Below are positions 1 to 64,000 of a stretch of DNA of 64,000 nucleotides, piece after piece. The stretch comes from Methylobacterium sp. AMS5 (lineage in GTDB: Bacteria > Pseudomonadota > Alphaproteobacteria > Rhizobiales > Beijerinckiaceae), in NCBI RefSeq assembly GCF_001542815.1, contig NZ_CP006992.1:2237501-2301500 (forward strand), written 5' to 3'. The position numbers and the translations under genes were made by a program. Positions within the stretch are counted from its first letter, which is position 1; every line of letters starts with the position of its first letter. The notes under the pieces are model-generated. The model was given only the letters and a program-made list of their open reading frames with translations. It ran no database searches and was not told the DNA's origin.

Positions 1-330
1 GATCGAGGTCACGGTGAAGCCCGCGGCCTGGAGCGCACGCAGAGCCGACTCACGGCCCGAACCGGGGCCGGAGACCTCGACCTCGAGGGTGCGCATGCCG
101 TGCTCGGACGCCTTGCGGGCCGCGTCCTCGGCGGCAACCTGGGCCGCATACGGGGTCGACTTGCGCGAGCCCTTGAAGCCCATCGCGCCAGCCGACGACC
201 ACGAGATCGTGTTGCCCTGCGCGTCGGTGATGGTGATCATCGTGTTGTTGAACGAGGCGGCGACATGCGCCACGCCCGAGACGATGTTCTTGCGTTCGCG
301 CCGGCGGACGCGGGTCGGTTCCTTAGCCAT
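1..330 (-). CDS. rpsK: 30S ribosomal protein S11 (3' part cut by window edge)
   Basis: Small-subunit protein S11, which binds 16S rRNA in the platform near the mRNA exit. The reading frame starts with ATG at 330 ([16 protein letters not shown]) and runs off the left edge. About 110 residues are visible, including the S11 core [15 protein letters not shown] and [20 protein letters not shown] segments, with [14 protein letters not shown] near the edge. It lies 170 bases downstream of rpsM on the same strand, the usual alphaproteobacterial order rpsM-rpsK-rpoA, so rpoA and rplQ are expected just outside the window. S11 family identity is secure; the C-terminus cannot be seen. Confidence 0.97.
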
Positions 331-500
331 CTTTTCGCTTTCGTCCTTCAATCACGCCCGTACTTCCAGGCGCTCGGGATTCTTTTGTCACTTGGGCGCG
401 TCCGTCGTGCAGACCCGTCCCGCTCAACCATCGACGGCCGGGGGGCACCCAGCGCGACGGAAAGAAGGCAGAGCAAAGCACGGCCTTCCCATGCCAAAAA

Positions 501-869
501 TTACTTCTTCTTGCCGGCGATCGGCTTCGCCTTGCCCTTGCGGGTGCGGGCGTTGGTGTGGGTGCGCTGGCCGCGGACCGGGAGCTGCTTGCGGTGACGC
601 AGGCCGCGGTAGCAGCCGAGATCCATCAGGCGCTTGATGTTCATCGAGACTTCGCGGCGCAGGTCGCCCTCGACGATGTAGTCGCGGTCGATGGCTTCGC
701 GGATCTGAAGCACCTCGGCGTCGGTGAGCTGGTTCACCCGGCGCTCGGCCGGGATGCCGACCTTCTCGGTGATCTCCTCGGCCTTCTTCGGGCCGATGCC
801 GTGGATGTACTGGAGCGCGATGACGACGCGCTTGGCGGTCGGGATGTTGACGCCGGCGATACGAGCCAA
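501..869 (-). CDS. rpsM: 30S ribosomal protein S13, TTG start
   Basis: Head protein of the 30S subunit contacting the 50S subunit and P-site tRNA. The protein (122 residues) begins [19 protein letters not shown] after the initiator and ends in a basic tail rich in K and R ([15 protein letters not shown]). The only start compatible with the family N-terminus is a TTG at 867-869, preceded by a GGAGA ribosome-binding site about eight bases upstream. In-frame starts further upstream would add an unrelated arginine-rich extension. First gene of the operon continuing with rpsK, and separated from adk by a terminator and a promoter-like sequence. No rpmJ gene sits before it. Confidence 0.95.
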
Positions 870-1031
870 GATGTTCTCTCCATGTGGCGGGCGCGATCGG
901 CCACGCCTCGGCGGATGAAAGCGCGCGTCCGGTGGAGGCCGGCCCCTGCGCGCCGCCCAGAACGACAAATCGGCCCGAAAGCGCGCTCCGTGAGGCGCCC
1001 CGAACCACATCCCGCTTGGACGAAGGGGGTC

Positions 1032-1060
1032 CGCCTAGCGCGGGCCGGATAACTTGTCAA
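1032..1060 (-). promoter_or_regulatory. Putative promoter of rpsM-rpsK operon
   Basis: On the minus strand a perfect TTGACA (1055-1060) is followed after 17 bases by TAGGCG (1032-1037), giving sigma70-like spacing. It lies between the adk terminator and rpsM, leaving a leader of roughly 160 bases. The -10 match is weak, so this is an inference from position and the -35 box. Confidence 0.45.
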
Positions 1061-1114
1061 CGCTTTGAAAACCGGAATACGGTCCACAGCCGGTAAGACC
1101 GTCGCCGAGGCATG

Positions 1115-1148
1115 AAAAAGCCCGCCCCGTCGGAACGGGAGGCGGGCT
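1115..1148 (-). terminator. Rho-independent terminator after adk
   Basis: On the minus strand GCCCGCC (1141-1147) pairs with GGCGGGC (1120-1126) around a short loop, followed by a run of five T residues (1119-1115). It lies 26 bases beyond the adk stop codon and marks the end of the rplN-to-adk transcript. Confidence 0.85.
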
Positions 1149-1173
1149 TCGAGGTCTGCGCGGTGCCGAGGCT

Positions 1174-1776
1174 TCAGGAAGAGGCCGTCTCGCGGAAGCT
1201 GTCGAGGAGGGCGGTAACATCCCCGGTCACGGCATCGATCGGCTTCATGCCGTCGATCTTCCGCAGCAGACCGGTGCCGGCGTAATAGTCGGAAAGCGGA
1301 GCGGTCTGCTTCCTGTAGGCGTCGAGCCGGGTCTTGAAGACCTCCGGCGTGTCGTCCTTCCGCACAGGCTGGCCGCGGGCGGCGGTCTCCTCGGCGCGCT
1401 TGGCGATGCGGCCGACGAGGGCGGTCTCGTCGACGACGAATTCCACCACCGCGTCGAGGGCGATGCCCTTCTCCGCCAGCATGGCGTCGAGGGCCTTGGC
1501 CTGTTCGACCGTGCGGGGGAAGCCGTCGAGGATGAAGCCGTTCTTGGCGTCGGCTTCCTCGATGCGGTCGGCAACGATGCCGACCACGATCGCGTCGGAC
1601 ACGAGGCCGCCGCTCTCCATGATCGCCTTCGCTTCCAGTCCGACCGGCGTCCTGGCGGCGACCGCGGCGCGCAGCATGTCGCCGGTCGAAAGCTGCGGAA
1701 CGCGGTAGCGCTCCACGATACGCTCGGACTGCGTACCCTTCCCCGCACCCGGCGGTCCGAGCAGAATGATCCGCAT
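1174..1776 (-). CDS. adk: Adenylate kinase
   Basis: Catalyses ATP + AMP = 2 ADP in the cytosol. The 200-residue protein opens with [16 protein letters not shown], the Walker A loop GPPGAGKGT at residues 7-15. It has the AMP-binding segment [10 protein letters not shown] at 30-39 and [10 protein letters not shown] near residue 85. It is the short-lid form: the region after [14 protein letters not shown] lacks the 25-30 residue zinc/lid insertion of the E. coli enzyme. Last gene of the spc operon, after secY with a gap of about 155 bases, followed by a strong terminator. The secY-adk pairing is standard in bacteria. Confidence 0.97.
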
Positions 1777-1931
1777 AGCGTCTCCCCGTCCTCAAGGCCC
1801 GGCGCCGGGCTCGTTCTTCATGGGCGGCGCGCCCACCTTCCTGAGGCCGCGCCGTCGTCACAACGCTGTGATGCGCAATTCCGAACTGCGCGTCCACCAA
1901 ACCTTTGTCGAAGGCTGCCTTTCGGGGCGCC

Positions 1932-3275
1932 TCAGCGGCGCCGCGTCGTAGAGGCGCCACGCAGCTTGGCCTTCTTCACGAGGCCCTCGTACTGATGCGC
2001 CATCAGGTGCCCGTGGATCTGAGCCACCGTGTCCATGGTGACCGAGACCACGATCAGCAGCGAGGTGCCGCCGAAGCCCAGCGCCTCCGAGGTGTAGGAG
2101 GCGACGATCTCCGGCACGAGGCAGACGAAGGTGAGGTAGGCCGCGCCGATCACCGTGATGCGCGTCAGCACCTTGTCGATGAAGGCCGCGGTCCGCTCCC
2201 CCGGACGGATGCCGGGGATGAAGCCGCCCTGCTTCTTCAGGTTGTCGGCGGTCTCCTGCGGATTGAAGACGATCGCCGTGTAGAAGAACGTGAAGAAGAT
2301 GATCAGGCCGGCATAGGCGACCATGTAGAGCGGCCTTCCGTGGCCGAGATAGGCCGTCAGCGTGCTGAGGATGCCGGTCGAGCCCTGGTTGGCCGAGAAG
2401 CTCGCCACCGTCGTCGGAAGCAGCAGCAGCGACGAGGCGAAGATCGGCGGGATCACGCCCGAGGTATTGAGCTTGAGCGGCAGGAACGAGGACTGGCCCT
2501 CGTACATGCGGTTGCCGACCTGTCGCTTGGGGTAGTTGATGAGGAGCCGGCGCTGGGCGCGTTCCATGAACACGATGAAGTAGATCAGCGCGACCGCCGC
2601 AAGTCCGGCGCCGAGCAGGATGGCGGGCGAGAGCGCGCCGGTGCGGGTGAGTTCGAGCGCCTTGAAGATCGAGGCCGGCAGGTGGGCGACGATACCGGCG
2701 AAGATGATGAGCGAGGAGCCGTTGCCGATGCCGCGCGAGGTGATCTGCTCGCCGATCCACATCAGGAACAGCGTGCCGCCGGTCAGCGTCACGACGGTGG
2801 AGAGGATGAAGAACGGACCCGGCGTGATGACCGCGTTCGAGCCCTGAAGGCCGAAGGCGATGCCCCAGGACTGAACCAGTGCCAGTACCACCGTGAGGTA
2901 GCGGGTGTACTGGTTGATGACCTTGCGGCCCGACTCGCCCTCTTTCTTCAGCGCTTCCAGGGTCGGCACGACCGAGGTCAGAAGCTGAACGATGATGGAG
3001 GCCGAGATGTAGGGCATGATGTTGAGCGCGAAGACCGCCATGCGCTCGACGGCACCGCCGGAGAACATGTTGAACATGCCGAGCACGCCGCCGGCCTGGT
3101 TCTGGAAGTTCCGCGCGAACTGCTCCGGGTCGATGCCCGGAATCGGGATGTAGGTGCCGAGCCGGAAAACGATGAGCGCGCCCAGGGTGAACCAGATGCG
3201 CTTCTTAAGCTCGTCGGCCTTGGCGATGGCGCCGAAGTTCAGGTTCGCGGCAAGCTGTTCGGCGGCTGAGGCCAT
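1932..3275 (-). CDS. secY: Protein translocase subunit SecY
   Basis: Central pore of the SecYEG inner-membrane translocon. The 447-residue protein matches family size. It contains YIPIPGIDPEQF near residue 45 (first periplasmic plug region), ten hydrophobic segments, and the cytosolic loop motif YPKRQVGNRMYEGQSS near 255-270 typical of alphaproteobacterial SecY. It begins MASAAEQLAANLNFGAI. It lies 114 bases downstream of rplO, a gap containing a large hairpin, and upstream of adk. Confidence 0.98.
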   Translation of the reverse strand: MASAAEQLAANLNFGAIAKADELKKRIWFTLGALIVFRLGTYIPIPGIDPEQFARNFQNQAGGVLGMFNMFSGGAVERMAVFALNIMPYISASIIVQLLTSVVPTLEALKKEGESGRKVINQYTRYLTVVLALVQSWGIAFGLQGSNAVITPGPFFILSTVVTLTGGTLFLMWIGEQITSRGIGNGSSLIIFAGIVAHLPASIFKALELTRTGALSPAILLGAGLAAVALIYFIVFMERAQRRLLINYPKRQVGNRMYEGQSSFLPLKLNTSGVIPPIFASSLLLLPTTVASFSANQGSTGILSTLTAYLGHGRPLYMVAYAGLIIFFTFFYTAIVFNPQETADNLKKQGGFIPGIRPGERTAAFIDKVLTRITVIGAAYLTFVCLVPEIVASYTSEALGFGGTSLLIVVSVTMDTVAQIHGHLMAHQYEGLVKKAKLRGASTTRRR

Positions 3276-3328
3276 GTCTCGTATCCCAGGAATTGCCGTC
3301 GGGACGCGTCTCGAACGGTCCCTGAAAG

Positions 3329-3368
3329 CGAAAGCGGCGGCCGCGTGCGAGCACGGGCCGCCGCTTCG
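3329..3368 (-). promoter_or_regulatory. Large hairpin in the rplO-secY spacer
   Basis: CGAA-GCGGCGGCC (3329-3342, one A bulged) pairs with GGCCGCCGCTTCG (3356-3368), giving a stem of 13 base pairs around a 13-base loop. No U-tract follows on either strand, so it is more likely an RNA processing or attenuation structure than a terminator. It sits exactly where the transcript passes from ribosomal genes to secY. Confidence 0.6.
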
Positions 3369-3389
3369 GCGTTCGACTTAATCGCGGCG

Positions 3390-3899
3390 TCAGGCCGACG
3401 CAACCGCGCCTTCCGCCGCGCCGCGATGGGCGACGCCGGCGGCGAAGGTCGTGGTCACCGAGCCGCCAGCCTTCTCGACGGCCTCGATGGCCGACTTGGA
3501 GGCGCGGGTCACCTCGAAGCTGAGCTTCGAGGTCAGCTCGCCGACACCGAGCAGCTTCACGCCGTCGCGGGCGCGGGCGATGATGCCGGCCTTGACCAGC
3601 GCATCGACCGTGATGGCGGCGTTCGCGTCGAGCTTGCCGGCATCCACGGCCTGCTGCACCCGGCCGAGATTCACCTCGTTCAGGTCATGGGCGTGGATGT
3701 TGTTGAAGCCGCGCTTGGGCAGGCGCCGATGCAGCGGCATCTGGCCGCCCTCGAAGCCCTTGATGGACACGCCGCTCCGGGCCTTCTGACCCTTCACGCC
3801 GCGGCCACCGGTCTTGCCTTTGCCGGAGCCGATGCCCCGGCCGACGCGCATGCGGGCCTTGGTGGCCCCTTCGTTGTCGCGGATCTCGTTGAGCTTCAT
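3390..3899 (-). CDS. rplO: 50S ribosomal protein L15
   Basis: Large-subunit assembly protein. The 169-residue sequence begins [20 protein letters not shown] and has the glycine-rich N-terminal arm ([19 protein letters not shown] at about 20-38), then [21 protein letters not shown], a hallmark of L15. The C-terminus ends in an alanine-rich stretch. Thirteen bases separate it from rpmD upstream. Stop at 3390, then the hairpin-containing gap to secY. Confidence 0.97.
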
Positions 3900-3912
3900 G
3901 GTGGAGCCCTCC

Positions 3913-4107
3913 TCACGCCGCGGCGTCGTCGAGGACGCGCACGAGGTGCGCGACCTTGCGGATCATTCCGCGGACCGAGGGAGTGTCCTCCAGCTCGGAA
4001 ACGCGGTGTAGCTTGTTCAGCTTGAGGCCGACCAGCGTCGCACGCTGGGAGGCTTCGCGGCGGATCGGCGAGCCGATCTGCTCGATGCGGACAGTCTTGG
4101 TTGCCAT
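3913..4107 (-). CDS. rpmD: 50S ribosomal protein L30
   Basis: Small large-subunit protein of 64 residues beginning [20 protein letters not shown], with the L30 pattern of a short beta strand, GSPIRR, then [24 protein letters not shown]. Length is usual for the family. Eleven bases downstream of rpsE and 13 upstream of rplO, consistent with tight operon packing. Confidence 0.95.
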
Positions 4108-4118
4108 GCTGCCCTCCC

Positions 4119-4697
4119 TTACGCGACGGCCGCTTCGGAGGTGTCGGCCGGGTCGGCGTCACGGCGACGGGCCTGGAGGGCCGACACCTTGAGACCGCGA
4201 CGGGCCGCGACCGAGCGCGGGCTGTCCTCGTTCTTGAGCGCGTCGAAGGTGGCGCGCACGAGGTTGTAGGGGTTGGACGAGCCGAGCGACTTGGCGACGA
4301 CGTCCTGCATGCCGAGCGTCTCGAACACGGCGCGCATCGGACCACCCGCGATGATGCCGGTGCCCTGGGGCGCGGCGCGCAGGATGACCTTGCCGGCGCC
4401 GTGACGTCCGTTGACGTCGTGGTGCAGGGTGCGGCCCTCGCGCAGCGACACCCGGATCAGACCGCGCTTGGCGGCCTCGGTCGCCTTGCGGATCGCCTCC
4501 GGCACCTCACGGGCCTTGCCGTGGCCGAAGCCGACGCGGCCCTTCTGGTCGCCGACGACGACGAGCGCCGCGAAGCCGAAGCGACGGCCACCCTTCACCA
4601 CTTTGGCGACGCGGTTGATGTGGACGAGCTTGTCCACGAACTCGCTGTCGCGCTCCTCGCGGTCGTCGCGGCGACGACCCTCGCGTTCACGTGCCAT
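4119..4697 (-). CDS. rpsE: 30S ribosomal protein S5
   Basis: Decoding-fidelity protein of the 30S subunit. The 192-residue sequence has a charged N-terminal extension, then [20 protein letters not shown], the double-stranded-RNA-binding S5 N-domain with the ribosomal-ambiguity region. [20 protein letters not shown] and [13 protein letters not shown] follow in the C-domain. Starts at ATG 4697. The 90-base gap to rplR upstream holds a GC-rich hairpin. Confidence 0.97.
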
Positions 4698-4755
4698 ATC
4701 TGATTCCTGTTATCTCACTGACGCGGATCGGAACGACCCGCTCGCTCGATGGGTC

Positions 4756-4776
4756 CCCTCCCCACGAGGGGGAGGG
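4756..4776. repeat. Hairpin in rplR-rpsE spacer
   Basis: Perfect 8-base arms CCCTCCCC (4756-4763) and GGGGAGGG (4769-4776) with loop ACGAG. It lies in the only sizeable gap inside the ribosomal part of the operon. No U-tract on the minus strand; function unknown. Confidence 0.55.
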
Positions 4777-4787
4777 AACGCGGCGTC

Positions 4788-5150
4788 TTAGAAGTCCAGG
4801 CCACCCTCACGGGCAGCGTCGGCGAGAGCCTTGACGCGACCGTGGAAGATGTAGCCCGAGCGGTCGAAGACGACCTTGGTGACGCCCGCAGCCTTGGCGC
4901 GCTCGGCGACGAGCTTGCCGACCGCCTCGGCCGCTGCCTTGTCGGCACCGGTCTTCAGGCTGGACTTCAGATCCTTGTCGAGGCTCGACGCGGCGGCGAG
5001 CGTACGGCCCGCGGCGTCGTCGATGACCTGGACGTAGATCTGCTTGGACGAGCGGAACACCGACAACCGCGGACGGCCGTTGGCGGCAGCTCTGAGGGCC
5101 CGACGGACCCGCGCCTTGCGACGCAGGAGGGCTTCGTTCTTGTTCGACAT
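4788..5150 (-). CDS. rplR: 50S ribosomal protein L18
   Basis: 5S rRNA-binding protein of the central protuberance. The 120-residue sequence begins [20 protein letters not shown] and carries [20 protein letters not shown] (about 29-48) plus the C-terminal [26 protein letters not shown] signature. Eleven bases downstream of rplF. Confidence 0.97.
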
Positions 5151-5161
5151 GATCGCCCCCC

Positions 5162-5695
5162 TTACTTCTTCTTGCCTTCCTTGCGGAAGATGAATTCGCC
5201 AGCGTATTTCACGCCCTTGCCCTTATAGGGCTCGGGACCGCGATACTCGCGAATCTCCGCCGCGACCTGACCGACGCGCTGCCGGTCGATGCCCGACACC
5301 ACGATTTCCGTGGGCTTGGGCGTCACGATGGTGATGCCGGCCGGGATCTCGTACTCGATGTCGTGGCTGTAGCCGAGCGAGAGCTTGAGCGCTTTGCCGG
5401 CCATCGCGGCGCGGTAGCCGACGCCCGTGATCTCCAGCTTCTTCTCGAAACCCTTGGAAACGCCCTCGACGAGGTTCGCCACCTGGGCGCGCGAGGTGCC
5501 CCACAGGGAGCGGGCCTGCTTCGACTGGTCCTTGGGCTGCACCGAGACGGCGCCGTCCTTGAACTCGACGACCACCTGGGACGGGACGACGAACTGGAGT
5601 TCGCCCTTCGAGCCCTTCACCTTCACCGTCTGACCCGTGACCGTGGCGGTGACGCCAGACGGGACGGGGACGGGCTTCTTGCCTACGCGAGACAT
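5162..5695 (-). CDS. rplF: 50S ribosomal protein L6
   Basis: Large-subunit protein near the factor-binding centre. The family start is [16 protein letters not shown] at ATG 5693-5695, giving 177 residues. An in-frame extension upstream overlaps rpsH and is not protein-like. Two L6 repeats are present, and the C-terminal repeat carries the signature [20 protein letters not shown]. Sixteen bases downstream of rpsH. Confidence 0.97.
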
Positions 5696-5711
5696 GTCGC
5701 TGTCCTCCGGA

Positions 5712-6107
5712 TCAGAACACCTTGCAGAGCACTTCACCGCCGACGTTGCGCTCGCGCGCAACGTGATCGGCCATGACGCCCTGCGGGGTCGAGATGATGG
5801 TGACGCCGAGGCCGTCGGCGACGCGCGGCAACTCGCCAACCGACGAGTAGACACGGCGGCCGGGCTTCGACACCCGCTTGATCTCCCGGATGACCGGGCG
5901 ACCGTCGTAGTACTTGAGTTCGATCTGGAACTCCGTGCGGCCGTTGCCGAGGTCCTGCACCGCGTAATCGCGGATGTAGCCCTCGGACTTCAGGACGTCG
6001 AGAACCGAGGCGCGCAGGCGCGAGCCGGGGGTCTGGACGACGTTGCGGCGACGGCTCTGACCGTTGCGGATGCGGGTGAGCATGTCACCCACGGGATCGT
6101 TCACCAT
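5712..6107 (-). CDS. rpsH: 30S ribosomal protein S8
   Basis: Primary 16S rRNA-binding protein. In E. coli it is also the translational repressor of this operon; that role is known for E. coli and is not shown here. The 131 residues begin [20 protein letters not shown] and end with the S8 signature [19 protein letters not shown]. Twelve bases downstream of rpsN. Confidence 0.97.
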
Positions 6108-6119
6108 GGATGCCTCCCC

Positions 6120-6425
6120 TTACCAGCTGGACTTCACGAGGCCGGGGATGAGACCCCGGTTGCCGAGCTCGCGCAGAGCCACGCGTGAGATGCCGAGCTT
6201 GCGGTAGTAGGCCCGCGGACGGCCGGTCATCTCGCAACGGTTGCGGATGCGGGTGGCCGACGAGTTGCGCGGCAGTTCCGCGAGCTTCAGGCGCGCCTCG
6301 AAGCGCTCCTCCATCTCACGGGACTCGTCGTTGGCGATGGCGAGGAGGGCTTTGCGCTTCTCGGCGAAGCGCTTCACCAGATCCTTGCGGTGGTTGTTCT
6401 TCTCGACTGAGCTTTTCTTAGCCAT
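6120..6425 (-). CDS. rpsN: 30S ribosomal protein S14, zinc-free long form
   Basis: The 101-residue protein begins [20 protein letters not shown] and ends [27 protein letters not shown]. It has the long-form length and the [16 protein letters not shown] segment with a single cysteine, so the CxxC...CxxC zinc site of the short form is absent. Between rplE and rpsH, as in most alphaproteobacteria. Confidence 0.97.
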
Positions 6426-6466
6426 GTCTTTCTCCAGTGTCCGCGTCTAAGCGACGTTGCCGCCGC

Positions 6467-7033
6467 TTACTGCCGGAACGGGAACTTGAAATGGGCGAGG
6501 AGAGCCTTGGCCTCTTCGTCCGTGGTGGCGCTCGTCTGGACGACGATGTCCATGCCCCAGGTCTGCTCCGCCTTGTCGTAGGAGATCTCCGGGAACACGA
6601 GGTGCTCCTTGAGGCCCATGGCGTAGTTGCCACGGCCGTCGAAGGAACGCGGGTTCAGGCCGCGGAAGTCGCGGACGCGCGGCAGCGCGATCGTGACGAG
6701 ACGGTCCATGAACTCGTACATGCGAGCCTTGCGCAGGGTCACCTTGCAGCCGATCGGCATGCCTTCGCGGACCTTGAAGGTCGCGATCGCCTTGCGGGCG
6801 CGGGTGATGACCGGCTTCTGGCCGGCGATGAGCGCGAGGTCGCCCGCCGCAACGGTGGCCTTCTTCGAGTCCGCGGTGGACTCGCCGACGCCCATGTTGA
6901 TGACGATCTTCTCGATCTGCGGGACCTGCATCGGGTTTGCGTACCCGAACTGCTCGATCAGCTTCTGCCGGACAACCTCGTCGTAGTGCTTGCGCAGACG
7001 CGGGATGTAGGCGTTCTTGTCGGCCTCAGCCAT
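6467..7033 (-). CDS. rplE: 50S ribosomal protein L5
   Basis: 5S rRNA-binding protein. The start [19 protein letters not shown] at 7033 fits the family; 188 residues. It contains [19 protein letters not shown] (about 38-56) and the C-terminal [21 protein letters not shown] segment. Its first eight bases overlap the 3' end of rplX, which implies translational coupling. Confidence 0.97.
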
Positions 7034-7340
7034 CGATCTGATCCCCCGTGGTCTTGGCGAACCGGACCTTGCGCCCGTCGTCGAGGATGCGGAACCCAAC
7101 ACGGGTCGGCTTGCCGTTGGCGTCGGCCACCGCGATGTTGGACAGTTGGATGGCAGCTTCCTTGGAGATGATGCCGCCTTCCTGGTTCTGGGTCTGGCGC
7201 TGGTGCTTCTTCACCAGGTTGACGCCGCGAACGAAGGCCTTGTCCTCCTTCGGCATGACCTGGATGACCTCGCCGGAGCGACCCGCGTCGCGACCGGTGA
7301 GAACGACGACCGTGTCGCCCTTCTTGATCTTGGCGGCCAT
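7026..7340 (-). CDS. rplX: 50S ribosomal protein L24
   Basis: Assembly-initiator protein of the 50S subunit, 104 residues. The start ATG (7338-7340) shares its A with the rplN stop in a TGATG arrangement. A GTG directly before it is a possible alternative. The KOW motif is visible as [20 protein letters not shown] near residue 5, followed by [13 protein letters not shown]. Overlaps rplE by eight bases. Confidence 0.96.
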
Positions 7341-7708
7341 CACAGCACCTCAGGAGCGAGCGAGATGATCTTCATGTGGTTGCGCGCGCGCAACTCACGC
7401 GGCACCGGTCCGAAGATACGGGTGCCGACCGGCTCCTTCTGATTGTTGATCAGAACGGCGGCGTTCTTGTCGAAGCGGATCACCGAACCATCGGCGCGCT
7501 TCACGTCCTTGGCCGTGCGCACGACGACCGCCTTCATGACGTCGCCCTTCTTCACGCGGCCGCGCGGGATCGCCTCCTTGACGGAGACGACGATGATGTC
7601 GCCGACGCCGGCATATTTGCGCTTCGACCCGCCGAGTACCTTGATGCACATCACGCGGCGCGCACCCGAATTGTCGGCGACGTCCAGATTCGTCTGCATC
7701 TGGATCAC
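7340..7708 (-). CDS. rplN: 50S ribosomal protein L14, GTG start
   Basis: Large-subunit protein at the bridge to the 30S subunit. The 122 residues begin [20 protein letters not shown], encoded from a GTG at 7706-7708, and contain the L14 core [20 protein letters not shown]. It is the first gene of the operon here. In most bacteria rpsQ, rpmC and rplP lie directly upstream; here the next 370 bases contain no ribosomal gene. Confidence 0.97.
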
Positions 7709-8085
7709 GGGAGTGACCTTTCCTTGTTTCAGGCGGGTTTCCGCACACGGACGGTATTGCCCGGCGGACGACGCCTGAGGGGGATCTGATGTCCCCGGCT
7801 CATGTAAGAGACCGCGCTATCGGCGTTGGAATGCCGGCGCGGTCACCGCGTACGAAGGGATGCGAGCACCCCAAGGACTGTCGCGAAGGCGTGCCCGATA
7901 CTACGGACGCGGGCTCTGTGCAAGCCTGGAGACGGGTGAATTCGCGCGCGCCTGCTGCTGCCGGGAGGGCCGCGCGGAGGATTTCCGGCAGGGTGCCGGC
8001 CAGGGTGCCGGCTATGGTTCCGGCGTTGAGGGAGCGGGGTCGGAGCGGCTTTGGTCTCCGTCCGCCGGGGCTCGGGCCGGGGCGG
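7709..8085. other. Intergenic region upstream of rplN
   Basis: No convincing protein-coding or RNA gene was found. It must contain the promoter and leader of the rplN operon on the minus strand, but no clean -35/-10 pair stands out. A small imperfect hairpin (GGGGATC near 7781 and GTCCCC near 7793) and a triplicated 12-base unit (7989-8024) are the only structures. Confidence 0.6.
7989..8024. repeat. Triplicated 12-base unit
   Basis: Two exact copies of CAGGGTGCCGGC (7989-8000 and 8001-8012) followed by a diverged third, TATGGTTCCGGC (8013-8024). Noncoding as far as can be seen. Probably slippage. Confidence 0.6.
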
Positions 8086-8367
8086 TCAGCAACCTTTGCA
8101 GATCGAGCCCATGGTCTTGTTCATCTTCGCGTCCCAAGCCTTGTCGCGCGCCTGCGCGGCGCGCTGGGCCTTGAGCATCTGCTCCTGGGAGACGGACGAG
8201 ATGTCGCCCTGCGTCTGAGCCGGGGCCGGCGGCTTGGTCTGGCCGGTCGCGGTGACGGTGCGGCCGGTCGGGGTGACCCGGATGTCACCCCCATCCTGAG
8301 CGAGGACAGGACCGGAGAGCACGAGGCCGGAAAGCAGGAGGGCGGAGACGGCGATCGGGCAACGCAT
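8086..8367 (-). CDS. Small secreted hypothetical protein
   Basis: A 93-residue protein with a clear signal peptide (hydrophobic residues 4-22, likely cleavage after VLA-Q at about 23). The mature part is low in complexity, with a Pro/Gln/Thr segment, an alanine/lysine-rich helix (QEQMLKAQRAAQARDKAWDA) and a C-terminus of GSICKGC containing two cysteines. No family recognised. The export signal and ordinary codon use support a real gene. Confidence 0.65.
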   Translation of the reverse strand: MRCPIAVSALLLSGLVLSGPVLAQDGGDIRVTPTGRTVTATGQTKPPAPAQTQGDISSVSQEQMLKAQRAAQARDKAWDAKMNKTMGSICKGC

Positions 8368-8665
8368 GGCTTCTCATCACTCCCTGGCGCAGGCCGCCGG
8401 AACCAGCGGGCTTGAGGCCGCAGCGTCGCGCGGAGGACGAGTCCGGGGGATCGAGTCGGGGGCAACGCTGCGGTCACGTCCCCAGCCGCCCCGTCCGCGC
8501 GCCTGGAAGCCTCTACGTGGCACCTGACCGAGCCGGTCGCAAGCGCTGCGGCGACCGCGCGACCGCCGGCTCCGTGCCGATGCACACCGTTGTCGCCCGT
8601 GGATCGGTCCCGGCGCCTTGCCGAAGCCGTTCCGCCTTGGGGGTATGGCCCGACTCGCGGGCTCG

Positions 8666-9235
8666 TCAATGCGCCTCGGGCTGAGCGTCGGCCACCGTAT
8701 TGGCCTTCGAGTAGCTCGTCCGGGGTCGTTCGGTCGGATCTTCGAAGGAGCCCGCCCACAGGCCGAGGCGCTTGCCCCAGGCCACCGTCTCGGCGCCGAC
8801 ATAGGCGGCGCGCTGGTTGCGCTCGGCCATGGCGAGGCCCTTCTCCGCCATCCAGGCGCTCAGGTCCTCCTTGTCCCGGTGGCAGACGGAGAGCGCACGG
8901 CCGTAGCTGTCCGTCTCGCGGATCTGGCAGGTGACGGTGGCATCCTTCAGGTGGGCAGCCAGCGCCTTGGCCGAGTGGGCACCGCAGGCATAGCCGTGGC
9001 CCTTGGCGTTCAGGCAGGTTTGCTTCAGGCCGGGCGCCGCCACGCCGTAGAGGCCGACGACGCGCCCGCCGACGACCAGCGTGTCGCCGCTCAGGATCCG
9101 CGGCCGACCGCTCACGCTTTCGCTGGCGTGGCCGTCGCCGACGGCACCGCCGCCAAATGCGGCGAGGACGATGACGATGGAGCATCGTCCTCGATAGAGG
9201 ATCCAGGACGATGCTCTATCCTCTTGTTTTTGCAT
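8666..9235 (-). CDS. Thermonuclease-like (SNase-fold) secreted protein
   Basis: The mature domain resembles staphylococcal-nuclease-fold proteins common in Rhizobiales: RILSGDTLVVGGRVVGLYGV at the start of the OB fold, then TCLNAKGHGYACGAHSAKAL and TDSYGRALSVC. The arginine/glutamate catalytic set of true nucleases is not clearly complete (VVGLYGV replaces the usual IRLxGID), so activity is doubtful. The ATG at 9235 gives 189 residues; the next ATG/GTG/TTG upstream lies at 9307. The start codon and the segment up to the hydrophobic VIVLAAFGGGAV stretch lie inside two adjacent palindromic repeats, so the N-terminus appears to be built from repeat sequence. No other start codon exists before the hydrophobic stretch. 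Confidence 0.7.
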   Translation of the reverse strand: MQKQEDRASSWILYRGRCSIVIVLAAFGGGAVGDGHASESVSGRPRILSGDTLVVGGRVVGLYGVAAPGLKQTCLNAKGHGYACGAHSAKALAAHLKDATVTCQIRETDSYGRALSVCHRDKEDLSAWMAEKGLAMAERNQRAAYVGAETVAWGKRLGLWAGSFEDPTERPRTSYSKANTVADAQPEAH

Positions 9236-9280
9236 CAACCTTTTCCGAAAGCCGGCAACCACCTTTCGGGATGATGCTCT
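9181..9280. repeat. Two adjacent palindromic repeats (GCATCGTCC family)
   Basis: The first copy has perfect 11-base arms AGCATCGTCCT (9181-9191) and AGGACGATGCT (9205-9215). The second, diverged copy runs from GCATCAACC (9232) to TTTCGGGATGATGC (ending about 9278). The same core (GCATCGTCCCGAAA...TTTCGGGACGATGC) recurs at 12860, 22762, 29216 and 38038. Both copies overlap the 5' end of the nuclease-like gene. Confidence 0.8.
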
Positions 9281-9933
9281 AAGGCCGAGAAATCCCGTTC
9301 GTCTCATCGAAACACCATGGGTTTCCGACGCTTTTCCTGAGGAGGTTTTCCCTGCGGAGGCGTCGGCAAATCGCTCTACCGAAGACTCTCACGTGTCTGT
9401 CGCTCACGTGATGGACGAAACGCCCGATCCCTTCCGCCCCAAAGGGCTTCGACAGGGGAGCGAGCGTCTGTCGGACAACCTGAAGCATGGCTTATGCCCT
9501 TTTCGTGGCCTGCGGCATGCCGCGGCGACATGCCGGTGCCGCGCCCCTCGCCGCAGGGTCCGCCTCGGGTTCCTTAACCAAGAACTGGCGTTCCGCTGCG
9601 TCCGGTCGACAATCAAGCCGGTCGCCGCTGTCGGAACGGCGCATCCGCCCTATCCTTGGCGGCGCCGGTGGGTTCGCTCCCGGTCGCTTGCGCCCACCGG
9701 ACGGTGATGCCCCCAAACCGTTCGGTGGGCGTGAGCGTAGAGGGCGGCCTCATCGGACCCTGTCTTACTGTCCGCCGCGCACCGGATGCCGGCACATGGA
9801 GAGGGCACGCGCTCCAGACTCAAGGCATCGGGATGTCGCCTGCATCCTCGCTTGCGAACGGGATCGCCGCTGCGGACGTTGGCGGGACAGGGTCGAGGCG
9901 TCGCGCCGGCCCGAAGGCGAGGAGGGTCGGACG
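9281..9933. other. Long region without a supported gene
   Basis: Open frames exist on both strands but their translations are arginine- and proline-rich and lack any domain, signal peptide or plausible ribosome-binding site. It probably contains regulatory DNA for the GTG-started gene at 9934. No tRNA or clear terminator was seen. Confidence 0.5.
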
Positions 9934-10314
9934 GTGGCGGTGAGCTTGGCAGATCTCGTGCGTGGGGCGTCCGCCGAGGCACGGCGGCTCGCAGCCGCCT
10001 TCCCGGCGGACGGGCGGAAGGACGACTTCCCCTGGGCGGTCATCGCCGCCTTCGATGCCGACGTGCGGGGCCATGTCGAGCGCGACCGGCGAATCGAGGA
10101 TGAGCGCGACCGTGTTCTGATCGCCTCCGTCACCTTGGCCGAGACCGCCGGCGATGCCGAGGCGGACGAGTGGGACCGGGCGCGCCGCCATCTCGTCAGG
10201 GCGGTCGATTACCTCGAGGAGACGGTCCTCCGCTTCGGAATCGTCAACCGGGCCGCGGCCCAGCGCGGCTACGGGGCGGCGGGCGATCCGGTCTCGACGT
10301 CGCCGGAAGGATAA
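9934..10314 (+). CDS. Hypothetical protein, GTG start
   Basis: A 126-residue acidic protein starting at GTG 9934 behind a strong GGAGGG site (9921-9926). It opens VAVSLADLVRGASAEARRLA and contains DDFPWAVIAAFDADVRGHVE and a long helical segment (EWDRARRHLVRAVDYLEETV). No signal peptide or membrane segment; family not recognised. In-frame sequence further upstream is open but unlike protein, so it was excluded. It lies about 100 bases upstream of the diguanylate cyclase. Confidence 0.6.
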   Translation: MAVSLADLVRGASAEARRLAAAFPADGRKDDFPWAVIAAFDADVRGHVERDRRIEDERDRVLIASVTLAETAGDAEADEWDRARRHLVRAVDYLEETVLRFGIVNRAAAQRGYGAAGDPVSTSPEG

Positions 10315-10410
10315 AGCCGGATTCCTCTTGCCCCGGCTGACATTCGTCATTGAGCAACCGCGTTCCGGTACGCTAACGCTTGCGCAGCAGAGGCTTGACT
10401 TGGCGCATCG

Positions 10411-11658
10411 ATGCTACAGCCGATCGAAGCCGGTCTGAGCCGCCCCTGGTACCGGCTCAAGTTTCCGGACGCGCTCGAAGCGCAGTACCGTACCGAGACC
10501 GCCCGGCAGAGCGGTCGCTACGTGCAGTCCTGGCTCGCCGTCTTCACCCTGTTCAACCTCCTCTCCCTCGTCATGGACCGGGAGGTGTTCGGTCCCGAGG
10601 GGTTCGTCGTGCCCCTGGCGATGACGCTGGGCGTCTTCTGCCCGGTCGCGCTGGCGGCGATCGTGTCCCTGCGGGGACGGCCGACCATGGTGCGGATCTC
10701 CGCTGCCGTCCTCGCCACGGCGCTCGTCGATATCGTCGTCGTCCTCAACAGCGCCCGTCTCGCGCCCGCCCCGCATGCCGACGTCTACATCATCATCGCC
10801 ACCATCGTTCCGCTGGTGGTGGGGTTGATCGCGCCGATGCCGTTCCGGCACTGCCTGTGGTTCTGCGGTGCCTCGTTCGCCCTCTATGGCGGCCTCGTTC
10901 TGGCGTTCGGCCTGTGCAACCCGGAGCGCAGCGGCCTGCCCCTGCTGGTCTCCGGGCTGATCCTGGTGCCGTTGAAGCTCTGCTACTCGCGGGAATGGGA
11001 GGCCCGGAAAACCTTCCTCATCGGCTTGCGGATGAAGCTCCAGGGCGAGGCGCTCGCCCGCGCCAATGCCCGCCTCACCGTGCTCTCCGAAACCGACTCG
11101 CTCACGGCCCTGTCCAACCGTCGCCACTTCTCGGAGCGCCTGGAGGCGGCATGGGATCTCGCCGGCGAGCGGGATGCGTGGCTCGGCGTCATCCTCATCG
11201 ACCTCGATCATTTCAAGCTCCTGAACGACACCGCCGGGCACGCGGACGGGGACCTTTGCCTCGTGGCGGTGGCGGAGGCGCTGCAGGCCTCCGTCGCGGC
11301 CCATGGCGGTCTGGCCGCGCGCTACGGCGGCGAGGAGTTCGTAGCCCTGCTGCCGGACGCCGATCCGTCCGCGGCGCGGTCGGCCGGCGAGGCGATCCGC
11401 GCGGCCGTAACGGATCTCGCCATCCGTCATCCCGGCCTGCCTGCGGGGGCACTGGTGACCGTGAGCGTCGGCACCACCGCCGGGCGGGGGCGGACGCGCG
11501 ATTTCGGCATCCAGGCCGCCGACCTGTTGAAGGCCGCCGACTTCGCGCTCTACGCAGCCAAGAACGAAGGCCGCAACCGGGTCGAGAGCTTCATGCCCGC
11601 TGCGAACGCCAACCGGCAGGCCGGCGCCGAGACCCGCGCCGCAATCCCCTCCGCCTGA
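10411..11658 (+). CDS. Membrane diguanylate cyclase (GGDEF)
   Basis: Predicted to make cyclic di-GMP from two GTP at the inner membrane. Residues about 40-205 hold six hydrophobic segments. From about residue 230 there is a linker helix and the GGDEF domain: ETDSLTALSNRRHF, then IDLDHFKLLNDTAGHADGD (metal and GTP binding). The active-site motif RYGGEEF at about 305 is intact, and ADFALYAAKNEGRNRV closes the domain. No RxxD inhibitory site is evident upstream of GGEEF. The N-terminal sensor has no recognised name. ATG at 10411; total 415 residues. Confidence 0.92.
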   Translation: MLQPIEAGLSRPWYRLKFPDALEAQYRTETARQSGRYVQSWLAVFTLFNLLSLVMDREVFGPEGFVVPLAMTLGVFCPVALAAIVSLRGRPTMVRISAAVLATALVDIVVVLNSARLAPAPHADVYIIIATIVPLVVGLIAPMPFRHCLWFCGASFALYGGLVLAFGLCNPERSGLPLLVSGLILVPLKLCYSREWEARKTFLIGLRMKLQGEALARANARLTVLSETDSLTALSNRRHFSERLEAAWDLAGERDAWLGVILIDLDHFKLLNDTAGHADGDLCLVAVAEALQASVAAHGGLAARYGGEEFVALLPDADPSAARSAGEAIRAAVTDLAIRHPGLPAGALVTVSVGTTAGRGRTRDFGIQAADLLKAADFALYAAKNEGRNRVESFMPAANANRQAGAETRAAIPSA

Positions 11659-11748
11659 AAGGGCGGACCTTCCGAACAAAACGCGCGCTGCCGCGTCTTC
11701 CCGTCCGGGGGCGGCCGAATGGTGCGGGCCGGAAGGAGCGACCGACGG

Positions 11749-12819
11749 ATGCTGCTCGACGAGGAACGCTGGGCCGGCTCACGCAAGGCTGACGCGCGGG
11801 CCGACACACCGTCCGACCTCTCGGGCGGCCCGCGTCTCCGACGGCTGAGTGCGGGCCTCGCGGCGCCCGGTCCCCGGCTCTGGGCCCTCCTCGGCGGCCT
11901 GATTCTGCTCGACGCCCTCTGGCTCGCGGTCGTCGGGATCGGCGTCGCCTCGACCGGTCTGTTCGCGGTGCTCGGTGCGGTGACGGTCCTGCTCGGGCTC
12001 GCCTTTCTGTTCAGCGCCGTCAAGCCGGAGCCCAAGCTGCGGGCCATGGCCTTGTCGAGCGCCTATCTGGCCGCCTTCACCACCGCGGCGGCTCTCCTGC
12101 ATTATCTGGGAGCTACCCTGGCGATGCCCTTCGCCGATCCCGCCCTCGCGCGGGTCGAGGCGGCCATGGGCTTCGATTGGCGCGGCTGGGTCGGCGGCCT
12201 CGCCGCGCATCCGGACCTGTCCTGGTGGCTGGCGCTCGCCTACCATTCCAGCGGGCCTCAAGTCGGGCTCGTCGTCATCGCTCTGAGTGCGGTGTCGCGG
12301 GTCTCGCGCCTTTGGGCCTATGCCCGCCTGTTCAGCCTGGCGCTGCTCGCGTCCATCGCGGTCTCGGCCTTGTTTCCCGCAATCGGGCCCTACGCCTATT
12401 ACGAGCCGCAGGCCTATCCGCGGGGGCATCTCGAAACGGTCGGCGCCCTCTGGCATCTCGACGCGCTGCATGCCCTGCGCGACGGAACGCTGCCGACGAT
12501 CGCGCTCTCGGAGATTCGCGGCCTCGTCACCTTCCCCTCGTTCCACGCCTGCCTCGCGGTCCTCACCGCCTGGGCGCTCGCCCCGGTGCCGGTGATCGGG
12601 CCGCTGGCACTTCTCCTCAACGCCGCGGTCATCGTCGCCACGCTCGGCGCGGGTGGGCACTACGGGCCGGACGTGCTGGCCGGGACGCTGATGGGGGTTT
12701 TTCTGGTGGCCGCTCACCGGCTCCGGCGGCCGTTCTCGCTCGCGGGCGCAGGGCCCTCGCGCAAAGCGCTGCCGGACAGGGGCGTCGGGCCGCTCCCGCG
12801 TCCGCAGACGACGGGTTGA
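11749..12819 (+). CDS. PAP2-superfamily membrane phosphatase/transferase
   Basis: A 356-residue multi-span protein. The C-terminal half carries PAP2 active-site motifs: FPSFHACLAVLTAW (Ser-x-His, nucleophile region) and GAGGHYGPDVLAGTLMG (His-Tyr-x-x-Asp). The arrangement with large N-terminal membrane segments resembles inositol-phosphorylceramide synthase-like members that transfer or remove lipid phosphate head groups; the substrate cannot be told. The ATG at 11749 is preferred because an AAGGAG site precedes it; an in-frame ATG at 11719 would add ten residues. It follows the GGDEF gene on the same strand. A palindromic repeat follows it. Confidence 0.85.
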   Translation: MLLDEERWAGSRKADARADTPSDLSGGPRLRRLSAGLAAPGPRLWALLGGLILLDALWLAVVGIGVASTGLFAVLGAVTVLLGLAFLFSAVKPEPKLRAMALSSAYLAAFTTAAALLHYLGATLAMPFADPALARVEAAMGFDWRGWVGGLAAHPDLSWWLALAYHSSGPQVGLVVIALSAVSRVSRLWAYARLFSLALLASIAVSALFPAIGPYAYYEPQAYPRGHLETVGALWHLDALHALRDGTLPTIALSEIRGLVTFPSFHACLAVLTAWALAPVPVIGPLALLLNAAVIVATLGAGGHYGPDVLAGTLMGVFLVAAHRLRRPFSLAGAGPSRKALPDRGVGPLPRPQTTG

Positions 12820-12859
12820 CGCTTCGCCCAGAAGATCGGGCGGGCGAACCGGCCTCTCG

Positions 12860-12902
12860 AGCATCGTCCCGAAAGGGGGTTGCCGGCTTTCGGGACGATG
12901 CT
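12860..12902. repeat. Palindromic repeat, best copy of the GCATCGTCCCGAAA family
   Basis: Perfect 16-base arms AGCATCGTCCCGAAAG (12860-12875) and CTTTCGGGACGATGCT (12887-12902) around an 11-base loop. It lies between the converging PAP2 gene and the gene at 12931. No U-tract, so not simply a terminator, although the hairpin could stall RNA polymerase or block nucleases. Confidence 0.9.
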
Positions 12903-12930
12903 TCAGTGAATCTACGGGAGCGCGAGTGCC

Positions 12931-13443
12931 TCACCCCGCATCGGCGAACAGGTCGAGCTGGGTCGAGGCCGCGGCGCGGCGGCGAGGGCGGCGCGTGACG
13001 AAGTGTGGGAGTGATGTCCCGGGCTTGCCATAGAGGGCCACGCCGACGACGCGGCTGCGGTCCCCATTCAGCACGATCGACGCGGTGTGTGGACCGGACC
13101 GGGCGACTTCTTCGGCGAGCGGTTCCGAGGCCGGAAGCTCGGCCAGCGCACTCAGCAGATCCGACAGGCCCGCGGCCTCGACGCCCATGACGCGAAAGTC
13201 GAAACCTCGGCCGGCCCAGGTGTTGCGCGCCGCAGCGGCGCGGGTGGCTGCGAACGGGTTCTCGATGATCTGAGTCGCCGGATCGCCCAGGAAGGCCGCG
13301 ATGCGCTCACGCTCCGGCACGCGGTGCGCGCTGGCGAGCAACGCGGAAAGTTCGGGCTTGGTGATCGACACCGGGCGAGGCTCGCACGGCTTGACCGGCC
13401 GCGTCGAGCCTGGACCGGCCGAGCGCTGTGGAGAGCGCATCAT
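12931..13443 (-). CDS. Hypothetical protein with C-terminal clamp-binding-like motif
   Basis: A 170-residue soluble protein starting near 13443 (two adjacent ATGs). The middle part (PELSALLASAHRVPERERIA, then FRVMGVEAAGLSDLLSALAE) is helical. The region HTASIVLNGDRSRVVGVALYGKPG looks like a beta sheet. A basic stretch TRRPRRRAAA precedes the terminus STQLDLFADAG. QLDLF matches the consensus pentapeptide (QL[SD]LF) by which bacterial proteins bind the DnaN sliding clamp; that consensus is established knowledge, and its use here is inference. Family not recognised. Confidence 0.65.
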   Translation of the reverse strand: MMRSPQRSAGPGSTRPVKPCEPRPVSITKPELSALLASAHRVPERERIAAFLGDPATQIIENPFAATRAAAARNTWAGRGFDFRVMGVEAAGLSDLLSALAELPASEPLAEEVARSGPHTASIVLNGDRSRVVGVALYGKPGTSLPHFVTRRPRRRAAASTQLDLFADAG

Positions 13444-13601
13444 CGTGCGGCTGCTCGACCCGGATGAGGCGGAGGCTCATCTACGCCCTCAGCGACAACG
13501 ATGCGTTAGATCGCCGGGGTCCAGTATCGAGCAGCCTGCCCACACGCCTTCGCCCTCTGGGGAAGCATCATGGCGTGCGGATCGAAAACGTCTGGGGCCG
13601 A

Positions 13602-13730
13602 TCAGCGGCCGGCGGATTTCACCGCTGCGGAGACGAGGTTCTTGGTGGAGGGCGCGGCCGCGATCACCTTCGCGGTCGACTTCTTCGGCTTCTTCGTCTC
13701 GCGATTGCCGCGTTTCTTCTCGATGGCCAT
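13602..13730 (-). CDS. Small lysine-rich protein
   Basis: A 42-residue protein from ATG 13730 with a GGAG site six bases upstream. It begins MAIEKKRGNRETKKPKKS, then an alanine-rich tail ending in SAGR. Very basic (nine lysines and three arginines, mostly in the first half). The KKRGNRETKKPKK motif recalls small conserved proteins in Rhizobiales genomes, from memory and not checked. It is 47 bases downstream of the 82-residue gene on the same strand. A longer in-frame start at 13856 would overlap that gene and is unlikely. Confidence 0.6.
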   Translation of the reverse strand: MAIEKKRGNRETKKPKKSTAKVIAAAPSTKNLVSAAVKSAGR

Positions 13731-13777
13731 GTCGATGGCTCCTTCGGGTTCACTTGCGCTAGAAAGGCGTGCTGCGG

Positions 13778-14026
13778 CTAGTTGAAGACCTTCACCGAGA
13801 CCGCAATCGGAAGATTTCCCGGCCAGTAGCGAGCGATGAAGCGCATCCTGTCCCAAAGCTCGATGGGATGATCGTTGAGGAGCGCCAAGGCATGAGCCTT
13901 CGCTTCGGGGTCGGTTCTGGCGCGGATAAAGCGTCCGGGCCCTTCGGCGCCGGTGCTTCCGACGTCATAGAGACGATAGGACGACGATGCGCCGCCGTGT
14001 TCGCTCATTTGAATGATATTGGTCAT
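13778..14026 (-). CDS. Hypothetical protein (82 residues)
   Basis: Starts at ATG 14026 right after a strong AGGTGGAG site. The sequence begins MTNIIQMSEHGGASSSYRLY and includes FIRARTDPEAKAHALALLND and HPIELWDRMRFIARY. No signal peptide or membrane segment. Probably co-transcribed with the small lysine-rich gene. Base composition is slightly lower in GC than neighbours near its 5' end. Function unknown. Confidence 0.6.
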   Translation of the reverse strand: MTNIIQMSEHGGASSSYRLYDVGSTGAEGPGRFIRARTDPEAKAHALALLNDHPIELWDRMRFIARYWPGNLPIAVSVKVFN

Positions 14027-14357
14027 GATCTCCACCTGTATAATCCAGGCGGGGACATAATTGCCCTCAGCCATCGGAGCCTGAGGGTTGCTCTTCCGAT
14101 GGTGAGATCATCCTGCGCTTTTCGGAGGCATAAAGATAGTCCTGCGTGAGCCGCCGAGAAACTTAGCTGCAGCCCTGCTCTCCACGACAAAGCCGCTTCA
14201 AATGCCGGTCTCTCGCCGTGTCTCCCGGGCGTTCGATGCAGCCCGTCGAGGTCCGTTGCCGAACCGCCATCGTGACCACCGGAACGCATCGTCCCGCCCC
14301 CTGTTCTCTCGCCGAGATCGCGCGCTCGCAGCCGCGCTGATGCGAGGGCCGCCCCTG
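14027..14357. other. Divergent intergenic region
   Basis: Lies between the minus-strand gene starting at 14026 and the plus-strand gene starting at 14358, so it should hold both promoters. A relatively AT-rich stretch (about 14015-14055) lies next to the minus-strand start. No unambiguous promoter pair or RNA gene was recognised; open frames here read as arginine-rich noise. Confidence 0.5.
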
Positions 14358-14615
14358 ATGCCGGACAAGCTCAAGAGAACCCTGCTCGGCGCGGTCATCG
14401 CGGTGGCGCTCGCCGCGGCCGTCTCCTACGGGCTCATCAGCCAGCAGACCGCCGACAAGCTACAGACCGAGGCCAACCAAGCCCTCAACGAGGGACAGCC
14501 GGGAAACCCGCCGCCGCAGCAACCGGCGCCGTCTCCCGAGGCTCAGAATTCCGGCAATCCGCAGCCGGCCCCGCGAGAGCCCGCTCAGCCGACCCCCGCT
14601 CCGGCCACCCGGTGA
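14358..14615 (+). CDS. Small membrane-anchored protein with proline-rich tail
   Basis: An 85-residue protein beginning MPDKLKRTLLGAVIAVALAA: a short basic head, one membrane segment (about residues 9-28), then a helix (SQQTADKLQTEANQALNEGQ) and a long Pro/Gln/Ala tail. ATG 14358 is chosen because the lysine-rich anchor begins there; an ATG at 14340 would add six residues. Likely a single-pass inner-membrane protein with a flexible periplasmic tail. Function unknown. Confidence 0.65.
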   Translation: MPDKLKRTLLGAVIAVALAAAVSYGLISQQTADKLQTEANQALNEGQPGNPPPQQPAPSPEAQNSGNPQPAPREPAQPTPAPATR

Positions 14616-14814
14616 GACCTGTCGCCCGGTCGGCGCGACACGCGAGGATGCGACCCATTGTGCAGGGACGGGCCCCGCCGAAGCGCAATCCATCCTGCCG
14701 AACGGATGACGGGGAATGGGCATGGCGGCCCGGACGCATCCTCAGCGTGACCGTTTGACGTGGATGGGGCGGTTTGCTCTCATCGGCAGCCCGAAAAGTG
14801 CCCAGGATGGTTCG

Positions 14815-15327
14815 ATGCCGCGTCTCCTGCCCGTGATCCTCGCTGCGGCGATGGCTCCCCTGGGCATCGCACACGCCGATGAACTCACCATCGAAGGCGT
14901 CGGGATCAGTCGCGATGTCGATTGTCACGGGAAGGATGTGGGGGTCTATGGCGCTGAGAATGAGATCGCGCTGACCGGACGATGCGGGGTCATCACCGTG
15001 CACGGGTCGAAGCACAAGGTGAGCTTCGAAGAGGGAAAGGCGCTCTTCGTGTCCGGCATGGACAACACGGTGAAGGGCGGCAGGGCCCAGGATGTGACCG
15101 TCAGCGTGACTCAGAACATCGTCACGGCGACGCTGGGAGGCGGCAGCGCCCCCGGTAAGCTGGATACGTCGGGTGCCAACAATCGCGTCTCGCTCCTCCT
15201 CGCCGGACCCACGCAGCTGCAGGTGAACGGCGCGGACCATGTCGTGGAGTGGACGCGCAGCGAGGGCGCCCCGAACCCCGATGTGACGGCATCCGGAGCC
15301 AAGAACGTCATCAAGCGGAAGCCGTAG
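14815..15327 (+). CDS. Secreted DUF3060-like protein
   Basis: A 170-residue protein with a signal peptide (MPRLLPVILAAAMAPLGIAHA, cleavage near 21). The mature part consists of repeated short beta units such as DCHGKDVGVYGAENEIALTG, ITVHGSKHKVSF and DTSGANNRVSLLLAG, with the alternating GxxNxV pattern of DUF3060 proteins, which probably form a small beta-helix. The domain is known by pattern only; its biochemical role is unknown. Start at ATG 14815. Confidence 0.75.
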   Translation: MPRLLPVILAAAMAPLGIAHADELTIEGVGISRDVDCHGKDVGVYGAENEIALTGRCGVITVHGSKHKVSFEEGKALFVSGMDNTVKGGRAQDVTVSVTQNIVTATLGGGSAPGKLDTSGANNRVSLLLAGPTQLQVNGADHVVEWTRSEGAPNPDVTASGAKNVIKRKP

Positions 15328-15452
15328 GGCGCCTCTTTGCGAAAGCCGCTGAGTGGACGGATGATCCCGGCATTCGGCACCATCGCCCGGCTCGGAAGTT
15401 AGTCCTGTGAAGCGCGGCTTACCGCCGGCGCACCGATTCAGGAGCCAACCCG

Positions 15453-15722
15453 ATGAAGCGGCTATTGCTCGCCTCTGCCCTCGTTCTTTCCCCGCTCGCT
15501 CTGTCCGCGACGGCCCAGGCTCAGGGGACCCTTCGCGGCGCTGAACGCGGCGTGGAAGACGGCAACCGCGCCGCCGGCCCGGTCGGCGGCGTCGTGGGCG
15601 GTGCCGTCGGGGCCGCGACCGGCACGGTCGGCGGCGTGCTCGGGGTCGATCCCGATGTCCGCCGTGAGGATCGCATCGAGCGGCGCGAAGAGCGGACCGT
15701 CCGCGAGCGTCCGGCCCGGTAA
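15453..15722 (+). CDS. Small secreted glycine/arginine-rich protein
   Basis: An 89-residue protein with a typical signal peptide (MKRLLLASALVLSPLALSAT, cleavage after AQA at about 23). A glycine-rich segment (AGPVGGVVGGAVGAATGTVG) resembling glycine-zipper membrane-active regions follows, then a charged Arg/Glu tail. Periplasmic or outer-membrane associated by inference. No assigned function. Confidence 0.7.
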   Translation: MKRLLLASALVLSPLALSATAQAQGTLRGAERGVEDGNRAAGPVGGVVGGAVGAATGTVGGVLGVDPDVRREDRIERREERTVRERPAR

Positions 15723-15946
15723 TCGAGGCTGAGAGAGCCGGGGGTGATGGCCGCTCCCGGCCCTTCCAAGAAGACCGCCCGGGGCTCTCGAAATCCTCTG
15801 GTGGCCTTCGATCGCAGGTGCAGCCGGCTGTTTAGGCCCCTTTCGCGAGCCCATGCGCTCTCCTCGGCGGAAAGCGCAGGAAAATTACCTTCCTGCCCGC
15901 CTCTTGCCGGCAAGACTTGCTGGAAAGACTTGGAATTTCAGAAAAT

Positions 15947-16033
15947 TGGTGCGGACGGCGGGACTCGAACCCGCACAGCCTTGCGGCCGCAAGATTTTAA
16001 GTCTCGTGCGTCTACCGGTTTCGCCACGTCCGC
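15947..16033 (-). tRNA. tRNA-Leu (anticodon UAA)
   Basis: The minus-strand sequence folds as a class II tRNA. The acceptor arm GCGGACG (16033-16027) pairs with CGTCCGC. The anticodon stem CGAGA/TCTTG encloses the loop CTTAAAA with anticodon TAA. There is a long variable arm (TGCGGCCGCA) and a T-arm GGGTTCGAGTCCC. The 3' end is followed by genomically encoded CCA (15949-15947). Length 87 bases with CCA. Confidence 0.97.
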
Positions 16034-16067
16034 ATCGGCGCAGCGGTAGCGGTCCGGTGAGGCCAGA

Positions 16068-17255
16068 TCAAGCGGGTGGGTGCCAGCCGTAGACCCAGGC
16101 GTAGCGCGCGCTCATGCCTTCGGGCCCGGTGCGGCGCATTACCGTGTCCCGGGCGAAGCCGATCAGCCGGCCGGCATGGTAGAAGCGCCCGTTGCGGCGG
16201 GCGGCCCGTTGCACCGCCCGCACGCGGGATTGGCGCGCCGCGGCGTAGGCCGAAAGCGATTCAGGCACGCTCGCCCCGGCGGACAGGCTCGCCGCCAGCA
16301 CCGCAGCGTCCTCGATGGCGAGCGCCGCGCCCTGGGCCAGGAACGGCAGCACCGGATGGGCGGCGTCGCCCAGAAGCGCGATCCGGCCCCGCGCCATCGG
16401 CCGCACCGCCGGCCGGTCCACCAGCGACCACACCATCCAGCTATCGGGAAGGGTCAGCAACTCCGTCAGCGGCGGGGCCGCATCGGGAAAATGGTCGCGC
16501 AGGACCATCGGGTCGCCGATCCGGCCCCAATCCTCGTCGCCCTCGCGCTCCGGGACGATCGCCACCACGTTGAGCCGCTTGCCGCCGTTGATCGGGTAGT
16601 GGACGACGTGCCGCCGGTGCCCGAGCCAGAGCCCCGTTTCGGCGCCCTGAAGCGCCTCGGGCGCGGCCTCGCGCGGGATCACCGCCCGCCACGCCGCTTG
16701 GCGGTGGAGCCGCAGCGGGCGCGTGTCGAAGTGCTGTCGCAGGCTCGAGCGCACGCCGTCGGCACCGATGACGAGGTCGGCGTCGAGGGTCTCGGTGCGG
16801 TCGCCGTCGATGCTGCGCATCGTCAGGCTGACGCCGTCCTCGGTCTCGCCCAGGCCCGACACCTCGCGCCCGACGCAGAGGCGGATGCCGGGGCGCCCGC
16901 GCACGGCATCGAGCAGGATCGTCTGCAGGTCGGCGCGATGCAGAACGTAGTAGGGTGCGCCGTGACGCTCGCGGATGCTGGCGCCCAAGCGGATGCCGCC
17001 GACGACGCGGCCGGTGGTCAGCGCGCGCACGGTGACGCCCGGCGGCTCGTCGCCCGCCCGGCGCAGGGCCGCGCCGAGCCCGAGGCCGATCAGCACCGCG
17101 CTGGCGTTCGGCGAGAGCTGGAGGCCGGCGCCGACCTCGGAGAACCCGGTGCGCCGCTCGATCAGCGTGACGGCGTGGCCGGCCCTGGCGAGCGCCAGCG
17201 CGGCGGTGAGCCCGCCGATCCCGGCGCCGACGATGACGATGGAGAGCGCCGCCAC
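16068..17255 (-). CDS. FAD-dependent monooxygenase (salicylate hydroxylase-like)
   Basis: A 395-residue flavoprotein hydroxylase of the p-hydroxybenzoate hydroxylase class, expected to use NAD(P)H and O2 on an aromatic or other planar substrate. The N-terminal Rossmann loop is VIVGAGIGGLTAALALARAG (residues 6-25), the DG motif DLVIGADGVRSSLR is near 155-168, and the second FAD motif GRIALLGDAAHPVLPFLAQGA is near 285-305. The substrate cannot be deduced. Seventeen bases downstream of the CHCC zinc-finger gene on the same strand. Confidence 0.88.
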   Translation of the reverse strand: MAALSIVIVGAGIGGLTAALALARAGHAVTLIERRTGFSEVGAGLQLSPNASAVLIGLGLGAALRRAGDEPPGVTVRALTTGRVVGGIRLGASIRERHGAPYYVLHRADLQTILLDAVRGRPGIRLCVGREVSGLGETEDGVSLTMRSIDGDRTETLDADLVIGADGVRSSLRQHFDTRPLRLHRQAAWRAVIPREAAPEALQGAETGLWLGHRRHVVHYPINGGKRLNVVAIVPEREGDEDWGRIGDPMVLRDHFPDAAPPLTELLTLPDSWMVWSLVDRPAVRPMARGRIALLGDAAHPVLPFLAQGAALAIEDAAVLAASLSAGASVPESLSAYAAARQSRVRAVQRAARRNGRFYHAGRLIGFARDTVMRRTGPEGMSARYAWVYGWHPPA

Positions 17256-17271
17256 GGACGGCCCGGCCCGG

Positions 17272-17538
17272 TCAGGCGGCCTTGGACGTGTTGTCGGGCG
17301 TCTCGCCGTGCCACACGCACCCGGCCGGCTCCGCCGTGCCCGGCGTCAGCTTCGGGTCGTAGCGGAACAGGGTCGAGCAATACTGGCAGATGATCTCGGT
17401 GTCGCTGCCCATGTCGAGGAAGACGTGCGGATGATCGAACGGGGGCAGCGCCCCGATGCACATGAACTCCTTCGAGCCCACCGCGATCACGGTCACGCCG
17501 GCCTGATTGTGGAAGTGGGGAACCGCCTTGTCAGCCAT
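17272..17538 (-). CDS. CHCC-type zinc-finger protein (NDUFS6-like)
   Basis: An 88-residue protein with a zf-CHCC domain: FMCIGALPPFDHPHVFLDMG and ICQYCSTLFRYD supply Cys, His and Cys-x2-Cys ligands. The family is homologous to the C-terminal part of mitochondrial complex I subunit NDUFS6 (known), and alphaproteobacteria carry it as a small stand-alone protein. A complex I accessory role is likely but not shown by the neighbourhood. Probably co-transcribed with the downstream monooxygenase. Confidence 0.85.
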   Translation of the reverse strand: MADKAVPHFHNQAGVTVIAVGSKEFMCIGALPPFDHPHVFLDMGSDTEIICQYCSTLFRYDPKLTPGTAEPAGCVWHGETPDNTSKAA

Positions 17539-17670
17539 CGCACGTCCCTGAAACCGAGGCCGTGGTCTAGCGCGTTCGCGGCCGCACGCCTAGGGTCCCG
17601 CTTCGATCTGCCGACGGTCTGAAGACGCGCGCCTGCGAGGCCGCGGCCTTTCGCGGGAGGCGCCGGCCCG

Positions 17671-18138
17671 ATGCGGTACTCTCTTGTTCGCGTCGCCGAA
17701 CCGTCCGATCGGCAGGTCTACCATGCCATTCGTCGCTCCTCGTTGTGGGAGGAAAGGGGACGGGTTGGTTATGACGATGCCCGGCCTGAGGAGCTTTTCC
17801 CGAACCACCACGCCCTGCTCTTGAAGCGGGATGAAGCGGGCATCGGCACCACGCGCCTCGACGACCTCGGGAACGGGACAGGGATCGTCAGACTCGTGGC
17901 CATCACGGCCCCCCTTCGCAGGAGCGGGCATGGCCGCGTGCTCGACGCGATGGTGGCGGATTACGCGAGAGCGCTTGGCCTCGGCAGGCTGTTCGTCAGC
18001 GCGGCGTCGGATGCCGAAGGGTTCTATTCGTCGGCGGGATGGATACGACTGACGAGGGATGCGCCGGTCCTCCTCGGACAAGCCGAGGGCTTTGTGGCGA
18101 TGACCAAACGCATCGTCCGACAAGGTGCGCTGATTTGA
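17671..18138 (+). CDS. GNAT-family N-acetyltransferase
   Basis: A 155-residue protein with the GNAT fold. IVRLVAITAPLRRSGHGRVL (about 75-94) carries the acetyl-CoA pyrophosphate loop, in a variant form (RRSGHGRVL for R/Q-x-x-G-x-G/A). The motif-B region FVSAASDAEGFYSSAGWIRL follows. N-terminal segment: VYHAIRRSSLWEERGRVGYD. The substrate is unknown. Single gene flanked by divergent and unrelated genes. Confidence 0.85.
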   Translation: MRYSLVRVAEPSDRQVYHAIRRSSLWEERGRVGYDDARPEELFPNHHALLLKRDEAGIGTTRLDDLGNGTGIVRLVAITAPLRRSGHGRVLDAMVADYARALGLGRLFVSAASDAEGFYSSAGWIRLTRDAPVLLGQAEGFVAMTKRIVRQGALI

Positions 18139-18317
18139 TGTGACTCCCGATTGGCCGCCCCACTGGCTCGGCCCGGAACGAACCAAGGTGCGGTCGGTCC
18201 AATCGAACAGCGCGAAAGGCATTCATGCTCGGGCGCGCGCGGGTTGGCGCCGGCCCTGGGGCGGCGTAAGACGAGAGCGTCCGCCTCGAACGTCCCTCGC
18301 TAAGCGCCCGATCTCCC

Positions 18318-19172
18318 ATGAGCCGTGAAGAGCAAGCCGTCGCCGAAGGCGGGCGCCGCGCCCCGGAGCCGCCGATCCACGGACCGGAGGGGTTCGAGGG
18401 CATGCGCCGCGCCGGCCGCCTCACCGCGGAGGCGCTCGATCTCCTGGTCGAGGCCGCCCAGCCCGGCGTGACGACGGAGCATCTCGATCGGCTCGCCTTC
18501 GAGTTCGGCATGGATCACGGTGCCTATCCGGCCTCGCTGTTCTACCGCGGCTACCGCAAATCGATCTGCACCTCGATCAATCACGTCGTCTGCCACGGCA
18601 TTCCCAACGACAAGCCCCTGCGCGAGGGCGACATCGTCAATCTCGATTGCTGCCTGATCCTCGACGGCTGGCACGGGGATTCGAGCCGCATGGCCTATAT
18701 CGGCGAGGTGCCGCGCAAGGCGCAGCGCCTGTGCGAGATCACCTACGAGGCGCTGATGCGCGGCATTCGCGCGGTGAAGCCCGGCGGCTCCACCAACGAT
18801 ATCGGCCGTGCGATCCAGACCTACGCGGAATCCGAGCGCTGCTCGGTGGTGCGCGATTTCTGCGGCCACGGGCTCGGCCGCGTCTACCACGACGCGCCGA
18901 CCATCCTGCACTACGTCGAGGCGAGCTACGATGTGCCGCTCAAAGCCGGCCAGTTCTTCACCATCGAGCCGATGATCAATCTCGGTCGGCCTGCGGTGAA
19001 GGTGCTCTCCGACGGATGGACCGCCGTGACCCGCGACCGGTCGCTGTCGGCGCAGTTCGAGCACACGGTGGCGGTGACCGAGGATGGCTACGAGATCTTC
19101 ACGCTCTCGCCCAAAGGCCTCGATCAGCCCAAGCCGCATGGTCTCGAGGCGCACGGCGCGCAGGCCGACTGA
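18318..19172 (+). CDS. map: Methionine aminopeptidase, type I
   Basis: Removes the initiator methionine from nascent proteins. The 284-residue protein shows all five metal ligands: the aspartates of [20 protein letters not shown], the histidine of [16 protein letters not shown], the glutamate of [11 protein letters not shown], and the glutamate in [18 protein letters not shown]. The His of [13 protein letters not shown] also matches. An N-terminal extension of about 30 residues is typical of alphaproteobacteria. ATG at 18318. radC starts 13 bases after its stop. Confidence 0.97.
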
Positions 19173-19185
19173 CGGCCCGACGGGG

Positions 19186-19932
19186 ATGGCCCGCCGAACG
19201 GCCGAACCACCCGGCCCGCCGAGCCTCTCCGAGGCGGGGGCTCCGGCCCCAGCCGGGGAGGCCCGGCATTATCACGGCCACCGCGAGCGCCTGCGCACCC
19301 GCTTCGCCGATCACGGCGCCGAGGCACTGGCCGATTACGAACTGCTCGAACTCACCCTGTTCCGGGCAATCCCGCGGCGGGACGTCAAACCGCTCGCCAA
19401 GGCGCTGATCCACCGCTTCGGCTCGTTCGCCGAGGTGCTCAGCGCCGATCCCGCCCGGCTCGCGGAGGTCGAGGGGATCAGCGCCGGGGTTGTCGCCGAC
19501 CTCAAGCTGATCGAGGCCGCGGGCCGGCGGCTCGCCCGCGGCGCCATCGTTGAGCGACCGCTGCTCTCCGCGTGGAGCGCGCTCCTCGAATATCTGCGCG
19601 CCACCATGGCGTTCTCGGGCCGCGAGGAGTTCCGCCTGCTGTTCCTCGACCGGCGCAACCACCTCATCGCCGACGAGGTGCAGGGGCGCGGCACCGTCGA
19701 TCACACCCCGGTCTATCCCCGCGAGGTGGCGCGGCGGGCGCTCGAACTCTCCGCCACCGCGATCATCCTCGCCCACAACCACCCCTCCGGCGATCCGACG
19801 CCGTCGAACGCCGATATCCGCATGACCCGGGAGATCGTCTCGGTGCTCGGTCCGCTCGGCATCGTGGTGCACGACCACGTCATCCTGGGCCGCGACGGGC
19901 ATGCGAGCCTCAAGGGCCTCAAGCTGATCTGA
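19186..19932 (+). CDS. radC: RadC-family JAB-domain protein
   Basis: A 248-residue protein with an N-terminal helix-hairpin-helix region ([20 protein letters not shown]) and a C-terminal MPN/JAB metalloprotease-like domain with the ligands in [20 protein letters not shown] (His-x-His...Asp). The RadC name is historical; a DNA repair role is doubtful in the literature. Start ATG 19186, 13 bases after map, so they form an operon. Confidence 0.92.
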
Positions 19933-20184
19933 GCCGCAGACGTGCTCCCCGCCGAGCCTGCCGGCCGTGTCGGCAAAATTTTCCATGACTGGTTGTGCGA
20001 TCCTGCAACGAAGCGTCGCTTCGAGGGATGGGATTGCGCGCGGCTTCCGCTACATCGATCGCAGGGCCGCGGGTGCGGCGTGCCGCGGCGGCGGCGGGGC
20101 ACGGGGTTGCGGGGCCGGCGGAACGTCCGCCGCGTGGCCTGCCTCTTGCTCCGCTCGGACGACATCGCAGGGGGATTCGCGCGG

Positions 20185-21624
20185 ATGGCGCAGACGGCGT
20201 TCGACGAGATGAACGGGACAGGAACGGGCCAGCCCGATCCGGTTGTCGTGCGGGAGGCCTACGACATCCTCAAGTCGTGGCTCGACAAGACGCCGCCGGA
20301 GCATTTCAACACCCGCCGCAGCCAGGCCGAGATGCTGTTCCGGCGCATCGGCATCACCTTCGCGGTCTACGGCGCCAACGAATCGACCGAGCGGCTGATC
20401 CCGTTCGACATCATCCCGCGGGTGCTGACCAAGCCCGAATGGGACTTCCTCGAGCGGGGCCTGAAGCAGCGGGTCACCGCGCTCAACGCCTTCATCAACG
20501 ACATCTACGGCGCCGAGGAATGCATCAAGGCCGGTATCATCCCGGCCGACCTCGTCTACCGCAACCCGCATTACCGCATGGAGATGCGCGCCTTCGACGT
20601 GCCGCACGATCTCTACGTCCACATCGCCGGCATCGACATCGTGCGGACCGGCGAGAAGGACTTCTTCGTGCTGGAGGACAACGCCCGCACCCCATCCGGC
20701 GTCTCCTATATGCTGGAGAACCGCGAGGTGATGATGCGGCTCTTCCCCGAGCTGTTCTCCCGCCATCGCGTCGCGCCGGTCGAGAACTATCCCGACGCCC
20801 TGCTTGCGACCCTGCGCAGCCTCGCCCCGGCTTCCGCCACGCGGGACCCGACCGTCGTCCTGCTGACGCCCGGCCGCTACAACTCGGCCTTCTACGAGCA
20901 CTCCTTCCTGGCCGACAAACTCGGCGTCGAACTGGTGGAGGCGGGCGACCTCTTCACCAAGGACGAGGTCGTCTACATGCGCACCACCGAGGGGCCGCGC
21001 CGGGTCGACGTGATCTACCGTCGCCTCGACGACGACTTCCTCGATCCGCTCGTCTTCCGGCCGGACTCGGTGCTTGGCGTGCCCGGGCTGATGAACGCCT
21101 ACGAGCGGGGCAACGTCACCCTGTCGAACGCCGTCGGCACCGGTATCTCGGACGACAAGGCGGTCTACAGCTACATGCCGGAAATCGTGAAGTTCTTCAC
21201 CGGTGAGGAGCCGATCCTGCACAACGTGCCGACCCATCGCTGCCGCGAGAAGGACGCCTTCTCCTACGTGATGGACAACCTCAAGGACCTCGTTGTGAAG
21301 GAGGTCAACGGCTCGGGCGGCTACGGCATGCTGGTGGGCCCGCACGCGACGCGGCGCGAGATCGACGAATTCGCGAAGAAGCTGCGCCACGCGCCCGACA
21401 ACTTCATCGCCCAGCCGACGCTCTCGCTCTCCACCTGCCCGACCTTCGTCGCCTCGGGCGTCGCCCCGCGCCACGTCGATCTGCGCCCGTTCGTGCTGGC
21501 CGGCGCCGACGAGATCCGCATCGTGCCCGGCGGCCTGACCCGGGTTGCCCTGAAGGAAGGCTCGCTCGTGGTCAATTCGAGCCAGGGCGGCGGCACCAAG
21601 GATACCTGGGTGCTCGATGCCTGA
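20185..21624 (+). CDS. Circularly permuted ATP-grasp protein (Anbu cluster)
   Basis: A 479-residue member of the circularly permuted ATP-grasp type 2 family, predicted to form an ATP-dependent amide or peptide bond. It begins MAQTAFDEMNGTGTGQPDPV. Landmarks are KQRVTALNAFINDIYGAEEC, DFFVLEDNARTPSGVSYMLE and KEVNGSGGYGMLVGP (nucleotide-binding loop). ATG 20185 follows an AGGGGG site; upstream in-frame sequence is not protein-like. It heads a plus-strand set with an alpha-E gene, a transglutaminase and an Anbu hydrolase. That combination is known from comparative genomics as a predicted peptide-tagging or synthesis module; the substrate is unknown. Confidence 0.92.
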   Translation: MAQTAFDEMNGTGTGQPDPVVVREAYDILKSWLDKTPPEHFNTRRSQAEMLFRRIGITFAVYGANESTERLIPFDIIPRVLTKPEWDFLERGLKQRVTALNAFINDIYGAEECIKAGIIPADLVYRNPHYRMEMRAFDVPHDLYVHIAGIDIVRTGEKDFFVLEDNARTPSGVSYMLENREVMMRLFPELFSRHRVAPVENYPDALLATLRSLAPASATRDPTVVLLTPGRYNSAFYEHSFLADKLGVELVEAGDLFTKDEVVYMRTTEGPRRVDVIYRRLDDDFLDPLVFRPDSVLGVPGLMNAYERGNVTLSNAVGTGISDDKAVYSYMPEIVKFFTGEEPILHNVPTHRCREKDAFSYVMDNLKDLVVKEVNGSGGYGMLVGPHATRREIDEFAKKLRHAPDNFIAQPTLSLSTCPTFVASGVAPRHVDLRPFVLAGADEIRIVPGGLTRVALKEGSLVVNSSQGGGTKDTWVLDA

Positions 21625-21731
21625 GCGCTTCGCCCGATACTTTCGCAATCTTCAGGCGGGCCGGGCAGCGTCGGTGATGAAACACCGCGCATCTGCCGCC
21701 CTGGTCGCCAACGCGCCCGCGAGCTGACGCC

Positions 21732-22676
21732 ATGCTGTCCCGGACTGCCGACAACCTCTACTGGCTCTCGCGCTACGCCGAGCGCGCGGATTTCCTGGCC
21801 CGCATCCTCGACGCGGCGCTGCGGCTGGCGGCCCTGCCGTCGAGCTACGGCGGACGCACCTCGAACGAGTGGGCCTCCGCCCTGTCCTCGGCGGGCGATC
21901 CCGAGCTGTTCAAGACGCTCTACGATTCGGTCAACGAGCACACGGTCTGCAACTTCCTCGCCTTCTCGCCCCACAACCCGTCCTCGATCCGCTCCTGCAT
22001 CGCCACCGCGCGGGAGAACGCCCGCTCGATCCGCACGGCGCTCACCACCGAGATGTGGGACACGATCAACGGCGCCTATCTCGAACTACGGTCCTACGAG
22101 GGCCGCGACCTCTCGCGCGACGAGTTCACGCAGTTCCTCGACTGGGTGAAGCGCGTCTCGCTGACCTTCGACGGCTCGGCCTACCGGACGATGCTGCGCA
22201 ACGACGCCTACTGGTTCACCCGCGCCGGCACGGCGATCGAGCGGGCGGACAACACCGCGCGCATCCTCGACGTGAAGTACCAGATCCTGCTGCCGGCCTC
22301 GGAGCGGGTCGGCGGCTCGCTCGACTACTTCCAGTGGACGACGATCCTGCGCGAGGTCTCGGCCTTCAACGCCTACCACTGGGTCTACCGCGAGAGCATC
22401 AAGCCGGTTCTCGTCGCCGACCTGCTGATCCTCAACCCCGAGATGCCGCGCTCGCTCGCGAGTTGCTACCGCATGCTGGTGGAGCATCTCGATCTGATCG
22501 CCGACGCCTACGGTCGCCGTGGCGAGAGCCAGCGGCTTGCGAGCAATCTGCGGGCGAAGCTTCGCAGCGCTGAAATCGAGCGCGTCTTCGCCTCCGGCCT
22601 CCACGAGTTCATCCAGGGCTTCATCGTCGAGAACAACAGTCTCGGCGCCGCCATCAGCGAGCAGTATCTGGTGTGA
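21732..22676 (+). CDS. Alpha-E (DUF403) protein of the Anbu cluster
   Basis: A 314-residue all-helical protein beginning MLSRTADNLYWLSRYAERAD, the invariant opening of the alpha-E family. It also contains YWFTRAGTAIERADNTARIL, FQWTTILREVSAFNAYHWVY and NPEMPRSLASCYRMLVEHLD. The family is tied by conserved neighbourhood to circularly permuted ATP-grasp proteins and transglutaminases. Its biochemical role is not established. A perfect 17-base inverted repeat begins four bases after the stop. Confidence 0.93.
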   Translation: MLSRTADNLYWLSRYAERADFLARILDAALRLAALPSSYGGRTSNEWASALSSAGDPELFKTLYDSVNEHTVCNFLAFSPHNPSSIRSCIATARENARSIRTALTTEMWDTINGAYLELRSYEGRDLSRDEFTQFLDWVKRVSLTFDGSAYRTMLRNDAYWFTRAGTAIERADNTARILDVKYQILLPASERVGGSLDYFQWTTILREVSAFNAYHWVYRESIKPVLVADLLILNPEMPRSLASCYRMLVEHLDLIADAYGRRGESQRLASNLRAKLRSAEIERVFASGLHEFIQGFIVENNSLGAAISEQYLV

Positions 22677-22679
22677 GAG

Positions 22680-22734
22680 AGGCTCCCTGATACGGCCTCC
22701 GTTTCGATTCAGCGGACGCCGTATCAGGGAGCCT
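22680..22734. repeat. Perfect 17-base inverted repeat after the alpha-E gene
   Basis: AGGCTCCCTGATACGGC (22680-22696) and its exact complement GCCGTATCAGGGAGCCT (22718-22734) enclose a 21-base loop. It starts four bases after the alpha-E stop codon. There is no U-tract. Its sequence is unrelated to the GCATCGTCC palindromes. Confidence 0.85.
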
Positions 22735-23251
22735 GCGCTCTGCCCGAGCGAAGCCGAAATCCGCCCTCCCGAAAGGCACCGACCGGTTTCGGGAGAGGCG
22801 CTCGAAAGCTGGCCTGAGGGTGATCGGCGACGGGGTTCCGAGGCCGAGCGACCGCGCGGCGCCCCGCCATCGCGCGAAGACGCATGATACCTGTTCTCGG
22901 CGTGTAGGGCCAAAGATGGCGGCCGAGATTGCCGCGCCGCACATCGGGTTTGTCGAGTAAAGCACCCGAGCGGGCATAAAACTGGAAAAATGTGTCGGTT
23001 CACGGCAAGTCCGGCTCCGACACTCCATCAACATTGTTGCAGGTCGTCGCCTGAGCGGGCGCCCGGCACGGCTGCAAAGCATAAAAATAATCGACCGTGC
23101 ATTTTGGGGAGACGATCGCCGGCCGTCCTCCGACTGACATCGACTCCCGTTCGACCGCTGCGGCGCTCGAAGAGCGGGCGGCGCATATGCGCGATGAATT
23201 TCCTGCCAAAACCTTGTTCCGCTCGGCCGGCCCTGTGAGGATCTGCAAACG
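22735..23251. other. Intergenic region between alpha-E gene and MFS gene
   Basis: Apart from the two palindromes nothing coding is supported. Residual frames are arginine- and serine-rich. The part near 23080-23110 is AT-richer than its surroundings and may hold the promoter of the transporter gene, but no convincing -35/-10 pair was identified. Confidence 0.5.
22762..22800. repeat. Diverged palindromic repeat (TCCCGAAA core)
   Basis: Arms CTCCCGAAA (22766-22774) and TTTCGGGAG (22787-22795) match exactly. The flanks CGCC and GGCG also pair with one interruption. The central TCCCGAAA/TTTCGGGA core is that of the 12860 repeat, with altered outer arms. Confidence 0.6.
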
Positions 23252-24739
23252 ATGCTGTCGATGCATGTTGATGCCGAGAAGGATTGGAAGGCCTCGGACT
23301 GTACCGTCACCGAGCCGTCGACGATCCGTCGCGCGATCTCGGCGGCTTCGATCGGGAATGTCGCCGAGTGGTATGATTTCGGCGTCTATGCGTTCTTCGA
23401 GCCGACGATCCAGAAGGTGTTCTTCTCGAATCTCTCCCACACGATGGGGGAGATCGCGACCTTCGGGCTGTTTGCCGTCGCCTTCCTGATCCGGCCGCTC
23501 GGCGGCATGTTCTTCGGCCCGCTGGCCGACCGGATCGGCCGCAACAAGGTTCTTGCGGCCACGATGATCCTGATGGCCGTCGGCACCTTCGCGATCGGCT
23601 GCATTCCCAGTCAGGACAGCATCGGCATCGCCGCGCCCCTTCTCCTTCTCGTTGCCCGTCTGATCCAGGGCTTCTCCACCGGCGGCGAGTACGGGAGCGC
23701 CATGACCTTCATCGCCGAGTACGCCCCCGACCGGCGGCGGGGCTATCTCGGGAGTTGGTTGGAGTTCGGCACCTTCACCGGCTACCTGCTGGGCGCGATC
23801 GTCGTGACCGTGGCGGGTCTCGCCCTGACCGAGCAGCAACTGCTCGATTGGGGCTGGCGTCTGCCCTTCTTTCTGGCCCTGCCGCTCGGCCTCGTCGGCG
23901 TCTACCTGCGTTCGCAGCTCGCCGAGACCCCCGCCTTCGCCGCCCTCGAACAGGAGACGGAGGATCGCGAGAGGCGTCTGCGCGCGGGACAGACCGCGAA
24001 GGATATCCTGGTCCTCTGGCCCTACGTCCTCGTCTGCATGGGGCTCGCACTGGCCTGGAACGTGCCGAACTACATGCTGACCTCCTACATGCCGACCTAC
24101 GTCACGCAGACCTTGCCGATGATGCAGCAGGCCGGCGGCATCTCGCCGACGGAGTCTCAGGTTCTGCAGATTACGGTGATGGTGCTCGCGCTCCTGTCGA
24201 TCCCGTTTATCGGCCGCCTGTCCGACCGCTTCGGACGCAAGCCCTTCGCTCTGATCGGGGCGGTCGGCCTCGTGGTCATGGCCCTGCCGATGATCCTGCT
24301 GATCCGCAGTCAGAGCGAGGCCGCGGTCTTCCTCGGCCTGCTGATCATGGGGCTGCTGCTGATCTGCTTCAGCGCCACGATGCCTTCGACGTTGCCGGCC
24401 CTCTTCCCCACGAACCTGCGGGCGAGCGGTCTCTCGATCTCGTTCAACGTGTCCGTCTCGCTCTTCGCCGGAACGACGTCGGTCGTCGTCGGATCGCTCG
24501 TGGCGTATACCGGCGACCTCAATTGGCCCGCCTATTACCTGATGATCGCCGGCGTGATCGGCGTGGTCTCGATCCTCCTCATCCGCGAACCCAACGGCAA
24601 GCGCATGTGGGGCTCGCCGCCGGCCGCGGCGAGCGAGCAGGAGGCGCACGACCTCGTCCGGAGCGACAACCCAGGTTCGGTCGGCAGCGGACCGGGACTG
24701 CCGGGGCCGGGCAGGGCCGTGCGGGGCCGGATGGCCTGA
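23252..24739 (+). CDS. MFS transporter, metabolite:H+ symporter (ProP-like) type
   Basis: A 495-residue transporter with twelve predicted membrane segments. The MHS-family signature ASIGNVAEWYDFGVYAFFEP is near residue 32, and RLIQGFSTGGEYGSAMTFIA holds the family's conserved Gly-Glu-Tyr segment. Loops DRIGRNK and DRFGRKP are the two MFS A-motifs. These transporters take up proline/betaine, citrate, ketoglutarate or similar solutes; the substrate cannot be chosen. ATG 23252 follows GAGGA at about ten bases. It sits between the alpha-E and transglutaminase genes of the Anbu set and has its own long upstream region. Confidence 0.92.
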   Translation: MLSMHVDAEKDWKASDCTVTEPSTIRRAISAASIGNVAEWYDFGVYAFFEPTIQKVFFSNLSHTMGEIATFGLFAVAFLIRPLGGMFFGPLADRIGRNKVLAATMILMAVGTFAIGCIPSQDSIGIAAPLLLLVARLIQGFSTGGEYGSAMTFIAEYAPDRRRGYLGSWLEFGTFTGYLLGAIVVTVAGLALTEQQLLDWGWRLPFFLALPLGLVGVYLRSQLAETPAFAALEQETEDRERRLRAGQTAKDILVLWPYVLVCMGLALAWNVPNYMLTSYMPTYVTQTLPMMQQAGGISPTESQVLQITVMVLALLSIPFIGRLSDRFGRKPFALIGAVGLVVMALPMILLIRSQSEAAVFLGLLIMGLLLICFSATMPSTLPALFPTNLRASGLSISFNVSVSLFAGTTSVVVGSLVAYTGDLNWPAYYLMIAGVIGVVSILLIREPNGKRMWGSPPAAASEQEAHDLVRSDNPGSVGSGPGLPGPGRAVRGRMA

Positions 24740-24853
24740 ACAGCGGATCCTGCCAGAACCCGTGCTGTCTTCATCGGGCACGGGCTTCTCGCACTCTCGC
24801 GTCGCTCAGGGTCGAATCTCGGAGCGCCCCGCTCGAAGCGAAGCGCCGTGCGG

Positions 24854-25033
24854 TCAGTCGCCGTACCTGTCGTATCGCCGCCCCTCGTTGTACCGGGAGC
24901 TGCGATACGACCGGCCGTAATGACCGCCGAAATCGTGCTTGCGCCGCCATCCATGGGCCGGGGCCGATCCATGATGGGGTCCGCCGAGAAAACGCGCTCT
25001 GCCAAAGCTTTGAGCAAGCTTCCCGATTTCCAA
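24854..25033 (-). CDS. Possible small Arg/Tyr/Gly-rich protein, TTG start
   Basis: An open frame of 59 codons from TTG 25033 to TGA 24854, with AAGGA seven bases before the TTG and an in-frame TAG just upstream. The C-terminal half reads WRRKHDFGGHYGRSYRSSRY and ends RRYDRYGD. This biased composition is unlike random translation of GC-rich DNA here. It has no ATG or GTG start and is short, so automated calling may miss it. No family recognised. It lies on the strand opposite to its neighbours, in the gap between the MFS and transglutaminase genes. Confidence 0.4.
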   Translation of the reverse strand: MEIGKLAQSFGRARFLGGPHHGSAPAHGWRRKHDFGGHYGRSYRSSRYNEGRRYDRYGD

Positions 25034-25084
25034 AGTGCCGTCCTTGCCCTAGCTTGCCGCAAGTCGTCCCGGCAGGATCAAGGC

Positions 25085-25945
25085 ATGCGCATCCGGATCG
25101 TCCACGATACGGTCTATACGTACCAGCAGCCCGCGCGGGGCCTGATTCAGATCCTGCGGCTGACGCCCCGTGACCATGACGGTCAGCATGTGCGCGAGTG
25201 GCGGATCGAGCCCTCCGTCAACGGACGGCTCACCGCGCGCGAGGACGGGTTCGGCAATCTCGTCCACTGGTTCACCGCCGACGATCCCACCGACGCGCTC
25301 ACCGTGCGGGTGACCGGCGAGATCGAAACCTTCGAGACCAGCGGTGTCGTGCGCGGCGCGGTGGAGCGCCTCCCCGATCTGTTCTACCTGCGCGACACCC
25401 CGCTGACCGAGGCGAGCCCGGAACTCAAGGCCTTCGCGGAGAGGGTCGCGGGCAAGGGGGAGCGTGATGCGCTGCCGATGCTGCACCGCTTGCTCGCCGC
25501 CGTCCACGACACCGTGACCTTCGAACCGGGCCCGACCAGCGCCAGCACCAGTGCCGCCCAATCCTTCGAGGTCGGGAAGGGCGTGTGCCAGGATCTCACC
25601 CACATCTTCCTCGCCGCTGCCCGGCATCTGGAGATCCCGTCGCGCTACGTCTCCGGCTATTTCCGCCGCGACGACGGCGCCGACGACCAGAAGGCGGGGC
25701 ATGCCTGGGCGGAATCACTGGTGCCGGGCCTCGGCTGGATCGGGTTCGACCCGGCCAACGGCATCTCCGCGACCGAGGCGCATGTGCGCGTCGCCGTCGG
25801 CCTCGACTATCTCGGCGCCGCGCCGATCCGCGGCAGCCGCGTCGGCGGAGGCACCGAAACCCTCGACGTGGCCCTGCGCGTCGAGCAGGTGCATTCCCAA
25901 TCGCAGTCTCAGGGCCACGGTCAGCAGAGCCAGAGTCAAAGCTAA
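25085..25945 (+). CDS. Transglutaminase-like cysteine protease family protein (Anbu cluster)
   Basis: A 286-residue cytosolic protein beginning MRIRIVHDTVYTYQQPARGL, the typical bacterial transglutaminase N-terminal domain. The catalytic triad is visible: Cys in GKGVCQDLTHIFLAAARHLE, His in KAGHAWAESLVPGLGWIGFD, and Asp in that same FDPANG segment. Bacterial members are thought to act as peptidases or amide-bond enzymes. The last 20 residues form a Ser/Gln-rich tail (HSQSQSQGHGQQSQSQS). ATG 25085 is the family start; sequence upstream in frame is noncoding. It precedes the Anbu gene by 154 bases. Confidence 0.92.
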   Translation: MRIRIVHDTVYTYQQPARGLIQILRLTPRDHDGQHVREWRIEPSVNGRLTAREDGFGNLVHWFTADDPTDALTVRVTGEIETFETSGVVRGAVERLPDLFYLRDTPLTEASPELKAFAERVAGKGERDALPMLHRLLAAVHDTVTFEPGPTSASTSAAQSFEVGKGVCQDLTHIFLAAARHLEIPSRYVSGYFRRDDGADDQKAGHAWAESLVPGLGWIGFDPANGISATEAHVRVAVGLDYLGAAPIRGSRVGGGTETLDVALRVEQVHSQSQSQGHGQQSQSQS

Positions 25946-25974
25946 AGTCTTGGCCAGAGCTTGGGCCAAGGCCG

Positions 25975-26004
25975 AGCCGGCACCGGGCCTTGGGTCCGGC
26001 TTTT
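25975..26004 (+). terminator. Terminator-like hairpin between transglutaminase and Anbu genes
   Basis: GCCGG (from about 25976) pairs with CCGGC (25996-26000), extended by further pairs. TTTT and then a run of A residues follow (26001-26011). This resembles a weak intrinsic terminator on the plus strand and may lower transcription into the Anbu gene. Stem pairing beyond five base pairs is imperfect. Confidence 0.45.
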
Positions 26005-26099
26005 AAAAAAAGTTGTCTTGCCGGGCCGGCTCGGAGCGTGCGATGCGAGCCGCCTGAACCTGCCCGGCGCACGGGCTCCTGCCTGAGGCGGCGACCGCC

Positions 26100-26846
26100 A
26101 TGACCTACTGCGTCGGAGTGCTCGTCGAGGACGGGCTGGTGATGATCGCCGACACCCGCACCAATGCGGGGCTCGACAACATCTCGACCTTCCGCAAGCT
26201 GCACATGTTCAACACGCCGAATGAGCGCGTGATGATGCTGGCCTCGGCCGGCAACCTGTCCATGACGCAATCGGTGCTCAGCATGCTCCGCGAGGGCGTG
26301 GACGACATCGAGGGCGAGACGCCGGCCAAGCTCAAGGACGCGGCCACGATGTTCAAGGCGGCCCAGCTCGTCGGCCGGGCGATTCGCCGGGTACGCGAGA
26401 TCGAGGCGGCCGGGTTCGAGGCAGCCAACCTGCGCATGGAGGTCTCGTTCCTGTTCGGTGGTCAGATCGGCACCGAGCCGATGCGGCTGTTCATGATCTA
26501 CTCGGCCGGCAATTTCATCGAGTGCAGCCGCGAGGCGCCGTTCCTCCAGATCGGCGAGCACAAATACGGCAAGCCGATCCTCGACCGGGCCGTGACCTTC
26601 GAGACCGACCTCTACGACGCGCTGAAGGTGGGCCTCGTCTCGATGGATTCGACCATGCGCTCGAATCTCGGCGTCGGCCTGCCGATCGACATCGCCGTGC
26701 AGCGCCGCGGCGCCCTCGACCTCGAAGTGAGCCATCGCATCGAGGCCGGCGAGAGCTACTTTCACGATCTGCGCGAGCGCTGGTCGGCGGCGCTCCGCGC
26801 GGCGCACCGCGCGATTCCGCGCCCGCCCTACGGGCCGCAGCGCTAA
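26100..26846 (+). CDS. Anbu, proteasome-like Ntn-hydrolase
   Basis: A 248-residue bacterial proteasome homologue (ancestral beta subunit). After removal of Met1 the chain begins TYCVGVLVEDGLVMIADTRT, placing the nucleophile at Thr1, the conserved acid at Asp17 and Lys at position 32, matching the Thr-Asp-Lys arrangement of Ntn proteases. KLHMFNTPNERVMMLASAGN is also typical. Known Anbu proteins assemble into open rings; the substrate and partner are not established. Last gene of the ATP-grasp/alpha-E/transglutaminase set. Start ATG 26100 is fixed by the need for a threonine at position 2. Confidence 0.95.
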   Translation: MTYCVGVLVEDGLVMIADTRTNAGLDNISTFRKLHMFNTPNERVMMLASAGNLSMTQSVLSMLREGVDDIEGETPAKLKDAATMFKAAQLVGRAIRRVREIEAAGFEAANLRMEVSFLFGGQIGTEPMRLFMIYSAGNFIECSREAPFLQIGEHKYGKPILDRAVTFETDLYDALKVGLVSMDSTMRSNLGVGLPIDIAVQRRGALDLEVSHRIEAGESYFHDLRERWSAALRAAHRAIPRPPYGPQR

Positions 26847-26865
26847 AGCGCATCCCGACGAAGGG

Positions 26866-26894
26866 GACGCCTCTTCGGCAAAAGAAGGCGCGTC
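26866..26894. terminator. Hairpin between converging Anbu and sirtuin genes
   Basis: GACGCCTCTTC (26866-26876) and GAAGGCGCGTC (26884-26894) pair over eleven positions with one mismatch and one wobble, with loop GGCAAAA. It lies 19 bases after the Anbu stop and could end transcription from either side, although a strong U-tract is missing. Confidence 0.55.
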
Positions 26895-26960
26895 ACAACA
26901 AGGGCCGAGAGGCGCCGGCCCGATGCAATGGGGTCGGGTACGGCTCTCGGCGCAGACGCA

Positions 26961-27668
26961 TTAGGCGCCGCTCAAGACCTCTTCGACGAAGGCCGGCACG
27001 GTTTCGCTCGCGCGCCCGAGCCGGGTCGCCTCGAACAAGCCGGCATTGTCGGCGGCCTCGAGCGTGAGGGCGAGCGTCGGGATGCCGAAGGCGCGGGCCT
27101 GCGCCACGTAGCCCGCCGCCGGGTAGACCGCACCGGAGGTGCCGATCGCCACGAACAGGTCGGCCTCGGCGAGCGCCTCGTCGATCGCTTCGAGGTGCTG
27201 GGGCATCTCGCCGAACCAAACCACGTCGGGCCGCATCCCGCCGCTATGACCGCAATGCGGGCATGGGGTCTCGACGGTGAGATCCTCGTGCCAGACGGTG
27301 TCCGTCGCGCAGGCGGTGCAGCGGGCCTTCCGCAACTCGCCGTGCATGTGCACCACGTGGCGCGAGCCGGCCCGCTCGTGCAGATCGTCGATGTTCTGCG
27401 TGCACAGGAACAGCCGGCCGCCGCGCTCCGCCAAGCCCGCTTCCAGCCGGGCCAGCGCCCCATGTGCAGGGTTCGGTGCGGCGGCGCGGGCGTCGCGGCG
27501 GCGATGATTGTAGAAGTCGTGGACCAGCACCGGATCGGCGGCGAAGCCTTCGGGCGTCGCGAGGCGCATCGGGTCGAACCGGGCCCACGCGCCGTCCGTG
27601 TCGCGGAACGTGCCGAGCCCGCTTTCGGCGGAGATTCCGGCACCCGTCAGAACGAAGATGTTGGTCAT
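26961..27668 (-). CDS. cobB: NAD-dependent protein deacylase, sirtuin (CobB type)
   Basis: A 235-residue sirtuin that would remove acyl groups from lysines using NAD+. Motifs: NIFVLTGAGISAESGLGTFRD (NAD loop, residues 3-23), TQNIDDLHERAG, catalytic His in VVHMHGELR, zinc ligands CTAC and CPHC, and GTSGAVYPAA. Tyr53 and Arg56 (FYNHRRR) match the Tyr-x-x-Arg pair that in class III sirtuins favours succinyl/malonyl lysine. Start MTNIFVL at 27668; four extra residues are possible. Eight bases downstream of the CBS-domain gene, so probably one transcript. Confidence 0.93.
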   Translation of the reverse strand: MTNIFVLTGAGISAESGLGTFRDTDGAWARFDPMRLATPEGFAADPVLVHDFYNHRRRDARAAAPNPAHGALARLEAGLAERGGRLFLCTQNIDDLHERAGSRHVVHMHGELRKARCTACATDTVWHEDLTVETPCPHCGHSGGMRPDVVWFGEMPQHLEAIDEALAEADLFVAIGTSGAVYPAAGYVAQARAFGIPTLALTLEAADNAGLFEATRLGRASETVPAFVEEVLSGA

Positions 27669-27676
27669 CGAGCGCC

Positions 27677-28993
27677 TCAAGCGTCCGGCAGGCGCGTGGC
27701 GAGGACCTTGTCGATGCGCCGCCCGTCCATGTCGACGACCTCGATCCGCCAGCCCTGGGTCTCGATCGCATCGCCCTCCGTCGGGATGCGTCCGAGCTGG
27801 ACGATGAAGAAGCCGGCGAGCGTGGAAAAGTCGTCCGAGCGCGGTCGCTCGGGAAAGCCGAGGCGATCGAACGCGTCGGTCGCCGATATCATGCCGTCGA
27901 TGAGCAGAGAGCCGTCCTCGCGCTCGACCACCATCCGCTCCTCGCCGGGCTCGGGGATCTCGCCGGCCATCGCCTCCAGCAGGTCGGTCTGGGTGACGAT
28001 GCCCTCCAGGCTACCGTACTCGTCGACGACGATCGCCATGCGCACCGGCTTGGTCTGGAACATCTCCAGCACCTTGAGAATCGCCAGACCCTCGTGGACG
28101 ACGATGGGCTCGCGGGTCGCTCCCCTCACATCCAGGGGCTTGCCGTCGAGGAACTGGTCGAGCAGATCCTGCTTGCGCAGCACGCCGACGACGTCGTCGA
28201 TCTGCGCCCGGCTCACGACGAGCTGCTCGTGGCGGCAGGCGCGCACCGCCTCGATGATCTGCTCCTGGGAATCGTCGAGATCGACCCAGTCCACCTCGTT
28301 GCGCGGCGTCATGATCTCGCGGATGCGCCGCTCGCCGATGGCGAGGATGCGCGCCACCGCATCCTCCTGCGCCTCGTGCAGCAGGCCCGCCTCGTGGCTC
28401 GCGGTGACGAGCAGGCTGAGTTCTTTCGGGGAGGGAAGGTTTCCCTCGCCCTCGCCGGGCCTCAGGCCGAGGAGCCGCAGCACCCCGTTGCCGAGGCTGT
28501 TGAGGAGATGGATCGCCGGGCCGAAGACCAACAGGAACAGGGTCAGCGGCCGCACGATCACGAGTGCGGTGCGCTCGCTGCGCTGGAGCGCGAGGCTTTT
28601 CGGCGCCAGCTCGCCCAGCACGATGTGCAACGTGGTGATGACGGCAAAGGCCAGCGCCACGGCCAGCGTATGGGCGCTGAGGCCGGCGGCTTTCTCCGGC
28701 AGCCAGTAGAGCAGCGGTTCGATCAGGTGGGCCAGGGCCGGCTCGCCGACCCAGCCGAGCGCCAGCGAGGACAGCGTGATGCCGAGCTGCGTCGCGGCGA
28801 GATGCGCGTCGAGCCGGTCGGTGGCGCGCTGAAGCGCCTTGGCATTGAGCCGGCCCTCGTTGACCAGTTCGGTGACCCGGCTGCGCCGCACCGCGACGAG
28901 GGAGAATTCCGCCGCGACGAAGAAGCCGTTGGCTAAGACGAGCGCGATGACCGCGACGAGGCCAAGCGCCGAAGACCAGAGACCGTCCGAAAT
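27677..28993 (-). CDS. CNNM/CorC-type membrane protein with CBS pair, probable non-AUG start
   Basis: A hemolysin/CorC-family integral membrane protein, thought to take part in divalent-cation efflux. The part from GTG 28891 (404 residues) has the rest of the DUF21 membrane domain, CBS motifs (EIMTPRNEVDWVDLDDSQEQ and REPIVVHEGLAILKVLEMFQ) and a C-terminal CorC_HlyC domain (RSDDFSTLAGFFIVQ). The conserved first membrane segment, LVLANGFFVAAEFSLVAVRR, is encoded in frame upstream of any ATG/GTG/TTG. The likeliest initiation site is ATT at 28991-28993 behind GGAGGG, giving 438 residues. A stop in frame lies near 29058. Alternatives are an ACG start or a sequence error. Confidence 0.85.
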   Translation of the reverse strand: MSDGLWSSALGLVAVIALVLANGFFVAAEFSLVAVRRSRVTELVNEGRLNAKALQRATDRLDAHLAATQLGITLSSLALGWVGEPALAHLIEPLLYWLPEKAAGLSAHTLAVALAFAVITTLHIVLGELAPKSLALQRSERTALVIVRPLTLFLLVFGPAIHLLNSLGNGVLRLLGLRPGEGEGNLPSPKELSLLVTASHEAGLLHEAQEDAVARILAIGERRIREIMTPRNEVDWVDLDDSQEQIIEAVRACRHEQLVVSRAQIDDVVGVLRKQDLLDQFLDGKPLDVRGATREPIVVHEGLAILKVLEMFQTKPVRMAIVVDEYGSLEGIVTQTDLLEAMAGEIPEPGEERMVVEREDGSLLIDGMISATDAFDRLGFPERPRSDDFSTLAGFFIVQLGRIPTEGDAIETQGWRIEVVDMDGRRIDKVLATRLPDA

Positions 28994-29215
28994 CGTGCCC
29001 TCCCGGGGCCAAGCCGCACTGCTGACCGCCCCTGAGGCGGCACCGATGCTGAGTGTCTCTCACAAAATTCCCGCTGCGCCGTCGCGCCCGGAAAACAAAC
29101 GTCCGGTGATCGGGAGTGTTGTGAGGCACTCTTAGAGCCGAACCCCTCTATGGGGGAAGAGGTTCGGGCGCATTCTCGCGTGGGCGACCTCGCCTGCGTC
29201 ACCCGATCGGCGCGC

Positions 29216-29263
29216 GCATCGTCATTTTCGTGGAAGCCGGCCGCTACCCTTCGGGACGATGCT
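29216..29263. repeat. Diverged palindromic repeat (GCATCGTCC family)
   Basis: GCATCGTC begins at about 29217 and TTCGGGACGATGC ends at about 29263. The inner arms have decayed. It lies upstream of the large glycosyltransferase gene, where the CNNM gene and this gene diverge. Confidence 0.6.
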
Positions 29264-29306
29264 ATAGGGGAAGGATGTCGCCCCGGCCGCGCCACACTTC
29301 GTTTCC

Positions 29307-32300
29307 ATGCATTTCGAAGGGCCGATCCCAGTGCGGGGCCCGGTTTTGGCGTTGTCGAGGAATGTGGCCGTGATCAAGCTGCCGAAGCTGTTTCGGCCCA
29401 AGCGCCGCGATGCCGCGGTGGCCGCCCCCTTCTTCGATCCCGCCTTCTACCGCTCGGCCTATCCCGACGTGGCTTCGGGCGGCGGCGACCCGCTTCGGCA
29501 CTACCTCGACCATGGCTGGCTGGAGGGCCGCGACCCGTCCGCGGTGTTCTCGACGTTGTTCTACGCCGACTACCACCTCGCCGACCGGGCGCCGATCAAC
29601 CCGCTTCTCCATTATGCGGGGCTCTCGCCGACCGAGCGGCTTCGGGTCGCGACGCAGCCGGGCCCGGATTTTACGGCGCTCCAGGCCGGCGTGGTCGAGC
29701 CCTATTTCGATGCGCCGTATTATGCCCGTCTCGCCGGTCTCGAGGCAGGCGAGGACCCGCTCACCCACTACCTGACCAAGGGCTGGCGGCGCGGGCTCGA
29801 CCCGAACGACGCCTTCTCGGGTGATGCCTACCTCCAGCGCCACGCGCATATGCGGCGCCTCGGCGTCAGCCCGCTCTATCATTTTGCCGCGACGCGACGG
29901 CTCCAGGCTTCGGAGGCCGCAGCCCCGCCCGCGCGGCGCGCCAAGCCGCAGGCCGCAATGCTGCCCGCGGACCCGGCCGAAGCCTCCGACGCGCAGATCT
30001 ACGAGACGGTGGCGGCGGCCTTCGACCGGGAGCACTACCTCGACACCAATCCCGACATCCGCCGCTCCGGCGTCGATCCGGTCCGCCATTTCCTCGATTT
30101 CGGCGCCCGCGAGGACCGCGACCCGAGCCCCGACTTTTCGGTGCGATTCTACCGCAAGCACTACCGGCGGGAGATCGGCGCCGGGGTGAACCCGTTCTTC
30201 CACTATCTCGCGGTGGGTCAGCCGCGCGGCTTCCGGCCGACACCGTTCGGTCTCGGCACCTGGCCCGCGCAGGTCGCGCCGACGCCGGCCGAGTGGGAGC
30301 AGGCCAAGCCCGCCGCCGACATCGCGGCGGCGCGGGTCGTGCTGATCATGCCCGTCTACAAGGGCTACGACGACACCCTGCGGGCGATCCACTCGGTGCT
30401 GAGCGCAGGGCAGGCCACCGCCTTCGCCCTCCTCGTCATCGACGATTGCAGCCCCGATCCGCGCCTGAGTGCGGCCTTGGCCGAGCTCGGAGGCCGGGGC
30501 CTGTTCGCCCACCTCGTCAACGACGCGAATCTCGGCTTCGTACGGACCTGCAACCGCGGTCTGGACCAGGCCGCGGGCAAAGATGTGGTGCTCCTCAACG
30601 CCGACATCGTCGTCTACGGCGACTGGCTCGACCGCCTGCTCTGGCACCTCGACGCCGACCCCCGTGTCGCGACGGTCACGCCGTTCTCCAACAACGCCAC
30701 GATCTGCAGCTATCCGCGGCCGAACGTCGACAACCAGGCCCGGCTCGAGATCACGCCCGCCGAGATCGACGCCTTCACCCGCGTCTGCAACGCCCGCACG
30801 AGTTCGCCGGTGCCGACCGGCGTCGGCTTCTGCATGGCGATGCGCCGGGAGGCGATCGCGGCGGTGGGGCTCCTCGACGCCGAGACCTTCGGTCGCGGCT
30901 ACGGCGAAGAGAACGACTTCTGCATGCGCGCCCTCAAGGCGGGCTTCACCAATGTGCTGGCCCACGACATCTTCGTGTTCCATTCCGGCAGCGTCTCCTT
31001 CGGCGCGCTGCTCGCGACCAAGGGTGCGGATATCTTCCGCGCGATCCTGACCAAGCACCCCGACTACCAGCGCCGGGTCCACAACCACATCGAGCTCGAT
31101 CCTGCGCGCTTTGCCCGGCGCCGCCTCGACCTCTCCCGCTTTGCCAAGCGCGCCGCAGCAAGCGCCGGGCGCGGTATTGCCCTGATCGTGACCCACGATC
31201 TGGGTGGCGGCGTCGAGACCCATATCGAGGCGCTGAGCGCCCGGCTCGCCGAGGCCGGACTCGCCGTCGTCTACCTGCGCACCGACGAGCCCGGCGGGTT
31301 CAGGCTCGGCCTGCACGGGGCGGGCGGGATCGACTTTCCCGTCTCGATCCTCGACCCGCTCTCCCTCGACCGGGATGCGGATCTCCTCGCCGAGCTGATC
31401 GGCTGGCTCGCCCCGGCGATGGTGCATGTCCACTCGCTGGCAGGACTCGATGCCCCCTCGACCCGCGCGGCGATGCGGCTGATCGAGGCGGCGGGGACCG
31501 GCTACGACGTGACGCTGCACGACTACGCCTCGGTCTGCCACCGCAACAACCTCGTGCGGCCCGACGGCGTCTTTTGCCGTCTGGCCGAGCCCGCCGCCTG
31601 CCGCGACTGCATCCGCCTCGATCGCGACGCCGACGGGATCGTGCTGCCCGATCCCGCCGAGCGGCGGCGGGACTGGGCCGGGTTCCTCGACCGCGCCCGG
31701 ACGGTGTTCGCCCCCTCGGCCGATCTCGCGGATCGCATCGGCAGCACGTTGCACCTCGACCGCATCGCGCTGCGCCCGCACGAGGAGACGCTCGCCGGTG
31801 TCGAGCTCAAGGCGCGCCAGCGCCGGGAAGGGCCGCTGCGGGTCGCGGTGATCGGATCGATCGGCGCGCACAAGGGCTACGACGTCGTCCACAACCTCGC
31901 CCTTGACGCCCGGTTGCGGCAATTGCCGATCGTGTTCACGATCGTCGGCCATTCTGCCGAGCCGCGCGCCATGGAGGCGGCGGGGGTGCGCGAGACCGGC
32001 CTCTACGGCAGCGATGCGGCGGCGCTCGCCGAGATCGCCCGGCTCGATCCGGACCTCGTCCTGCTCCCCTCGATCTGGCCGGAGACCTACTGCTACACGC
32101 TCTCGCTCGCGCTGGCGGCCGGGGTGCCGCCGGTGGTGTTCGATCTCGGCGCCCAGGCCGAGCGGCTGCGCGCGAGCGGGGCGGGCCATCGCCTCGATCC
32201 CGCGCTGGCCGACGACCCGCAGCGGCTGAACGCGGCCCTGCTCGCGCTTCCCATCGACGCGCTCTGGGCCGCCCGCGAGCCGTTTCGGCCGACCGTCTAC

Positions 32301-32438
32301 CCGCGGATCCTGGAAGATTATTACGGCCTCGACGCGGCCGCCCTCTCGAACATCGCGCCCGAGGCGGGGAGGGAAGGGGCCGCTTCGGTCGATCACCGGG
32401 ACGGGCTGCGCGCCGCGCGATCCCGCCACATGTCATAG
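29307..32438 (+). CDS. Two-domain glycosyltransferase (GT2 + GT4) with N-terminal repeats
   Basis: A 1043-residue protein likely to build a surface polysaccharide. Residues about 40-310 hold four or five degenerate copies of a unit like FDPAFYRSAYPDVASGG...HYLDHGWLEGRDP, also seen as FDREHYLDTNPDIRRSGVDP. From about 344 there is a GT-A (GT2) domain: RVVLIMPVYKGYDDTLRAIH, the LVIDDCSPD loop and VLLNADIVVYGDW for the metal site. From about 620 there is a GT-B (GT4-like) domain beginning GIALIVTHDLGGGVETHIEA, ending with PSIWPETYCYTLSLALAAGV. ATG 29307 is the longest start; a GTG near 29370 (VIKLPKLFRPKRR) with GAGGA upstream is equally plausible. The acceptor is unknown. Confidence 0.88.
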   Translation: MHFEGPIPVRGPVLALSRNVAVIKLPKLFRPKRRDAAVAAPFFDPAFYRSAYPDVASGGGDPLRHYLDHGWLEGRDPSAVFSTLFYADYHLADRAPINPLLHYAGLSPTERLRVATQPGPDFTALQAGVVEPYFDAPYYARLAGLEAGEDPLTHYLTKGWRRGLDPNDAFSGDAYLQRHAHMRRLGVSPLYHFAATRRLQASEAAAPPARRAKPQAAMLPADPAEASDAQIYETVAAAFDREHYLDTNPDIRRSGVDPVRHFLDFGAREDRDPSPDFSVRFYRKHYRREIGAGVNPFFHYLAVGQPRGFRPTPFGLGTWPAQVAPTPAEWEQAKPAADIAAARVVLIMPVYKGYDDTLRAIHSVLSAGQATAFALLVIDDCSPDPRLSAALAELGGRGLFAHLVNDANLGFVRTCNRGLDQAAGKDVVLLNADIVVYGDWLDRLLWHLDADPRVATVTPFSNNATICSYPRPNVDNQARLEITPAEIDAFTRVCNARTSSPVPTGVGFCMAMRREAIAAVGLLDAETFGRGYGEENDFCMRALKAGFTNVLAHDIFVFHSGSVSFGALLATKGADIFRAILTKHPDYQRRVHNHIELDPARFARRRLDLSRFAKRAAASAGRGIALIVTHDLGGGVETHIEALSARLAEAGLAVVYLRTDEPGGFRLGLHGAGGIDFPVSILDPLSLDRDADLLAELIGWLAPAMVHVHSLAGLDAPSTRAAMRLIEAAGTGYDVTLHDYASVCHRNNLVRPDGVFCRLAEPAACRDCIRLDRDADGIVLPDPAERRRDWAGFLDRARTVFAPSADLADRIGSTLHLDRIALRPHEETLAGVELKARQRREGPLRVAVIGSIGAHKGYDVVHNLALDARLRQLPIVFTIVGHSAEPRAMEAAGVRETGLYGSDAAALAEIARLDPDLVLLPSIWPETYCYTLSLALAAGVPPVVFDLGAQAERLRASGAGHRLDPALADDPQRLNAALLALPIDALWAAREPFRPTVYPRILEDYYGLDAAALSNIAPEAGREGAASVDHRDGLRAARSRHMS

Positions 32439-32529
32439 ACGGGGCTGCGACTCAGCGGCTACAACGGTCAAGCTAGGCGAGTCTCGCGCGGTCTCGCCTC
32501 GGCGTTCGTTGCAAGCCAAGGGGAAGCCC

Positions 32530-32760
32530 ATGACCACGCAGAACCTCAACGTGACCGCCCGCGAACGCGACACGCTCCTGGCGGCGTTGCGCTACTATCA
32601 ATTCTACCGGATGCAGGGACATCCGTTCGACCCTCGCAAGGACGACCTGATCGACACCATCGCCGCCAGCAGCGGCGAGGCCCTCGACGTGACCGAGATC
32701 GACGATCTCTGCGCGGGCCTGAACGGCAACCGCCACGCCCTGGCCAGCGTGGCCGCCTGA
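32530..32760 (+). CDS. Hypothetical protein (76 residues)
   Basis: Starts at ATG 32530 behind AAGGGGAAG. The protein begins MTTQNLNVTARERDTLLAAL, continues RYYQFYRMQGHPFDPRKDDL, and ends in an alanine-rich helix. Soluble, no cysteines except one in DDLCAGLNGN. Codon use and ribosome-binding site support a real gene. No family recognised. It stands alone between the large glycosyltransferase and a converging minus-strand pair. Confidence 0.65.
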   Translation: MTTQNLNVTARERDTLLAALRYYQFYRMQGHPFDPRKDDLIDTIAASSGEALDVTEIDDLCAGLNGNRHALASVAA

Positions 32761-32799
32761 GAAGCCTCCGCGACGCCCGCCGAGCCCAAACCAAGTCAC

Positions 32800-32886
32800 T
32801 CAGGTCAGAAGGGCATTGAGGAGAACGGCCGCTCCGAGGCCGAGCACGAACGCCGCCGCGAGCAGCGATGTGTCCGCGGCGGTCAT
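32800..32886 (-). CDS. 28-residue single-span membrane microprotein
   Basis: ATG at 32886 shares four bases (ATGA) with the stop codon of the preceding secreted-protein gene, so translation is probably coupled. The peptide MTAADTSLLAAAFVLGLGAA continues VLLNALLT and ends at TGA 32800-32802. Residues 7-27 form one hydrophobic helix with a glycine pair, and the termini are polar. It is too short for usual gene calling. Evidence is the ATGA junction plus composition; function unknown. Confidence 0.5.
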   Translation of the reverse strand: MTAADTSLLAAAFVLGLGAAVLLNALLT

Positions 32887-33134
32887 CGGGAGGCTTCGCC
32901 CGCCGAGATGCCGACCAGAAGCGGCCGGCGGGTGACCACGACTTGCCCCGGAACCGGCGCTCCGTCGTCGATCCGGGCACTCACCGGAACCGTGCCACCC
33001 GCTTGCGGCAGGCGCTGGGTGAAGGCTTTGGCCGAGCCGGCCGGGCTCGGCACCGCTTCGACGAGGGACGGCGCGAGCAGGGCGTAGGCTGCCATCACCG
33101 TTCCGGCCGCAGCGATCTTGATCAGGTCCCGCAT
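32883..33134 (-). CDS. Small secreted hypothetical protein
   Basis: An 83-residue protein with a signal peptide (MRDLIKIAAAGTVMAAYALL, cleavage near VEA at 27). It has a short mature domain with two valine-rich strands (GGTVPVSARIDDG and PGQVVVTRRPLLVGI). Its stop overlaps the start of the 28-residue membrane peptide. No family recognised. Upstream 286 bases to the protease gene hold no other gene. Confidence 0.6.
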   Translation of the reverse strand: MRDLIKIAAAGTVMAAYALLAPSLVEAVPSPAGSAKAFTQRLPQAGGTVPVSARIDDGAPVPGQVVVTRRPLLVGISAGEASR

Positions 33135-33420
33135 GATGTCCGCCCCTCCAGACCGGAGCCTTCGGCTCTCGTGTGGGGCGGTTCTACCGACCCCTGGTTG
33201 CCGGCGGATTTCCTCGTACGGTTACCGGATTGCGTCGCGCGTGATCGACGAAACATCGGAAACGGAACGTTTGGCCCGCCAGCCCAAGCGCGACCTTAGG
33301 GCCGGAACGCGCCCGTGGATGAGCGCCAGCGCACCCGGCATGGCTCGCTCCGCGCCCGCAGAGGCGGAGAGAGCGCTCGCCGAGGCGCCGAGGGAGGCGG
33401 TCGGGTGGAAGCCCGTGGGC

Positions 33421-34887
33421 CTACCCGCCGAACACCGAGGTCAGAACCTCGCCGCCACGGTTGATCGCGACTTCCCACAGGCCGAGATTGCGTTGCGTCA
33501 CCCGCTCCAGATCCTTGGTCGAGGTGATCGGCATGCCGTTGATCGCCACGATCACGTCACCCTTGCGGAAGCCCGCCCGGCCGGCGAGCGAGCCGTCTTC
33601 GACGGTGGTCACCGCCACACCCTCGTCCGGCAGATCCGCCTGAAGCTCCTCGCCCACCGCGGGCGAGGTGTTGACGAAGGTCGCGCCCGCGAACGGCGTG
33701 CGAGTGCGGACCTTGAGGCTGTCGCGGGGCCGCGTCTCCGGCGCCGGTCCGAGCTTGATCTGGATCGTCTGCCGCTTGGTGCCGCGCAGGATGCCGAAAT
33801 CGGCCGTGCCGGAAATGCCCTTGAGGGCGTAGCGGTAGCCGAAGGCTTCCGGATCTTCGACGGTCTGTCCATCGACCGTGAGGATCACGTCGCCGCGCTT
33901 GAGGCCCGCTTCCTCGGCCGGGCTCTTGGCCTGCATGCTCGCCACCAGGACACCGGTCGGCCGGTCGAGCCCCACGCTCTCGGCGATATCCGGGGTCACA
34001 CCCTGTACGCGTGCCCCGAGCCAGGGCCGGCGCACGAGGCTGCCGCCGCTCTTGGCGGTTTCCACCACGGCGCGGACCATGCTCGCGGGGATGGCGAAGC
34101 CGATGCCGTGGCTGCCGCCGGACTGCGAATAGATCGCGGTGTTGATGCCGACGAGATGCCCCTTGAGGTCCACGAGCGCGCCGCCGGAATTGCCCGGATT
34201 GATCGCCGCATCGGTCTGGATGAAGAACTGGTAGTCCGACGATCCGACCTGGGTGCGGGCGAGCGCCGAGACGATGCCCTGCGTCACCGTCTGACCGACA
34301 CCGAAGGGGTTGCCGATCGCCATCACGAAGTCGCCGACCTCCAAGTGGTCGGAATCGCCGATCGGCATCGAGGCGATGTCGGCCGGGCCCTTGATCTTGA
34401 GCACGGCGAGATCGGTGCGGGGGTCGCGCAGCACGATCTGCGCCTCGAATTCACGCTTGTCGGCGAGCGCCACCTTCACCTCGTTCATGTTCTCGATGAC
34501 GTGGTTGTTGGTGATGACGAGGCCCGAGCCGTCGACGATCACGCCCGAGCCCAGGGAGCGCTGCGCCCGCTCGCCGGGCATGCCGCTGGGGCCGCGGCCC
34601 GGACGGTCCTCGCCGAAGAAGCGGCGCATGAACTCCTCCATGGCGTTGGAGCGCGCGGAGCGCTTCTCGACATGGGAGGCATAGACGTTGACCACGGAGG
34701 GTGCCGCCCGCTTCACCACGGGGGCGAAGGAGAGCTGGATCTCACCCTTCGAGAGCGGCACCGCCTTGTCCGGGGAGGCCTTCTCCGCGGCGGGCTTTCC
34801 GGGCGTGTTCGCCATCTGCGCGCTCGCGGGCGCGGTGGCGAGTAGCACGGATACGAGGCAGGCCGGCAGGAGCGGCGAGGAGGGCAT
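33421..34887 (-). CDS. Periplasmic serine protease, HtrA/DegP family
   Basis: A 488-residue Do-like protease and chaperone for misfolded envelope proteins. Signal peptide MPSSPLLPACLVSVLLATAP, cleaved near ASA-Q at 24. The trypsin-like domain has the triad His129 (ITNNHVIENM), Asp159 (DPRTDLAVLK) and Ser234 (NPGNSGGALVD). Two PDZ domains follow (GVLVASMQAKSPAEEAGLKR and VEDGSLAGRAGFRKGDVIVA). The start at 34887 is chosen for the signal peptide; the longer in-frame extension upstream is arginine-rich noise. Single gene, with the phasin-like gene's terminator upstream of it. Confidence 0.95.
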   Translation of the reverse strand: MPSSPLLPACLVSVLLATAPASAQMANTPGKPAAEKASPDKAVPLSKGEIQLSFAPVVKRAAPSVVNVYASHVEKRSARSNAMEEFMRRFFGEDRPGRGPSGMPGERAQRSLGSGVIVDGSGLVITNNHVIENMNEVKVALADKREFEAQIVLRDPRTDLAVLKIKGPADIASMPIGDSDHLEVGDFVMAIGNPFGVGQTVTQGIVSALARTQVGSSDYQFFIQTDAAINPGNSGGALVDLKGHLVGINTAIYSQSGGSHGIGFAIPASMVRAVVETAKSGGSLVRRPWLGARVQGVTPDIAESVGLDRPTGVLVASMQAKSPAEEAGLKRGDVILTVDGQTVEDPEAFGYRYALKGISGTADFGILRGTKRQTIQIKLGPAPETRPRDSLKVRTRTPFAGATFVNTSPAVGEELQADLPDEGVAVTTVEDGSLAGRAGFRKGDVIVAINGMPITSTKDLERVTQRNLGLWEVAINRGGEVLTSVFGG

Positions 34888-35157
34888 GCGAGGTCTCCGG
34901 AGGTCGCTGGAGCGGTGGCGGGCTATGTAGACCCTGGGACCGCAGCGCGCGAGGGGCTGGCGCAGCGTCCGCGTCATGCGGCATGGGCCGCCGATGCGAT
35001 GCCGGCTGCGTGCGCCTTGCCGTCCTGCCCGACCCAAATGCCGGTGCCCGCCTCCGGGAAGGCCTTGTCCTCGGTCGGCTCCGGCTCTGCTCAGGCACAG
35101 CTGGAGCTCACGACGCGGGGTGCTTTTCACCGCCGGTTGGCCGCGAGGGGACTGACG
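34888..35157. other. Intergenic region upstream of the HtrA gene
   Basis: Contains the promoter and leader of the protease gene on the minus strand. No clear sigma70 or extracytoplasmic-sigma motif could be assigned, and no coding frame is supported. Confidence 0.5.
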
Positions 35158-35190
35158 AAAAAGGGGCAGCCGCCCGATGGCGACTGCCCC
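35158..35190 (-). terminator. Rho-independent terminator of the phasin-like gene
   Basis: On the minus strand GGGGCAG (35190-35184) pairs with CTGCCCC (35169-35163), followed by five T residues (35162-35158). It lies 28 bases after the stop codon of the gene ending at 35218. Confidence 0.85.
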
Positions 35191-35217
35191 GATCTCATGC
35201 CTCGGCCGGTTCTGGTT

Positions 35218-35961
35218 TCAATGTCGGCGGGCGGTGTCGTGCAGGCGGTTGGCGCTGCGGACGATCGCGCTGAAGCAGCTCAACGAGGCGTCGGCGGCGC
35301 GCTGCATCTCCGTGACCTGAAGGCGGATCGCCTCCGCCGGTGACTTGGCTTGGGCCAGAGCCTGGAAATGGGCGAGCACCGCTTCGCTCTCGCCGCGCGC
35401 GAAGGCGAACAGCTTGGCATTGATCTCGGTGAGCGGCGCGAGAGTGGGCGCGAAAGCGAAGTTCACGCCGATGCGGACGCTGTGCCTCTTGGGCCGGGCG
35501 TCGTCGGACGGCTTGGTCTCGGCCAGAGTCGTCGGCAGCAGCGCCGTCTGGGCGAGCGTCTCGGTCGCCGTCTCGACGGTTTCGACCGCCTCGGATGCAA
35601 TGGTTGCCGGTTCGGCGGACAGGGCGGGCGCCTGCTCCGACGCAGCTGTGACCGTCTCCTCGGGAGACGTATCGGAAGACTTGGCCGGCTGCTCGTCCGC
35701 ATCGGACTGCGGCTCGGCCGGGGCGGGCTCGCCGGACGCTTCGACGGCTTCGACCGCAGCATCGTCTGCGGGAGGCTCTGCCGCTTCCGCGGCCTGGACC
35801 TCGGCGGTCTCCGGCACGTCCGTCTCAGGCTCCGTGCCCTCGTCGGCCGGCGTCTCGGCCAACAGCGTGTCGGCCACCTCGGCCGGAGTTGCGGTGACGG
35901 TCGGCGGCTGGGTGGTGGCGGGCGCTCCGGGTGAGCGTCCCCTGCGGCGGCTCGACGACAT
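35218..35961 (-). CDS. Phasin-like protein with long acidic disordered N-terminus
   Basis: A 247-residue protein. Residues about 20-150 are almost entirely Ala, Glu, Pro, Thr, Val and Ser (for example EAAEPPADDAAVEAVEASGE) and should be disordered. The C-terminal 90 residues (LTEINAKLFAFARGESEAVL, then AHFQALAQAKSPAEAIRLQV) follow the phasin pattern of amphipathic helices with a KSP-EA(I/F) segment. Phasins coat polyhydroxyalkanoate granules. The N-terminal part might serve as a spacer or partner-binding tail. It is the next gene downstream of the canonical phasin, about 160 bases away, with its own terminator. Confidence 0.75.
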   Translation of the reverse strand: MSSSRRRGRSPGAPATTQPPTVTATPAEVADTLLAETPADEGTEPETDVPETAEVQAAEAAEPPADDAAVEAVEASGEPAPAEPQSDADEQPAKSSDTSPEETVTAASEQAPALSAEPATIASEAVETVETATETLAQTALLPTTLAETKPSDDARPKRHSVRIGVNFAFAPTLAPLTEINAKLFAFARGESEAVLAHFQALAQAKSPAEAIRLQVTEMQRAADASLSCFSAIVRSANRLHDTARRH

Positions 35962-36124
35962 GGGCCTTCTCCTCGTTCGAAACCCTCTGCCTCAGCGCGG
36001 GTCCGAGCCGAGCCCGGAGCGCTGCGACGGAGCATAGCGTCGGAGCACGAGTGTGCCGAGCCCGCTCATCGCGGATTCGGCCTCTCATGCTCCCCGACGG
36101 GCCGGAGCCCGCAGCCGGCCCGGA

Positions 36125-36478
36125 TTAGCGGGCGGTGCTCTGAGCGAGGGCACCGTATTCCTTGGCCTGGGCCTGGAACGCGGCGAACTGGGTCTTCAGG
36201 AACTCGGACTGGATCTCGAAGGCCTCGCGCGGGTCCTTCGCGCGCACGACGCGCTGCACGTAGTCGAAGGTGGTGTCGGCGTTGGCCTTGACGTGGTCGA
36301 GGCTCTTGAGCACCGCCGCGTTCAGCGTCGACTGGACGGTCGAGGCCGAGTTCCGGAGCTGCTCGGAGGTCTTCACCGCACCGTTCAGGAAGGTGCCGAA
36401 GGCGTTGCGAGCCTGATCGACGCTCTTGTCGGCGAAGTCGCGGAACTCGGCGGGGATCTCGAAGCTCTGGGTGCTCAT
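36125..36478 (-). CDS. Phasin
   Basis: A 117-residue granule-associated protein beginning MSTQSFEIPAEFRDFADKSV, then DQARNAFGTFLNGAVKTSEQ, helical throughout. The family signature VVRAKDPREAFEIQSEFLKTQ is near 77-98. It would coat polyhydroxybutyrate granules and influence their number and size. An operator-like palindrome TGTTGC-GGT-GCAACA lies 86 bases upstream, fitting repression by a PhaR/AniA-type regulator. Confidence 0.93.
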   Translation of the reverse strand: MSTQSFEIPAEFRDFADKSVDQARNAFGTFLNGAVKTSEQLRNSASTVQSTLNAAVLKSLDHVKANADTTFDYVQRVVRAKDPREAFEIQSEFLKTQFAAFQAQAKEYGALAQSTAR

Positions 36479-36564
36479 CTGTCTCTCCTGTCAGACGGAC
36501 CGGGAGAATTTGGTGTCGGGGAGCGTACAGAGCATCCCCGCGGCTAACCGGCCCACACCTCATA

Positions 36565-36579
36565 TGTTGCGGTGCAACA
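36565..36579. promoter_or_regulatory. Probable PhaR/AniA operator upstream of phasin gene
   Basis: Perfect inverted repeat TGTTGC-GGT-GCAACA. Its core TTGC-N3-GCAA is the type of site bound by the PHB-responsive repressor PhaR/AniA in alphaproteobacteria (established knowledge for other genera). It is placed 86 bases before the phasin start. Confidence 0.65.
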
Positions 36580-36707
36580 TGAAAGTCAAGGACAGTTTCG
36601 AGCGATCGAACTGCAATGTCCGGCAGCGCCTCGAATCAAAGTAAGCTTTTGTTACAAATTATGATTCCACCGCGTGACAGTCCGACGGGCCACCGCGGCA
36701 ATTGGCA

Positions 36708-38012
36708 CTATAATAGCGGAAAACGCCCTTTGCCAAGCGTGCTGCCTATGGAATGGACAACCACAGGCTCGGCGGCAGCCGGGGCCATATCGCACTGCCG
36801 CATTTTGTATTCGTCCCCGATCCGCCGATACAGCGCCAGCAGGGCACGAGCGTGGGCGGCGAGCGTCAGCGGCGCCTGCCAATATCTGTCATAGGCCTCC
36901 CGGCCGAGGCGGGCGGTCAGCGCGTCGCCCTTGAGCGCCTCGAAGGCGCCGGCCAGCGCTGCCACTTCCGGCTCGACGACGAAACCGGTCTCCCCGTCCG
37001 CCACCTTCTCCGCCGCGCCGGAGCGGCGCGACGCCACGACGGGAATCCCCTGGGCCACCGCCTCGTAGACGGTGAGCGGCCCGGTCTCGACCCAGCGCGA
37101 GGGTGCGCAGAGCGCCCGCGCACGGCGGCGCAGGATTGCCTCGACCGCTTCCGGGCTTCTCCAGCCGAGCACCTCGGCGCCCTCCGCCCGCAGACGCGCT
37201 TCGAGCGGGCCGGCCCCGATGAAGAGCGCGGGCAGTCCGGCCTGTCGCGCGGCCTCGGCGACGAGATCGGCGCCCTTCTCCGGAGTCAGGCGACCGACAT
37301 AGACGATCGCATCGCCCGAAGCCGGCATGGCCGGCGCCCGCTTCTCCACCCGCACCGGGTTGTCGATGCGGTGATGGCGCAGGCGCAGGGCCCCGGACCG
37401 TCCCGCCACCCGCGCCCGGCTGCCGTCGCAGACATGGATGACGTCGAGGTCAGACCCTCGCGCCGCGACCCGCAGGGCGGCGGCGCGACCGACACGCACC
37501 AGCTTGTGCAGCCGGCTCTTCGGATCGCAGGCGGCCCCAAGGCAGGCGCCGGAGAGCGGGACGAGCGCGCAGGGCTCGGCCCGATCGAAGCGGTAATCGA
37601 CACCGTTCGGACAGGTGAGGGCGTAGTCGTGCAGCGTCATCACCAGGGGAACGCCGCGGCCGAGCAGCACCGGCAGCACGGCGGGGGAGAACGCGCGGGT
37701 CCACTGGTGGAGGTGCAGACAGTCGGGCGGCACCGGCAGGCCGTCGAGCGCGCTCGCGAGCCGCGCGGCGGCCTCGCCGTTCCAGATCCCCGAGGCCGCG
37801 CCGCGCCATGCCGGCAGCGACCACACATCCGGCAGGCCGAGGTCGATGCGGTGCAGGCGCGGATGGTCGAGCAGCGGATCGACGGGTCCGGTGATCGCCT
37901 GGATGTAGGTCACCGCCGCGCCGGCCTCGGCGAGCCCGCGGGCGGATTCCACCGCGACCTTCTCGGCCCCCCCGCTCGCCGCGGCGAATTCGGCGAGAAT
38001 CACGACGTGCAT
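36708..38012 (-). CDS. Glycosyltransferase, GT4 family
   Basis: A 434-residue GT-B enzyme. The N-domain begins MHVVILAEFAAASGGAEKVA with the glycine loop, and has LHLHQWTRAFSPAV and MTLHDYALTCPNGVDYRFDR. The C-domain has DAIVYVGRLTPEKGADLVAE and the nucleotide-sugar-binding segment PSRWVETGPLTVYEAVAQG, whose glutamate pair matches the GT4 E-x7-E pattern. It is a paralogue of the divergently transcribed gene at 38228. The sugar donor and acceptor are unknown; export polysaccharide is likely. The last 30 residues are not conserved in the paralogue. Confidence 0.9.
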   Translation of the reverse strand: MHVVILAEFAAASGGAEKVAVESARGLAEAGAAVTYIQAITGPVDPLLDHPRLHRIDLGLPDVWSLPAWRGAASGIWNGEAAARLASALDGLPVPPDCLHLHQWTRAFSPAVLPVLLGRGVPLVMTLHDYALTCPNGVDYRFDRAEPCALVPLSGACLGAACDPKSRLHKLVRVGRAAALRVAARGSDLDVIHVCDGSRARVAGRSGALRLRHHRIDNPVRVEKRAPAMPASGDAIVYVGRLTPEKGADLVAEAARQAGLPALFIGAGPLEARLRAEGAEVLGWRSPEAVEAILRRRARALCAPSRWVETGPLTVYEAVAQGIPVVASRRSGAAEKVADGETGFVVEPEVAALAGAFEALKGDALTARLGREAYDRYWQAPLTLAAHARALLALYRRIGDEYKMRQCDMAPAAAEPVVVHSIGSTLGKGRFPLL

Positions 38013-38037
38013 GGAAGCGCCCCGTCCGGAAGCGCGG

Positions 38038-38076
38038 GCACCGTCCCGAAAAGCGATTTTCCGGACGAAACGATGC
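38038..38076. repeat. Diverged palindromic repeat between divergent GT4 genes
   Basis: GCACCGTCCCGAAAA (from 38038) and TTTTCCGGACG...CGATGC (to 38076) form the decayed arms of the GCATCGTCCCGAAA family. It lies 26 bases upstream of the minus-strand GT4 start. Confidence 0.55.
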
Positions 38077-38227
38077 TCTCGCGGTGAGGCCGCCCTGGCG
38101 CGGCGCGTGTCCGTTCAGGGTTTACGGGAGATCAACTGCCGGCTGGTAAACGTCGGCGAAACACCGATCCTCCGTGAGACACCGTGCATCGGGCGTGTCA
38201 CGAGGTGGCGAGGGAGCGGGAATCGCC

Positions 38228-39499
38228 GTGCACGTCGTCCTCGTTCTCGACCATGCCCATATCAATGGCGGCCAAGCCAAGGTCGCTCTCGATTCCGCCG
38301 TGGGCCTGCGCCAGCGCGGCCACCGGGTCACGGTGTTCGCCGCGGTCGGCCCGGTCGATCCCCGGCTCGCCGAGAGCGGGGCGCGGGTGGTCTGCCTCGG
38401 GCAGGACGACATCGCCTCCACCACCAACAAGCTCGCTTTTGCCGCCCAGGCGATCTGGAACCGTAGCGCCACCGCCCGCCTCGCCGCGGAACTGACGCTG
38501 TGCGATCCCCGCGACACGCTGGTGCATGTCCACGCCTTCGCCAAGGCCCTCTCGCCCTCGATCGGCACGGCGATCCGGCGCTCGGGTCTGCCGTGCCTCT
38601 ACACGATGCACGAGTTCTTCCTCGTCTGCCCCAATGGCGGCTTCTACGAATATCCGGCCGACCGGATCTGCCACCGCACCCCGATGTCGGCGGCCTGCCT
38701 CACCACGAATTGCGACGCGCGCTCCTACCCGCGCAAGCTCCTGCGGGTGGTGCGCCATCTCGGCCTGGAACACGTCGCCGGCCTGCCCAACCTGTTCCGC
38801 CATGTGGTCACGATCAGCGCGCTCCAAGAGCGGGTGATCGCGCCGCTCCTGCCTCCGCGCACGGTGTTCCACCGGATCGACAACCCGATCTCGGTCGAGC
38901 GGCAGCCGCCTGCGCACGAGGGACGCGGTGATGTCCTGTTCGTCGGCCGCATCTCGACGGAGAAGGGCGCGCCGGTCTTCGCCGAGGCGGCGCGGCGGGC
39001 CGGACTCCGCCCGGTTTTCGTCGGCGACGGTCCGAACGCGGCGGAACTGAAGGCGCGCTATCCCGAGGCGGTGATGCTCGGCTGGAAGGCCGGGCCCGAG
39101 GTGCAGGCCCTGATGCGGCGCGCCCGTGCCCTGGTGTTCCCGAGCATCTGGTACGAGGGCCAGCCCCTCACGGTCTACGAAGCGCTCGCCTGCGGCTGCC
39201 CGGTCATCGTCTCCGATGCCTGCGCCGGGCGCGAGGCGGTGGAGGACGGCGAGAACGGGTTCTGGTTCCGCTCGGGCGATGCCGGTGCGCTCGCCGCCCA
39301 TCTCACGCGGCTGTCGGACGACGCGCTCGCCGCCCGCATGGCCGAGCGCGCCTACGAGCGCTACTGGTCGGCGCCGCTCAGCGTCGATGCGCATCTCGAC
39401 CGGCTGGAGCAGGTCTACGGCCTCGTGATGCGCGAGGCGCCTGCTTTTCGCCCAGTCGAGGGACCGGGCTTGCGCGGCGCGGCGTCCGCCGGCCTGTGA
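38228..39499 (+). CDS. Glycosyltransferase, GT4 family
   Basis: A 423-residue GT-B enzyme. GTG 38228 is preferred because the family N-terminus is VHVVLVLDHAHINGGQAKVA; an ATG at 38174 would add 18 glycine/arginine-rich residues. Landmarks are VHAFAKALSPS, YTMHEFFLVCPNGGFYEYPA, GDVLFVGRISTEKGAPVFAE and PSIWYEGQPLTVYEALACGC. Shared segments (H-[DE]-[YF]-x2-x-x-CPNG and the C-domain) show it is a paralogue of the divergent gene at 36708. Together they look like a small surface-glycan module. Confidence 0.9.
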   Translation: MHVVLVLDHAHINGGQAKVALDSAVGLRQRGHRVTVFAAVGPVDPRLAESGARVVCLGQDDIASTTNKLAFAAQAIWNRSATARLAAELTLCDPRDTLVHVHAFAKALSPSIGTAIRRSGLPCLYTMHEFFLVCPNGGFYEYPADRICHRTPMSAACLTTNCDARSYPRKLLRVVRHLGLEHVAGLPNLFRHVVTISALQERVIAPLLPPRTVFHRIDNPISVERQPPAHEGRGDVLFVGRISTEKGAPVFAEAARRAGLRPVFVGDGPNAAELKARYPEAVMLGWKAGPEVQALMRRARALVFPSIWYEGQPLTVYEALACGCPVIVSDACAGREAVEDGENGFWFRSGDAGALAAHLTRLSDDALAARMAERAYERYWSAPLSVDAHLDRLEQVYGLVMREAPAFRPVEGPGLRGAASAGL

Positions 39500-39586
39500 G
39501 CCGCGACGCAACAGGAACGCCCGCCTCGCGTTGGTGCGCATGAAGGCCGCGACACGCGGCGCGCCCGACAACGGAGACCGATCCCC

Positions 39587-39778
39587 ATGTCCGAGACCAC
39601 CAAGCAGCCGACCGACGAGACCAAGCCCAAAGGCTTCCAGCAGGACGGCCAGCGGGACGGCAAAGGCGACAAGTCACTGGCCGAGAACCAGAAGGACGAG
39701 AAGGACGAGCGCCTCGACGAGGCGTTGGAAGAGACCTTCCCGTCGAGCGATCCGGTCTCGGTGAAGATCACGAAGTAA
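39587..39778 (+). CDS. Small acidic hypothetical protein
   Basis: A 63-residue highly hydrophilic protein (MSETTKQPTDETKPKGFQQD at the start), with LDEALEETFPSSDPVSV at the end. The last motif recurs in many small alphaproteobacterial proteins (from memory). It is probably disordered and may be stress-related; function not established. ATG 39587 has no strong ribosome-binding site nearby. Confidence 0.75.
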   Translation: MSETTKQPTDETKPKGFQQDGQRDGKGDKSLAENQKDEKDERLDEALEETFPSSDPVSVKITK

Positions 39779-39812
39779 GGGGCTGGGTGGGCGACCCGCC
39801 CGCCCTTCCGCC

Positions 39813-42260
39813 TCACGCTGCGACGTCCGGTTCCCGCCGAATCGGCCCGACGGCCTGCGGGCCGGGGCTTGGCCGACCCATGGACCGACCGATGGGCCGA
39901 CCGATGGGCCGACCGAACAAATAGCCCTGCACCTCCTCGCAGCCCTTGGCCCGCAAATGGGCGAACTGGGCTTCAGTCTCGACACCCTCGGCCACGGTGA
40001 CGATGCCGAGGCTTGCGCCGAGGCCGATCACCGCCTGCACGATCGCGGTCGAGTGCGGATCCTCGCCGAGTCGCCTTACGAACGAGCGGTCGATCTTGAT
40101 CTTGTCGAAGGGAAACTTCTGCAAGTAGCTCAACGAGCAATAGCCCGTTCCGAAATCGTCCATCGCAATCCGGACGCCGAGATCCCGCAGGGCATGCAGC
40201 GTCGCGACGTTGGCCTCGCTCGCGGCCAGCAGCAGCGATTCGGTCACCTCCAGTTCGAGGCGATGTGGTGCGAGCCCGGAAAGGGCAAGCGCCTCGCGCA
40301 CCGTCGCGACGAGGCCGGGATCGCGGAACTGCACCGGCGAGAGGTTCACCGCGATCCGAACCGGATCGGCCCACAGGCTCGCCTCGGCGCAGGCTTGCCG
40401 CAGGACCCAGGCGCCGATCGGGACGATCAGGCCCGATTCCTCGGCGAGCGGCACGAATTCGGCCGGCGGGATCGCCCCCTCGACAGGATGGTGCCAGCGC
40501 AGCAGCGCCTCGAACCCGACGATCGCCCGCGAGCGGACGCCCACGACCGGTTGGTAGGCGAGCGCGAGATCGCCCCGGGCGAAGGCCTCGTGCAGGTCGG
40601 CCTCCCGTCGGCGTCGGGACCGGTCCCAACTGTCCATCGCCGCCTCGAAACAATGGGCGATGCTGCCGCCATCCGCCTTCGCCCGGTAGAGAGCGAGGTC
40701 GGCGTGGCGCAGCAGGGTGTCGGAATCGGTTCCGTGCTCGGGCAGGCATGCGATGCCGACGCTCACGCCGATCTGGCACTCCCGGTCGCCGAGCCTGACC
40801 GGACGTGACAACGCCTCGATGATCCGGCCGGCGACGGCGGACACGGTCGCGGCGTCGGGGGTGCGCAGCAGCACCGCGAACTCGTCGCCGCCGAGGCGTG
40901 CGACCAGATCCTCCCCACGCAGGCACGCCGTGACCCGGTCCGCCACCGCTCGGAGCAGTGCGTCGCCCGCCGGGTGGCCGAGGGTGTCGTTGACGAGCTT
41001 GAACTTGTCGAGGTCGAGGCAGAGCAGGGCGGCGCCCGCGCCGGTGCGGGCCTGCTCGGCGATCACTTCCGCGAGGCGGGTCGTGAACAGCGCCCGGTTC
41101 GGCAGGCCCGTCAGCGCATCGTGGTGGGCCATGTGGGTGATGCGCGCCTCGGCGCGGCGCTGCTCGGTGACGTCGATGGCCGCGCCGAGCACCGCCGGCC
41201 GGCCCTCGAAGGCAAGGCTGCGCTCGAACAGCGTCACTTCGATCAACGAGCCGTCGGCCCGACGATGATGGTGCAGGCGGCCGTCGCGGGCGAATCCGCA
41301 CGATCCGGCCGCCGACAGGTCCGGCAGGCCCCGGGCCAGGAAGGCTTCGCGGCTGTAGCCATAATGGGCGACCGCCGCCTCGTTCACGGCGACGAAACGG
41401 GCCGAATCCTGATCGACCAGCCACATCGGCAGCGGATTGCTCTCGAACAGGAAGCGGAACGAGGCCTCGCGCGCCTTGATGTCCCCGACATCGGTCATGG
41501 CGACGGCGACGAGATCGCCGATGGCCTGCGCCTCCACCTTCAGGTGCAGCGTCGTCCCGTCGGCGCGCGGCACCGCGAGTTCGAACGTCGCCCGATCGGT
41601 GCATCCCAGGACGCCCGACAGCCGTTGCGTCACGCCGAGCCGCGCCGGGACGAGATCGCCCAGCCGCTGCCACTGCAGGCTCGCAACCGGCCGCCCGAGG
41701 ATCTCCGCGGCGCCCTGATTGAGGGCGACGATCTTGAAGTCCGCGACCGCACCCGATGCCTCGCGGATCGCGCCGAGCGCCATCAGGCCCTGGCCTGTCG
41801 CGCCGAACATCGCCTGCATCGGCTCGGTGCGCACGCCCTCACCATCGACGTGGACGAGGAGGAGCGGCGTTCCGCTGCCGTTGGCGAGCGGGACGCCGAC
41901 GAGATTCCAAGTGGTGACGACACCATCGGTGATGCGGTCGCATCGGGCCCTGGCCGGCTCGCCGGTGCGCAGGGCGGCGACCCCGATCTCCTCGATCGGC
42001 CGGCGGATCTCGTCGGGCATCTGCACGAGCGGCCGGTCGCGGATCTCGTCGTCGAACCAGTCGCGAAATCCCGGACCACCCCAGAGGATGCGCTCGGCCC
42101 TGCCTTCGCGGGTGGCGACCAGGGCGCAGCGGTCGGCCAGGCGGCCGAGCCTGCCCAGGACGACGGCATCGTAAGCCGGCATCGCTCCGGGACGGGGCCG
42201 GCAACTGCGCCAGTGCTGGACCAGCGCGGCGGCGTACGCGTCTGATATCGGGATGGGCAA
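39813..42260 (-). CDS. PAS-GGDEF-EAL cyclic-di-GMP signalling protein
   Basis: An 815-residue soluble protein with PAS-like segments (about 150-260 and 265-385, including FRFLFESNPLPMWLVDQDSA). A GGDEF domain follows (HDALTGLPNRALF, RLGGDEFAVLL, both intact). The EAL phosphodiesterase domain runs from about 560 (VGFEALLRWHHP, NLSPVQFRD, AMDDFGTGYCSLSYL, KIDRSFV, AEGVETEAQ), with its key acidic residues present. Both domains could be active. The C-terminus extends the usual QGYLFGRP end by repeated GRP units encoded by a tandem 12-base repeat. No membrane segments were seen. Confidence 0.93.
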   Translation of the reverse strand: MPIPISDAYAAALVQHWRSCRPRPGAMPAYDAVVLGRLGRLADRCALVATREGRAERILWGGPGFRDWFDDEIRDRPLVQMPDEIRRPIEEIGVAALRTGEPARARCDRITDGVVTTWNLVGVPLANGSGTPLLLVHVDGEGVRTEPMQAMFGATGQGLMALGAIREASGAVADFKIVALNQGAAEILGRPVASLQWQRLGDLVPARLGVTQRLSGVLGCTDRATFELAVPRADGTTLHLKVEAQAIGDLVAVAMTDVGDIKAREASFRFLFESNPLPMWLVDQDSARFVAVNEAAVAHYGYSREAFLARGLPDLSAAGSCGFARDGRLHHHRRADGSLIEVTLFERSLAFEGRPAVLGAAIDVTEQRRAEARITHMAHHDALTGLPNRALFTTRLAEVIAEQARTGAGAALLCLDLDKFKLVNDTLGHPAGDALLRAVADRVTACLRGEDLVARLGGDEFAVLLRTPDAATVSAVAGRIIEALSRPVRLGDRECQIGVSVGIACLPEHGTDSDTLLRHADLALYRAKADGGSIAHCFEAAMDSWDRSRRRREADLHEAFARGDLALAYQPVVGVRSRAIVGFEALLRWHHPVEGAIPPAEFVPLAEESGLIVPIGAWVLRQACAEASLWADPVRIAVNLSPVQFRDPGLVATVREALALSGLAPHRLELEVTESLLLAASEANVATLHALRDLGVRIAMDDFGTGYCSLSYLQKFPFDKIKIDRSFVRRLGEDPHSTAIVQAVIGLGASLGIVTVAEGVETEAQFAHLRAKGCEEVQGYLFGRPIGRPIGRSMGRPSPGPQAVGPIRREPDVAA
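39871..39918. repeat. Four tandem 12-base units inside the EAL gene
   Basis: Units GGCCGACCCATG, GACCGACCGATG, GGCCGACCGATG and GGCCGACCGAAC run in tandem. On the minus strand they encode FGRPIGRPIGRSMGRP, an expansion of the conserved FGRP end of EAL domains. Confidence 0.85.
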
Positions 42261-42406
42261 GCGAAAGCCGTGCTCCGAGAGGATCGGATCACGGCCTAGC
42301 CATCATTCGTTGAGGGGGAGTATATGAGCCGGCTCTTCAGGCCGCATCGAAATGATGGGTCGCCCTCGACCAGTATAGTGCCAACCGAGGGCGCGTTGTG
42401 TCTTGA

Positions 42407-44095
42407 TTATTGCTCCAGCAGGCGCCGGGCGATGACCTGGGCCTGGATCTCGGCGGCACCCTCGAAGATCGAGAGGATGCGCGCGTCGCAGAGCACGCGG
42501 CTGATCTTGTATTCCAGCGCGAAGCCGTTGCCGCCGTGGATCTGCAGGGCGTTGTCGGCCGCCGCCCAGGCGACGCGGGCGCCCAGCAGCTTGGCCATGC
42601 CGGCCTCGAGGTCGCAGCGCTTGCCCTCGTCCTTCTCGCGGGCGGAGAAGTAGGTGAGCTGGCGGGCGATGTTGATCTCCACCGCCATCATCGCGAGCTT
42701 GTCGGCCACCCGCGGGAACTCGACCAGCGCCTTGCCGAACTGCACCCGCTCCTCGGCGTAGCGCAGGCCGATATCGAGGGCCGACTGCGCCACGCCGATG
42801 GCGCGGGCCGCGGTCTGGATGCGGGCCGACTCGAAGGTCTGCATGAGCTGGGCGAACCCCTTGCCCTCGATCTCGCCGAGCAGGTTGTTGGCCGGCACCG
42901 CGAAATCCTCGAAGGAGAGTTCGTACTCCTTCATGCCGCGGTAGCCGAGCACTTCGATCTCGCCGCCCGACAGGCCCTCGACCGGGAAGGGCTCCTCGTC
43001 CGTGCCGCGGGGCTTCTCGGCGATGAGCATCGAGAGGCCGCGGTGGCCCTTCTCTTCGGGCTTGGTGCGCACGAGCACGGTCATGATGTCGGCGCGCACG
43101 GGGTGGGTGATCCAGGTCTTGTTGCCCGAGATCTTCCACTGGTCGCCGTCCTTGACGGCCTTGGTGCGCAAGCTCGCGAGGTCGGAGCCGGTGTTCGGCT
43201 CGGTGAAGACGGCGGTCGGCAGGATGTCGCCGCTGGCGATGCCCGGCAGGAATCGCTGCTTCTGCTCCTCCGTGCCACCGCACAGGATCAGTTCGGCGGC
43301 GATCTCCGAGCGGGTGCCGAGCGAGCCGACGCCGATATAGGCGCGCGACAGCTCCTCCGAGACCACGCACATCGCGGCCTTGGGCATGCCCATGCCGCCG
43401 TATTCCTCGGGGATGGTGAGGCCGAACACGCCGAGTTCGGCCATCTTCTCGATGATCGACATCGGGATGTAGGCGTTCTCGAGGTGCCACTCATGGGCCT
43501 GTTCCACCACCTCGGCCTTGCCGAAGCGGCGCATCTCGGAGCGGATCGCCTCCATGTCCTCGTCGAGGCCCGAAGCGCCGATGGTCGCCGCACCTGCGCT
43601 CGTGGCCTCGCGGATCTTGGCCACCAGCGCGGCGCGGTTGGCGGGCGTGTTGCCCTCGGCCACCATGGCGTCGATCGCCGGCGTGCGCAGACCGGCGAGT
43701 TCGGCGGCGGTGAAGCCGAGCGCGGTCGGGCGGACCATCTCGCCCTGGCTCATCGGGATGCCGCCGAACATCTGGTCGAGATATTCGCCGATGCCGATCT
43801 TCACGAGCAGCGCCTCGGTCTCGCCGAAGCTGCCCTCGCCCTGAAGCCGCTCGGCGTAGTCGGCGAGTTCGCGCACCGCCTCGCCGTAGGTGGCGAGCCA
43901 GGAGAGGCCGTGGGCGGCGTGCTGCTCGCGCTCCAGCGCGCCCGCGTCGAGCTTGCCCTCGGGGCCCGTCACGCGCGCCTTCACGCGGGCGGTCGCCTCG
44001 GCGACGAGGGCCTTGGCGCCCGCGGCGGCGTCCTTGGCCAGGGCGACGAAATCGTTCGGGTCGTTGGCGGGCTGGACGGCGGGGGAAGCTGCCAT
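42407..44095 (-). CDS. mcd: Methylsuccinyl-CoA dehydrogenase
   Basis: A 562-residue acyl-CoA dehydrogenase-family enzyme that would oxidise (2S)-methylsuccinyl-CoA to mesaconyl-CoA in the ethylmalonyl-CoA pathway of acetyl-CoA assimilation. The unusually long N-terminal part (about 150 residues, with QHAAHGLSWLATYGEAVREL) before the core distinguishes it from ordinary 380-residue acyl-CoA dehydrogenases. The core has FGLTIPEEYGGMGMPKAAMC, FTEPNTGSDLASLRTKAV and NALQIHGGNGFALEYKISRV. Assignment rests on length, N-terminal sequence and host type. ATG 44095; no pathway partner adjacent. Confidence 0.88.
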   Translation of the reverse strand: MAASPAVQPANDPNDFVALAKDAAAGAKALVAEATARVKARVTGPEGKLDAGALEREQHAAHGLSWLATYGEAVRELADYAERLQGEGSFGETEALLVKIGIGEYLDQMFGGIPMSQGEMVRPTALGFTAAELAGLRTPAIDAMVAEGNTPANRAALVAKIREATSAGAATIGASGLDEDMEAIRSEMRRFGKAEVVEQAHEWHLENAYIPMSIIEKMAELGVFGLTIPEEYGGMGMPKAAMCVVSEELSRAYIGVGSLGTRSEIAAELILCGGTEEQKQRFLPGIASGDILPTAVFTEPNTGSDLASLRTKAVKDGDQWKISGNKTWITHPVRADIMTVLVRTKPEEKGHRGLSMLIAEKPRGTDEEPFPVEGLSGGEIEVLGYRGMKEYELSFEDFAVPANNLLGEIEGKGFAQLMQTFESARIQTAARAIGVAQSALDIGLRYAEERVQFGKALVEFPRVADKLAMMAVEINIARQLTYFSAREKDEGKRCDLEAGMAKLLGARVAWAAADNALQIHGGNGFALEYKISRVLCDARILSIFEGAAEIQAQVIARRLLEQ

Positions 44096-44257
44096 GTGGG
44101 ACTCTCTTCTCAAGCGCTCCGAGCCGAAGTGGATGGCATCACGGAGCGCGGTTCTCAGGAAAACGGTCAGATGCTTCCTTTATAGGTCGGATCGCCGGCA
44201 CAATAGTGGTTTCTCATCGCCGCATCCCCTGTCTTTAGGCTGAATTCATCATACGGT

Positions 44258-45148
44258 TCACCGTGTTGCGCGAGTCTGAGGTCCGCTCGCCAAGCCGACG
44301 CCGGCGGCCGCCACCACCATGCCGGCGATCTGCACCGGGGTCAGCGCCTCGCCGAACATCACGTAGGCGATCGCCGCCGAAACCGGCGGCACGAGGAAGA
44401 GCAGCGAGGCGACGCCGGCCACCGCGCCGCGCCGGATCAGCGCCAGCAGCAGCAGGATGCCGCCGACGGAGTTGACGAGGACCGACCACGCCATGCCGAG
44501 GCCGAGCGGCAGGCTCGGGCTCAGATGCGTCTCGCCGGCGATCAGAGCGAGCGGGATCGCGAAGGCGGTGCCGCCGATGAATTGCAGGCAGGCATTGGTG
44601 ACGAGGTCGGCGCCCGCGCCCTTGCGCTTCTGCCACAGCGTGCCCGCCGTCATGGCCAACATCGCGGTGAGGCACACCGCGAGCGCGTCCGGCGGGATGC
44701 CGGCGGCATCGACCGCCCCGAGCTTCGGCGCGAGCACCAGCCCCGCGCCGAGGAAGCCGAGCCCGATGCCCGCCCAGCGTCGCGGCGCGACCCGCTCGCC
44801 GAGCAGCGGCTGCGAGGCGGCCGCGGTGAGGAGCGGCTGGAGGCTGCCGACCAGCGCGGCGATGCCGGCGGGCAGGCCGCGATGCACCGACCAGAACACC
44901 CCGGCGACATAGATGCCCTGCATCAGCACGCCCGCGACCATCCCGTCGCGCCAGCCGGCGCCCTTGCGGGGCCATCGGGCGCGCAGGACGAAGGCGATGC
45001 CGGCCAGAACGAGCGCGACCAGGGCCAGCCGCAGGGCGACGAAGGCCAGCGGCTCGGCATAGGGCGCCACGTAGCGTGCGGCGACGAAACCGCTCGCCCA
45101 GATCAGCACGAAGGCGGCCGGGATCAGGCTGGAAAGAAGGCTCGACAT
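44258..45148 (-). CDS. EamA/DMT-family membrane transporter
   Basis: A 296-residue protein of ten predicted membrane segments in two EamA repeats: IPAAFVLIWASGFVAARYVA opens the first and AVCLTAMLAMTAGTLWQKRK the second. LLFLVPPVSAAIAYVMFGEA is the conserved end of repeat two. Such proteins export amino acids or metabolites; the substrate is unknown. Start MSSLLSSLIPAAF at 45148; upstream in-frame sequence is not membrane-like and is ignored. Confidence 0.9.
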   Translation of the reverse strand: MSSLLSSLIPAAFVLIWASGFVAARYVAPYAEPLAFVALRLALVALVLAGIAFVLRARWPRKGAGWRDGMVAGVLMQGIYVAGVFWSVHRGLPAGIAALVGSLQPLLTAAASQPLLGERVAPRRWAGIGLGFLGAGLVLAPKLGAVDAAGIPPDALAVCLTAMLAMTAGTLWQKRKGAGADLVTNACLQFIGGTAFAIPLALIAGETHLSPSLPLGLGMAWSVLVNSVGGILLLLALIRRGAVAGVASLLFLVPPVSAAIAYVMFGEALTPVQIAGMVVAAAGVGLASGPQTRATR

Positions 45149-45255
45149 GGCGCCCGGCAGGCAGCACGCAACCGACCTCATGGCAATCGGAGAAACCTGA
45201 GGGCGGCCATGCTCGGCCCGCGCCCGAGATTGACGCGCACCGCCCATTGGCCCGT

Positions 45256-46203
45256 ATGGAGCGGCCCGCCTCGACTCAGCCGAAGAAGCCGTCTCCTCCC
45301 TTGAGCCGCCTAAAAAAGATTCTCGACGTGACGGGCATCGCCGCGCAGCGCTTCGTCGCCCATGACGGCTGGGCGATCGCCAGCCACATCGCGCTGTCGA
45401 TGCTGACCTCGCTGTTCCCGTTCCTGATCCTGCTCGCGGCGCTCGCCGGCCTGATCGGCAGCAAGTCGCTGGCGGACGAGGCCGGCACGCTGATCTTCGA
45501 CGCGGTGCCGCGGGAGGTCGCCAAACCCATCGTCGGCGAGGTCCACCGCCTGCTCACCGAGCAGCGCGGCGGCGTGCTGACGATCGGCGCGCTGCTGGCG
45601 CTCTACTTCTCGTCCTCCGGGGTCGAGTCGCTGCGGGTCGGTCTCAACCGCGCCTACGGCATCCGCGAGATGCGGCCGTGGTGGCTCACCCGGCTCGAAT
45701 CGATTGCCTACGTCGTCTGCGGCGCCTTCGCGATGCTGGCCTTCGCGCTGCTCGTGGTGCTCGGGCCGTTGATCTGGCGCCAGCTCGTCTTCGTCGCGCC
45801 GGGGCTGGAGCCGCTGGCGCTCACCGTTGCCATCGGCCGCATCGGCGTCACCGCCTTCCTGATCGCGCTGGTGCTGGTGATCGCGCACAAATTCGTCGCG
45901 GCCGGGCGGCGGCCGGTGCTGGCGGTGCTGCCGGGCATCGCCGTGACGCTGGGCCTGTGGTTCCTCGCCGGCCTCGGCTTCGGCTACTATCTCGACCGCT
46001 TCTCGAACGCCTACGCCTCGACCTACGGGGGCCTCGCCACCGCGATGATCTTCCTCGTGTTCCTCTACTGGCTGGCGGCGATGTTCCTGTTCGGCGGCGA
46101 GGTGAACGGCACGGTCATCGCGGCGCGGCGTCAGCGGCTTCAGGGGCGGATGCGGGCGCGGCAGGCGGAAGCGGCGCGGGTGAGCGCGCATCCGCTGCCG
46201 TGA
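45256..46203 (+). CDS. YihY/virulence-factor-BrkB-family membrane protein
   Basis: A 315-residue inner-membrane protein with five or six membrane segments. Family landmarks are HIALSMLTSLFPFLILLAAL, LYFSSSGVESLRVGLNRAYG and STYGGLATAMIFLVFLYWLA. The molecular function of the family is unresolved. Start ATG 45256, about 110 bases from the divergent EamA gene. Its last 89 bases overlap the 3' end of the AlgX-like gene on the other strand. Confidence 0.88.
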   Translation: MERPASTQPKKPSPPLSRLKKILDVTGIAAQRFVAHDGWAIASHIALSMLTSLFPFLILLAALAGLIGSKSLADEAGTLIFDAVPREVAKPIVGEVHRLLTEQRGGVLTIGALLALYFSSSGVESLRVGLNRAYGIREMRPWWLTRLESIAYVVCGAFAMLAFALLVVLGPLIWRQLVFVAPGLEPLALTVAIGRIGVTAFLIALVLVIAHKFVAAGRRPVLAVLPGIAVTLGLWFLAGLGFGYYLDRFSNAYASTYGGLATAMIFLVFLYWLAAMFLFGGEVNGTVIAARRQRLQGRMRARQAEAARVSAHPLP

Positions 46204-47155
46204 TCTCGCCCATCAGCTTGCGCTCGCGGGCCAGTTCCGCGAGCCGCTCGATCCGGATGCCGTGGGGCGGCAGGTCGATCACGAAGCGCTCGGCCATCTC
46301 GCCGAGGACGAAATCGGGGCGGACGGCTTCGAGATAGTGCCAGTCGATCCCCGTCGACCATAGGAAATGCACTTCGCGGAAGGTGTCGGCCAAGAGCGCG
46401 GTGAGCGTCGCGACCGGGCTGTGGGGGGTGTGCTGCGCGTAGGAATCGCCGAAGATCACGAGGCGGCGCGGATCGGCCCCCGGATCGTCGTTGCGGAACA
46501 CCGCGTGTGCGCCGAGATGGGCGTCGCCGCCGCGCCCGAGCGCCTCCATCTCCAGCAGCAGGCCGTTGGCATGGATGCGCCGGGCCTCGCTCGCGATCGC
46601 GCTGCCTTCCGCCCATTCCGAGCGGTGGGGCATGAACTTCAGGCCGAGATCGCCCGTGAAGGGGAGGGCGATGCGCTCGCGCCGGGCCTCGATGTCGGCG
46701 CGCGCGGGCACGCCCATCCGCGCCAGGATCGTGCGGTAGGCCAGCGCGCAGCCTTGATGCGTCCAGTGGGTGTCGGTGCGCAGATAGAGCGGCGGGCCGT
46801 CCTTCGCCGCGCGGAAGGCGCCCGTGAGATCGACCCAGGCGCGGGCACCCGGCGAGGCGGTGAGCCAGCGGGCGAGCCGGAGCGCGGGGGCGCGGGCCGG
46901 ATCGAAGGCGAGCCCCTCGGCCCACTCGGGATAGACGGTGAGCTTTTCCGGGGCGAGGGCGTGGAGGTAGGTCGCGCCAAGCCGGGCGCAGCGCCGCATG
47001 CGGGTCTCGATGAGCCGCCGCCAGCGCCACAGCGTGGCGCGGGACACGCCCGGCCGGCCATATTGTTCCAGCACCCGGTTGTTGCCGCGGATCAGGAACA
47101 GCCAGCCGTCCCGGCCCTCGTACACGTCGGCGGCCGGGTCGGGGGTGGAGGTCAT
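46115..47155 (-). CDS. AlgX-like (SGNH-fold) polysaccharide acetyltransferase-related protein
   Basis: A 346-residue protein with DVYEGRDGWLFLIRGNNRVL at the start, LRTDTHWTHQGCALAYRTIL (Asp-x-His pair) and RLVIFGDSYAQHTPHSPVAT (Gly-Asp-Ser nucleophile). This matches the catalytic layout of AlgX/AlgJ-type alginate O-acetyltransferase domains. No signal peptide is visible, unlike secreted AlgX, so it may act in the cytoplasm or its start may be mis-set. Its C-terminal 29 codons overlap the yihY-like gene in the opposite strand. A polysaccharide-modifying role fits the glycosyltransferases nearby. Confidence 0.78.
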   Translation of the reverse strand: MTSTPDPAADVYEGRDGWLFLIRGNNRVLEQYGRPGVSRATLWRWRRLIETRMRRCARLGATYLHALAPEKLTVYPEWAEGLAFDPARAPALRLARWLTASPGARAWVDLTGAFRAAKDGPPLYLRTDTHWTHQGCALAYRTILARMGVPARADIEARRERIALPFTGDLGLKFMPHRSEWAEGSAIASEARRIHANGLLLEMEALGRGGDAHLGAHAVFRNDDPGADPRRLVIFGDSYAQHTPHSPVATLTALLADTFREVHFLWSTGIDWHYLEAVRPDFVLGEMAERFVIDLPPHGIRIERLAELARERKLMGEITAADARSPAPLPPAAPASAPEAADAAPR

Positions 47156-47236
47156 GCGCCGGTTTTAGCGGGTGGCCGAACTGCCGGCCAGGAAAACCCT
47201 CTCCCGCAGAGAGGAGGGGGTTTTCCGGTTCGGATT

Positions 47237-48643
47237 TTACCTGCCGAACAGCCGCTTGATTCCGGCGAGCAGGCCGCCGTTGCGGGCGGGCTCCTGCGAC
47301 GTCGTCTCGGACGGGGCCGGGGCGGATGCCCTGGCCGAGGCCACGACGGTCTGGACGAGGCCGAGCGCGGCCGTGTCGGTGGTCTCGCGGTCGATCAGGA
47401 TCAGGCTGCCGGTGTCGCGGTTCTCGGCATAGGGATCGACGGCGATCTGCCGGTCGAGGGTCAGCGTCACGTCGCCGATATCGTTGACCGCGAGCTTGTC
47501 GGCGGGGCCGGCCTGTCCGGTCTCCGGATCGATCCGGCGGTGCACCGCCTTCACCACCGCGTTGACGGTCTGCGTGCCGACCTTCGCCCAGAGGTTGGCG
47601 CCGGGGGCAAGATCGGATTCGGCGGCCCAGAACAGGCGCACGTCGAGGCTGTCGGTCAGCGTCAGGGGCGCGTCCGAGGTCGCGATCACCGCGCCGCGCG
47701 AGGCATCGATTTCGTCGGCCAGCACCAGCGTGACCGACTGACCCTCGCTCGCCCGCTCCAGATCACCGTCGGCGGTGAAAATGCGGGCGATCGTCGAAGT
47801 CTTGCCGGAGGGCGCGACGGTGACGGCATCGCCCGGTGCGACGGAGCCCGAGGCGATCAGTCCCGAGAAGCCGCGGAAGTCGGAGTTCGGGCGGTTCACC
47901 CACTGCACCGGCATGCGGAAGGCGGCGGCGCGCTCCTCCGACTTCACCGGGACGTCCTCAAGGTAGCGCAGCAGCGGAACGTCCGTGTACCAAGTCGCGG
48001 CGGCACCCGGCAGCACGACGTTGTCGCCGTTCTTGGCCGAGAGCGGGATCGCCCGCACCTCGATGAAGTTCAGCGGCGCGGCAAAGGCCTGGAAGCCGGA
48101 GACGATCGCCTCGAACTTGTCTTGCGACCAACCGACGAGATCCATCTTGTTGATGGCGAGCGCGACGCGGCGGATGCCAAGTAGCGAGACGAGCAGCGCG
48201 TGGCGCCGAGTCTGGCGGGTCAGCCCGTGGCGGGCATCGACCAGGATCACGGCGACGTCGGCGGTCGAGGCGCCGGTCGCCATGTTGCGGGTGTACTGCT
48301 CGTGGCCGGGGGTGTCGGCGACGATGAACGAGCGCCGGTCGGTCGAGAAGAAGCGGTAGGCCACATCGATGGTGATGCCCTGCTCGCGCTCGGCCTGGAG
48401 ACCGTCGACCAGCAGCGCGAGATCGACCTCGCCCCCTTGCGTGCCATGCTTGCGCGAATCGCGCTGGAGCGCCGTCACCTGATCGTCGAAGATCTGCTTG
48501 GTGTCGTGCAGCAGCCGCCCGATCAAGGTGGACTTGCCGTCATCGACCGAGCCGCAGGTGATGAAGCGCAAGACTTCCTTGTTCTGGTGCTGGCGCAGGA
48601 AGGCGTCGTAGCCGAACGCTTCCGGAGACTGATGGATGGTCAT
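47237..48643 (-). CDS. cysN: Sulfate adenylyltransferase large (GTPase) subunit
   Basis: With CysD converts sulfate and ATP to APS, driven by GTP hydrolysis. The 468-residue protein has CGSVDDGKSTLIGRLLHDTK (P-loop), ADTPGHEQYTRNMATGAS (G3) and AINKMDLVG (G4), then EF-Tu-like barrels. It ends at about the size of CysN alone, so there is no fused APS kinase (CysC) domain as found in rhizobial NodQ-type proteins. The start overlaps the cysD stop (TGATG). Third gene of cysH-cysD-cysN. Confidence 0.97.
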   Translation of the reverse strand: MTIHQSPEAFGYDAFLRQHQNKEVLRFITCGSVDDGKSTLIGRLLHDTKQIFDDQVTALQRDSRKHGTQGGEVDLALLVDGLQAEREQGITIDVAYRFFSTDRRSFIVADTPGHEQYTRNMATGASTADVAVILVDARHGLTRQTRRHALLVSLLGIRRVALAINKMDLVGWSQDKFEAIVSGFQAFAAPLNFIEVRAIPLSAKNGDNVVLPGAAATWYTDVPLLRYLEDVPVKSEERAAAFRMPVQWVNRPNSDFRGFSGLIASGSVAPGDAVTVAPSGKTSTIARIFTADGDLERASEGQSVTLVLADEIDASRGAVIATSDAPLTLTDSLDVRLFWAAESDLAPGANLWAKVGTQTVNAVVKAVHRRIDPETGQAGPADKLAVNDIGDVTLTLDRQIAVDPYAENRDTGSLILIDRETTDTAALGLVQTVVASARASAPAPSETTSQEPARNGGLLAGIKRLFGR

Positions 48644-49572
48644 CAGAAGTAGCCCTCCTGCTTCTTGCGCTCCATGGCGCCGGCGCCGTCCTTGTCGATG
48701 ACCCGGCCCTGGCGCTCCGAGGTGCGGGCGGCCAGCGTCTCGCCGATGATCTCCGGCAGGGTCGCAGCCGGACTCTCGACCGCGCCGGTCAGCGGGTAGC
48801 AGCCGAGCGTACGGAACCGGACTTGTCGCAGCTCCGGGGTCTCGCCCGGTTCCAGCGGAAAGCGTTCGTCATCGACCATGATGAGCTGGCCGTCGCGCTC
48901 GACGACCGGCCGCTCGGCGGCGAAGTAGAGCGGGACGATCGGAATGTTTTCCTGCTCGATGTAGAGCCAGATATCCAGTTCGGTCCAGTTGGACAGCGGG
49001 AACACGCGAAAACTCTCGCCGCGCCGCTTCTTGAAATTGTAGAGGTGCCAGGGCTCGGCGCGCTGGCGCTTCGGGTCCCAGCGGTGCTGGCCGTTGCGCA
49101 AGCTCACGATGCGCTCCTTGGCGCGGCTCGCCTCCTCGTCCCGGCGGGCGCCGCCGAAGGCCACGTCGTATTTGTACTTGTCGAGCGCCTGCCGCAGGGC
49201 CTGCGTCTTCATCACGTCGGTGTGCACTTCCGAGCCGTGGCTGACCGGGCCGATGCCCTTGGCGAGCCCGTCCTGATTCGTGTGCACGATGAGTTCGAGG
49301 CCGAGTTCCTTGGCGCGCCGATCGCGGAAGGCGATCATCTCGCGGAACTTCCAGGTCGTGTCGATGTGCATCAGGGGGAACGGCAGGCGCCCCGGCGCGA
49401 AGGCCTTCAGCGCCAAGTGCAGCAGCACCGACGAATCCTTGCCGATCGAGTAGAGCATCACCGGGTTCTCGGCCTCGGCGACCGCCTCCCGGAAGATGTG
49501 GATGCTCTCGGCCTCCAGACGCTGGAGATGCGTCAGGCGGGTGCGCGCGGGCGCGGCGACGGCAGCGCTCAT
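48643..49572 (-). CDS. cysD: Sulfate adenylyltransferase small subunit
   Basis: Catalytic subunit, a PP-loop ATP pyrophosphatase. The 309-residue protein carries [20 protein letters not shown] (SGKDS-type PP-loop), [16 protein letters not shown] and [17 protein letters not shown], plus the C-terminal [20 protein letters not shown]. Overlaps cysH by one base at its start and cysN at its end. Confidence 0.97.
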
Positions 49573-50381
49573 CAGACCAGTTCCCTTCTGTGTTCGCGTG
49601 AGGTCGCGGCGCTCGCCGGTTCCTCGAAGGCCGCGGCCTCCTGTCCGGGCGCCACGTCACCGTCCGGCCTGTGCAGGTGCAGGCCGCACTCTTTCTTGGA
49701 TTCCTGCTCCCACCACCAGCGGCCGGCCCGCTCATCCTCGCCGACCTTGACGGCGCGGGTGCAGGGCGCGCAGCCGATCGAGGGGAAGCCGCGATCGTGC
49801 AGCGTGTTGTAGGGAATGAAGTTGTCGCGCACGAAGCGATCGACGTCGGCGCGCGACCAGTCGGCGAGCGGGTTGACCTTGATCAGCCCGCGGCCCTCGT
49901 CGGCCTCCGCCAGCGGCGTGTCCGCGCGGTTGGCGGATTGCCCGGCGCGAAGTCCCGTGAACCACGCCGCCGCGCCGGTGAGCGCCCGGCCCAACGGTTC
50001 GACCTTGCGGAAGCCGCAGCAGGCCTGCCGCGCGGCGATCGAGTGGCGAAAGCCGTTGATGCCCTCGCGCGCGACGAACTCCTCCTCGGCCACCCGCTCC
50101 GGCGCATAGGCGCGGATGCGGATGCCGTAGGCAGCCTCCGTCTCGGTCCAGACGTCGTAGGTCTCGGGGTAGAGGCGGCCGGTATCGAGCGTGACGATCT
50201 CGGTGCGGCCCTTGTTCAGGGCGAGCGCGTGCGTGAGCGCCTGATCCTCGATGCCGAGGCTTGTGGTGAAGACGAGCCGGCCCGGGATGCGGTCCTCGAC
50301 GAGGCGGATGCGCCCCCGGAGGTCCAGCCCCGCCATGGCTTCGGCGAGGTCCCCGGCCGCTCGGACGAGAGCAGCGGTCAT
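49572..50381 (-). CDS. cysH: Assimilatory APS/PAPS reductase, iron-sulfur type
   Basis: Reduces APS (or PAPS) to sulfite with thioredoxin. The 269-residue protein has [20 protein letters not shown], then [18 protein letters not shown] and [10 protein letters not shown]. The Cys-Cys...Cys-x2-Cys set is the [4Fe-4S] ligand pattern of APS-using reductases. The catalytic motif [16 protein letters not shown] is near the C-terminus. With no cysC in view, APS is the likely substrate. First gene of the operon; an operator-like palindrome and TTGACA lie about 40 bases upstream. Confidence 0.93.
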
Positions 50382-50422
50382 GTGCGTAAAATCGGATTGC
50401 CTGCTTGTCGGAGCTCTGAAAT

Positions 50423-50446
50423 GTTCGCTATAACGAACGCTGTCAA
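50423..50446 (-). promoter_or_regulatory. Operator-like palindrome with -35 box at cysH promoter
   Basis: GTTCGCTATAACGAAC (50423-50438) pairs at 14 of 16 positions with itself. Directly beside it, TTGACA lies on the minus strand (50441-50446), a perfect -35 box reading toward cysH. The palindrome would fall between the -35 and -10 regions, a classic repressor position. No strong -10 sequence is visible. The cognate regulator is unknown. Confidence 0.55.
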
Positions 50447-50646
50447 GGCGCCCGGACCCTTGCGGTGCTTTCGCGCACGCAATCCTCCGCTGCGCTGCGA
50501 ACGAGCCTGCAACGGCCGCCGCGGCGGATCGTTGCCCAATTAGAAAAGAATCTTCTCAACGAGGTGCCCGATCGGGCTCGTCGCCCGGCGTTTCGGGCAG
50601 CGCCCTCTTGAGACCATCCTCGCCAACAATTCCGGAGAGGCCGACC

Positions 50647-51150
50647 TTGGACTCGATCGACCTGAAGATCCTCGCGCTTCTGCAGAAGGACGCCACCCTC
50701 TCCATCGCCGCCATCGGCGAGCAGGTCGGGCTGTCGCAGACCCCGTGCTGGAAGCGGATCCAGCGTCTCGAGGCCGACGGCGTGATCGACCGGCGCGTCG
50801 CCGTGCTCGATCCGGTGAAGCTCGGACTCGGCCTCACCGTCTTCGTTTCCATCGAAACATCCGACCATTCCAAGGACTGGCTGGAGCAATTCGCCGATCG
50901 GATCGCGGCGATGCCGGAGGTGCTCGAATTTTACCGCATGGCCGGTGACGTCGATTACATGCTGCGCGTCGTCGTGGCCGACATGGCCGCCTACGACACG
51001 TTCTATAAGAACCTGATCGCGACCCTGCCTCTCAAGAACGTGACCTCGCGCTTCGCCATGGAAAAGGTGAAGTCGACGACCGCCCTGCCGTTGCCGGCGC
51101 CGCCCCCGCGGGGACGGGCCGAGCCGCGGCTGGCAGTGGTCGGAGAATAA
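50647..51150 (+). CDS. Lrp/AsnC-family transcriptional regulator, TTG start
   Basis: A 167-residue DNA-binding protein. TTG 50647 behind GGAGAGG gives the family start LDSIDLKILALLQKDATLSI; an upstream ATG at 50608 would add 13 unrelated residues. The helix-turn-helix is IAAIGEQVGLSQTPCWKRIQ, and the ligand-sensing RAM domain follows (FVSIETSDHSKDWLEQFADR, YRMAGDVDYMLRVVVADM). It lies divergent from cysHDN and 100 bases before the sulfite reductase flavoprotein gene, so control of sulfur assimilation is a reasonable guess. The sequence alone does not prove it. Confidence 0.92.
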   Translation: MDSIDLKILALLQKDATLSIAAIGEQVGLSQTPCWKRIQRLEADGVIDRRVAVLDPVKLGLGLTVFVSIETSDHSKDWLEQFADRIAAMPEVLEFYRMAGDVDYMLRVVVADMAAYDTFYKNLIATLPLKNVTSRFAMEKVKSTTALPLPAPPPRGRAEPRLAVVGE

Positions 51151-51250
51151 ATTTCCTTTTCGCAGCGCAACAGCGAACAATCTCTTCTCTCTGCGGGGCG
51201 TTCTTTAAAACGGACGTTTCGACGTTGACAGCGGCGCTCCGGCGGACGAC

Positions 51251-53038
51251 ATGGCACCCACAATGTCCAGGCAAGCACTCCTCCCCCGTACGGCTCCCTT
51301 CGGAGATCAGGAGCGGGCCCATCTCGACGCGGCGCTCGGCGCGGCGACGCCGATTCAGCGCGCGTGGCTGACGGGCTTCCTCGCCGGTCTCGACGCGGCT
51401 GCCGGCCAGCCGGCTGCGGCGGCTCCGGCCCCCGCCGCACCCCCGAAGGCGGCCGAGCCGCTGACGATCCTGTTCGCGTCCGAATCGGGCAATTCCGAAA
51501 AGCTCGCGAGCGACGTGAGCAAGCTCGCGCGCAAGCAGGGCTTCAAGCCGAAGGTCGTGGATTTCGCCGATCTCGATCTGGCCACCCTGCCGAAGGCCGG
51601 CAAGGTCATCGCCATCGCCGCGACCTGGGGCGAGGGCGAGCCGCCCGCCCGCGCGGTGCGGGCCTATGGCGAGCTGATGTCCGATGCCGCGCCGCGCCTC
51701 GACGGCCTCGCGTTCGGCGTGCTGGCGCTGGGTGACACCAGCTACGCGGAGTTCTGTGCGATCGGGAAGGCGCTCGACGCGCGCTTCGAGGCGCTCGGCG
51801 CCAAGCGTGCCTACGACCGCGCGGATCTCGACCTCGATTTCGAGAAGCCGGCCGCCGAGTGGATCAAGGGGACGCTGAAGGCGCTGGCGCCGGCGGAAGT
51901 GCCGGCCGACAACGTGGTGGCCGTCGATTTCCGCGCCGGAGCCGAGGACGAGGACGGCGAAGTCAGCCGCGAGCCTGTGGTGGTCGAGGTGATCGACCAC
52001 GTGAACCTCAACTCCTCGCGCTCCGACAAGGAGACGATCCACCTCGCCCTCGAATTCGAGGACGGGGCGCCGGCCTACGAGCCCGGCGATTCGCTGGAGA
52101 TCTTCCCGGAGAACGACCCGCAGCTCGTGGACGAGATCCTGCGCGCGGCCGGGCTCTCGGGTGACGAGGCTCTGCGCAAGGCGCTGCTCGCCGAGCGCGA
52201 CATCACCACGCTCTCGCCCACCACGGTCGAGCGCTTCGCCAAGGCGACCGGGCACGCCGACGCCCAAAAGTTCGTCGAGAGCGGCGAGGTGAAGGCCTGG
52301 ATCGAGGGGCGGCACCTGATCGACCTGATCGAGCGCTTCCCCGCCGAACTGACCGCCGAGCATCTCAACACCGTGACCCGGCCGCTGCCGCCGCGGGCCT
52401 ATTCCATCGCCTCCTCGCGTAGGGAAGTCGGCGACGAGGTGCATCTCACCATCGCCGCCGTGCGCTACGAGACCCATGGCCGCGCCCGCTCCGGCGTCGC
52501 CTCGGTGCATGTCGCCGACCGTATCAAGAACGGCGCCAAGCTGCGGGTTCGGGTGAAGCCCAACAAGCATTTCCGCCTGCCCTCCGACCCGGCGACCGAC
52601 ATCATCATGGTCGGCCCCGGCACCGGCGTCGCGCCGTTCCGCGCCTTCGTGCAGGAGCGCCGCGCCACGGAGGCCCCCGGCCGCTCCTGGCTGTTCTTCG
52701 GCGACCGTCACTTCACCCACGACTTCCTGTACCAGCTCGAATGGCAGGACGCGCTGGAGGACGGCTCGCTGGCCAAGATCGACGTGGCCTTCTCCCGCGA
52801 CCAGCCGGAGAAGATCTACGTGCAGGACCGGATCGACGCACAGGCCGCCGAGGTGGTGGAATGGCTCGATGGCGGCGCCCATTTCTACGTCTGCGGCGAT
52901 GCCAAGAACATGGCCAAGGACGTGCGCGCCGCCGTGGTGCGCGCCTTCGAGAGCGTGAAGGGCCTCGGCAGCGCCGACGCCGAGGCGCATGTCGCCTCGC
53001 TGGAACGCGCCCGGCGCTACCAGCAGGACGTTTACTGA
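51251..53038 (+). CDS. cysJ: Sulfite reductase flavoprotein (CysJ-type alpha subunit)
   Basis: Passes electrons from NADPH through FAD and FMN to the sulfite-reducing hemoprotein. The 595-residue protein has a short N-terminal segment and the flavodoxin domain (TILFASESGNSEKLASDVSK, AATWGEGEPPARAV, LALGDTSYAEFC). The FAD domain has RPLPPRAYSIASSRREVGDE, and the NADPH domain has MVGPGTGVAPFRAFVQERRA and FYVCGDAKNMAKDVR. ATG 51251 is used; a start at 51263 is possible. It lies upstream of the hemoprotein gene on the same strand with a repeat element between. Confidence 0.93.
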   Translation: MAPTMSRQALLPRTAPFGDQERAHLDAALGAATPIQRAWLTGFLAGLDAAAGQPAAAAPAPAAPPKAAEPLTILFASESGNSEKLASDVSKLARKQGFKPKVVDFADLDLATLPKAGKVIAIAATWGEGEPPARAVRAYGELMSDAAPRLDGLAFGVLALGDTSYAEFCAIGKALDARFEALGAKRAYDRADLDLDFEKPAAEWIKGTLKALAPAEVPADNVVAVDFRAGAEDEDGEVSREPVVVEVIDHVNLNSSRSDKETIHLALEFEDGAPAYEPGDSLEIFPENDPQLVDEILRAAGLSGDEALRKALLAERDITTLSPTTVERFAKATGHADAQKFVESGEVKAWIEGRHLIDLIERFPAELTAEHLNTVTRPLPPRAYSIASSRREVGDEVHLTIAAVRYETHGRARSGVASVHVADRIKNGAKLRVRVKPNKHFRLPSDPATDIIMVGPGTGVAPFRAFVQERRATEAPGRSWLFFGDRHFTHDFLYQLEWQDALEDGSLAKIDVAFSRDQPEKIYVQDRIDAQAAEVVEWLDGGAHFYVCGDAKNMAKDVRAAVVRAFESVKGLGSADAEAHVASLERARRYQQDVY

Positions 53039-53086
53039 GGCACGACGTTGACTGAGGAAGGACGGCGTTCCTTCCCGATCTGGACT

Positions 53087-53196
53087 TCATCCTGAGACGC
53101 TCGCGCCAGCGCGCTTCGCGGGAAGGCTCCAGGGATCGCCGCGAGAACGGGAGCCCTCCTTCGAGGTCTCCGCTTCGCTCCGTCACCTCAGGATGA
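53087..53196. repeat. Inverted repeat element (TCATCCTGAG ends)
   Basis: TCATCCTGAG (53087-53096) and CTCAGGATGA (53187-53196) form perfect 10-base ends of a 110-base segment. The inside has further pairing such as CGCTTCGCGGG and GCTTCGCTCCG-like stretches and the phrase CCTCCTTCGAGG. The composition and position, between two genes of one pathway, suggest a dispersed noncoding element of the kind common in Rhizobiales. It starts 48 bases after cysJ and ends 52 bases before the hemoprotein start. Confidence 0.65.
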
Positions 53197-53248
53197 GGTG
53201 ACGGGCGGGGATGAGCGGCCGAACGCGATCATTGCAGAGATCACCGCC

Positions 53249-55087
53249 ATGGACGACCACAAGCCGATCGACACCCCTGACGGCCCCGCCGTGGACACGC
53301 CCGGCATCGGCGCGCGCCGCTACGAGACGCCGCCGACCGAGCTTCCGATCACGGAGGCGGAGGCCGCGCGGGCTGCCGGGCTCGCCCACAACGAGCACCT
53401 GAAGATCGCCAGCGGCTACCTGCGCGGCGGGCTCGCCGACGGGCTCCTCAAGCACGCCACCGGCGCGATCTCCGAGGATGACGGCCAGCTCGTCAAGTTC
53501 CACGGCATGTACATGCAGGACGACCGGGACATCCGGGCGGAACGCACCAGGAAGAAGCTCGAGAAGGCCTACAGCTTCATGATCCGCCTGCGCATCGCGG
53601 GCGGCGTCGTGACGCCCAAGCAGTGGCTGATCCTCGATAACATCGCCACGACCTATGCCGGCAGCGCGCTGCGGGCGACGACCCGGCAGACGTTCCAGTA
53701 TCACGGCGTCATCAAGTCGAACCTCAAGCGCACGATGGCGGCGATCGACTCGGCGCTGCTCGACACCATCGCCGCCTGCGGCGACGTGAACCGCAACGTC
53801 ATGGCCGCGACCAACCCGGCTCAGGCCGGCGCCCACAAGATCGCGCTCCAGCTCGCCAAGGACATTTCCGACACCCTGCTGCCGAAGACCGGCGCGTGGC
53901 GCGAGATCTGGCTCGACGGCGAGCGCGTGGTCGGCGGCGAGGACGCGGCCGAGGTCGAGCCGATCTACGGCAAGACCTACCTGCCGCGGAAGTTCAAGAC
54001 CGTGGTCGCGGTGCCGCCCTCCAACGAGGTCGACATCTTCGCCCACGACCTCGGCTTCATCGCCATCCTCGACAAGAAGAACCGGGTCACGGGCTGGAAC
54101 GTCACCGTCGGCGGCGGCATGGGCATGACCCACGGCGAGACAGACACGTTTCCGCGCACCGCCGACGTGCTCGGCTTCGTGAAGCCCGAGGATGCCTTGA
54201 AGGCGGCCGAGGCGGTGATGACGGTCCAGCGCGACTGGGGCAACCGCAAGAACCGTAAGAACGCCCGCCTCAAGTACACGATCGAGCGCTTCGGCCTCGA
54301 CGCGTTCCGGGCCGAGGTCGAGAAGCGGATCGGCAATCCGCTGGCTGAGCCGAAGCCTTTCACCTTCGACGGCAACGGCGACCGCTACGGCTGGGTCGAG
54401 GGCGATGACGGGCGCCACCACCTCACACTCTACGTGCCGTCCGGCCGGATCAAGGACATCGAGGGTGGGCCGCAATTCCTCTCGGGCCTGCGTCGCATCG
54501 CCGAGGTGCACGAGGGCGATTTCCGGCTGACCGGCAACCAGAACGTCATCATCGCCAACGTGCCGGCAGGCAAGAAGGCCGAGATCGATGCGCTGGTCGA
54601 CGAGTACGGCCTGACCCGGGGGGCTTCGGCGCTGCGCCGCAACTCCATGGCCTGCGTCGCCCTGCCGACCTGCGGCCTCGCGCTGGCCGAGAGCGAGCGC
54701 TACCTGCCCGACCTCCTCACCGAGCTGGAAGAGAGCCTCGCCCGCCACGGGCTGCAGGACGAGCCCATCACCATCCGCTCGACCGGCTGCCCCAACGGCT
54801 GCGCCCGACCCTTCATCTCGGAAATCGGCCTCGTCGGCCGCGGCCCCGAGCGCTACCACCTCTATCTCGGCGCCGCCTTCGACGGCTCCCGGCTGAGCAA
54901 GCTCTACCGCGAGGACGTCACCGCCTCCGAGATCAAGGGCACCCTGGATCCGCTCTTCGCCGCCTATGCCAAGGACCGGCAGCCGGGCGAGCACTTCGGG
55001 GATTTCGTGATCCGCGCCGGGTACGTTGCCAAGACGAGCAACGGACCGGACTTCCACGAGCGGACGGGTCCCCTGCGGGCGGCCTGA
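53249..55087 (+). CDS. cysI: Sulfite reductase hemoprotein (nitrite/sulfite reductase family)
   Basis: Reduces sulfite to sulfide by six electrons using siroheme and a [4Fe-4S] cluster. The 612-residue protein starts at MDDHKPIDTPDGPAVD (ATG 53249). Two half-domains are present (RTRKKLEKAYSFMIRLRIAG, then RATTRQTFQYHGVIKSNL). The cluster ligands are in CVALPTCGLALAESER (Cys-x5-Cys) and STGCPNGCARPFISEIG (Cys-x3-Cys). The pairing with the CysJ-like protein supports sulfite over nitrite. An alternative start at 53198 would overlap the repeat and is rejected. Confidence 0.94.
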   Translation: MDDHKPIDTPDGPAVDTPGIGARRYETPPTELPITEAEAARAAGLAHNEHLKIASGYLRGGLADGLLKHATGAISEDDGQLVKFHGMYMQDDRDIRAERTRKKLEKAYSFMIRLRIAGGVVTPKQWLILDNIATTYAGSALRATTRQTFQYHGVIKSNLKRTMAAIDSALLDTIAACGDVNRNVMAATNPAQAGAHKIALQLAKDISDTLLPKTGAWREIWLDGERVVGGEDAAEVEPIYGKTYLPRKFKTVVAVPPSNEVDIFAHDLGFIAILDKKNRVTGWNVTVGGGMGMTHGETDTFPRTADVLGFVKPEDALKAAEAVMTVQRDWGNRKNRKNARLKYTIERFGLDAFRAEVEKRIGNPLAEPKPFTFDGNGDRYGWVEGDDGRHHLTLYVPSGRIKDIEGGPQFLSGLRRIAEVHEGDFRLTGNQNVIIANVPAGKKAEIDALVDEYGLTRGASALRRNSMACVALPTCGLALAESERYLPDLLTELEESLARHGLQDEPITIRSTGCPNGCARPFISEIGLVGRGPERYHLYLGAAFDGSRLSKLYREDVTASEIKGTLDPLFAAYAKDRQPGEHFGDFVIRAGYVAKTSNGPDFHERTGPLRAA

Positions 55088-55158
55088 AGACACGTCTGAC
55101 GCTGATGGCCGGGGCGAACGCCCCGGCAGTCTACGGCCGTCATTTCGTAGGGGCCGCT

Positions 55159-56016
55159 TCAGGCCGGCACCACCGCCACGTTGTCGATGAGCCGCGTCCT
55201 GCCGAGATAGGCCGCCACCAGCACCCGCGCCTCCCGCTCGGCCCTGGCCACGGGGGCCAGCGTCTGCGCATCGCGCACTTCCAGATACTGCACCGGGCCG
55301 AAACCCGCCGCCTCCAGCGCCGCGATGCCCTCGCTCACCAGCGGGCTCGCCTCGGCGCCGCGCGCGAGGCGATCGGCGATCTCGGCGAGCACCGCGTGCA
55401 GGCGCGGCGCGACCGCCCGCTCATGCGGGTCGAGGTAGCGGTTGCGCGAGGAGAGGGCGAGGCCGTCCGTCTCGCGCAAGGTCGGAACGCCCTCGATCGT
55501 GACCGCGATGTCGAGGTCGCGGATGACCGAGCGGATCACCTGCAACTGCTGAAAATCCTTCTCGCCGAACAGGGCGATGTCGGGCCGCACCTGATGAATG
55601 AGCTTGGTCACGACGGTGGCGACGCCGGAGAAGTGGCCGGGCCGGACGCTGCCGCATAGACCCTCCGCCGCCGGGCCGGGCTCGATGCGCGTCGAAAAAC
55701 CCGTCGGGTACATGGTCTCGACGGAGGGGAGCCAAACGGCGTCGGCGCCGGCTTCGGACAAAAGCGCGAGGTCGGCTTGCGTGTCCCGCGGGTAGCGGGA
55801 GAAATCCTCGTTCGGGCCGAACTGGGTCGGGTTCACGAAGATGCTGACGATGGCCCGCCGGCCGATCGCCTTGGCATGCGCCACCAGGGCGAGGTGGCCG
55901 GCATGCAGCGCCCCCATGGTCGGCACCAGCACGATCCGGTCGCCGCTCCTCCGCCATGCGTCGACCCGTGCACGGAGGGCCTCAAGGGTGTCGAAGCGAA
56001 GGGTCGTGTCGGACAT
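55159..56016 (-). CDS. panC: Pantothenate synthetase (pantoate-beta-alanine ligase)
   Basis: Joins pantoate and beta-alanine with ATP in pantothenate and coenzyme A synthesis. The 285-residue protein starts MSDTTLRFDTLEALRARVDA (ATG 56016). VLVPTMGALHAGHLALV has the HxGH nucleotide motif, and FVNPTQFGPNEDFSRYPRD follows. ALFGEKDFQQLQVIRSVIRD and GLALSSRNRYLDPHER (the KMSKS-like Ser-Ser-Arg loop) complete the signature. A long in-frame extension upstream is proline- and serine-rich noise. Confidence 0.96.
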   Translation of the reverse strand: MSDTTLRFDTLEALRARVDAWRRSGDRIVLVPTMGALHAGHLALVAHAKAIGRRAIVSIFVNPTQFGPNEDFSRYPRDTQADLALLSEAGADAVWLPSVETMYPTGFSTRIEPGPAAEGLCGSVRPGHFSGVATVVTKLIHQVRPDIALFGEKDFQQLQVIRSVIRDLDIAVTIEGVPTLRETDGLALSSRNRYLDPHERAVAPRLHAVLAEIADRLARGAEASPLVSEGIAALEAAGFGPVQYLEVRDAQTLAPVARAEREARVLVAAYLGRTRLIDNVAVVPA

Positions 56017-56092
56017 CGGGCAGCTCGGAGCAGGGAAACGCGCCGCACAGGTAAGCGCCTGGGCCGCCGGATGCCAGCGGGGCGGCCCCGCA

Positions 56093-56452
56093 TTACGGGC
56101 AATAGCGCAGGGGCCGGTCGAACGGGTCGTCGTAGCCGGGGCCGGGACGGAAGCCGTAATAGCTCGGCTTGCCCAGGCCGTATTCCGAGCCGACGTAGCT
56201 CGGGTCGTACGGCGCGTTGGTCGGCACCGGCGCGATGCGCGGGGCACAGCCGACCAGACGACGGGGGAGGGGGCGGGCCGGCCTGTCGCCCTCGGCATCC
56301 CCATCCCCACGGGGGAAGAAGCGCGGCGCCGCGGAGGCGATGGGCGGGCCGGGCTCGAACATCGGCAGGTCGGCCGCGGATAAGGAGCTGCCGTGGAGAC
56401 CGGAAAGGGCGAGGAGAGCACCGAGCACCCGCTGCCGACCGGCCGTCATCAC
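56093..56452 (-). CDS. Small secreted hypothetical protein
   Basis: A 119-residue protein with a signal peptide (MMTAGRQRVLGALLALSGLH, cleavage near SAA at 27). The mature part is rich in proline, glycine and tyrosine, ending SYYGFRPGPGYDDPFDRPLR and YCP. No known family. Two cysteines (one mid-chain, one near the end) could form a disulfide. It lies 76 bases upstream of panC on the same strand, but a functional link is not evident. Confidence 0.65.
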   Translation of the reverse strand: MMTAGRQRVLGALLALSGLHGSSLSAADLPMFEPGPPIASAAPRFFPRGDGDAEGDRPARPLPRRLVGCAPRIAPVPTNAPYDPSYVGSEYGLGKPSYYGFRPGPGYDDPFDRPLRYCP

Positions 56453-56521
56453 ATCACTCTCCCGCTCCGCTTCACGATGCCTCGCAGCCTATGGTGAACG
56501 GATCGTTACCGCGCGGCGCGC

Positions 56522-57127
56522 TCACGCCCGCGGATAGACGATGACCGAGAGATAGGTCATCGGCGTCTTGATGAGCTTGGCCGGGCCGTGCAGGCCGTTC
56601 GAATCAAACATCAGCGCGTCGCCGGGCTCCAGATGATAGTCCTGGCCCGAATGGTGATACATCACCTCGCCGGTCAGCATGTAGATGAACTCCGTCCCGA
56701 CATGGCGAAAGCTCGTATAGGCCTCGGCCTCGTCCTGGAGGGTGATGAGGTAGGGCTCCACCACCACGTCGCCGCGGATGCCGGCGCCCAGAAGCTCGTA
56801 GAGATGCCCGACTTTGGTGCCGCGCCGCTCGATCGGCACGCCGTGGCCGCGCTTCACGTGGCTGCAGTCACGGGTTTCCTCGAAGGCGGCGAAAAGGCCG
56901 GTGATCGGCACGTTGAGGGCCGAGGCGATCGCGTTGATCGAGGCGAGCGAGGGCGAGATCGCACCGTTCTCGATCTTGGAGATCATGCCGGGCGAGATGC
57001 CGGCCGCACTGCCGAGATCGGCCACCGACAGGTCGCGCTCCCTCCGAAGCAGGCGAACCTGATGGCCGAGCGCCTTTTCCAGGGGGCGCTCCTCCACGAC
57101 GGGCGCGTTCGACGCTGTGTTCAGCAT
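56522..57127 (-). CDS. XRE-family regulator with C-terminal cupin domain
   Basis: A 201-residue transcription factor. The N-terminal helix-turn-helix (LGHQVRLLRRERDLSVADLG, then SAAGISPGMISKIENGAISP) lies at residues 20-60. A cupin domain follows from about 125 (HVGTEFIYMLTGEVMYHHSG, HLEPGDALMFDSNGLHGPAK) with histidine and glutamate metal-ligand candidates. Proteins of this PuuR/SutR-like class sense small metabolites. ATG 57127 chosen; the extension upstream is not protein-like. Target genes unknown; single gene. Confidence 0.92.
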   Translation of the reverse strand: MLNTASNAPVVEERPLEKALGHQVRLLRRERDLSVADLGSAAGISPGMISKIENGAISPSLASINAIASALNVPITGLFAAFEETRDCSHVKRGHGVPIERRGTKVGHLYELLGAGIRGDVVVEPYLITLQDEAEAYTSFRHVGTEFIYMLTGEVMYHHSGQDYHLEPGDALMFDSNGLHGPAKLIKTPMTYLSVIVYPRA

Positions 57128-57442
57128 GGATCCCTGGCTGCTCCTTTCGCCGTTGCGGCACGAAAATATTATGGTGCAGGATTTCGACACCGCCACCGGG
57201 AACGGTCGTTGCGGGGCGCATTTGCCCAGCGGCAATGCCCATTTAACGATGCCGATCATCGGCACGCGGCGGCGAAGAAGTCTCTGTTCCGCCCCCGCGT
57301 TTGCCCCCGACACCGAAATTTCCGGGGGGTAGTGCGAAGTGAGAGTGTTTCGGGTTCGTGCAGGCTGTCACGGCGATACGTGCCCGCATTCAAGGTTCGT
57401 GAAAACACCCTGCCACCAGCGGACGCTTCACTGTCCGATACG
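57128..57442. other. Intergenic region upstream of the XRE-cupin gene
   Basis: No gene supported. An AT-rich segment near 57155-57180 lies just before the XRE-cupin start and may hold its promoter. The rest is ordinary GC-rich spacer up to the ssb terminator. Confidence 0.5.
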
Positions 57443-57473
57443 AAGAAAGGGCCGGCACTGTCCGCGCCGACCC
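57443..57473 (-). terminator. Rho-independent terminator after ssb
   Basis: On the minus strand GGGTCGGC (57473-57466) pairs with GCCGGCCC (57456-57449) with one G-T wobble and a nine-base loop, followed by TTTCTT. It sits 29 bases past the ssb stop codon. Confidence 0.65.
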
Positions 57474-57501
57474 TCCCCAAAAACGGTCCTCGCTTGAAAT
57501 C

Positions 57502-58065
57502 CTAGAACGGGATGTCGTCGTCGAGATCGTAGTTCGGCTTGGCGCCGCCGCTGCCCGAGGCCGGCCGGCGATCGCCGCCGCCGCCGGAGCGGCTCGAGCC
57601 GTAATCGTCGCGCCCGCCGCGGTCGCCGCCGCGATCACCCCCCCGGTCGCCGCCGCGGCTGATCTGGCCGCCGCCCTCGTCCTCGCCGGCGAAGTCGCCA
57701 CCGCCGCCGCCGCCCCGGCCGTCGAGAATCGTCATCTCGCCACGGAAGCGCTGAAGCACCACCTCGGTGGTGTACTTCTCCGCGCCCGACTGGTCGGTCC
57801 ACTTGCGGGTCTGGAGCTGGCCCTCGATGTAGACCTTCGAGCCCTTGCGCAGATACTGCTCCGCAACGCGGGCGAGGTTGTCGTTGTAGATCACGACCGA
57901 GTGCCACTCGGTCTTCTCCTTACGCTCGCCCGACGCCTTGTCCTTCCAGGACTCCGACGTCGCGATGCGCAGGTTCACCACGGGATCGCCCGAGGACAGA
58001 CGCCGGGTCTCGGGATCGCGCCCGAGATTGCCGACCAGAATCACCTTGTTGACGCTGCCCGCCAT
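57502..58065 (-). CDS. ssb: Single-stranded DNA-binding protein
   Basis: Binds and protects single-stranded DNA in replication and repair. The 187-residue protein has the OB-fold N-terminus [20 protein letters not shown] and the segments [20 protein letters not shown] and [16 protein letters not shown] glycine/arginine/aspartate-rich linker follows (about 115-175), and the acidic tip is DLDDDIPF, the conserved protein-interaction tail. Start ATG 58065. The linker is longer than in E. coli in its glycine content. Confidence 0.97.
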
Positions 58066-58271
58066 CTCATCTCTCCATCCGGTCCGATCTCACAGGGCAT
58101 TCTACGGCACGCCCGCGATGGCCGGGACTCTTGAGCGTGCCGCCCCGTCTCGGCAAGCCGTCCGGGGCCGTTGTGCCCGCTAACCACCGCGTGCCGTCGC
58201 CGCCACAAATGTTCTATCTCTGTTCTTGTTGCGCGACAAGCGGCGCGGCGCCCGTCGAAGCTCGGTTTCGT

Positions 58272-59288
58272 TCAGGAGACCTTCACGACGAGCTTACCGA
58301 AATTGGCGCCCCGCAGCATCCCGGCGAAGGCGGCCGGTGCGTTTTCCAGGCCCTCGACCACGTCCTCGCGCGCCTTGACCCGCCCGGCGCGCAGCCAGCC
58401 GCCGACGTCGCGCACGAAATCGCCCTGCATCGCGGCAAAATCCCAGACGATGAAGCCGCGCAGCGTCAGCCGCTTGGTCAGGATGGCGCGCATCAGCACC
58501 GGCGAGCGGTCGGGGCCGGGGGGCAGTTCGCTCAGATTGTAGCCCGAGACGAGGCCGCAGACCGGCACCCGCGCGAAGTCGTTGAGAAGCGGCAGCACCG
58601 CGTCGAACACCGCCCCTCCGACATTCTCGAAATACACGTCGATCCCATCGGGGCAGGCGCGGGCCAGCGCGTCGGGGAAGTCGGCGGCGCGGTGGTCGAC
58701 CGCCGCGTCGAAGCCGAGCGTCTCGGTCAGGTAGGCGCATTTCTCCGCGCCCCCGGCGATGCCGACGGCCCGCGCGCCCTTGATGCGGGCGATCTGGCCG
58801 ACGAGGGAGCCGACCGGTCCCGCGGCGGCGGCCACCACGACGGTCTCCTTCGGCTGTGGCCGGCCAATCTCCAGAAGCCCGGTATAGGCGGTCATGCCGG
58901 GCATGCCGAGGATTCCGAGGAACTGGCTTGGCGGCCCGTCGGCGGGGTCGATGCGCTGCAGATTCTTTCCGTCCGAGACGGCGAATTCCTGCCAGCCGGC
59001 ATTGGCCAGCACGAGATCGCCCTCGGCGAAGGCCGGATTCTCCGAGGCGACCACCTCGCTCACCGTCTGCCCGACCATGGTCTCGCCGATCTCGACGGGC
59101 TTGGCATAGGATTTCGCGGCACTCATCCGCCCGCGCATATAGGGGTCGAGGGAGAGCCAGCGGGTCCGAAGCAGCACCTCGCCCTGTTGCGGCGTGGGCG
59201 TGCGCCCCTCTTCCAGGCGAAAATGTTCGGGCTTCGGCTCGCCGTGTGGGCGCGCGGCCAGCACGATCCGACGGTTGACGACTGCCAT
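58272..59288 (-). CDS. NADP-dependent oxidoreductase, CurA/alkenal-reductase type MDR
   Basis: A 338-residue medium-chain dehydrogenase/reductase without zinc ligands, expected to reduce alpha,beta-unsaturated carbonyls with NADPH. It starts MAVVNRRIVLAARPHGEPKP. The family features are RTRWLSLDPYMRGRMSAAKS, LGMPGMTAYTGLLEIG, and the NADP loop VVAAAAGPVGSLVGQIARIK. VYFENVGGAVFDAVLPLLND completes it. ATG 59288. The gene overlaps nothing and converges with none; ssb lies 206 bases downstream on the same strand. Confidence 0.9.
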   Translation of the reverse strand: MAVVNRRIVLAARPHGEPKPEHFRLEEGRTPTPQQGEVLLRTRWLSLDPYMRGRMSAAKSYAKPVEIGETMVGQTVSEVVASENPAFAEGDLVLANAGWQEFAVSDGKNLQRIDPADGPPSQFLGILGMPGMTAYTGLLEIGRPQPKETVVVAAAAGPVGSLVGQIARIKGARAVGIAGGAEKCAYLTETLGFDAAVDHRAADFPDALARACPDGIDVYFENVGGAVFDAVLPLLNDFARVPVCGLVSGYNLSELPPGPDRSPVLMRAILTKRLTLRGFIVWDFAAMQGDFVRDVGGWLRAGRVKAREDVVEGLENAPAAFAGMLRGANFGKLVVKVS

Positions 59289-59381
59289 GAAGCCCTCCGG
59301 GGTTTGTTCGGGGTGGAACCGGGCAGATGGGTCGCGCGCTGGTTCCGGCAATGCATGGCGGCACAACCGCGGAGGTTCGCG

Positions 59382-59789
59382 ATGGCGTGGAAGACGGTGG
59401 CCGTGACGGCGGCGATGCTGGCGATGGGGGGCGCCGCCGCAGCGGCGGGGGGCGATCCGCTCTCGGGCTATCGCTGGAAATCGCGGGTGCTGGTGCTGGC
59501 CGCGCCGGATGCCGATGACGCGCGGTTGCAGGCGCAGCGACAGGCGCTGGCATCGGCGCGGACGGGCGCGTCCGAGCGCGATCTCGTCACGCTCGAGGCG
59601 GTGGGGAAGGGGGCGGAGGCATCGGCCTTGCGCCGGCATCTCGGCCTTCCGGACAACGCGTTCCGGGCGGTGCTCGTCGGCAAGGACGGCGGCGCCAAGC
59701 TGACCTCGGAGGAGCCGATCCCGCCGCAGCGCCTGTTTTCCACCATCGATGCCATGCCGATGCGGCAGGACGAGGCGAAGCGGCGCTGA
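59382..59789 (+). CDS. Secreted DUF4174-like protein
   Basis: A 135-residue protein with a signal peptide (MAWKTVAVTAAMLAMGGAAA). The mature domain LSGYRWKSRVLVLAAPDADD, RLQAQRQALASARTGASERD, then FRAVLVGKDGGAKLTSEEPI and LFSTIDAMPMRQDE follows the thioredoxin-like DUF4174 pattern, without a CxxC motif. ATG 59382 is fixed by GGAGG at 59371-59375; in-frame sequence upstream is an artefact. Function unknown. Confidence 0.8.
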   Translation: MAWKTVAVTAAMLAMGGAAAAAGGDPLSGYRWKSRVLVLAAPDADDARLQAQRQALASARTGASERDLVTLEAVGKGAEASALRRHLGLPDNAFRAVLVGKDGGAKLTSEEPIPPQRLFSTIDAMPMRQDEAKRR

Positions 59790-59802
59790 CCCATACGAGA
59801 AG

Positions 59803-59824
59803 AAGGGGCCGCGAGCGGCCCCTT
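59803..59824. terminator. Bidirectional terminator between converging genes
   Basis: AAGGGGCCGC (59803-59812) and GCGGCCCCTT (59815-59824) are perfect complements around GA. T-rich sequence follows on the plus strand (CCTTGTCTT) and A-rich sequence precedes it. Serves the DUF4174 gene and the glycine-rich gene. Confidence 0.7.
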
Positions 59825-59841
59825 CCTTGTCTTCGATGCGA

Positions 59842-60417
59842 TCAGTAGCAGCGCTCGACCAGAACGCGGCGGTAGCCGTAGGGCGTCCAGGTCAGGCGCG
59901 GGACGGTGTAGCAGCCACCACCGGCGAAATACGGGTCGTAGCCCACCGTCGTGTAGCCGTAGGGGCCACCCCAGCCGCCGTAACCACCCCAGCCACCATA
60001 GCCGCCGTAGAGGCCGCCCGCGGCGAGGCCCAGACCGAGCCCGAGACCGACGCCACCCAGGCCGATGCCACGCCGGTAGCCCCAGCCGCCGCCCCGCCAG
60101 CCGCCATAACCGCCGCGCCAGCCGCCGAAACCGGCACCGCGATAGAAACCGCCCCGGCCGGCAAATCCGCCGCCGAAACGCGGACCGCCGAAGCCGCCGC
60201 CGAAGCGCGGGCCGCCAAACCCACCACCGCGGAAACCGCCGCCGGCGAAGCCGCCGCGGAAGCCACCGCCGCCGAACCCACCACCGCGGAAGCCGCCGCC
60301 ACCGAACCCGCCGCCGCGGAAGCCGCCGCCACCGAAGCCCGGACGGGCATCGGCGGTGGCCGGGATCATCATCAGCGCGCTTGCCATCACCGCCGATGCC
60401 AGAACAACCCGTTTCAT
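59842..60417 (-). CDS. Secreted glycine-rich repeat protein
   Basis: A 191-residue protein with a signal peptide (MKRVVLASAVMASALMMIPA, cleavage near ADA-R). A long region follows built from GGGFRGGG and GGPRFGGG units (about residues 30-95), then GGWRGGYGGWRGGGWGY stretches and a C-terminus with a cysteine pair (GGGCYTVPRLTWTPYGYRRV, VERCY). The start at 60417 fits the signal peptide. Similar proteins occur in many alphaproteobacteria with unknown function. Low complexity may mislead gene finders on the opposite strand. Confidence 0.82.
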   Translation of the reverse strand: MKRVVLASAVMASALMMIPATADARPGFGGGGFRGGGFGGGGFRGGGFGGGGFRGGFAGGGFRGGGFGGPRFGGGFGGPRFGGGFAGRGGFYRGAGFGGWRGGYGGWRGGGWGYRRGIGLGGVGLGLGLGLAAGGLYGGYGGWGGYGGWGGPYGYTTVGYDPYFAGGGCYTVPRLTWTPYGYRRVLVERCY

Positions 60418-60644
60418 CAGATCGTCTCCACCCGAGAGAGAAAGTGCTCCCCTGTTGGCTTTGAACGTGTGACGGGAAAAATCGGTCCCTGCGACCTCTG
60501 GTCCCAAACATCTTGTGATGACGCCGCGAACGACCCGGTCTGTCGTGCCGGCTGCTTGAATGCTGCCATGCTTTCGCGCGAGGAGGGCGGATACGGCCGT
60601 GCCTGCCCCGCAGGGGCCGCCTCTTCAGGAACCGCCCGTCCGTG

Positions 60645-61418
60645 ATGCGCCGCCTCGCCGTTCCCGCTCTCGCCGCCGCCTTGGTCTCCGGCTTCATTCT
60701 CGGGCCGCTCGCACCCGTGCCTGTCCGGGCGCAGCCGGCGCCCGCCGCCAAGGGGCCGTGCCAGGGGGTCGAGTTCGAAGGGCAGCCCTACACGGTCTGC
60801 ACCGTCGATCTGCGGCGCGAGCGCGTGCGGCTGTTCTGGCTCGGAACCGACGGGTTGCCCTACGGCTCGCTGTCGAGCCTCGCCGAGCGCCAGGGCCCGC
60901 GCCTCAGCTTCGCGATGAACGCCGGCATGTACGACAAGGGGCAGGCCCCGGTCGGGCTCTACGTCGAGGACGGGCGCGAGTTGAAGGGCGCCTCCACCGC
61001 CAACGGACCGGGCAACTTCCACCTCAAGCCGAACGGCGTCTTCTACGTGAAGGGCGACCGGGCCGGCGTGCTCGATACCGGACGCTACTTGCGCGCCAAG
61101 CCAGCGCCCGAATTCGCCACGCAATCGGGGCCGATGCTGGTGATCGACGGCAAGATTCACCCGAAGATCTCGGCGGACGGCCCGAGCCAGAAGATCCGCA
61201 ACGGCGTCGGCGTGCGCGACGGCGGACACGTCGCGGTGTTCGCGATCTCGGAGCGCCCGGTGACCTTCGGCGCCTTCGCCCGCCTGTTCAAGGACAGCTT
61301 CGGCTGCCGCAACGCCCTGTTCCTCGACGGCAGCGTGTCGAGCCTCTACGCACCGGGCCTCGGCCGCTCCGACCTCAGCCGGCCGCTCGGGCCGCTGGTG
61401 GGTGCGGTGGGGCGGTAG
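60645..61418 (+). CDS. Phosphodiester glycosidase (NAGPA)-family secreted protein
   Basis: A 257-residue periplasmic protein. Signal peptide MRRLAVPALAAALVSGFILG, cleaved near VRA-Q. The NAGPA domain is recognised by FAMNAGMYDKGQAPVGLYVE, FHLKPNGVFYVKGDRAGVLD, ATQSGPMLVIDGKIHP, IRNGVGVRDGGHVAVFAISE and CRNALFLDGSVSSLYAPGLG. Relatives remove N-acetylglucosamine from phosphodiester-linked sugars; the bacterial substrate is unknown. ATG 60645 (a GTG directly before is possible). Converges with the reductase gene. Confidence 0.88.
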   Translation: MRRLAVPALAAALVSGFILGPLAPVPVRAQPAPAAKGPCQGVEFEGQPYTVCTVDLRRERVRLFWLGTDGLPYGSLSSLAERQGPRLSFAMNAGMYDKGQAPVGLYVEDGRELKGASTANGPGNFHLKPNGVFYVKGDRAGVLDTGRYLRAKPAPEFATQSGPMLVIDGKIHPKISADGPSQKIRNGVGVRDGGHVAVFAISERPVTFGAFARLFKDSFGCRNALFLDGSVSSLYAPGLGRSDLSRPLGPLVGAVGR

Positions 61419-61446
61419 GACGCCGTCCTGCCACCCCGCGCCGGCC

Positions 61447-62565
61447 CTACCGCTGCCCGAAGGCCGAGCTCTTGAACAGATCCTTGTACTGGTGTGGCTG
61501 GCTGCGCCAGTACTGCTTGGGTGCCCGCACCTGCGCCCCGAGTTCGGCCGCGGCGTGCCAGGGCCAGCGGGGATCGTAGAGCATCGCGCGGGCGAGCGAG
61601 ACCGCGTCGGCCTTGCCCTCCGCCAGGATGGCTTCCGCCTGGCGCGGCTCGGTGATGAGGCCGACCGCGATGGTGGTGAGCCCGGTCTCCGCCTTGATCC
61701 GCTCGGCGAAGGGCACCTGATAGCCCGGCCCGACCGGGATCTTCTGCGCCGTCGAGAGGCCGCCGGTGGAGACGTGGATGGCGGCCGCGCCGCGGCGCTT
61801 GAGGGCGCGGGCGAGTTCCACCGTCTCGTCGAGGGTCCAGCCCGCCTCGACCCAATCGGTCGCCGAGACCCGCATCCAGACCGGCTTGCCCGCGGGCACG
61901 ACCTCGCGCACCGCCTCGAAGCATTCCAGCGGAAACCGCATCCGGTTCTCCAGGCTGCCGCCGTAATGGTCGTCCCGCCGGTTGGAGAGCGGCGAGAGGA
62001 ACTGGTGCAGCAGGTAGCCGTGGGCGCCGTGCAGCTCGACGGCGTCGATGCCGAGGCGCATGGCGCGCTTGGCCGTGGCGACGAAGCCGTCGCGTACCCG
62101 CTTCAACCCCCCCGCGTCGAGGGCGTGCGGCGGCACCTCGCCCTCCGCGTGGGGCACCGCCGAGGGTGCCTCGGTCTGCCAGCCGTCGGGGGCGTCCGGG
62201 GCGATCTGGGCGCCGCCCTCCCAAGGCGCGCGGCTCGACGCCTTGCGGCCGGCATGGTTGATCTGGATCGCCACCGGGATCGGCGCATAGCCGCGCACCG
62301 CGTCGAGCACGCGGGCCAGGGCCCGCTCGGTGGCGTCGTCGTAGAGGCCGAGATCGCCGGGTGAGATCCGCGCCTCGGGCGAGACCGCCGTCGCCTCCAG
62401 GGTCAGGAGCCCGGCGCCCGACTGCGCGAGCTGGCCGAGATGCATCAGGTGCCAGTCGGTCGCCGCGCCGGCCAGCGCCGAATACTGGCACATCGGCGCA
62501 ATGAGGATGCGGTTCTCGAGCTCCAGGTCGTCCAGGCGCAGGGGCTCGAACAGGCGGGCTGACAT
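61447..62565 (-). CDS. NADH:flavin oxidoreductase (old yellow enzyme, YqjM type)
   Basis: A 372-residue FMN enzyme that reduces activated alkenes. It begins MSARLFEPLRLDDLELENRI. APMCQYSALAG carries the FMN-near cysteine of the YqjM subgroup. AIQINHAGRKASSRAPWEGG and GVDAVELHGAHGYLLHQFLS (written here as IDAVELHGAHGYLLHQFLS) hold the substrate-binding His pair, and SNRRDDHYGGSLENRMRFPL follows. GPGYQVPFAERIK and RAMLYDPRWPWHAA close the barrel. Divergent from the GST-like gene. Confidence 0.93.
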   Translation of the reverse strand: MSARLFEPLRLDDLELENRILIAPMCQYSALAGAATDWHLMHLGQLAQSGAGLLTLEATAVSPEARISPGDLGLYDDATERALARVLDAVRGYAPIPVAIQINHAGRKASSRAPWEGGAQIAPDAPDGWQTEAPSAVPHAEGEVPPHALDAGGLKRVRDGFVATAKRAMRLGIDAVELHGAHGYLLHQFLSPLSNRRDDHYGGSLENRMRFPLECFEAVREVVPAGKPVWMRVSATDWVEAGWTLDETVELARALKRRGAAAIHVSTGGLSTAQKIPVGPGYQVPFAERIKAETGLTTIAVGLITEPRQAEAILAEGKADAVSLARAMLYDPRWPWHAAAELGAQVRAPKQYWRSQPHQYKDLFKSSAFGQR

Positions 62566-62734
62566 CGGCAGGCTCCGGTCGCGGTGGCGGCGATTGGCGG
62601 CCTATCTGGGATACGCTGCCCCCGGCCGCCAGCCCGAAACCGCGCATGGGACGCCTGAGATCCTTGTTGCAGGCTTCCCCCGGCGGTGGACTCCTCCATC
62701 TCACCCGTTGCGTAACGCGGAAGGACCATTCGGG

Positions 62735-63724
62735 ATGGGATTGCTGGTCGAGGGCGCGTGGCACGACAAGGGCTACGACACTGCCAAGTCCGGCGGGCGC
62801 TTCGAGCGCTCGGCCGCCGCCTTCCGGAATTGGGTCACGCCCGATGGCACCCCCGGCCCGACGGGGGAGGGCGGGTTCATCGGCGAGGCGGAACGCTATC
62901 ATCTCATCGTCGCGCTCGCCTGCCCCTGGGCGCACCGCACGCTGATCGTCCGCCGTCTGAAACGGTTGGAGGCCATCACCGTCTCGGTGGTCTCCCCGTA
63001 CATGCGCGAGGAGGGCTGGGTCTTCCGGGCCGAGGAGGAGGGCGGGGTGCCGGGCTCGACCGCCGATCCGCTGTTCGGCGCCAAGCGGCTCTACGAGATC
63101 TATGTCCGGGCCAAGCCCGACTATTCCGGCCGCGTCACCGTGCCGGTGCTATGGGACAAAGAGCGTGAGACCATCGTCTCGAACGAGTCGGCCGAGATCA
63201 TCCGCATGCTGAACGGCGCCTTCGGTGCGGGCGGGCCGGACCTCTACCCGGAGGCCCTTCGCAGTGCGATCGATGCCGTCAACGAACGCGTCTACGACCG
63301 GGTCAACAACGGCGTCTACAAGGCGGGTTTCGCGACAAAGCAGGACGCTTACGAGGACGCCTTCACCGCCTTGTTCTCGGAGCTCGACGCGCTCGAAGAC
63401 CGGCTCGGCCGGCAGCGCTACCTCTGCGGATCGGTGCTCACCGAGGCCGATATCCGCCTGTTCACCACGCTGGTGCGGTTCGATGCGGTCTATGTCGGGC
63501 ACTTCAAGTGCAACCGGCAGCGGATTGCCGACTACCCCAACCTCTCGAACTATCTCCGCGACCTCTACGCCCTGCCGGGCGTGGCGGAGACGGTGAACCT
63601 CGATCAGATCAAGCGCCACTATTACGGCAGCCATCCCGGCATCAACCCGACCGGGATCGTGCCGCTCGGCCCCGAACTCGATTTCGCTGCGCCCAACGAT
63701 CGCGCCCTGCGCTTCGGCGGTTGA
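62735..63724 (+). CDS. Glutathione S-transferase, Xi class (glutathionyl-hydroquinone reductase-like)
   Basis: A 329-residue protein starting MGLLVEGAWHDKGYDTAKSG (ATG 62735, AAGGA upstream). The catalytic cysteine is in LIVALACPWAHRTLIVRRLK. VPVLWDKERETIVSNESAEI is the glutathione-binding loop, and the helical domain includes LTEADIRLFTTLVRFDAVYV. Such enzymes strip glutathione from glutathionyl hydroquinones. It is divergent from an old-yellow-enzyme gene, which could supply a functional partner in quinone or electrophile detoxification. Confidence 0.93.
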   Translation: MGLLVEGAWHDKGYDTAKSGGRFERSAAAFRNWVTPDGTPGPTGEGGFIGEAERYHLIVALACPWAHRTLIVRRLKRLEAITVSVVSPYMREEGWVFRAEEEGGVPGSTADPLFGAKRLYEIYVRAKPDYSGRVTVPVLWDKERETIVSNESAEIIRMLNGAFGAGGPDLYPEALRSAIDAVNERVYDRVNNGVYKAGFATKQDAYEDAFTALFSELDALEDRLGRQRYLCGSVLTEADIRLFTTLVRFDAVYVGHFKCNRQRIADYPNLSNYLRDLYALPGVAETVNLDQIKRHYYGSHPGINPTGIVPLGPELDFAAPNDRALRFGG

Positions 63725-63795
63725 ACCCGAACCGACGCAGGAAATATTCCCAGCGACAACCGGCAGCGAATGCCGATCAGGAGGAACATCACGCC

Positions 63796-64000
63796 ATGAC
63801 GATCCGCTCGCACGCACCCCTTCTCGCCCTTCTCGGCCTGATCGCCGCCGGTCCGGCCTCGGCCCAGCAGGGCGCCGAGGTGGCGATCACCGGCCGATGC
63901 GAGCGGCTGGTGATCGGCGGTCTCGACATCACGCAGAACTGCAAGGAACAGCTCGTCAACACGGTCTCGCGCGGGCGCACGACCTTCGACTTCGCCGCCT
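63796..64000 (+). CDS. Secreted hypothetical protein (3' part cut by window edge)
   Basis: Starts at ATG 63796 with a strong AGGAGGAAC site. Sixty-eight residues are visible: a signal peptide (MTIRSHAPLLALLGLIAAGP, cleavage near ASA-Q at 24) and EVAITGRCERLVIGGLDITQ followed by NCKEQLVNTVSRGRT. Two cysteines may pair. The family cannot be told from this fragment. Confidence 0.75.
   Translation, partial: MTIRSHAPLLALLGLIAAGPASAQQGAEVAITGRCERLVIGGLDITQNCKEQLVNTVSRGRTTFDFAA

Follow-up and report, generated by a model that had tools for sequence, protein, structure and literature searches.

Anbu gene set and adjoining transporter gene

In the window (the whole stretch of DNA analyzed, 64,000 nucleotides of Methylobacterium sp. 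AMS5), five genes were found in the following order on the plus strand: ATP-grasp, alpha-E, an MFS transporter, transglutaminase (TG), and Anbu. The circularly permuted ATP-grasp gene (20185..21624) matches the PFAM models PF14403 (CP_ATPgrasp_2, 545 bits) and PF04174 (501 bits); its start at 20185, an ATG, is the one chosen in the original prediction, and the mechanically listed ORF begins at 19942. The alpha-E gene (21732..22676) was assigned by PF04168 (Alpha-E, 322 bits), and the transglutaminase-like gene (25085..25945) by the transglutaminase N and core models PF08379 and PF01841. Anbu, a proteasome-like Ntn hydrolase (26100..26846), matches the Anbu chains 5loy, 5nyj, 5nyf, 5lox, and 5nyw in the PDB with E-values from 8e-60 to 6e-78, reaching 265 bits against 5loy versus only 24.5 bits against the PFAM Proteasome model. 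The spacers measure 575 bp from alpha-E to MFS, 345 bp from MFS to TG, and 154 bp from TG to Anbu.

According to passages of PMC5666114 and PMC6376114 that cite Iyer et al. 2009 and Valas and Bourne 2008, the Anbu operon consists of ATP-grasp, alpha-E, transglutaminase, and Anbu. The locus resembles it in having all four genes in the same order on the same strand and an Anbu close to the solved chains, but differs from it in that alpha-E and TG are kept apart by an MFS gene as well as a dispersed repeat, and in that TG has a clade-specific leader. The residues Thr1, Asp17, and Lys32/33, by which an Anbu operon was recognized, are found in the translation after the initiator Met as T1, D17, and K32, the candidate catalytic set named for the Anbu of Yersinia bercovieri in a passage of PMC6376114; the same passage reports phosphate release from ATP for the ATP-grasp protein of this species. 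ORFs, PFAM and PDB matches, and a repeat scan thus bear out what had been read from the letters alone, namely the gene set and its order, an inverted repeat with long spacers, and an intact nucleophile set in Anbu after Met removal. No literature treating Methylorubrum, proteasome, and transglutaminase together was found, and what the consulted part of PMC8407117 says of the ATP-grasp family COG2308 is limited to its name, in connection with regions linked to competition for nodules.

The inserted gene (23252..24739, plus strand) encodes an MFS transporter of the MHS type, with scores above gathering for PF00083 (Sugar_tr, 156 bits) and PF07690 (MFS_1, 134 bits). According to PFAM and NCBIfam profiles and to its annotated relatives, it is nearest to the proline/betaine (ProP) transporters. 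Like members of the ProP/MHS branch, it is spanned nearly over its whole length by the matches to NF007927 (ProP, the best NCBIfam model) and TIGR00883 (MHS), and many of its near relatives are annotated as proline/betaine type; unlike them, it stays under both curated cut-offs, with 493.4 bits versus the 544 of the ProP equivalog and 378.3 bits versus 443.45 for MHS. ProP proteins have a C-terminal coiled coil. Relatives outside the genus lie at 71-81%, the one at 81% belonging to the Beijerinckiaceae, and those at 71-74% carry actinobacterial names, many with the proline/betaine annotation. An order-wide search of 296 other genomes (five of them of this genus, with up to five candidates scored per genome) gave no orthologue at E ≤ 1e-150, a threshold that is blind to weaker relatives. 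A compatible solute of the proline/betaine type is what the protein probably imports, and its gene would be transcribed on its own.

Leaders and a deletion in the spacers

Upstream of the transporter gene, a conserved block (22993..23007, here TGTCG-N5-CGGCA) aligns between the MFS orthologues at the Anbu locus and those located elsewhere, and is a candidate operator; taken as a strict palindrome, it shows one to three mismatches in every aligned row. The unlinked copies in three genomes of the genus (G002, G005, and G036) carry the same leader block as the linked ones.

Between the transporter and TG, the window strain has lost ~2 kb of a block of genes for secreted-type proteins. The spacer 24740-25084 matches locus L082 by blastn in two pieces 1982 bp apart, which overlap by 5 bp at the deletion junction (24961..24965), and in all six relatives with a long gap the left piece stops at an identical base. 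On the minus strand, translation and blastn show that of a gene for a small protein of secreted type only the C-terminal end is left (24854..24965), the remainder being deleted. Secreted-type genes lie on the minus strand between MFS and TG in all of the long-gap relatives (6/6), which make up six of the ten relatives having the transporter at the Anbu site.

Directly ahead of TG, alignment and column counts delimit a conserved 49-nt leader (25008..25056, plus strand, CTTTGRGCA-N8-GATTTYCAAA-N11-GYCCTAGCTTG), a candidate promoter, with 26 of 57 alignment columns invariant versus 0 of 45 just upstream. Every one of the 18 Methylorubrum genomes has the pattern a single time, and none of 93 others has it; since it was drawn from the sequences and then counted, its presence in the 18 follows by construction, and the informative part is its single copy and its absence elsewhere. 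Two dyads were noted by eye at 25002-25013 and 25024-25037. A sigma-70 consensus scan of 22600-26150 found no promoter on the plus strand, which counts against reading the leaders as promoters; on their sequence they are candidates.

The conserved leaders suggest two transcription units for the Anbu set. It would also be conceivable that alpha-E, MFS, TG, and Anbu are still co-transcribed as a single operon in which the insertion is neutral, given that all of the genes lie on one strand and that no T-tailed terminator was found after alpha-E; but the leaders ahead of both MFS and TG, the strong hairpin directly after alpha-E (see below), and the minus-strand genes that intervene in six of the ten relatives with the transporter make this unlikely.

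Distribution of the insertion in the genus

Anbu is present in 110 of the 111 genomes of the genus. A transporter gene separating alpha-E from TG was found in no clade but Methylorubrum, and there in 11 of 18 genomes. Six others keep the four genes with no MFS in a readable interval, and in the last one (G037) the locus meets a contig break. Outside Methylorubrum, alpha-E and TG are adjacent, with a gap of at most 395 bp, in 65 of the 65 named loci holding both genes (77 were named, 12 of which are without one or both). Likewise, the distance from the alpha-E stop to the Anbu start is at most 1500 bp in 89 of the 92 non-Methylorubrum genomes, and in the three exceptions the extra DNA sits between TG and Anbu. 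None of these 92 Anbu-bearing genomes has the transporter at the locus and three have it elsewhere, namely G002, G005, and G036, whose orthologues (81-82%) are not linked to Anbu. By eye, a PAP2-like gene was named in G064, and ion-channel-like and TonB-receptor-like genes in G099, in the alpha-E/TG gap or the next one.

The original prediction had offered two readings of the transporter, either inserted into the operon or belonging to the system as exporter or importer of its product, and had named gene order in relatives as the check on a functional link. With alpha-E and TG contiguous and no transporter between them in the relatives outside Methylorubrum, with six Methylorubrum genomes lacking it, and with orthologues away from Anbu, the check goes against a functional link; the insertion is supported, and the transporter as a component of the Anbu system was rejected on its distribution.

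In all 11 genomes the transporter keeps its site and orientation, even in G045 and G046, whose cluster is inverted, and the main groups of the MFS tree agree with those of the operon tree. These two observations would suit a clade-specific Anbu accessory that carries a substrate or product of the system through the membrane, e.g., a small amidated or peptide compound. Such a role is nevertheless quite improbable, considering the clade members that keep the four genes without it, the 92 other Anbu genomes with none at the locus, the leader of its own, and the proline/betaine annotation of the relatives with actinobacterial names. Little credit can also be given to a reading in which the Anbu set works in two separately regulated halves: the TG/Anbu promoter with its two conserved dyads would uncouple the making step (ATP-grasp and alpha-E) from the TG/Anbu step, and the ProP-like transporter, kept in 11 genomes, would supply or clear a small amino compound used by the system; we regard this as very unlikely.

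A dispersed double-hairpin repeat after alpha-E

The inverted repeat of the original prediction (22680..22734) was recovered by the repeat scan and by folding, with arms at 22680-22701 and 22713-22734 of which the first 17 nt are perfect and the whole 22 nt match at 95%. Folding of the 75 nt downstream of the alpha-E stop gives -52.3 kcal/mol. The inverted repeat holds the first hairpin of a ~115-bp double-hairpin repeat, a copy of which (22688..22803, plus strand) begins 11 nt past the alpha-E stop and was delimited by blastn, pattern matches, and a covariance model. This model (R1), built here from 14 seed sequences including the locus copy itself, scores that copy at 93.6 bits. It has 28 matches, in ~26 places, in the whole genome of the window strain, and the family is matched in 73 of the 111 genomes of the genus; blastn and pattern searches also gave matches elsewhere in the window-strain and related genomes. 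For 14 of the 15 strongest copies of the window strain, the repeat centre lies outside predicted coding ORFs, as judged by a composition filter and not by a gene caller.

REP/BIME sequences are a class of intergenic palindromic repeats. The repeat resembles them in being short, dispersed, and hairpin-forming, with many copies centred outside coding ORFs, but differs from them in having a sequence of its own, and no Rfam match in a scan of 19900-27000 attains the gathering score of its family; a match to the microRNA family RF04121 (26.1 bits versus a gathering score of 66) was taken as chance. A plasmid search with the spacer gave one weak match only, covering the end of alpha-E. No description of the repeat was found among the papers listed in literature searches, and in the part of PMC2680597 consulted, the elements described are island palindromes and a MITE. 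As an intrinsic terminator the palindrome was rejected, since no T run follows the stem and no terminator-like site was found at 22680-22734.

Model matches place a strong hairpin at the same position in G014 and G060, and beyond these two, no match after alpha-E was found at E ≤ 0.01 in the 17 Methylorubrum loci searched (in G037 alpha-E is off the stretch). By eye, both sides of the G014/G060 hairpin have changed with the pairing kept. In the window-strain genome, the exact 14-mer of the palindrome is confined to the two arms of the locus repeat, and it occurs in none of 100 loci checked. The locus-private site that these counts suggested was rejected, as pattern, blastn, and covariance searches show a diverged family. 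The palindrome of the original prediction is real, and it is not peculiar to the Anbu locus. That the palindrome serves regulation or recombination specifically at this operon, for which the strength of the hairpin, its kept pairing, and its position in two relatives would argue, is highly improbable and largely refuted by the dispersed copies and by the other Methylorubrum loci that have no match.

A probable split of the operon and uptake of cargo

Taken together, it is very probable that the operon was split in the Methylorubrum ancestor, that the gap has since taken up cargo, and that the transporter is a lodger and not part of the machinery. The lodger reading is the most likely one because the Anbu set, which is common among bacteria, is split in only this one clade of pink-pigmented bacteria, by an unrelated osmolyte-type transporter gene that probably arrived in a single insertion and was later lost in several relatives. 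In the ancestor, TG-Anbu would have gained a conserved leader of its own that is most likely a promoter, splitting the operon into an ATP-grasp/alpha-E unit and a TG/Anbu unit, after which the interval from the alpha-E stop to the TG leader would have been free to take up DNA. The cargo would comprise the MFS gene of ProP type together with the leader that precedes it, the minus-strand small secreted-type genes, and the dispersed hairpin repeat, and, in relatives, an apparent PAP2 phosphatase or ion-channel gene; the loss of ~2 kb in the window strain would have come later. The hairpin after alpha-E would end or stabilize the alpha-E transcript.

The transporter was probably inserted once and later lost in several relatives. 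The number of losses, and whether a single gain or recombination lies behind the pattern, are uncertain since some nodes of both trees are weak (37-41% in the operon tree, 30-38% in the MFS tree). That 11 genomes of the clade retain the transporter in this very position and orientation speaks against the lodger reading, as a pure lodger need not be so kept.

For the biology of Anbu, the adjoining transporter is therefore a tempting but misleading clue, and should not be used for guessing the Anbu substrate. The locus offers two other leads. One is the clade that shares the conserved TG/Anbu leader, where expression of one half of the set may be separate from that of the other; the second is a dispersed repeat, widespread in the genus, which will turn up again and again in scans of gene context.

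The Anbu cluster in the window and in the genus

The prediction of the Anbu set reportedly originates with Iyer et al. 2009. The window spans G000:C1:2237501-2301500. Within it, five plus-strand genes were found in the order ATP-grasp (20185..21624), alpha-E (21732..22676), MFS transporter (23252..24739), transglutaminase (TG, 25085..25945), and Anbu (26100..26846), as had been described from the sequence alone, and this arrangement is real. Comparison with solved Anbu chains made the identity of Anbu unmistakable, and its sequence contains T1, D17, and K32, residues that the excerpted text of PMC6376114 names as a set for Y. bercovieri Anbu. The excerpts of PMC6376114 and PMC5666114 describe known Anbu structures, no detected peptidase/amidase activity, an ATP-grasp protein that releases orthophosphate from ATP, and a physiological role that is unconfirmed, with higher expression under nitrogen limitation.

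Anbu was identified in 110 of the 111 genus genomes, the single miss being G078 (70% complete), in which alpha-E also had a distant match only; a close alpha-E (at least 77% identity) was present in the other 110. At least two alpha-E matches were recorded in 106/111 genomes, the second being distant (27–30% identity among the matches listed) and mostly located within open frames at least some 860 codons long, which are perhaps ATP-grasp/alpha-E fusions. The window genome has one alpha-E match only.

Gene order and origin of the transporter

Eighteen genomes with an alpha-E at least 93% identical to that of the window (next genome, 86%) were taken as the Methylorubrum clade. Nine window proteins were mapped on 100 loci, namely 80 named contigs (out of 579, the best 80 being kept) and one stretch from each of 20 genomes, with G037, G039, and G101 represented in both sets. 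Both alpha-E and TG were held by 65 of the 77 named loci L004–L080, in all 65 with a gap of at most 395 bp, and no transporter match above 50% identity was found on any of the 77. Outside Methylorubrum, alpha-E and Anbu share one contig in all 92 genomes having both, the distance from alpha-E stop to Anbu start being 888–4634 bp (median 917) and at most 1500 bp in 89; in the three exceptions (G004, G048, G072), it is TG and Anbu that are separated by additional DNA, with alpha-E adjoining TG. This distance exceeds 1500 bp in 13 of the 17 assessable Methylorubrum genomes versus 3/92 others (Fisher p 5e-11, counting genomes and not events, a value that is too small because genomes share descent).

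The transporter occupies the site in 11/18 Methylorubrum genomes and is absent from G039, G040, G064, G099, G101, and G110; presence was scored without G037, whose contigs break within the gap. The operon tree, likewise without G037, comprised 17 Methylorubrum loci and four outgroups. Since its main groups agree with those of the transporter tree, a single gain predating the divergence of the suomiense group, followed by about five losses, would fit the sequences, and weak nodes in both trees leave room for recombination.

Other changes were observed at these loci. The cluster is inverted relative to its neighbors in G046, G101, and G045 (L094, L095, L096), with SIR2/CNNM genes upstream and RadC/methionine aminopeptidase downstream. 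Genes named by eye from translations were a PAP2-like one (G064, L091) and an ion-channel-like one (G099, L097) between alpha-E and TG, and a TonB-receptor-like one between TG and Anbu (G099), where G045 (L096) has a 1.2-kb insert.

In profile comparisons, the transporter is nearest to ProP-type MHS transporters but scores below the curated cut-offs. With up to 14 candidates scored in each of the 111 genomes, full-length matches of at least 81% were obtained in 14, 11 at the Anbu locus and three elsewhere (G002, G005, G036), besides an 81% match restricted to residues 1–154 (G094) and, in G040, a relative at 52% located some 27 kb away from Anbu. The remaining matches listed had at most 39% identity, and the best E-value in every other genome was no better than 2e-87. 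Among the best 120 of 7997 candidates scored in a wider search, the named matches outside the family included a Beijerinckiaceae protein at 81% and, at 71–74%, proteins with the titles Nocardioidaceae, Nocardioides, Marmoricola, Skermania, and Pseudonocardia, and many further matches were annotated as "proline/betaine transporter."

A block (T/C)GTCG...CAA(G/C)TC, some 170–260 bp 5' of the gene, could be aligned across the 11 linked and the three unlinked orthologues, 14 in all, and thus the transporter gene seems to carry its own leader along when it moves. The strict palindrome TGTCG-N5-CGACA has one to three mismatches in every aligned row; in L100, its best match is located elsewhere than the aligned block. 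The original prediction had the transporter either inserted into the operon or belonging to the Anbu system, and the latter is most likely not the case.

The TG leader and the spacer

Just 5' of TG lies a leader at 25008-25056. Across 17 aligned loci, 26 of the 57 columns in 25000-25056 are invariant versus 0/45 just upstream. Allowing up to three mismatches, the pattern occurs once per genome in 18/18 Methylorubrum, always directly upstream of TG, and in 0/93 others; the reversed control gave no match in the same search. Four of five other Methylobacterium loci inspected leave little or no room for it, as alpha-E and TG are 31–50 nt apart, and it is absent from the 130-nt spacing of the fifth. 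In G039, where the site is empty, the leader and its downstream part take up most of the 110 bp.

The transporter-TG spacer measures 2.3–2.5 kb in six of the 11 transporter loci (L082, L083, L084, L086, L087, L089). Translations and a protein search, with queries from L087 and without composition correction, identified on the minus strand of all six two small proteins that are rich in Ser, Gly, and Thr and begin like signal peptides (87–100% identity); repeated STVGTGGSSAG-type units were seen in them. One also lies upstream of TG in G037 (L085, 84%), G099 has a partial match, and the same search gave none in the window, which retains only a stub of a neighboring gene. Window segments 24740-24965 and 24961-25084, overlapping by 5 bp, correspond to stretches of L082 that are separated by 1982 bp, and in 6/6 long-gap loci the match to the left segment stops at the identical base.

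The dispersed repeat after alpha-E

The inverted repeat originally noticed at 22680-22734 proved real and holds the first hairpin of a double-hairpin repeat of about 115 bp (22688-22803). Fourteen copies, chosen from 32 stretches and the window after leaving out duplicates, cut or degenerate copies, and those with an extra internal hairpin, were aligned for a covariance model; four seeds, the window copy among them, came from the window genome. The model matched 73/111 genomes, with per-genome counts being lower bounds because 33 candidates were scored in each listed genome; two of the 28 matches in the window genome are reverse readings of another match. Of its 15 strongest copies, 14 are centered outside predicted coding ORFs, and eight begin no more than 12 nt from a same-direction predicted gene's stop codon or share it, the placement also seen after alpha-E. 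Among 17 Methylorubrum stretches searched, only G014 and G060 carry the repeat after alpha-E, and three more copies occupy different gaps of the cluster (G099, G069, G110). The repeat is genus-wide (also represented by L113–L132), and at G102:C9:58480-59015 five copies follow one another in tandem, one every 105 bp or so. No description of it was found in the literature searched, including the excerpted text of PMC2680597.

A possible history of the cluster

A scan for sigma-70 consensus sites gave none on the plus strand of 22600-26150. As a mechanism proposed from sequence, a new promoter would have split the Anbu operon, and foreign genes could then have been taken up between its two parts with no loss of TG/Anbu expression; promoter activity, transporter substrate, and hairpin role would be steps beyond the sequence. 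The history of the arrangement can be read.
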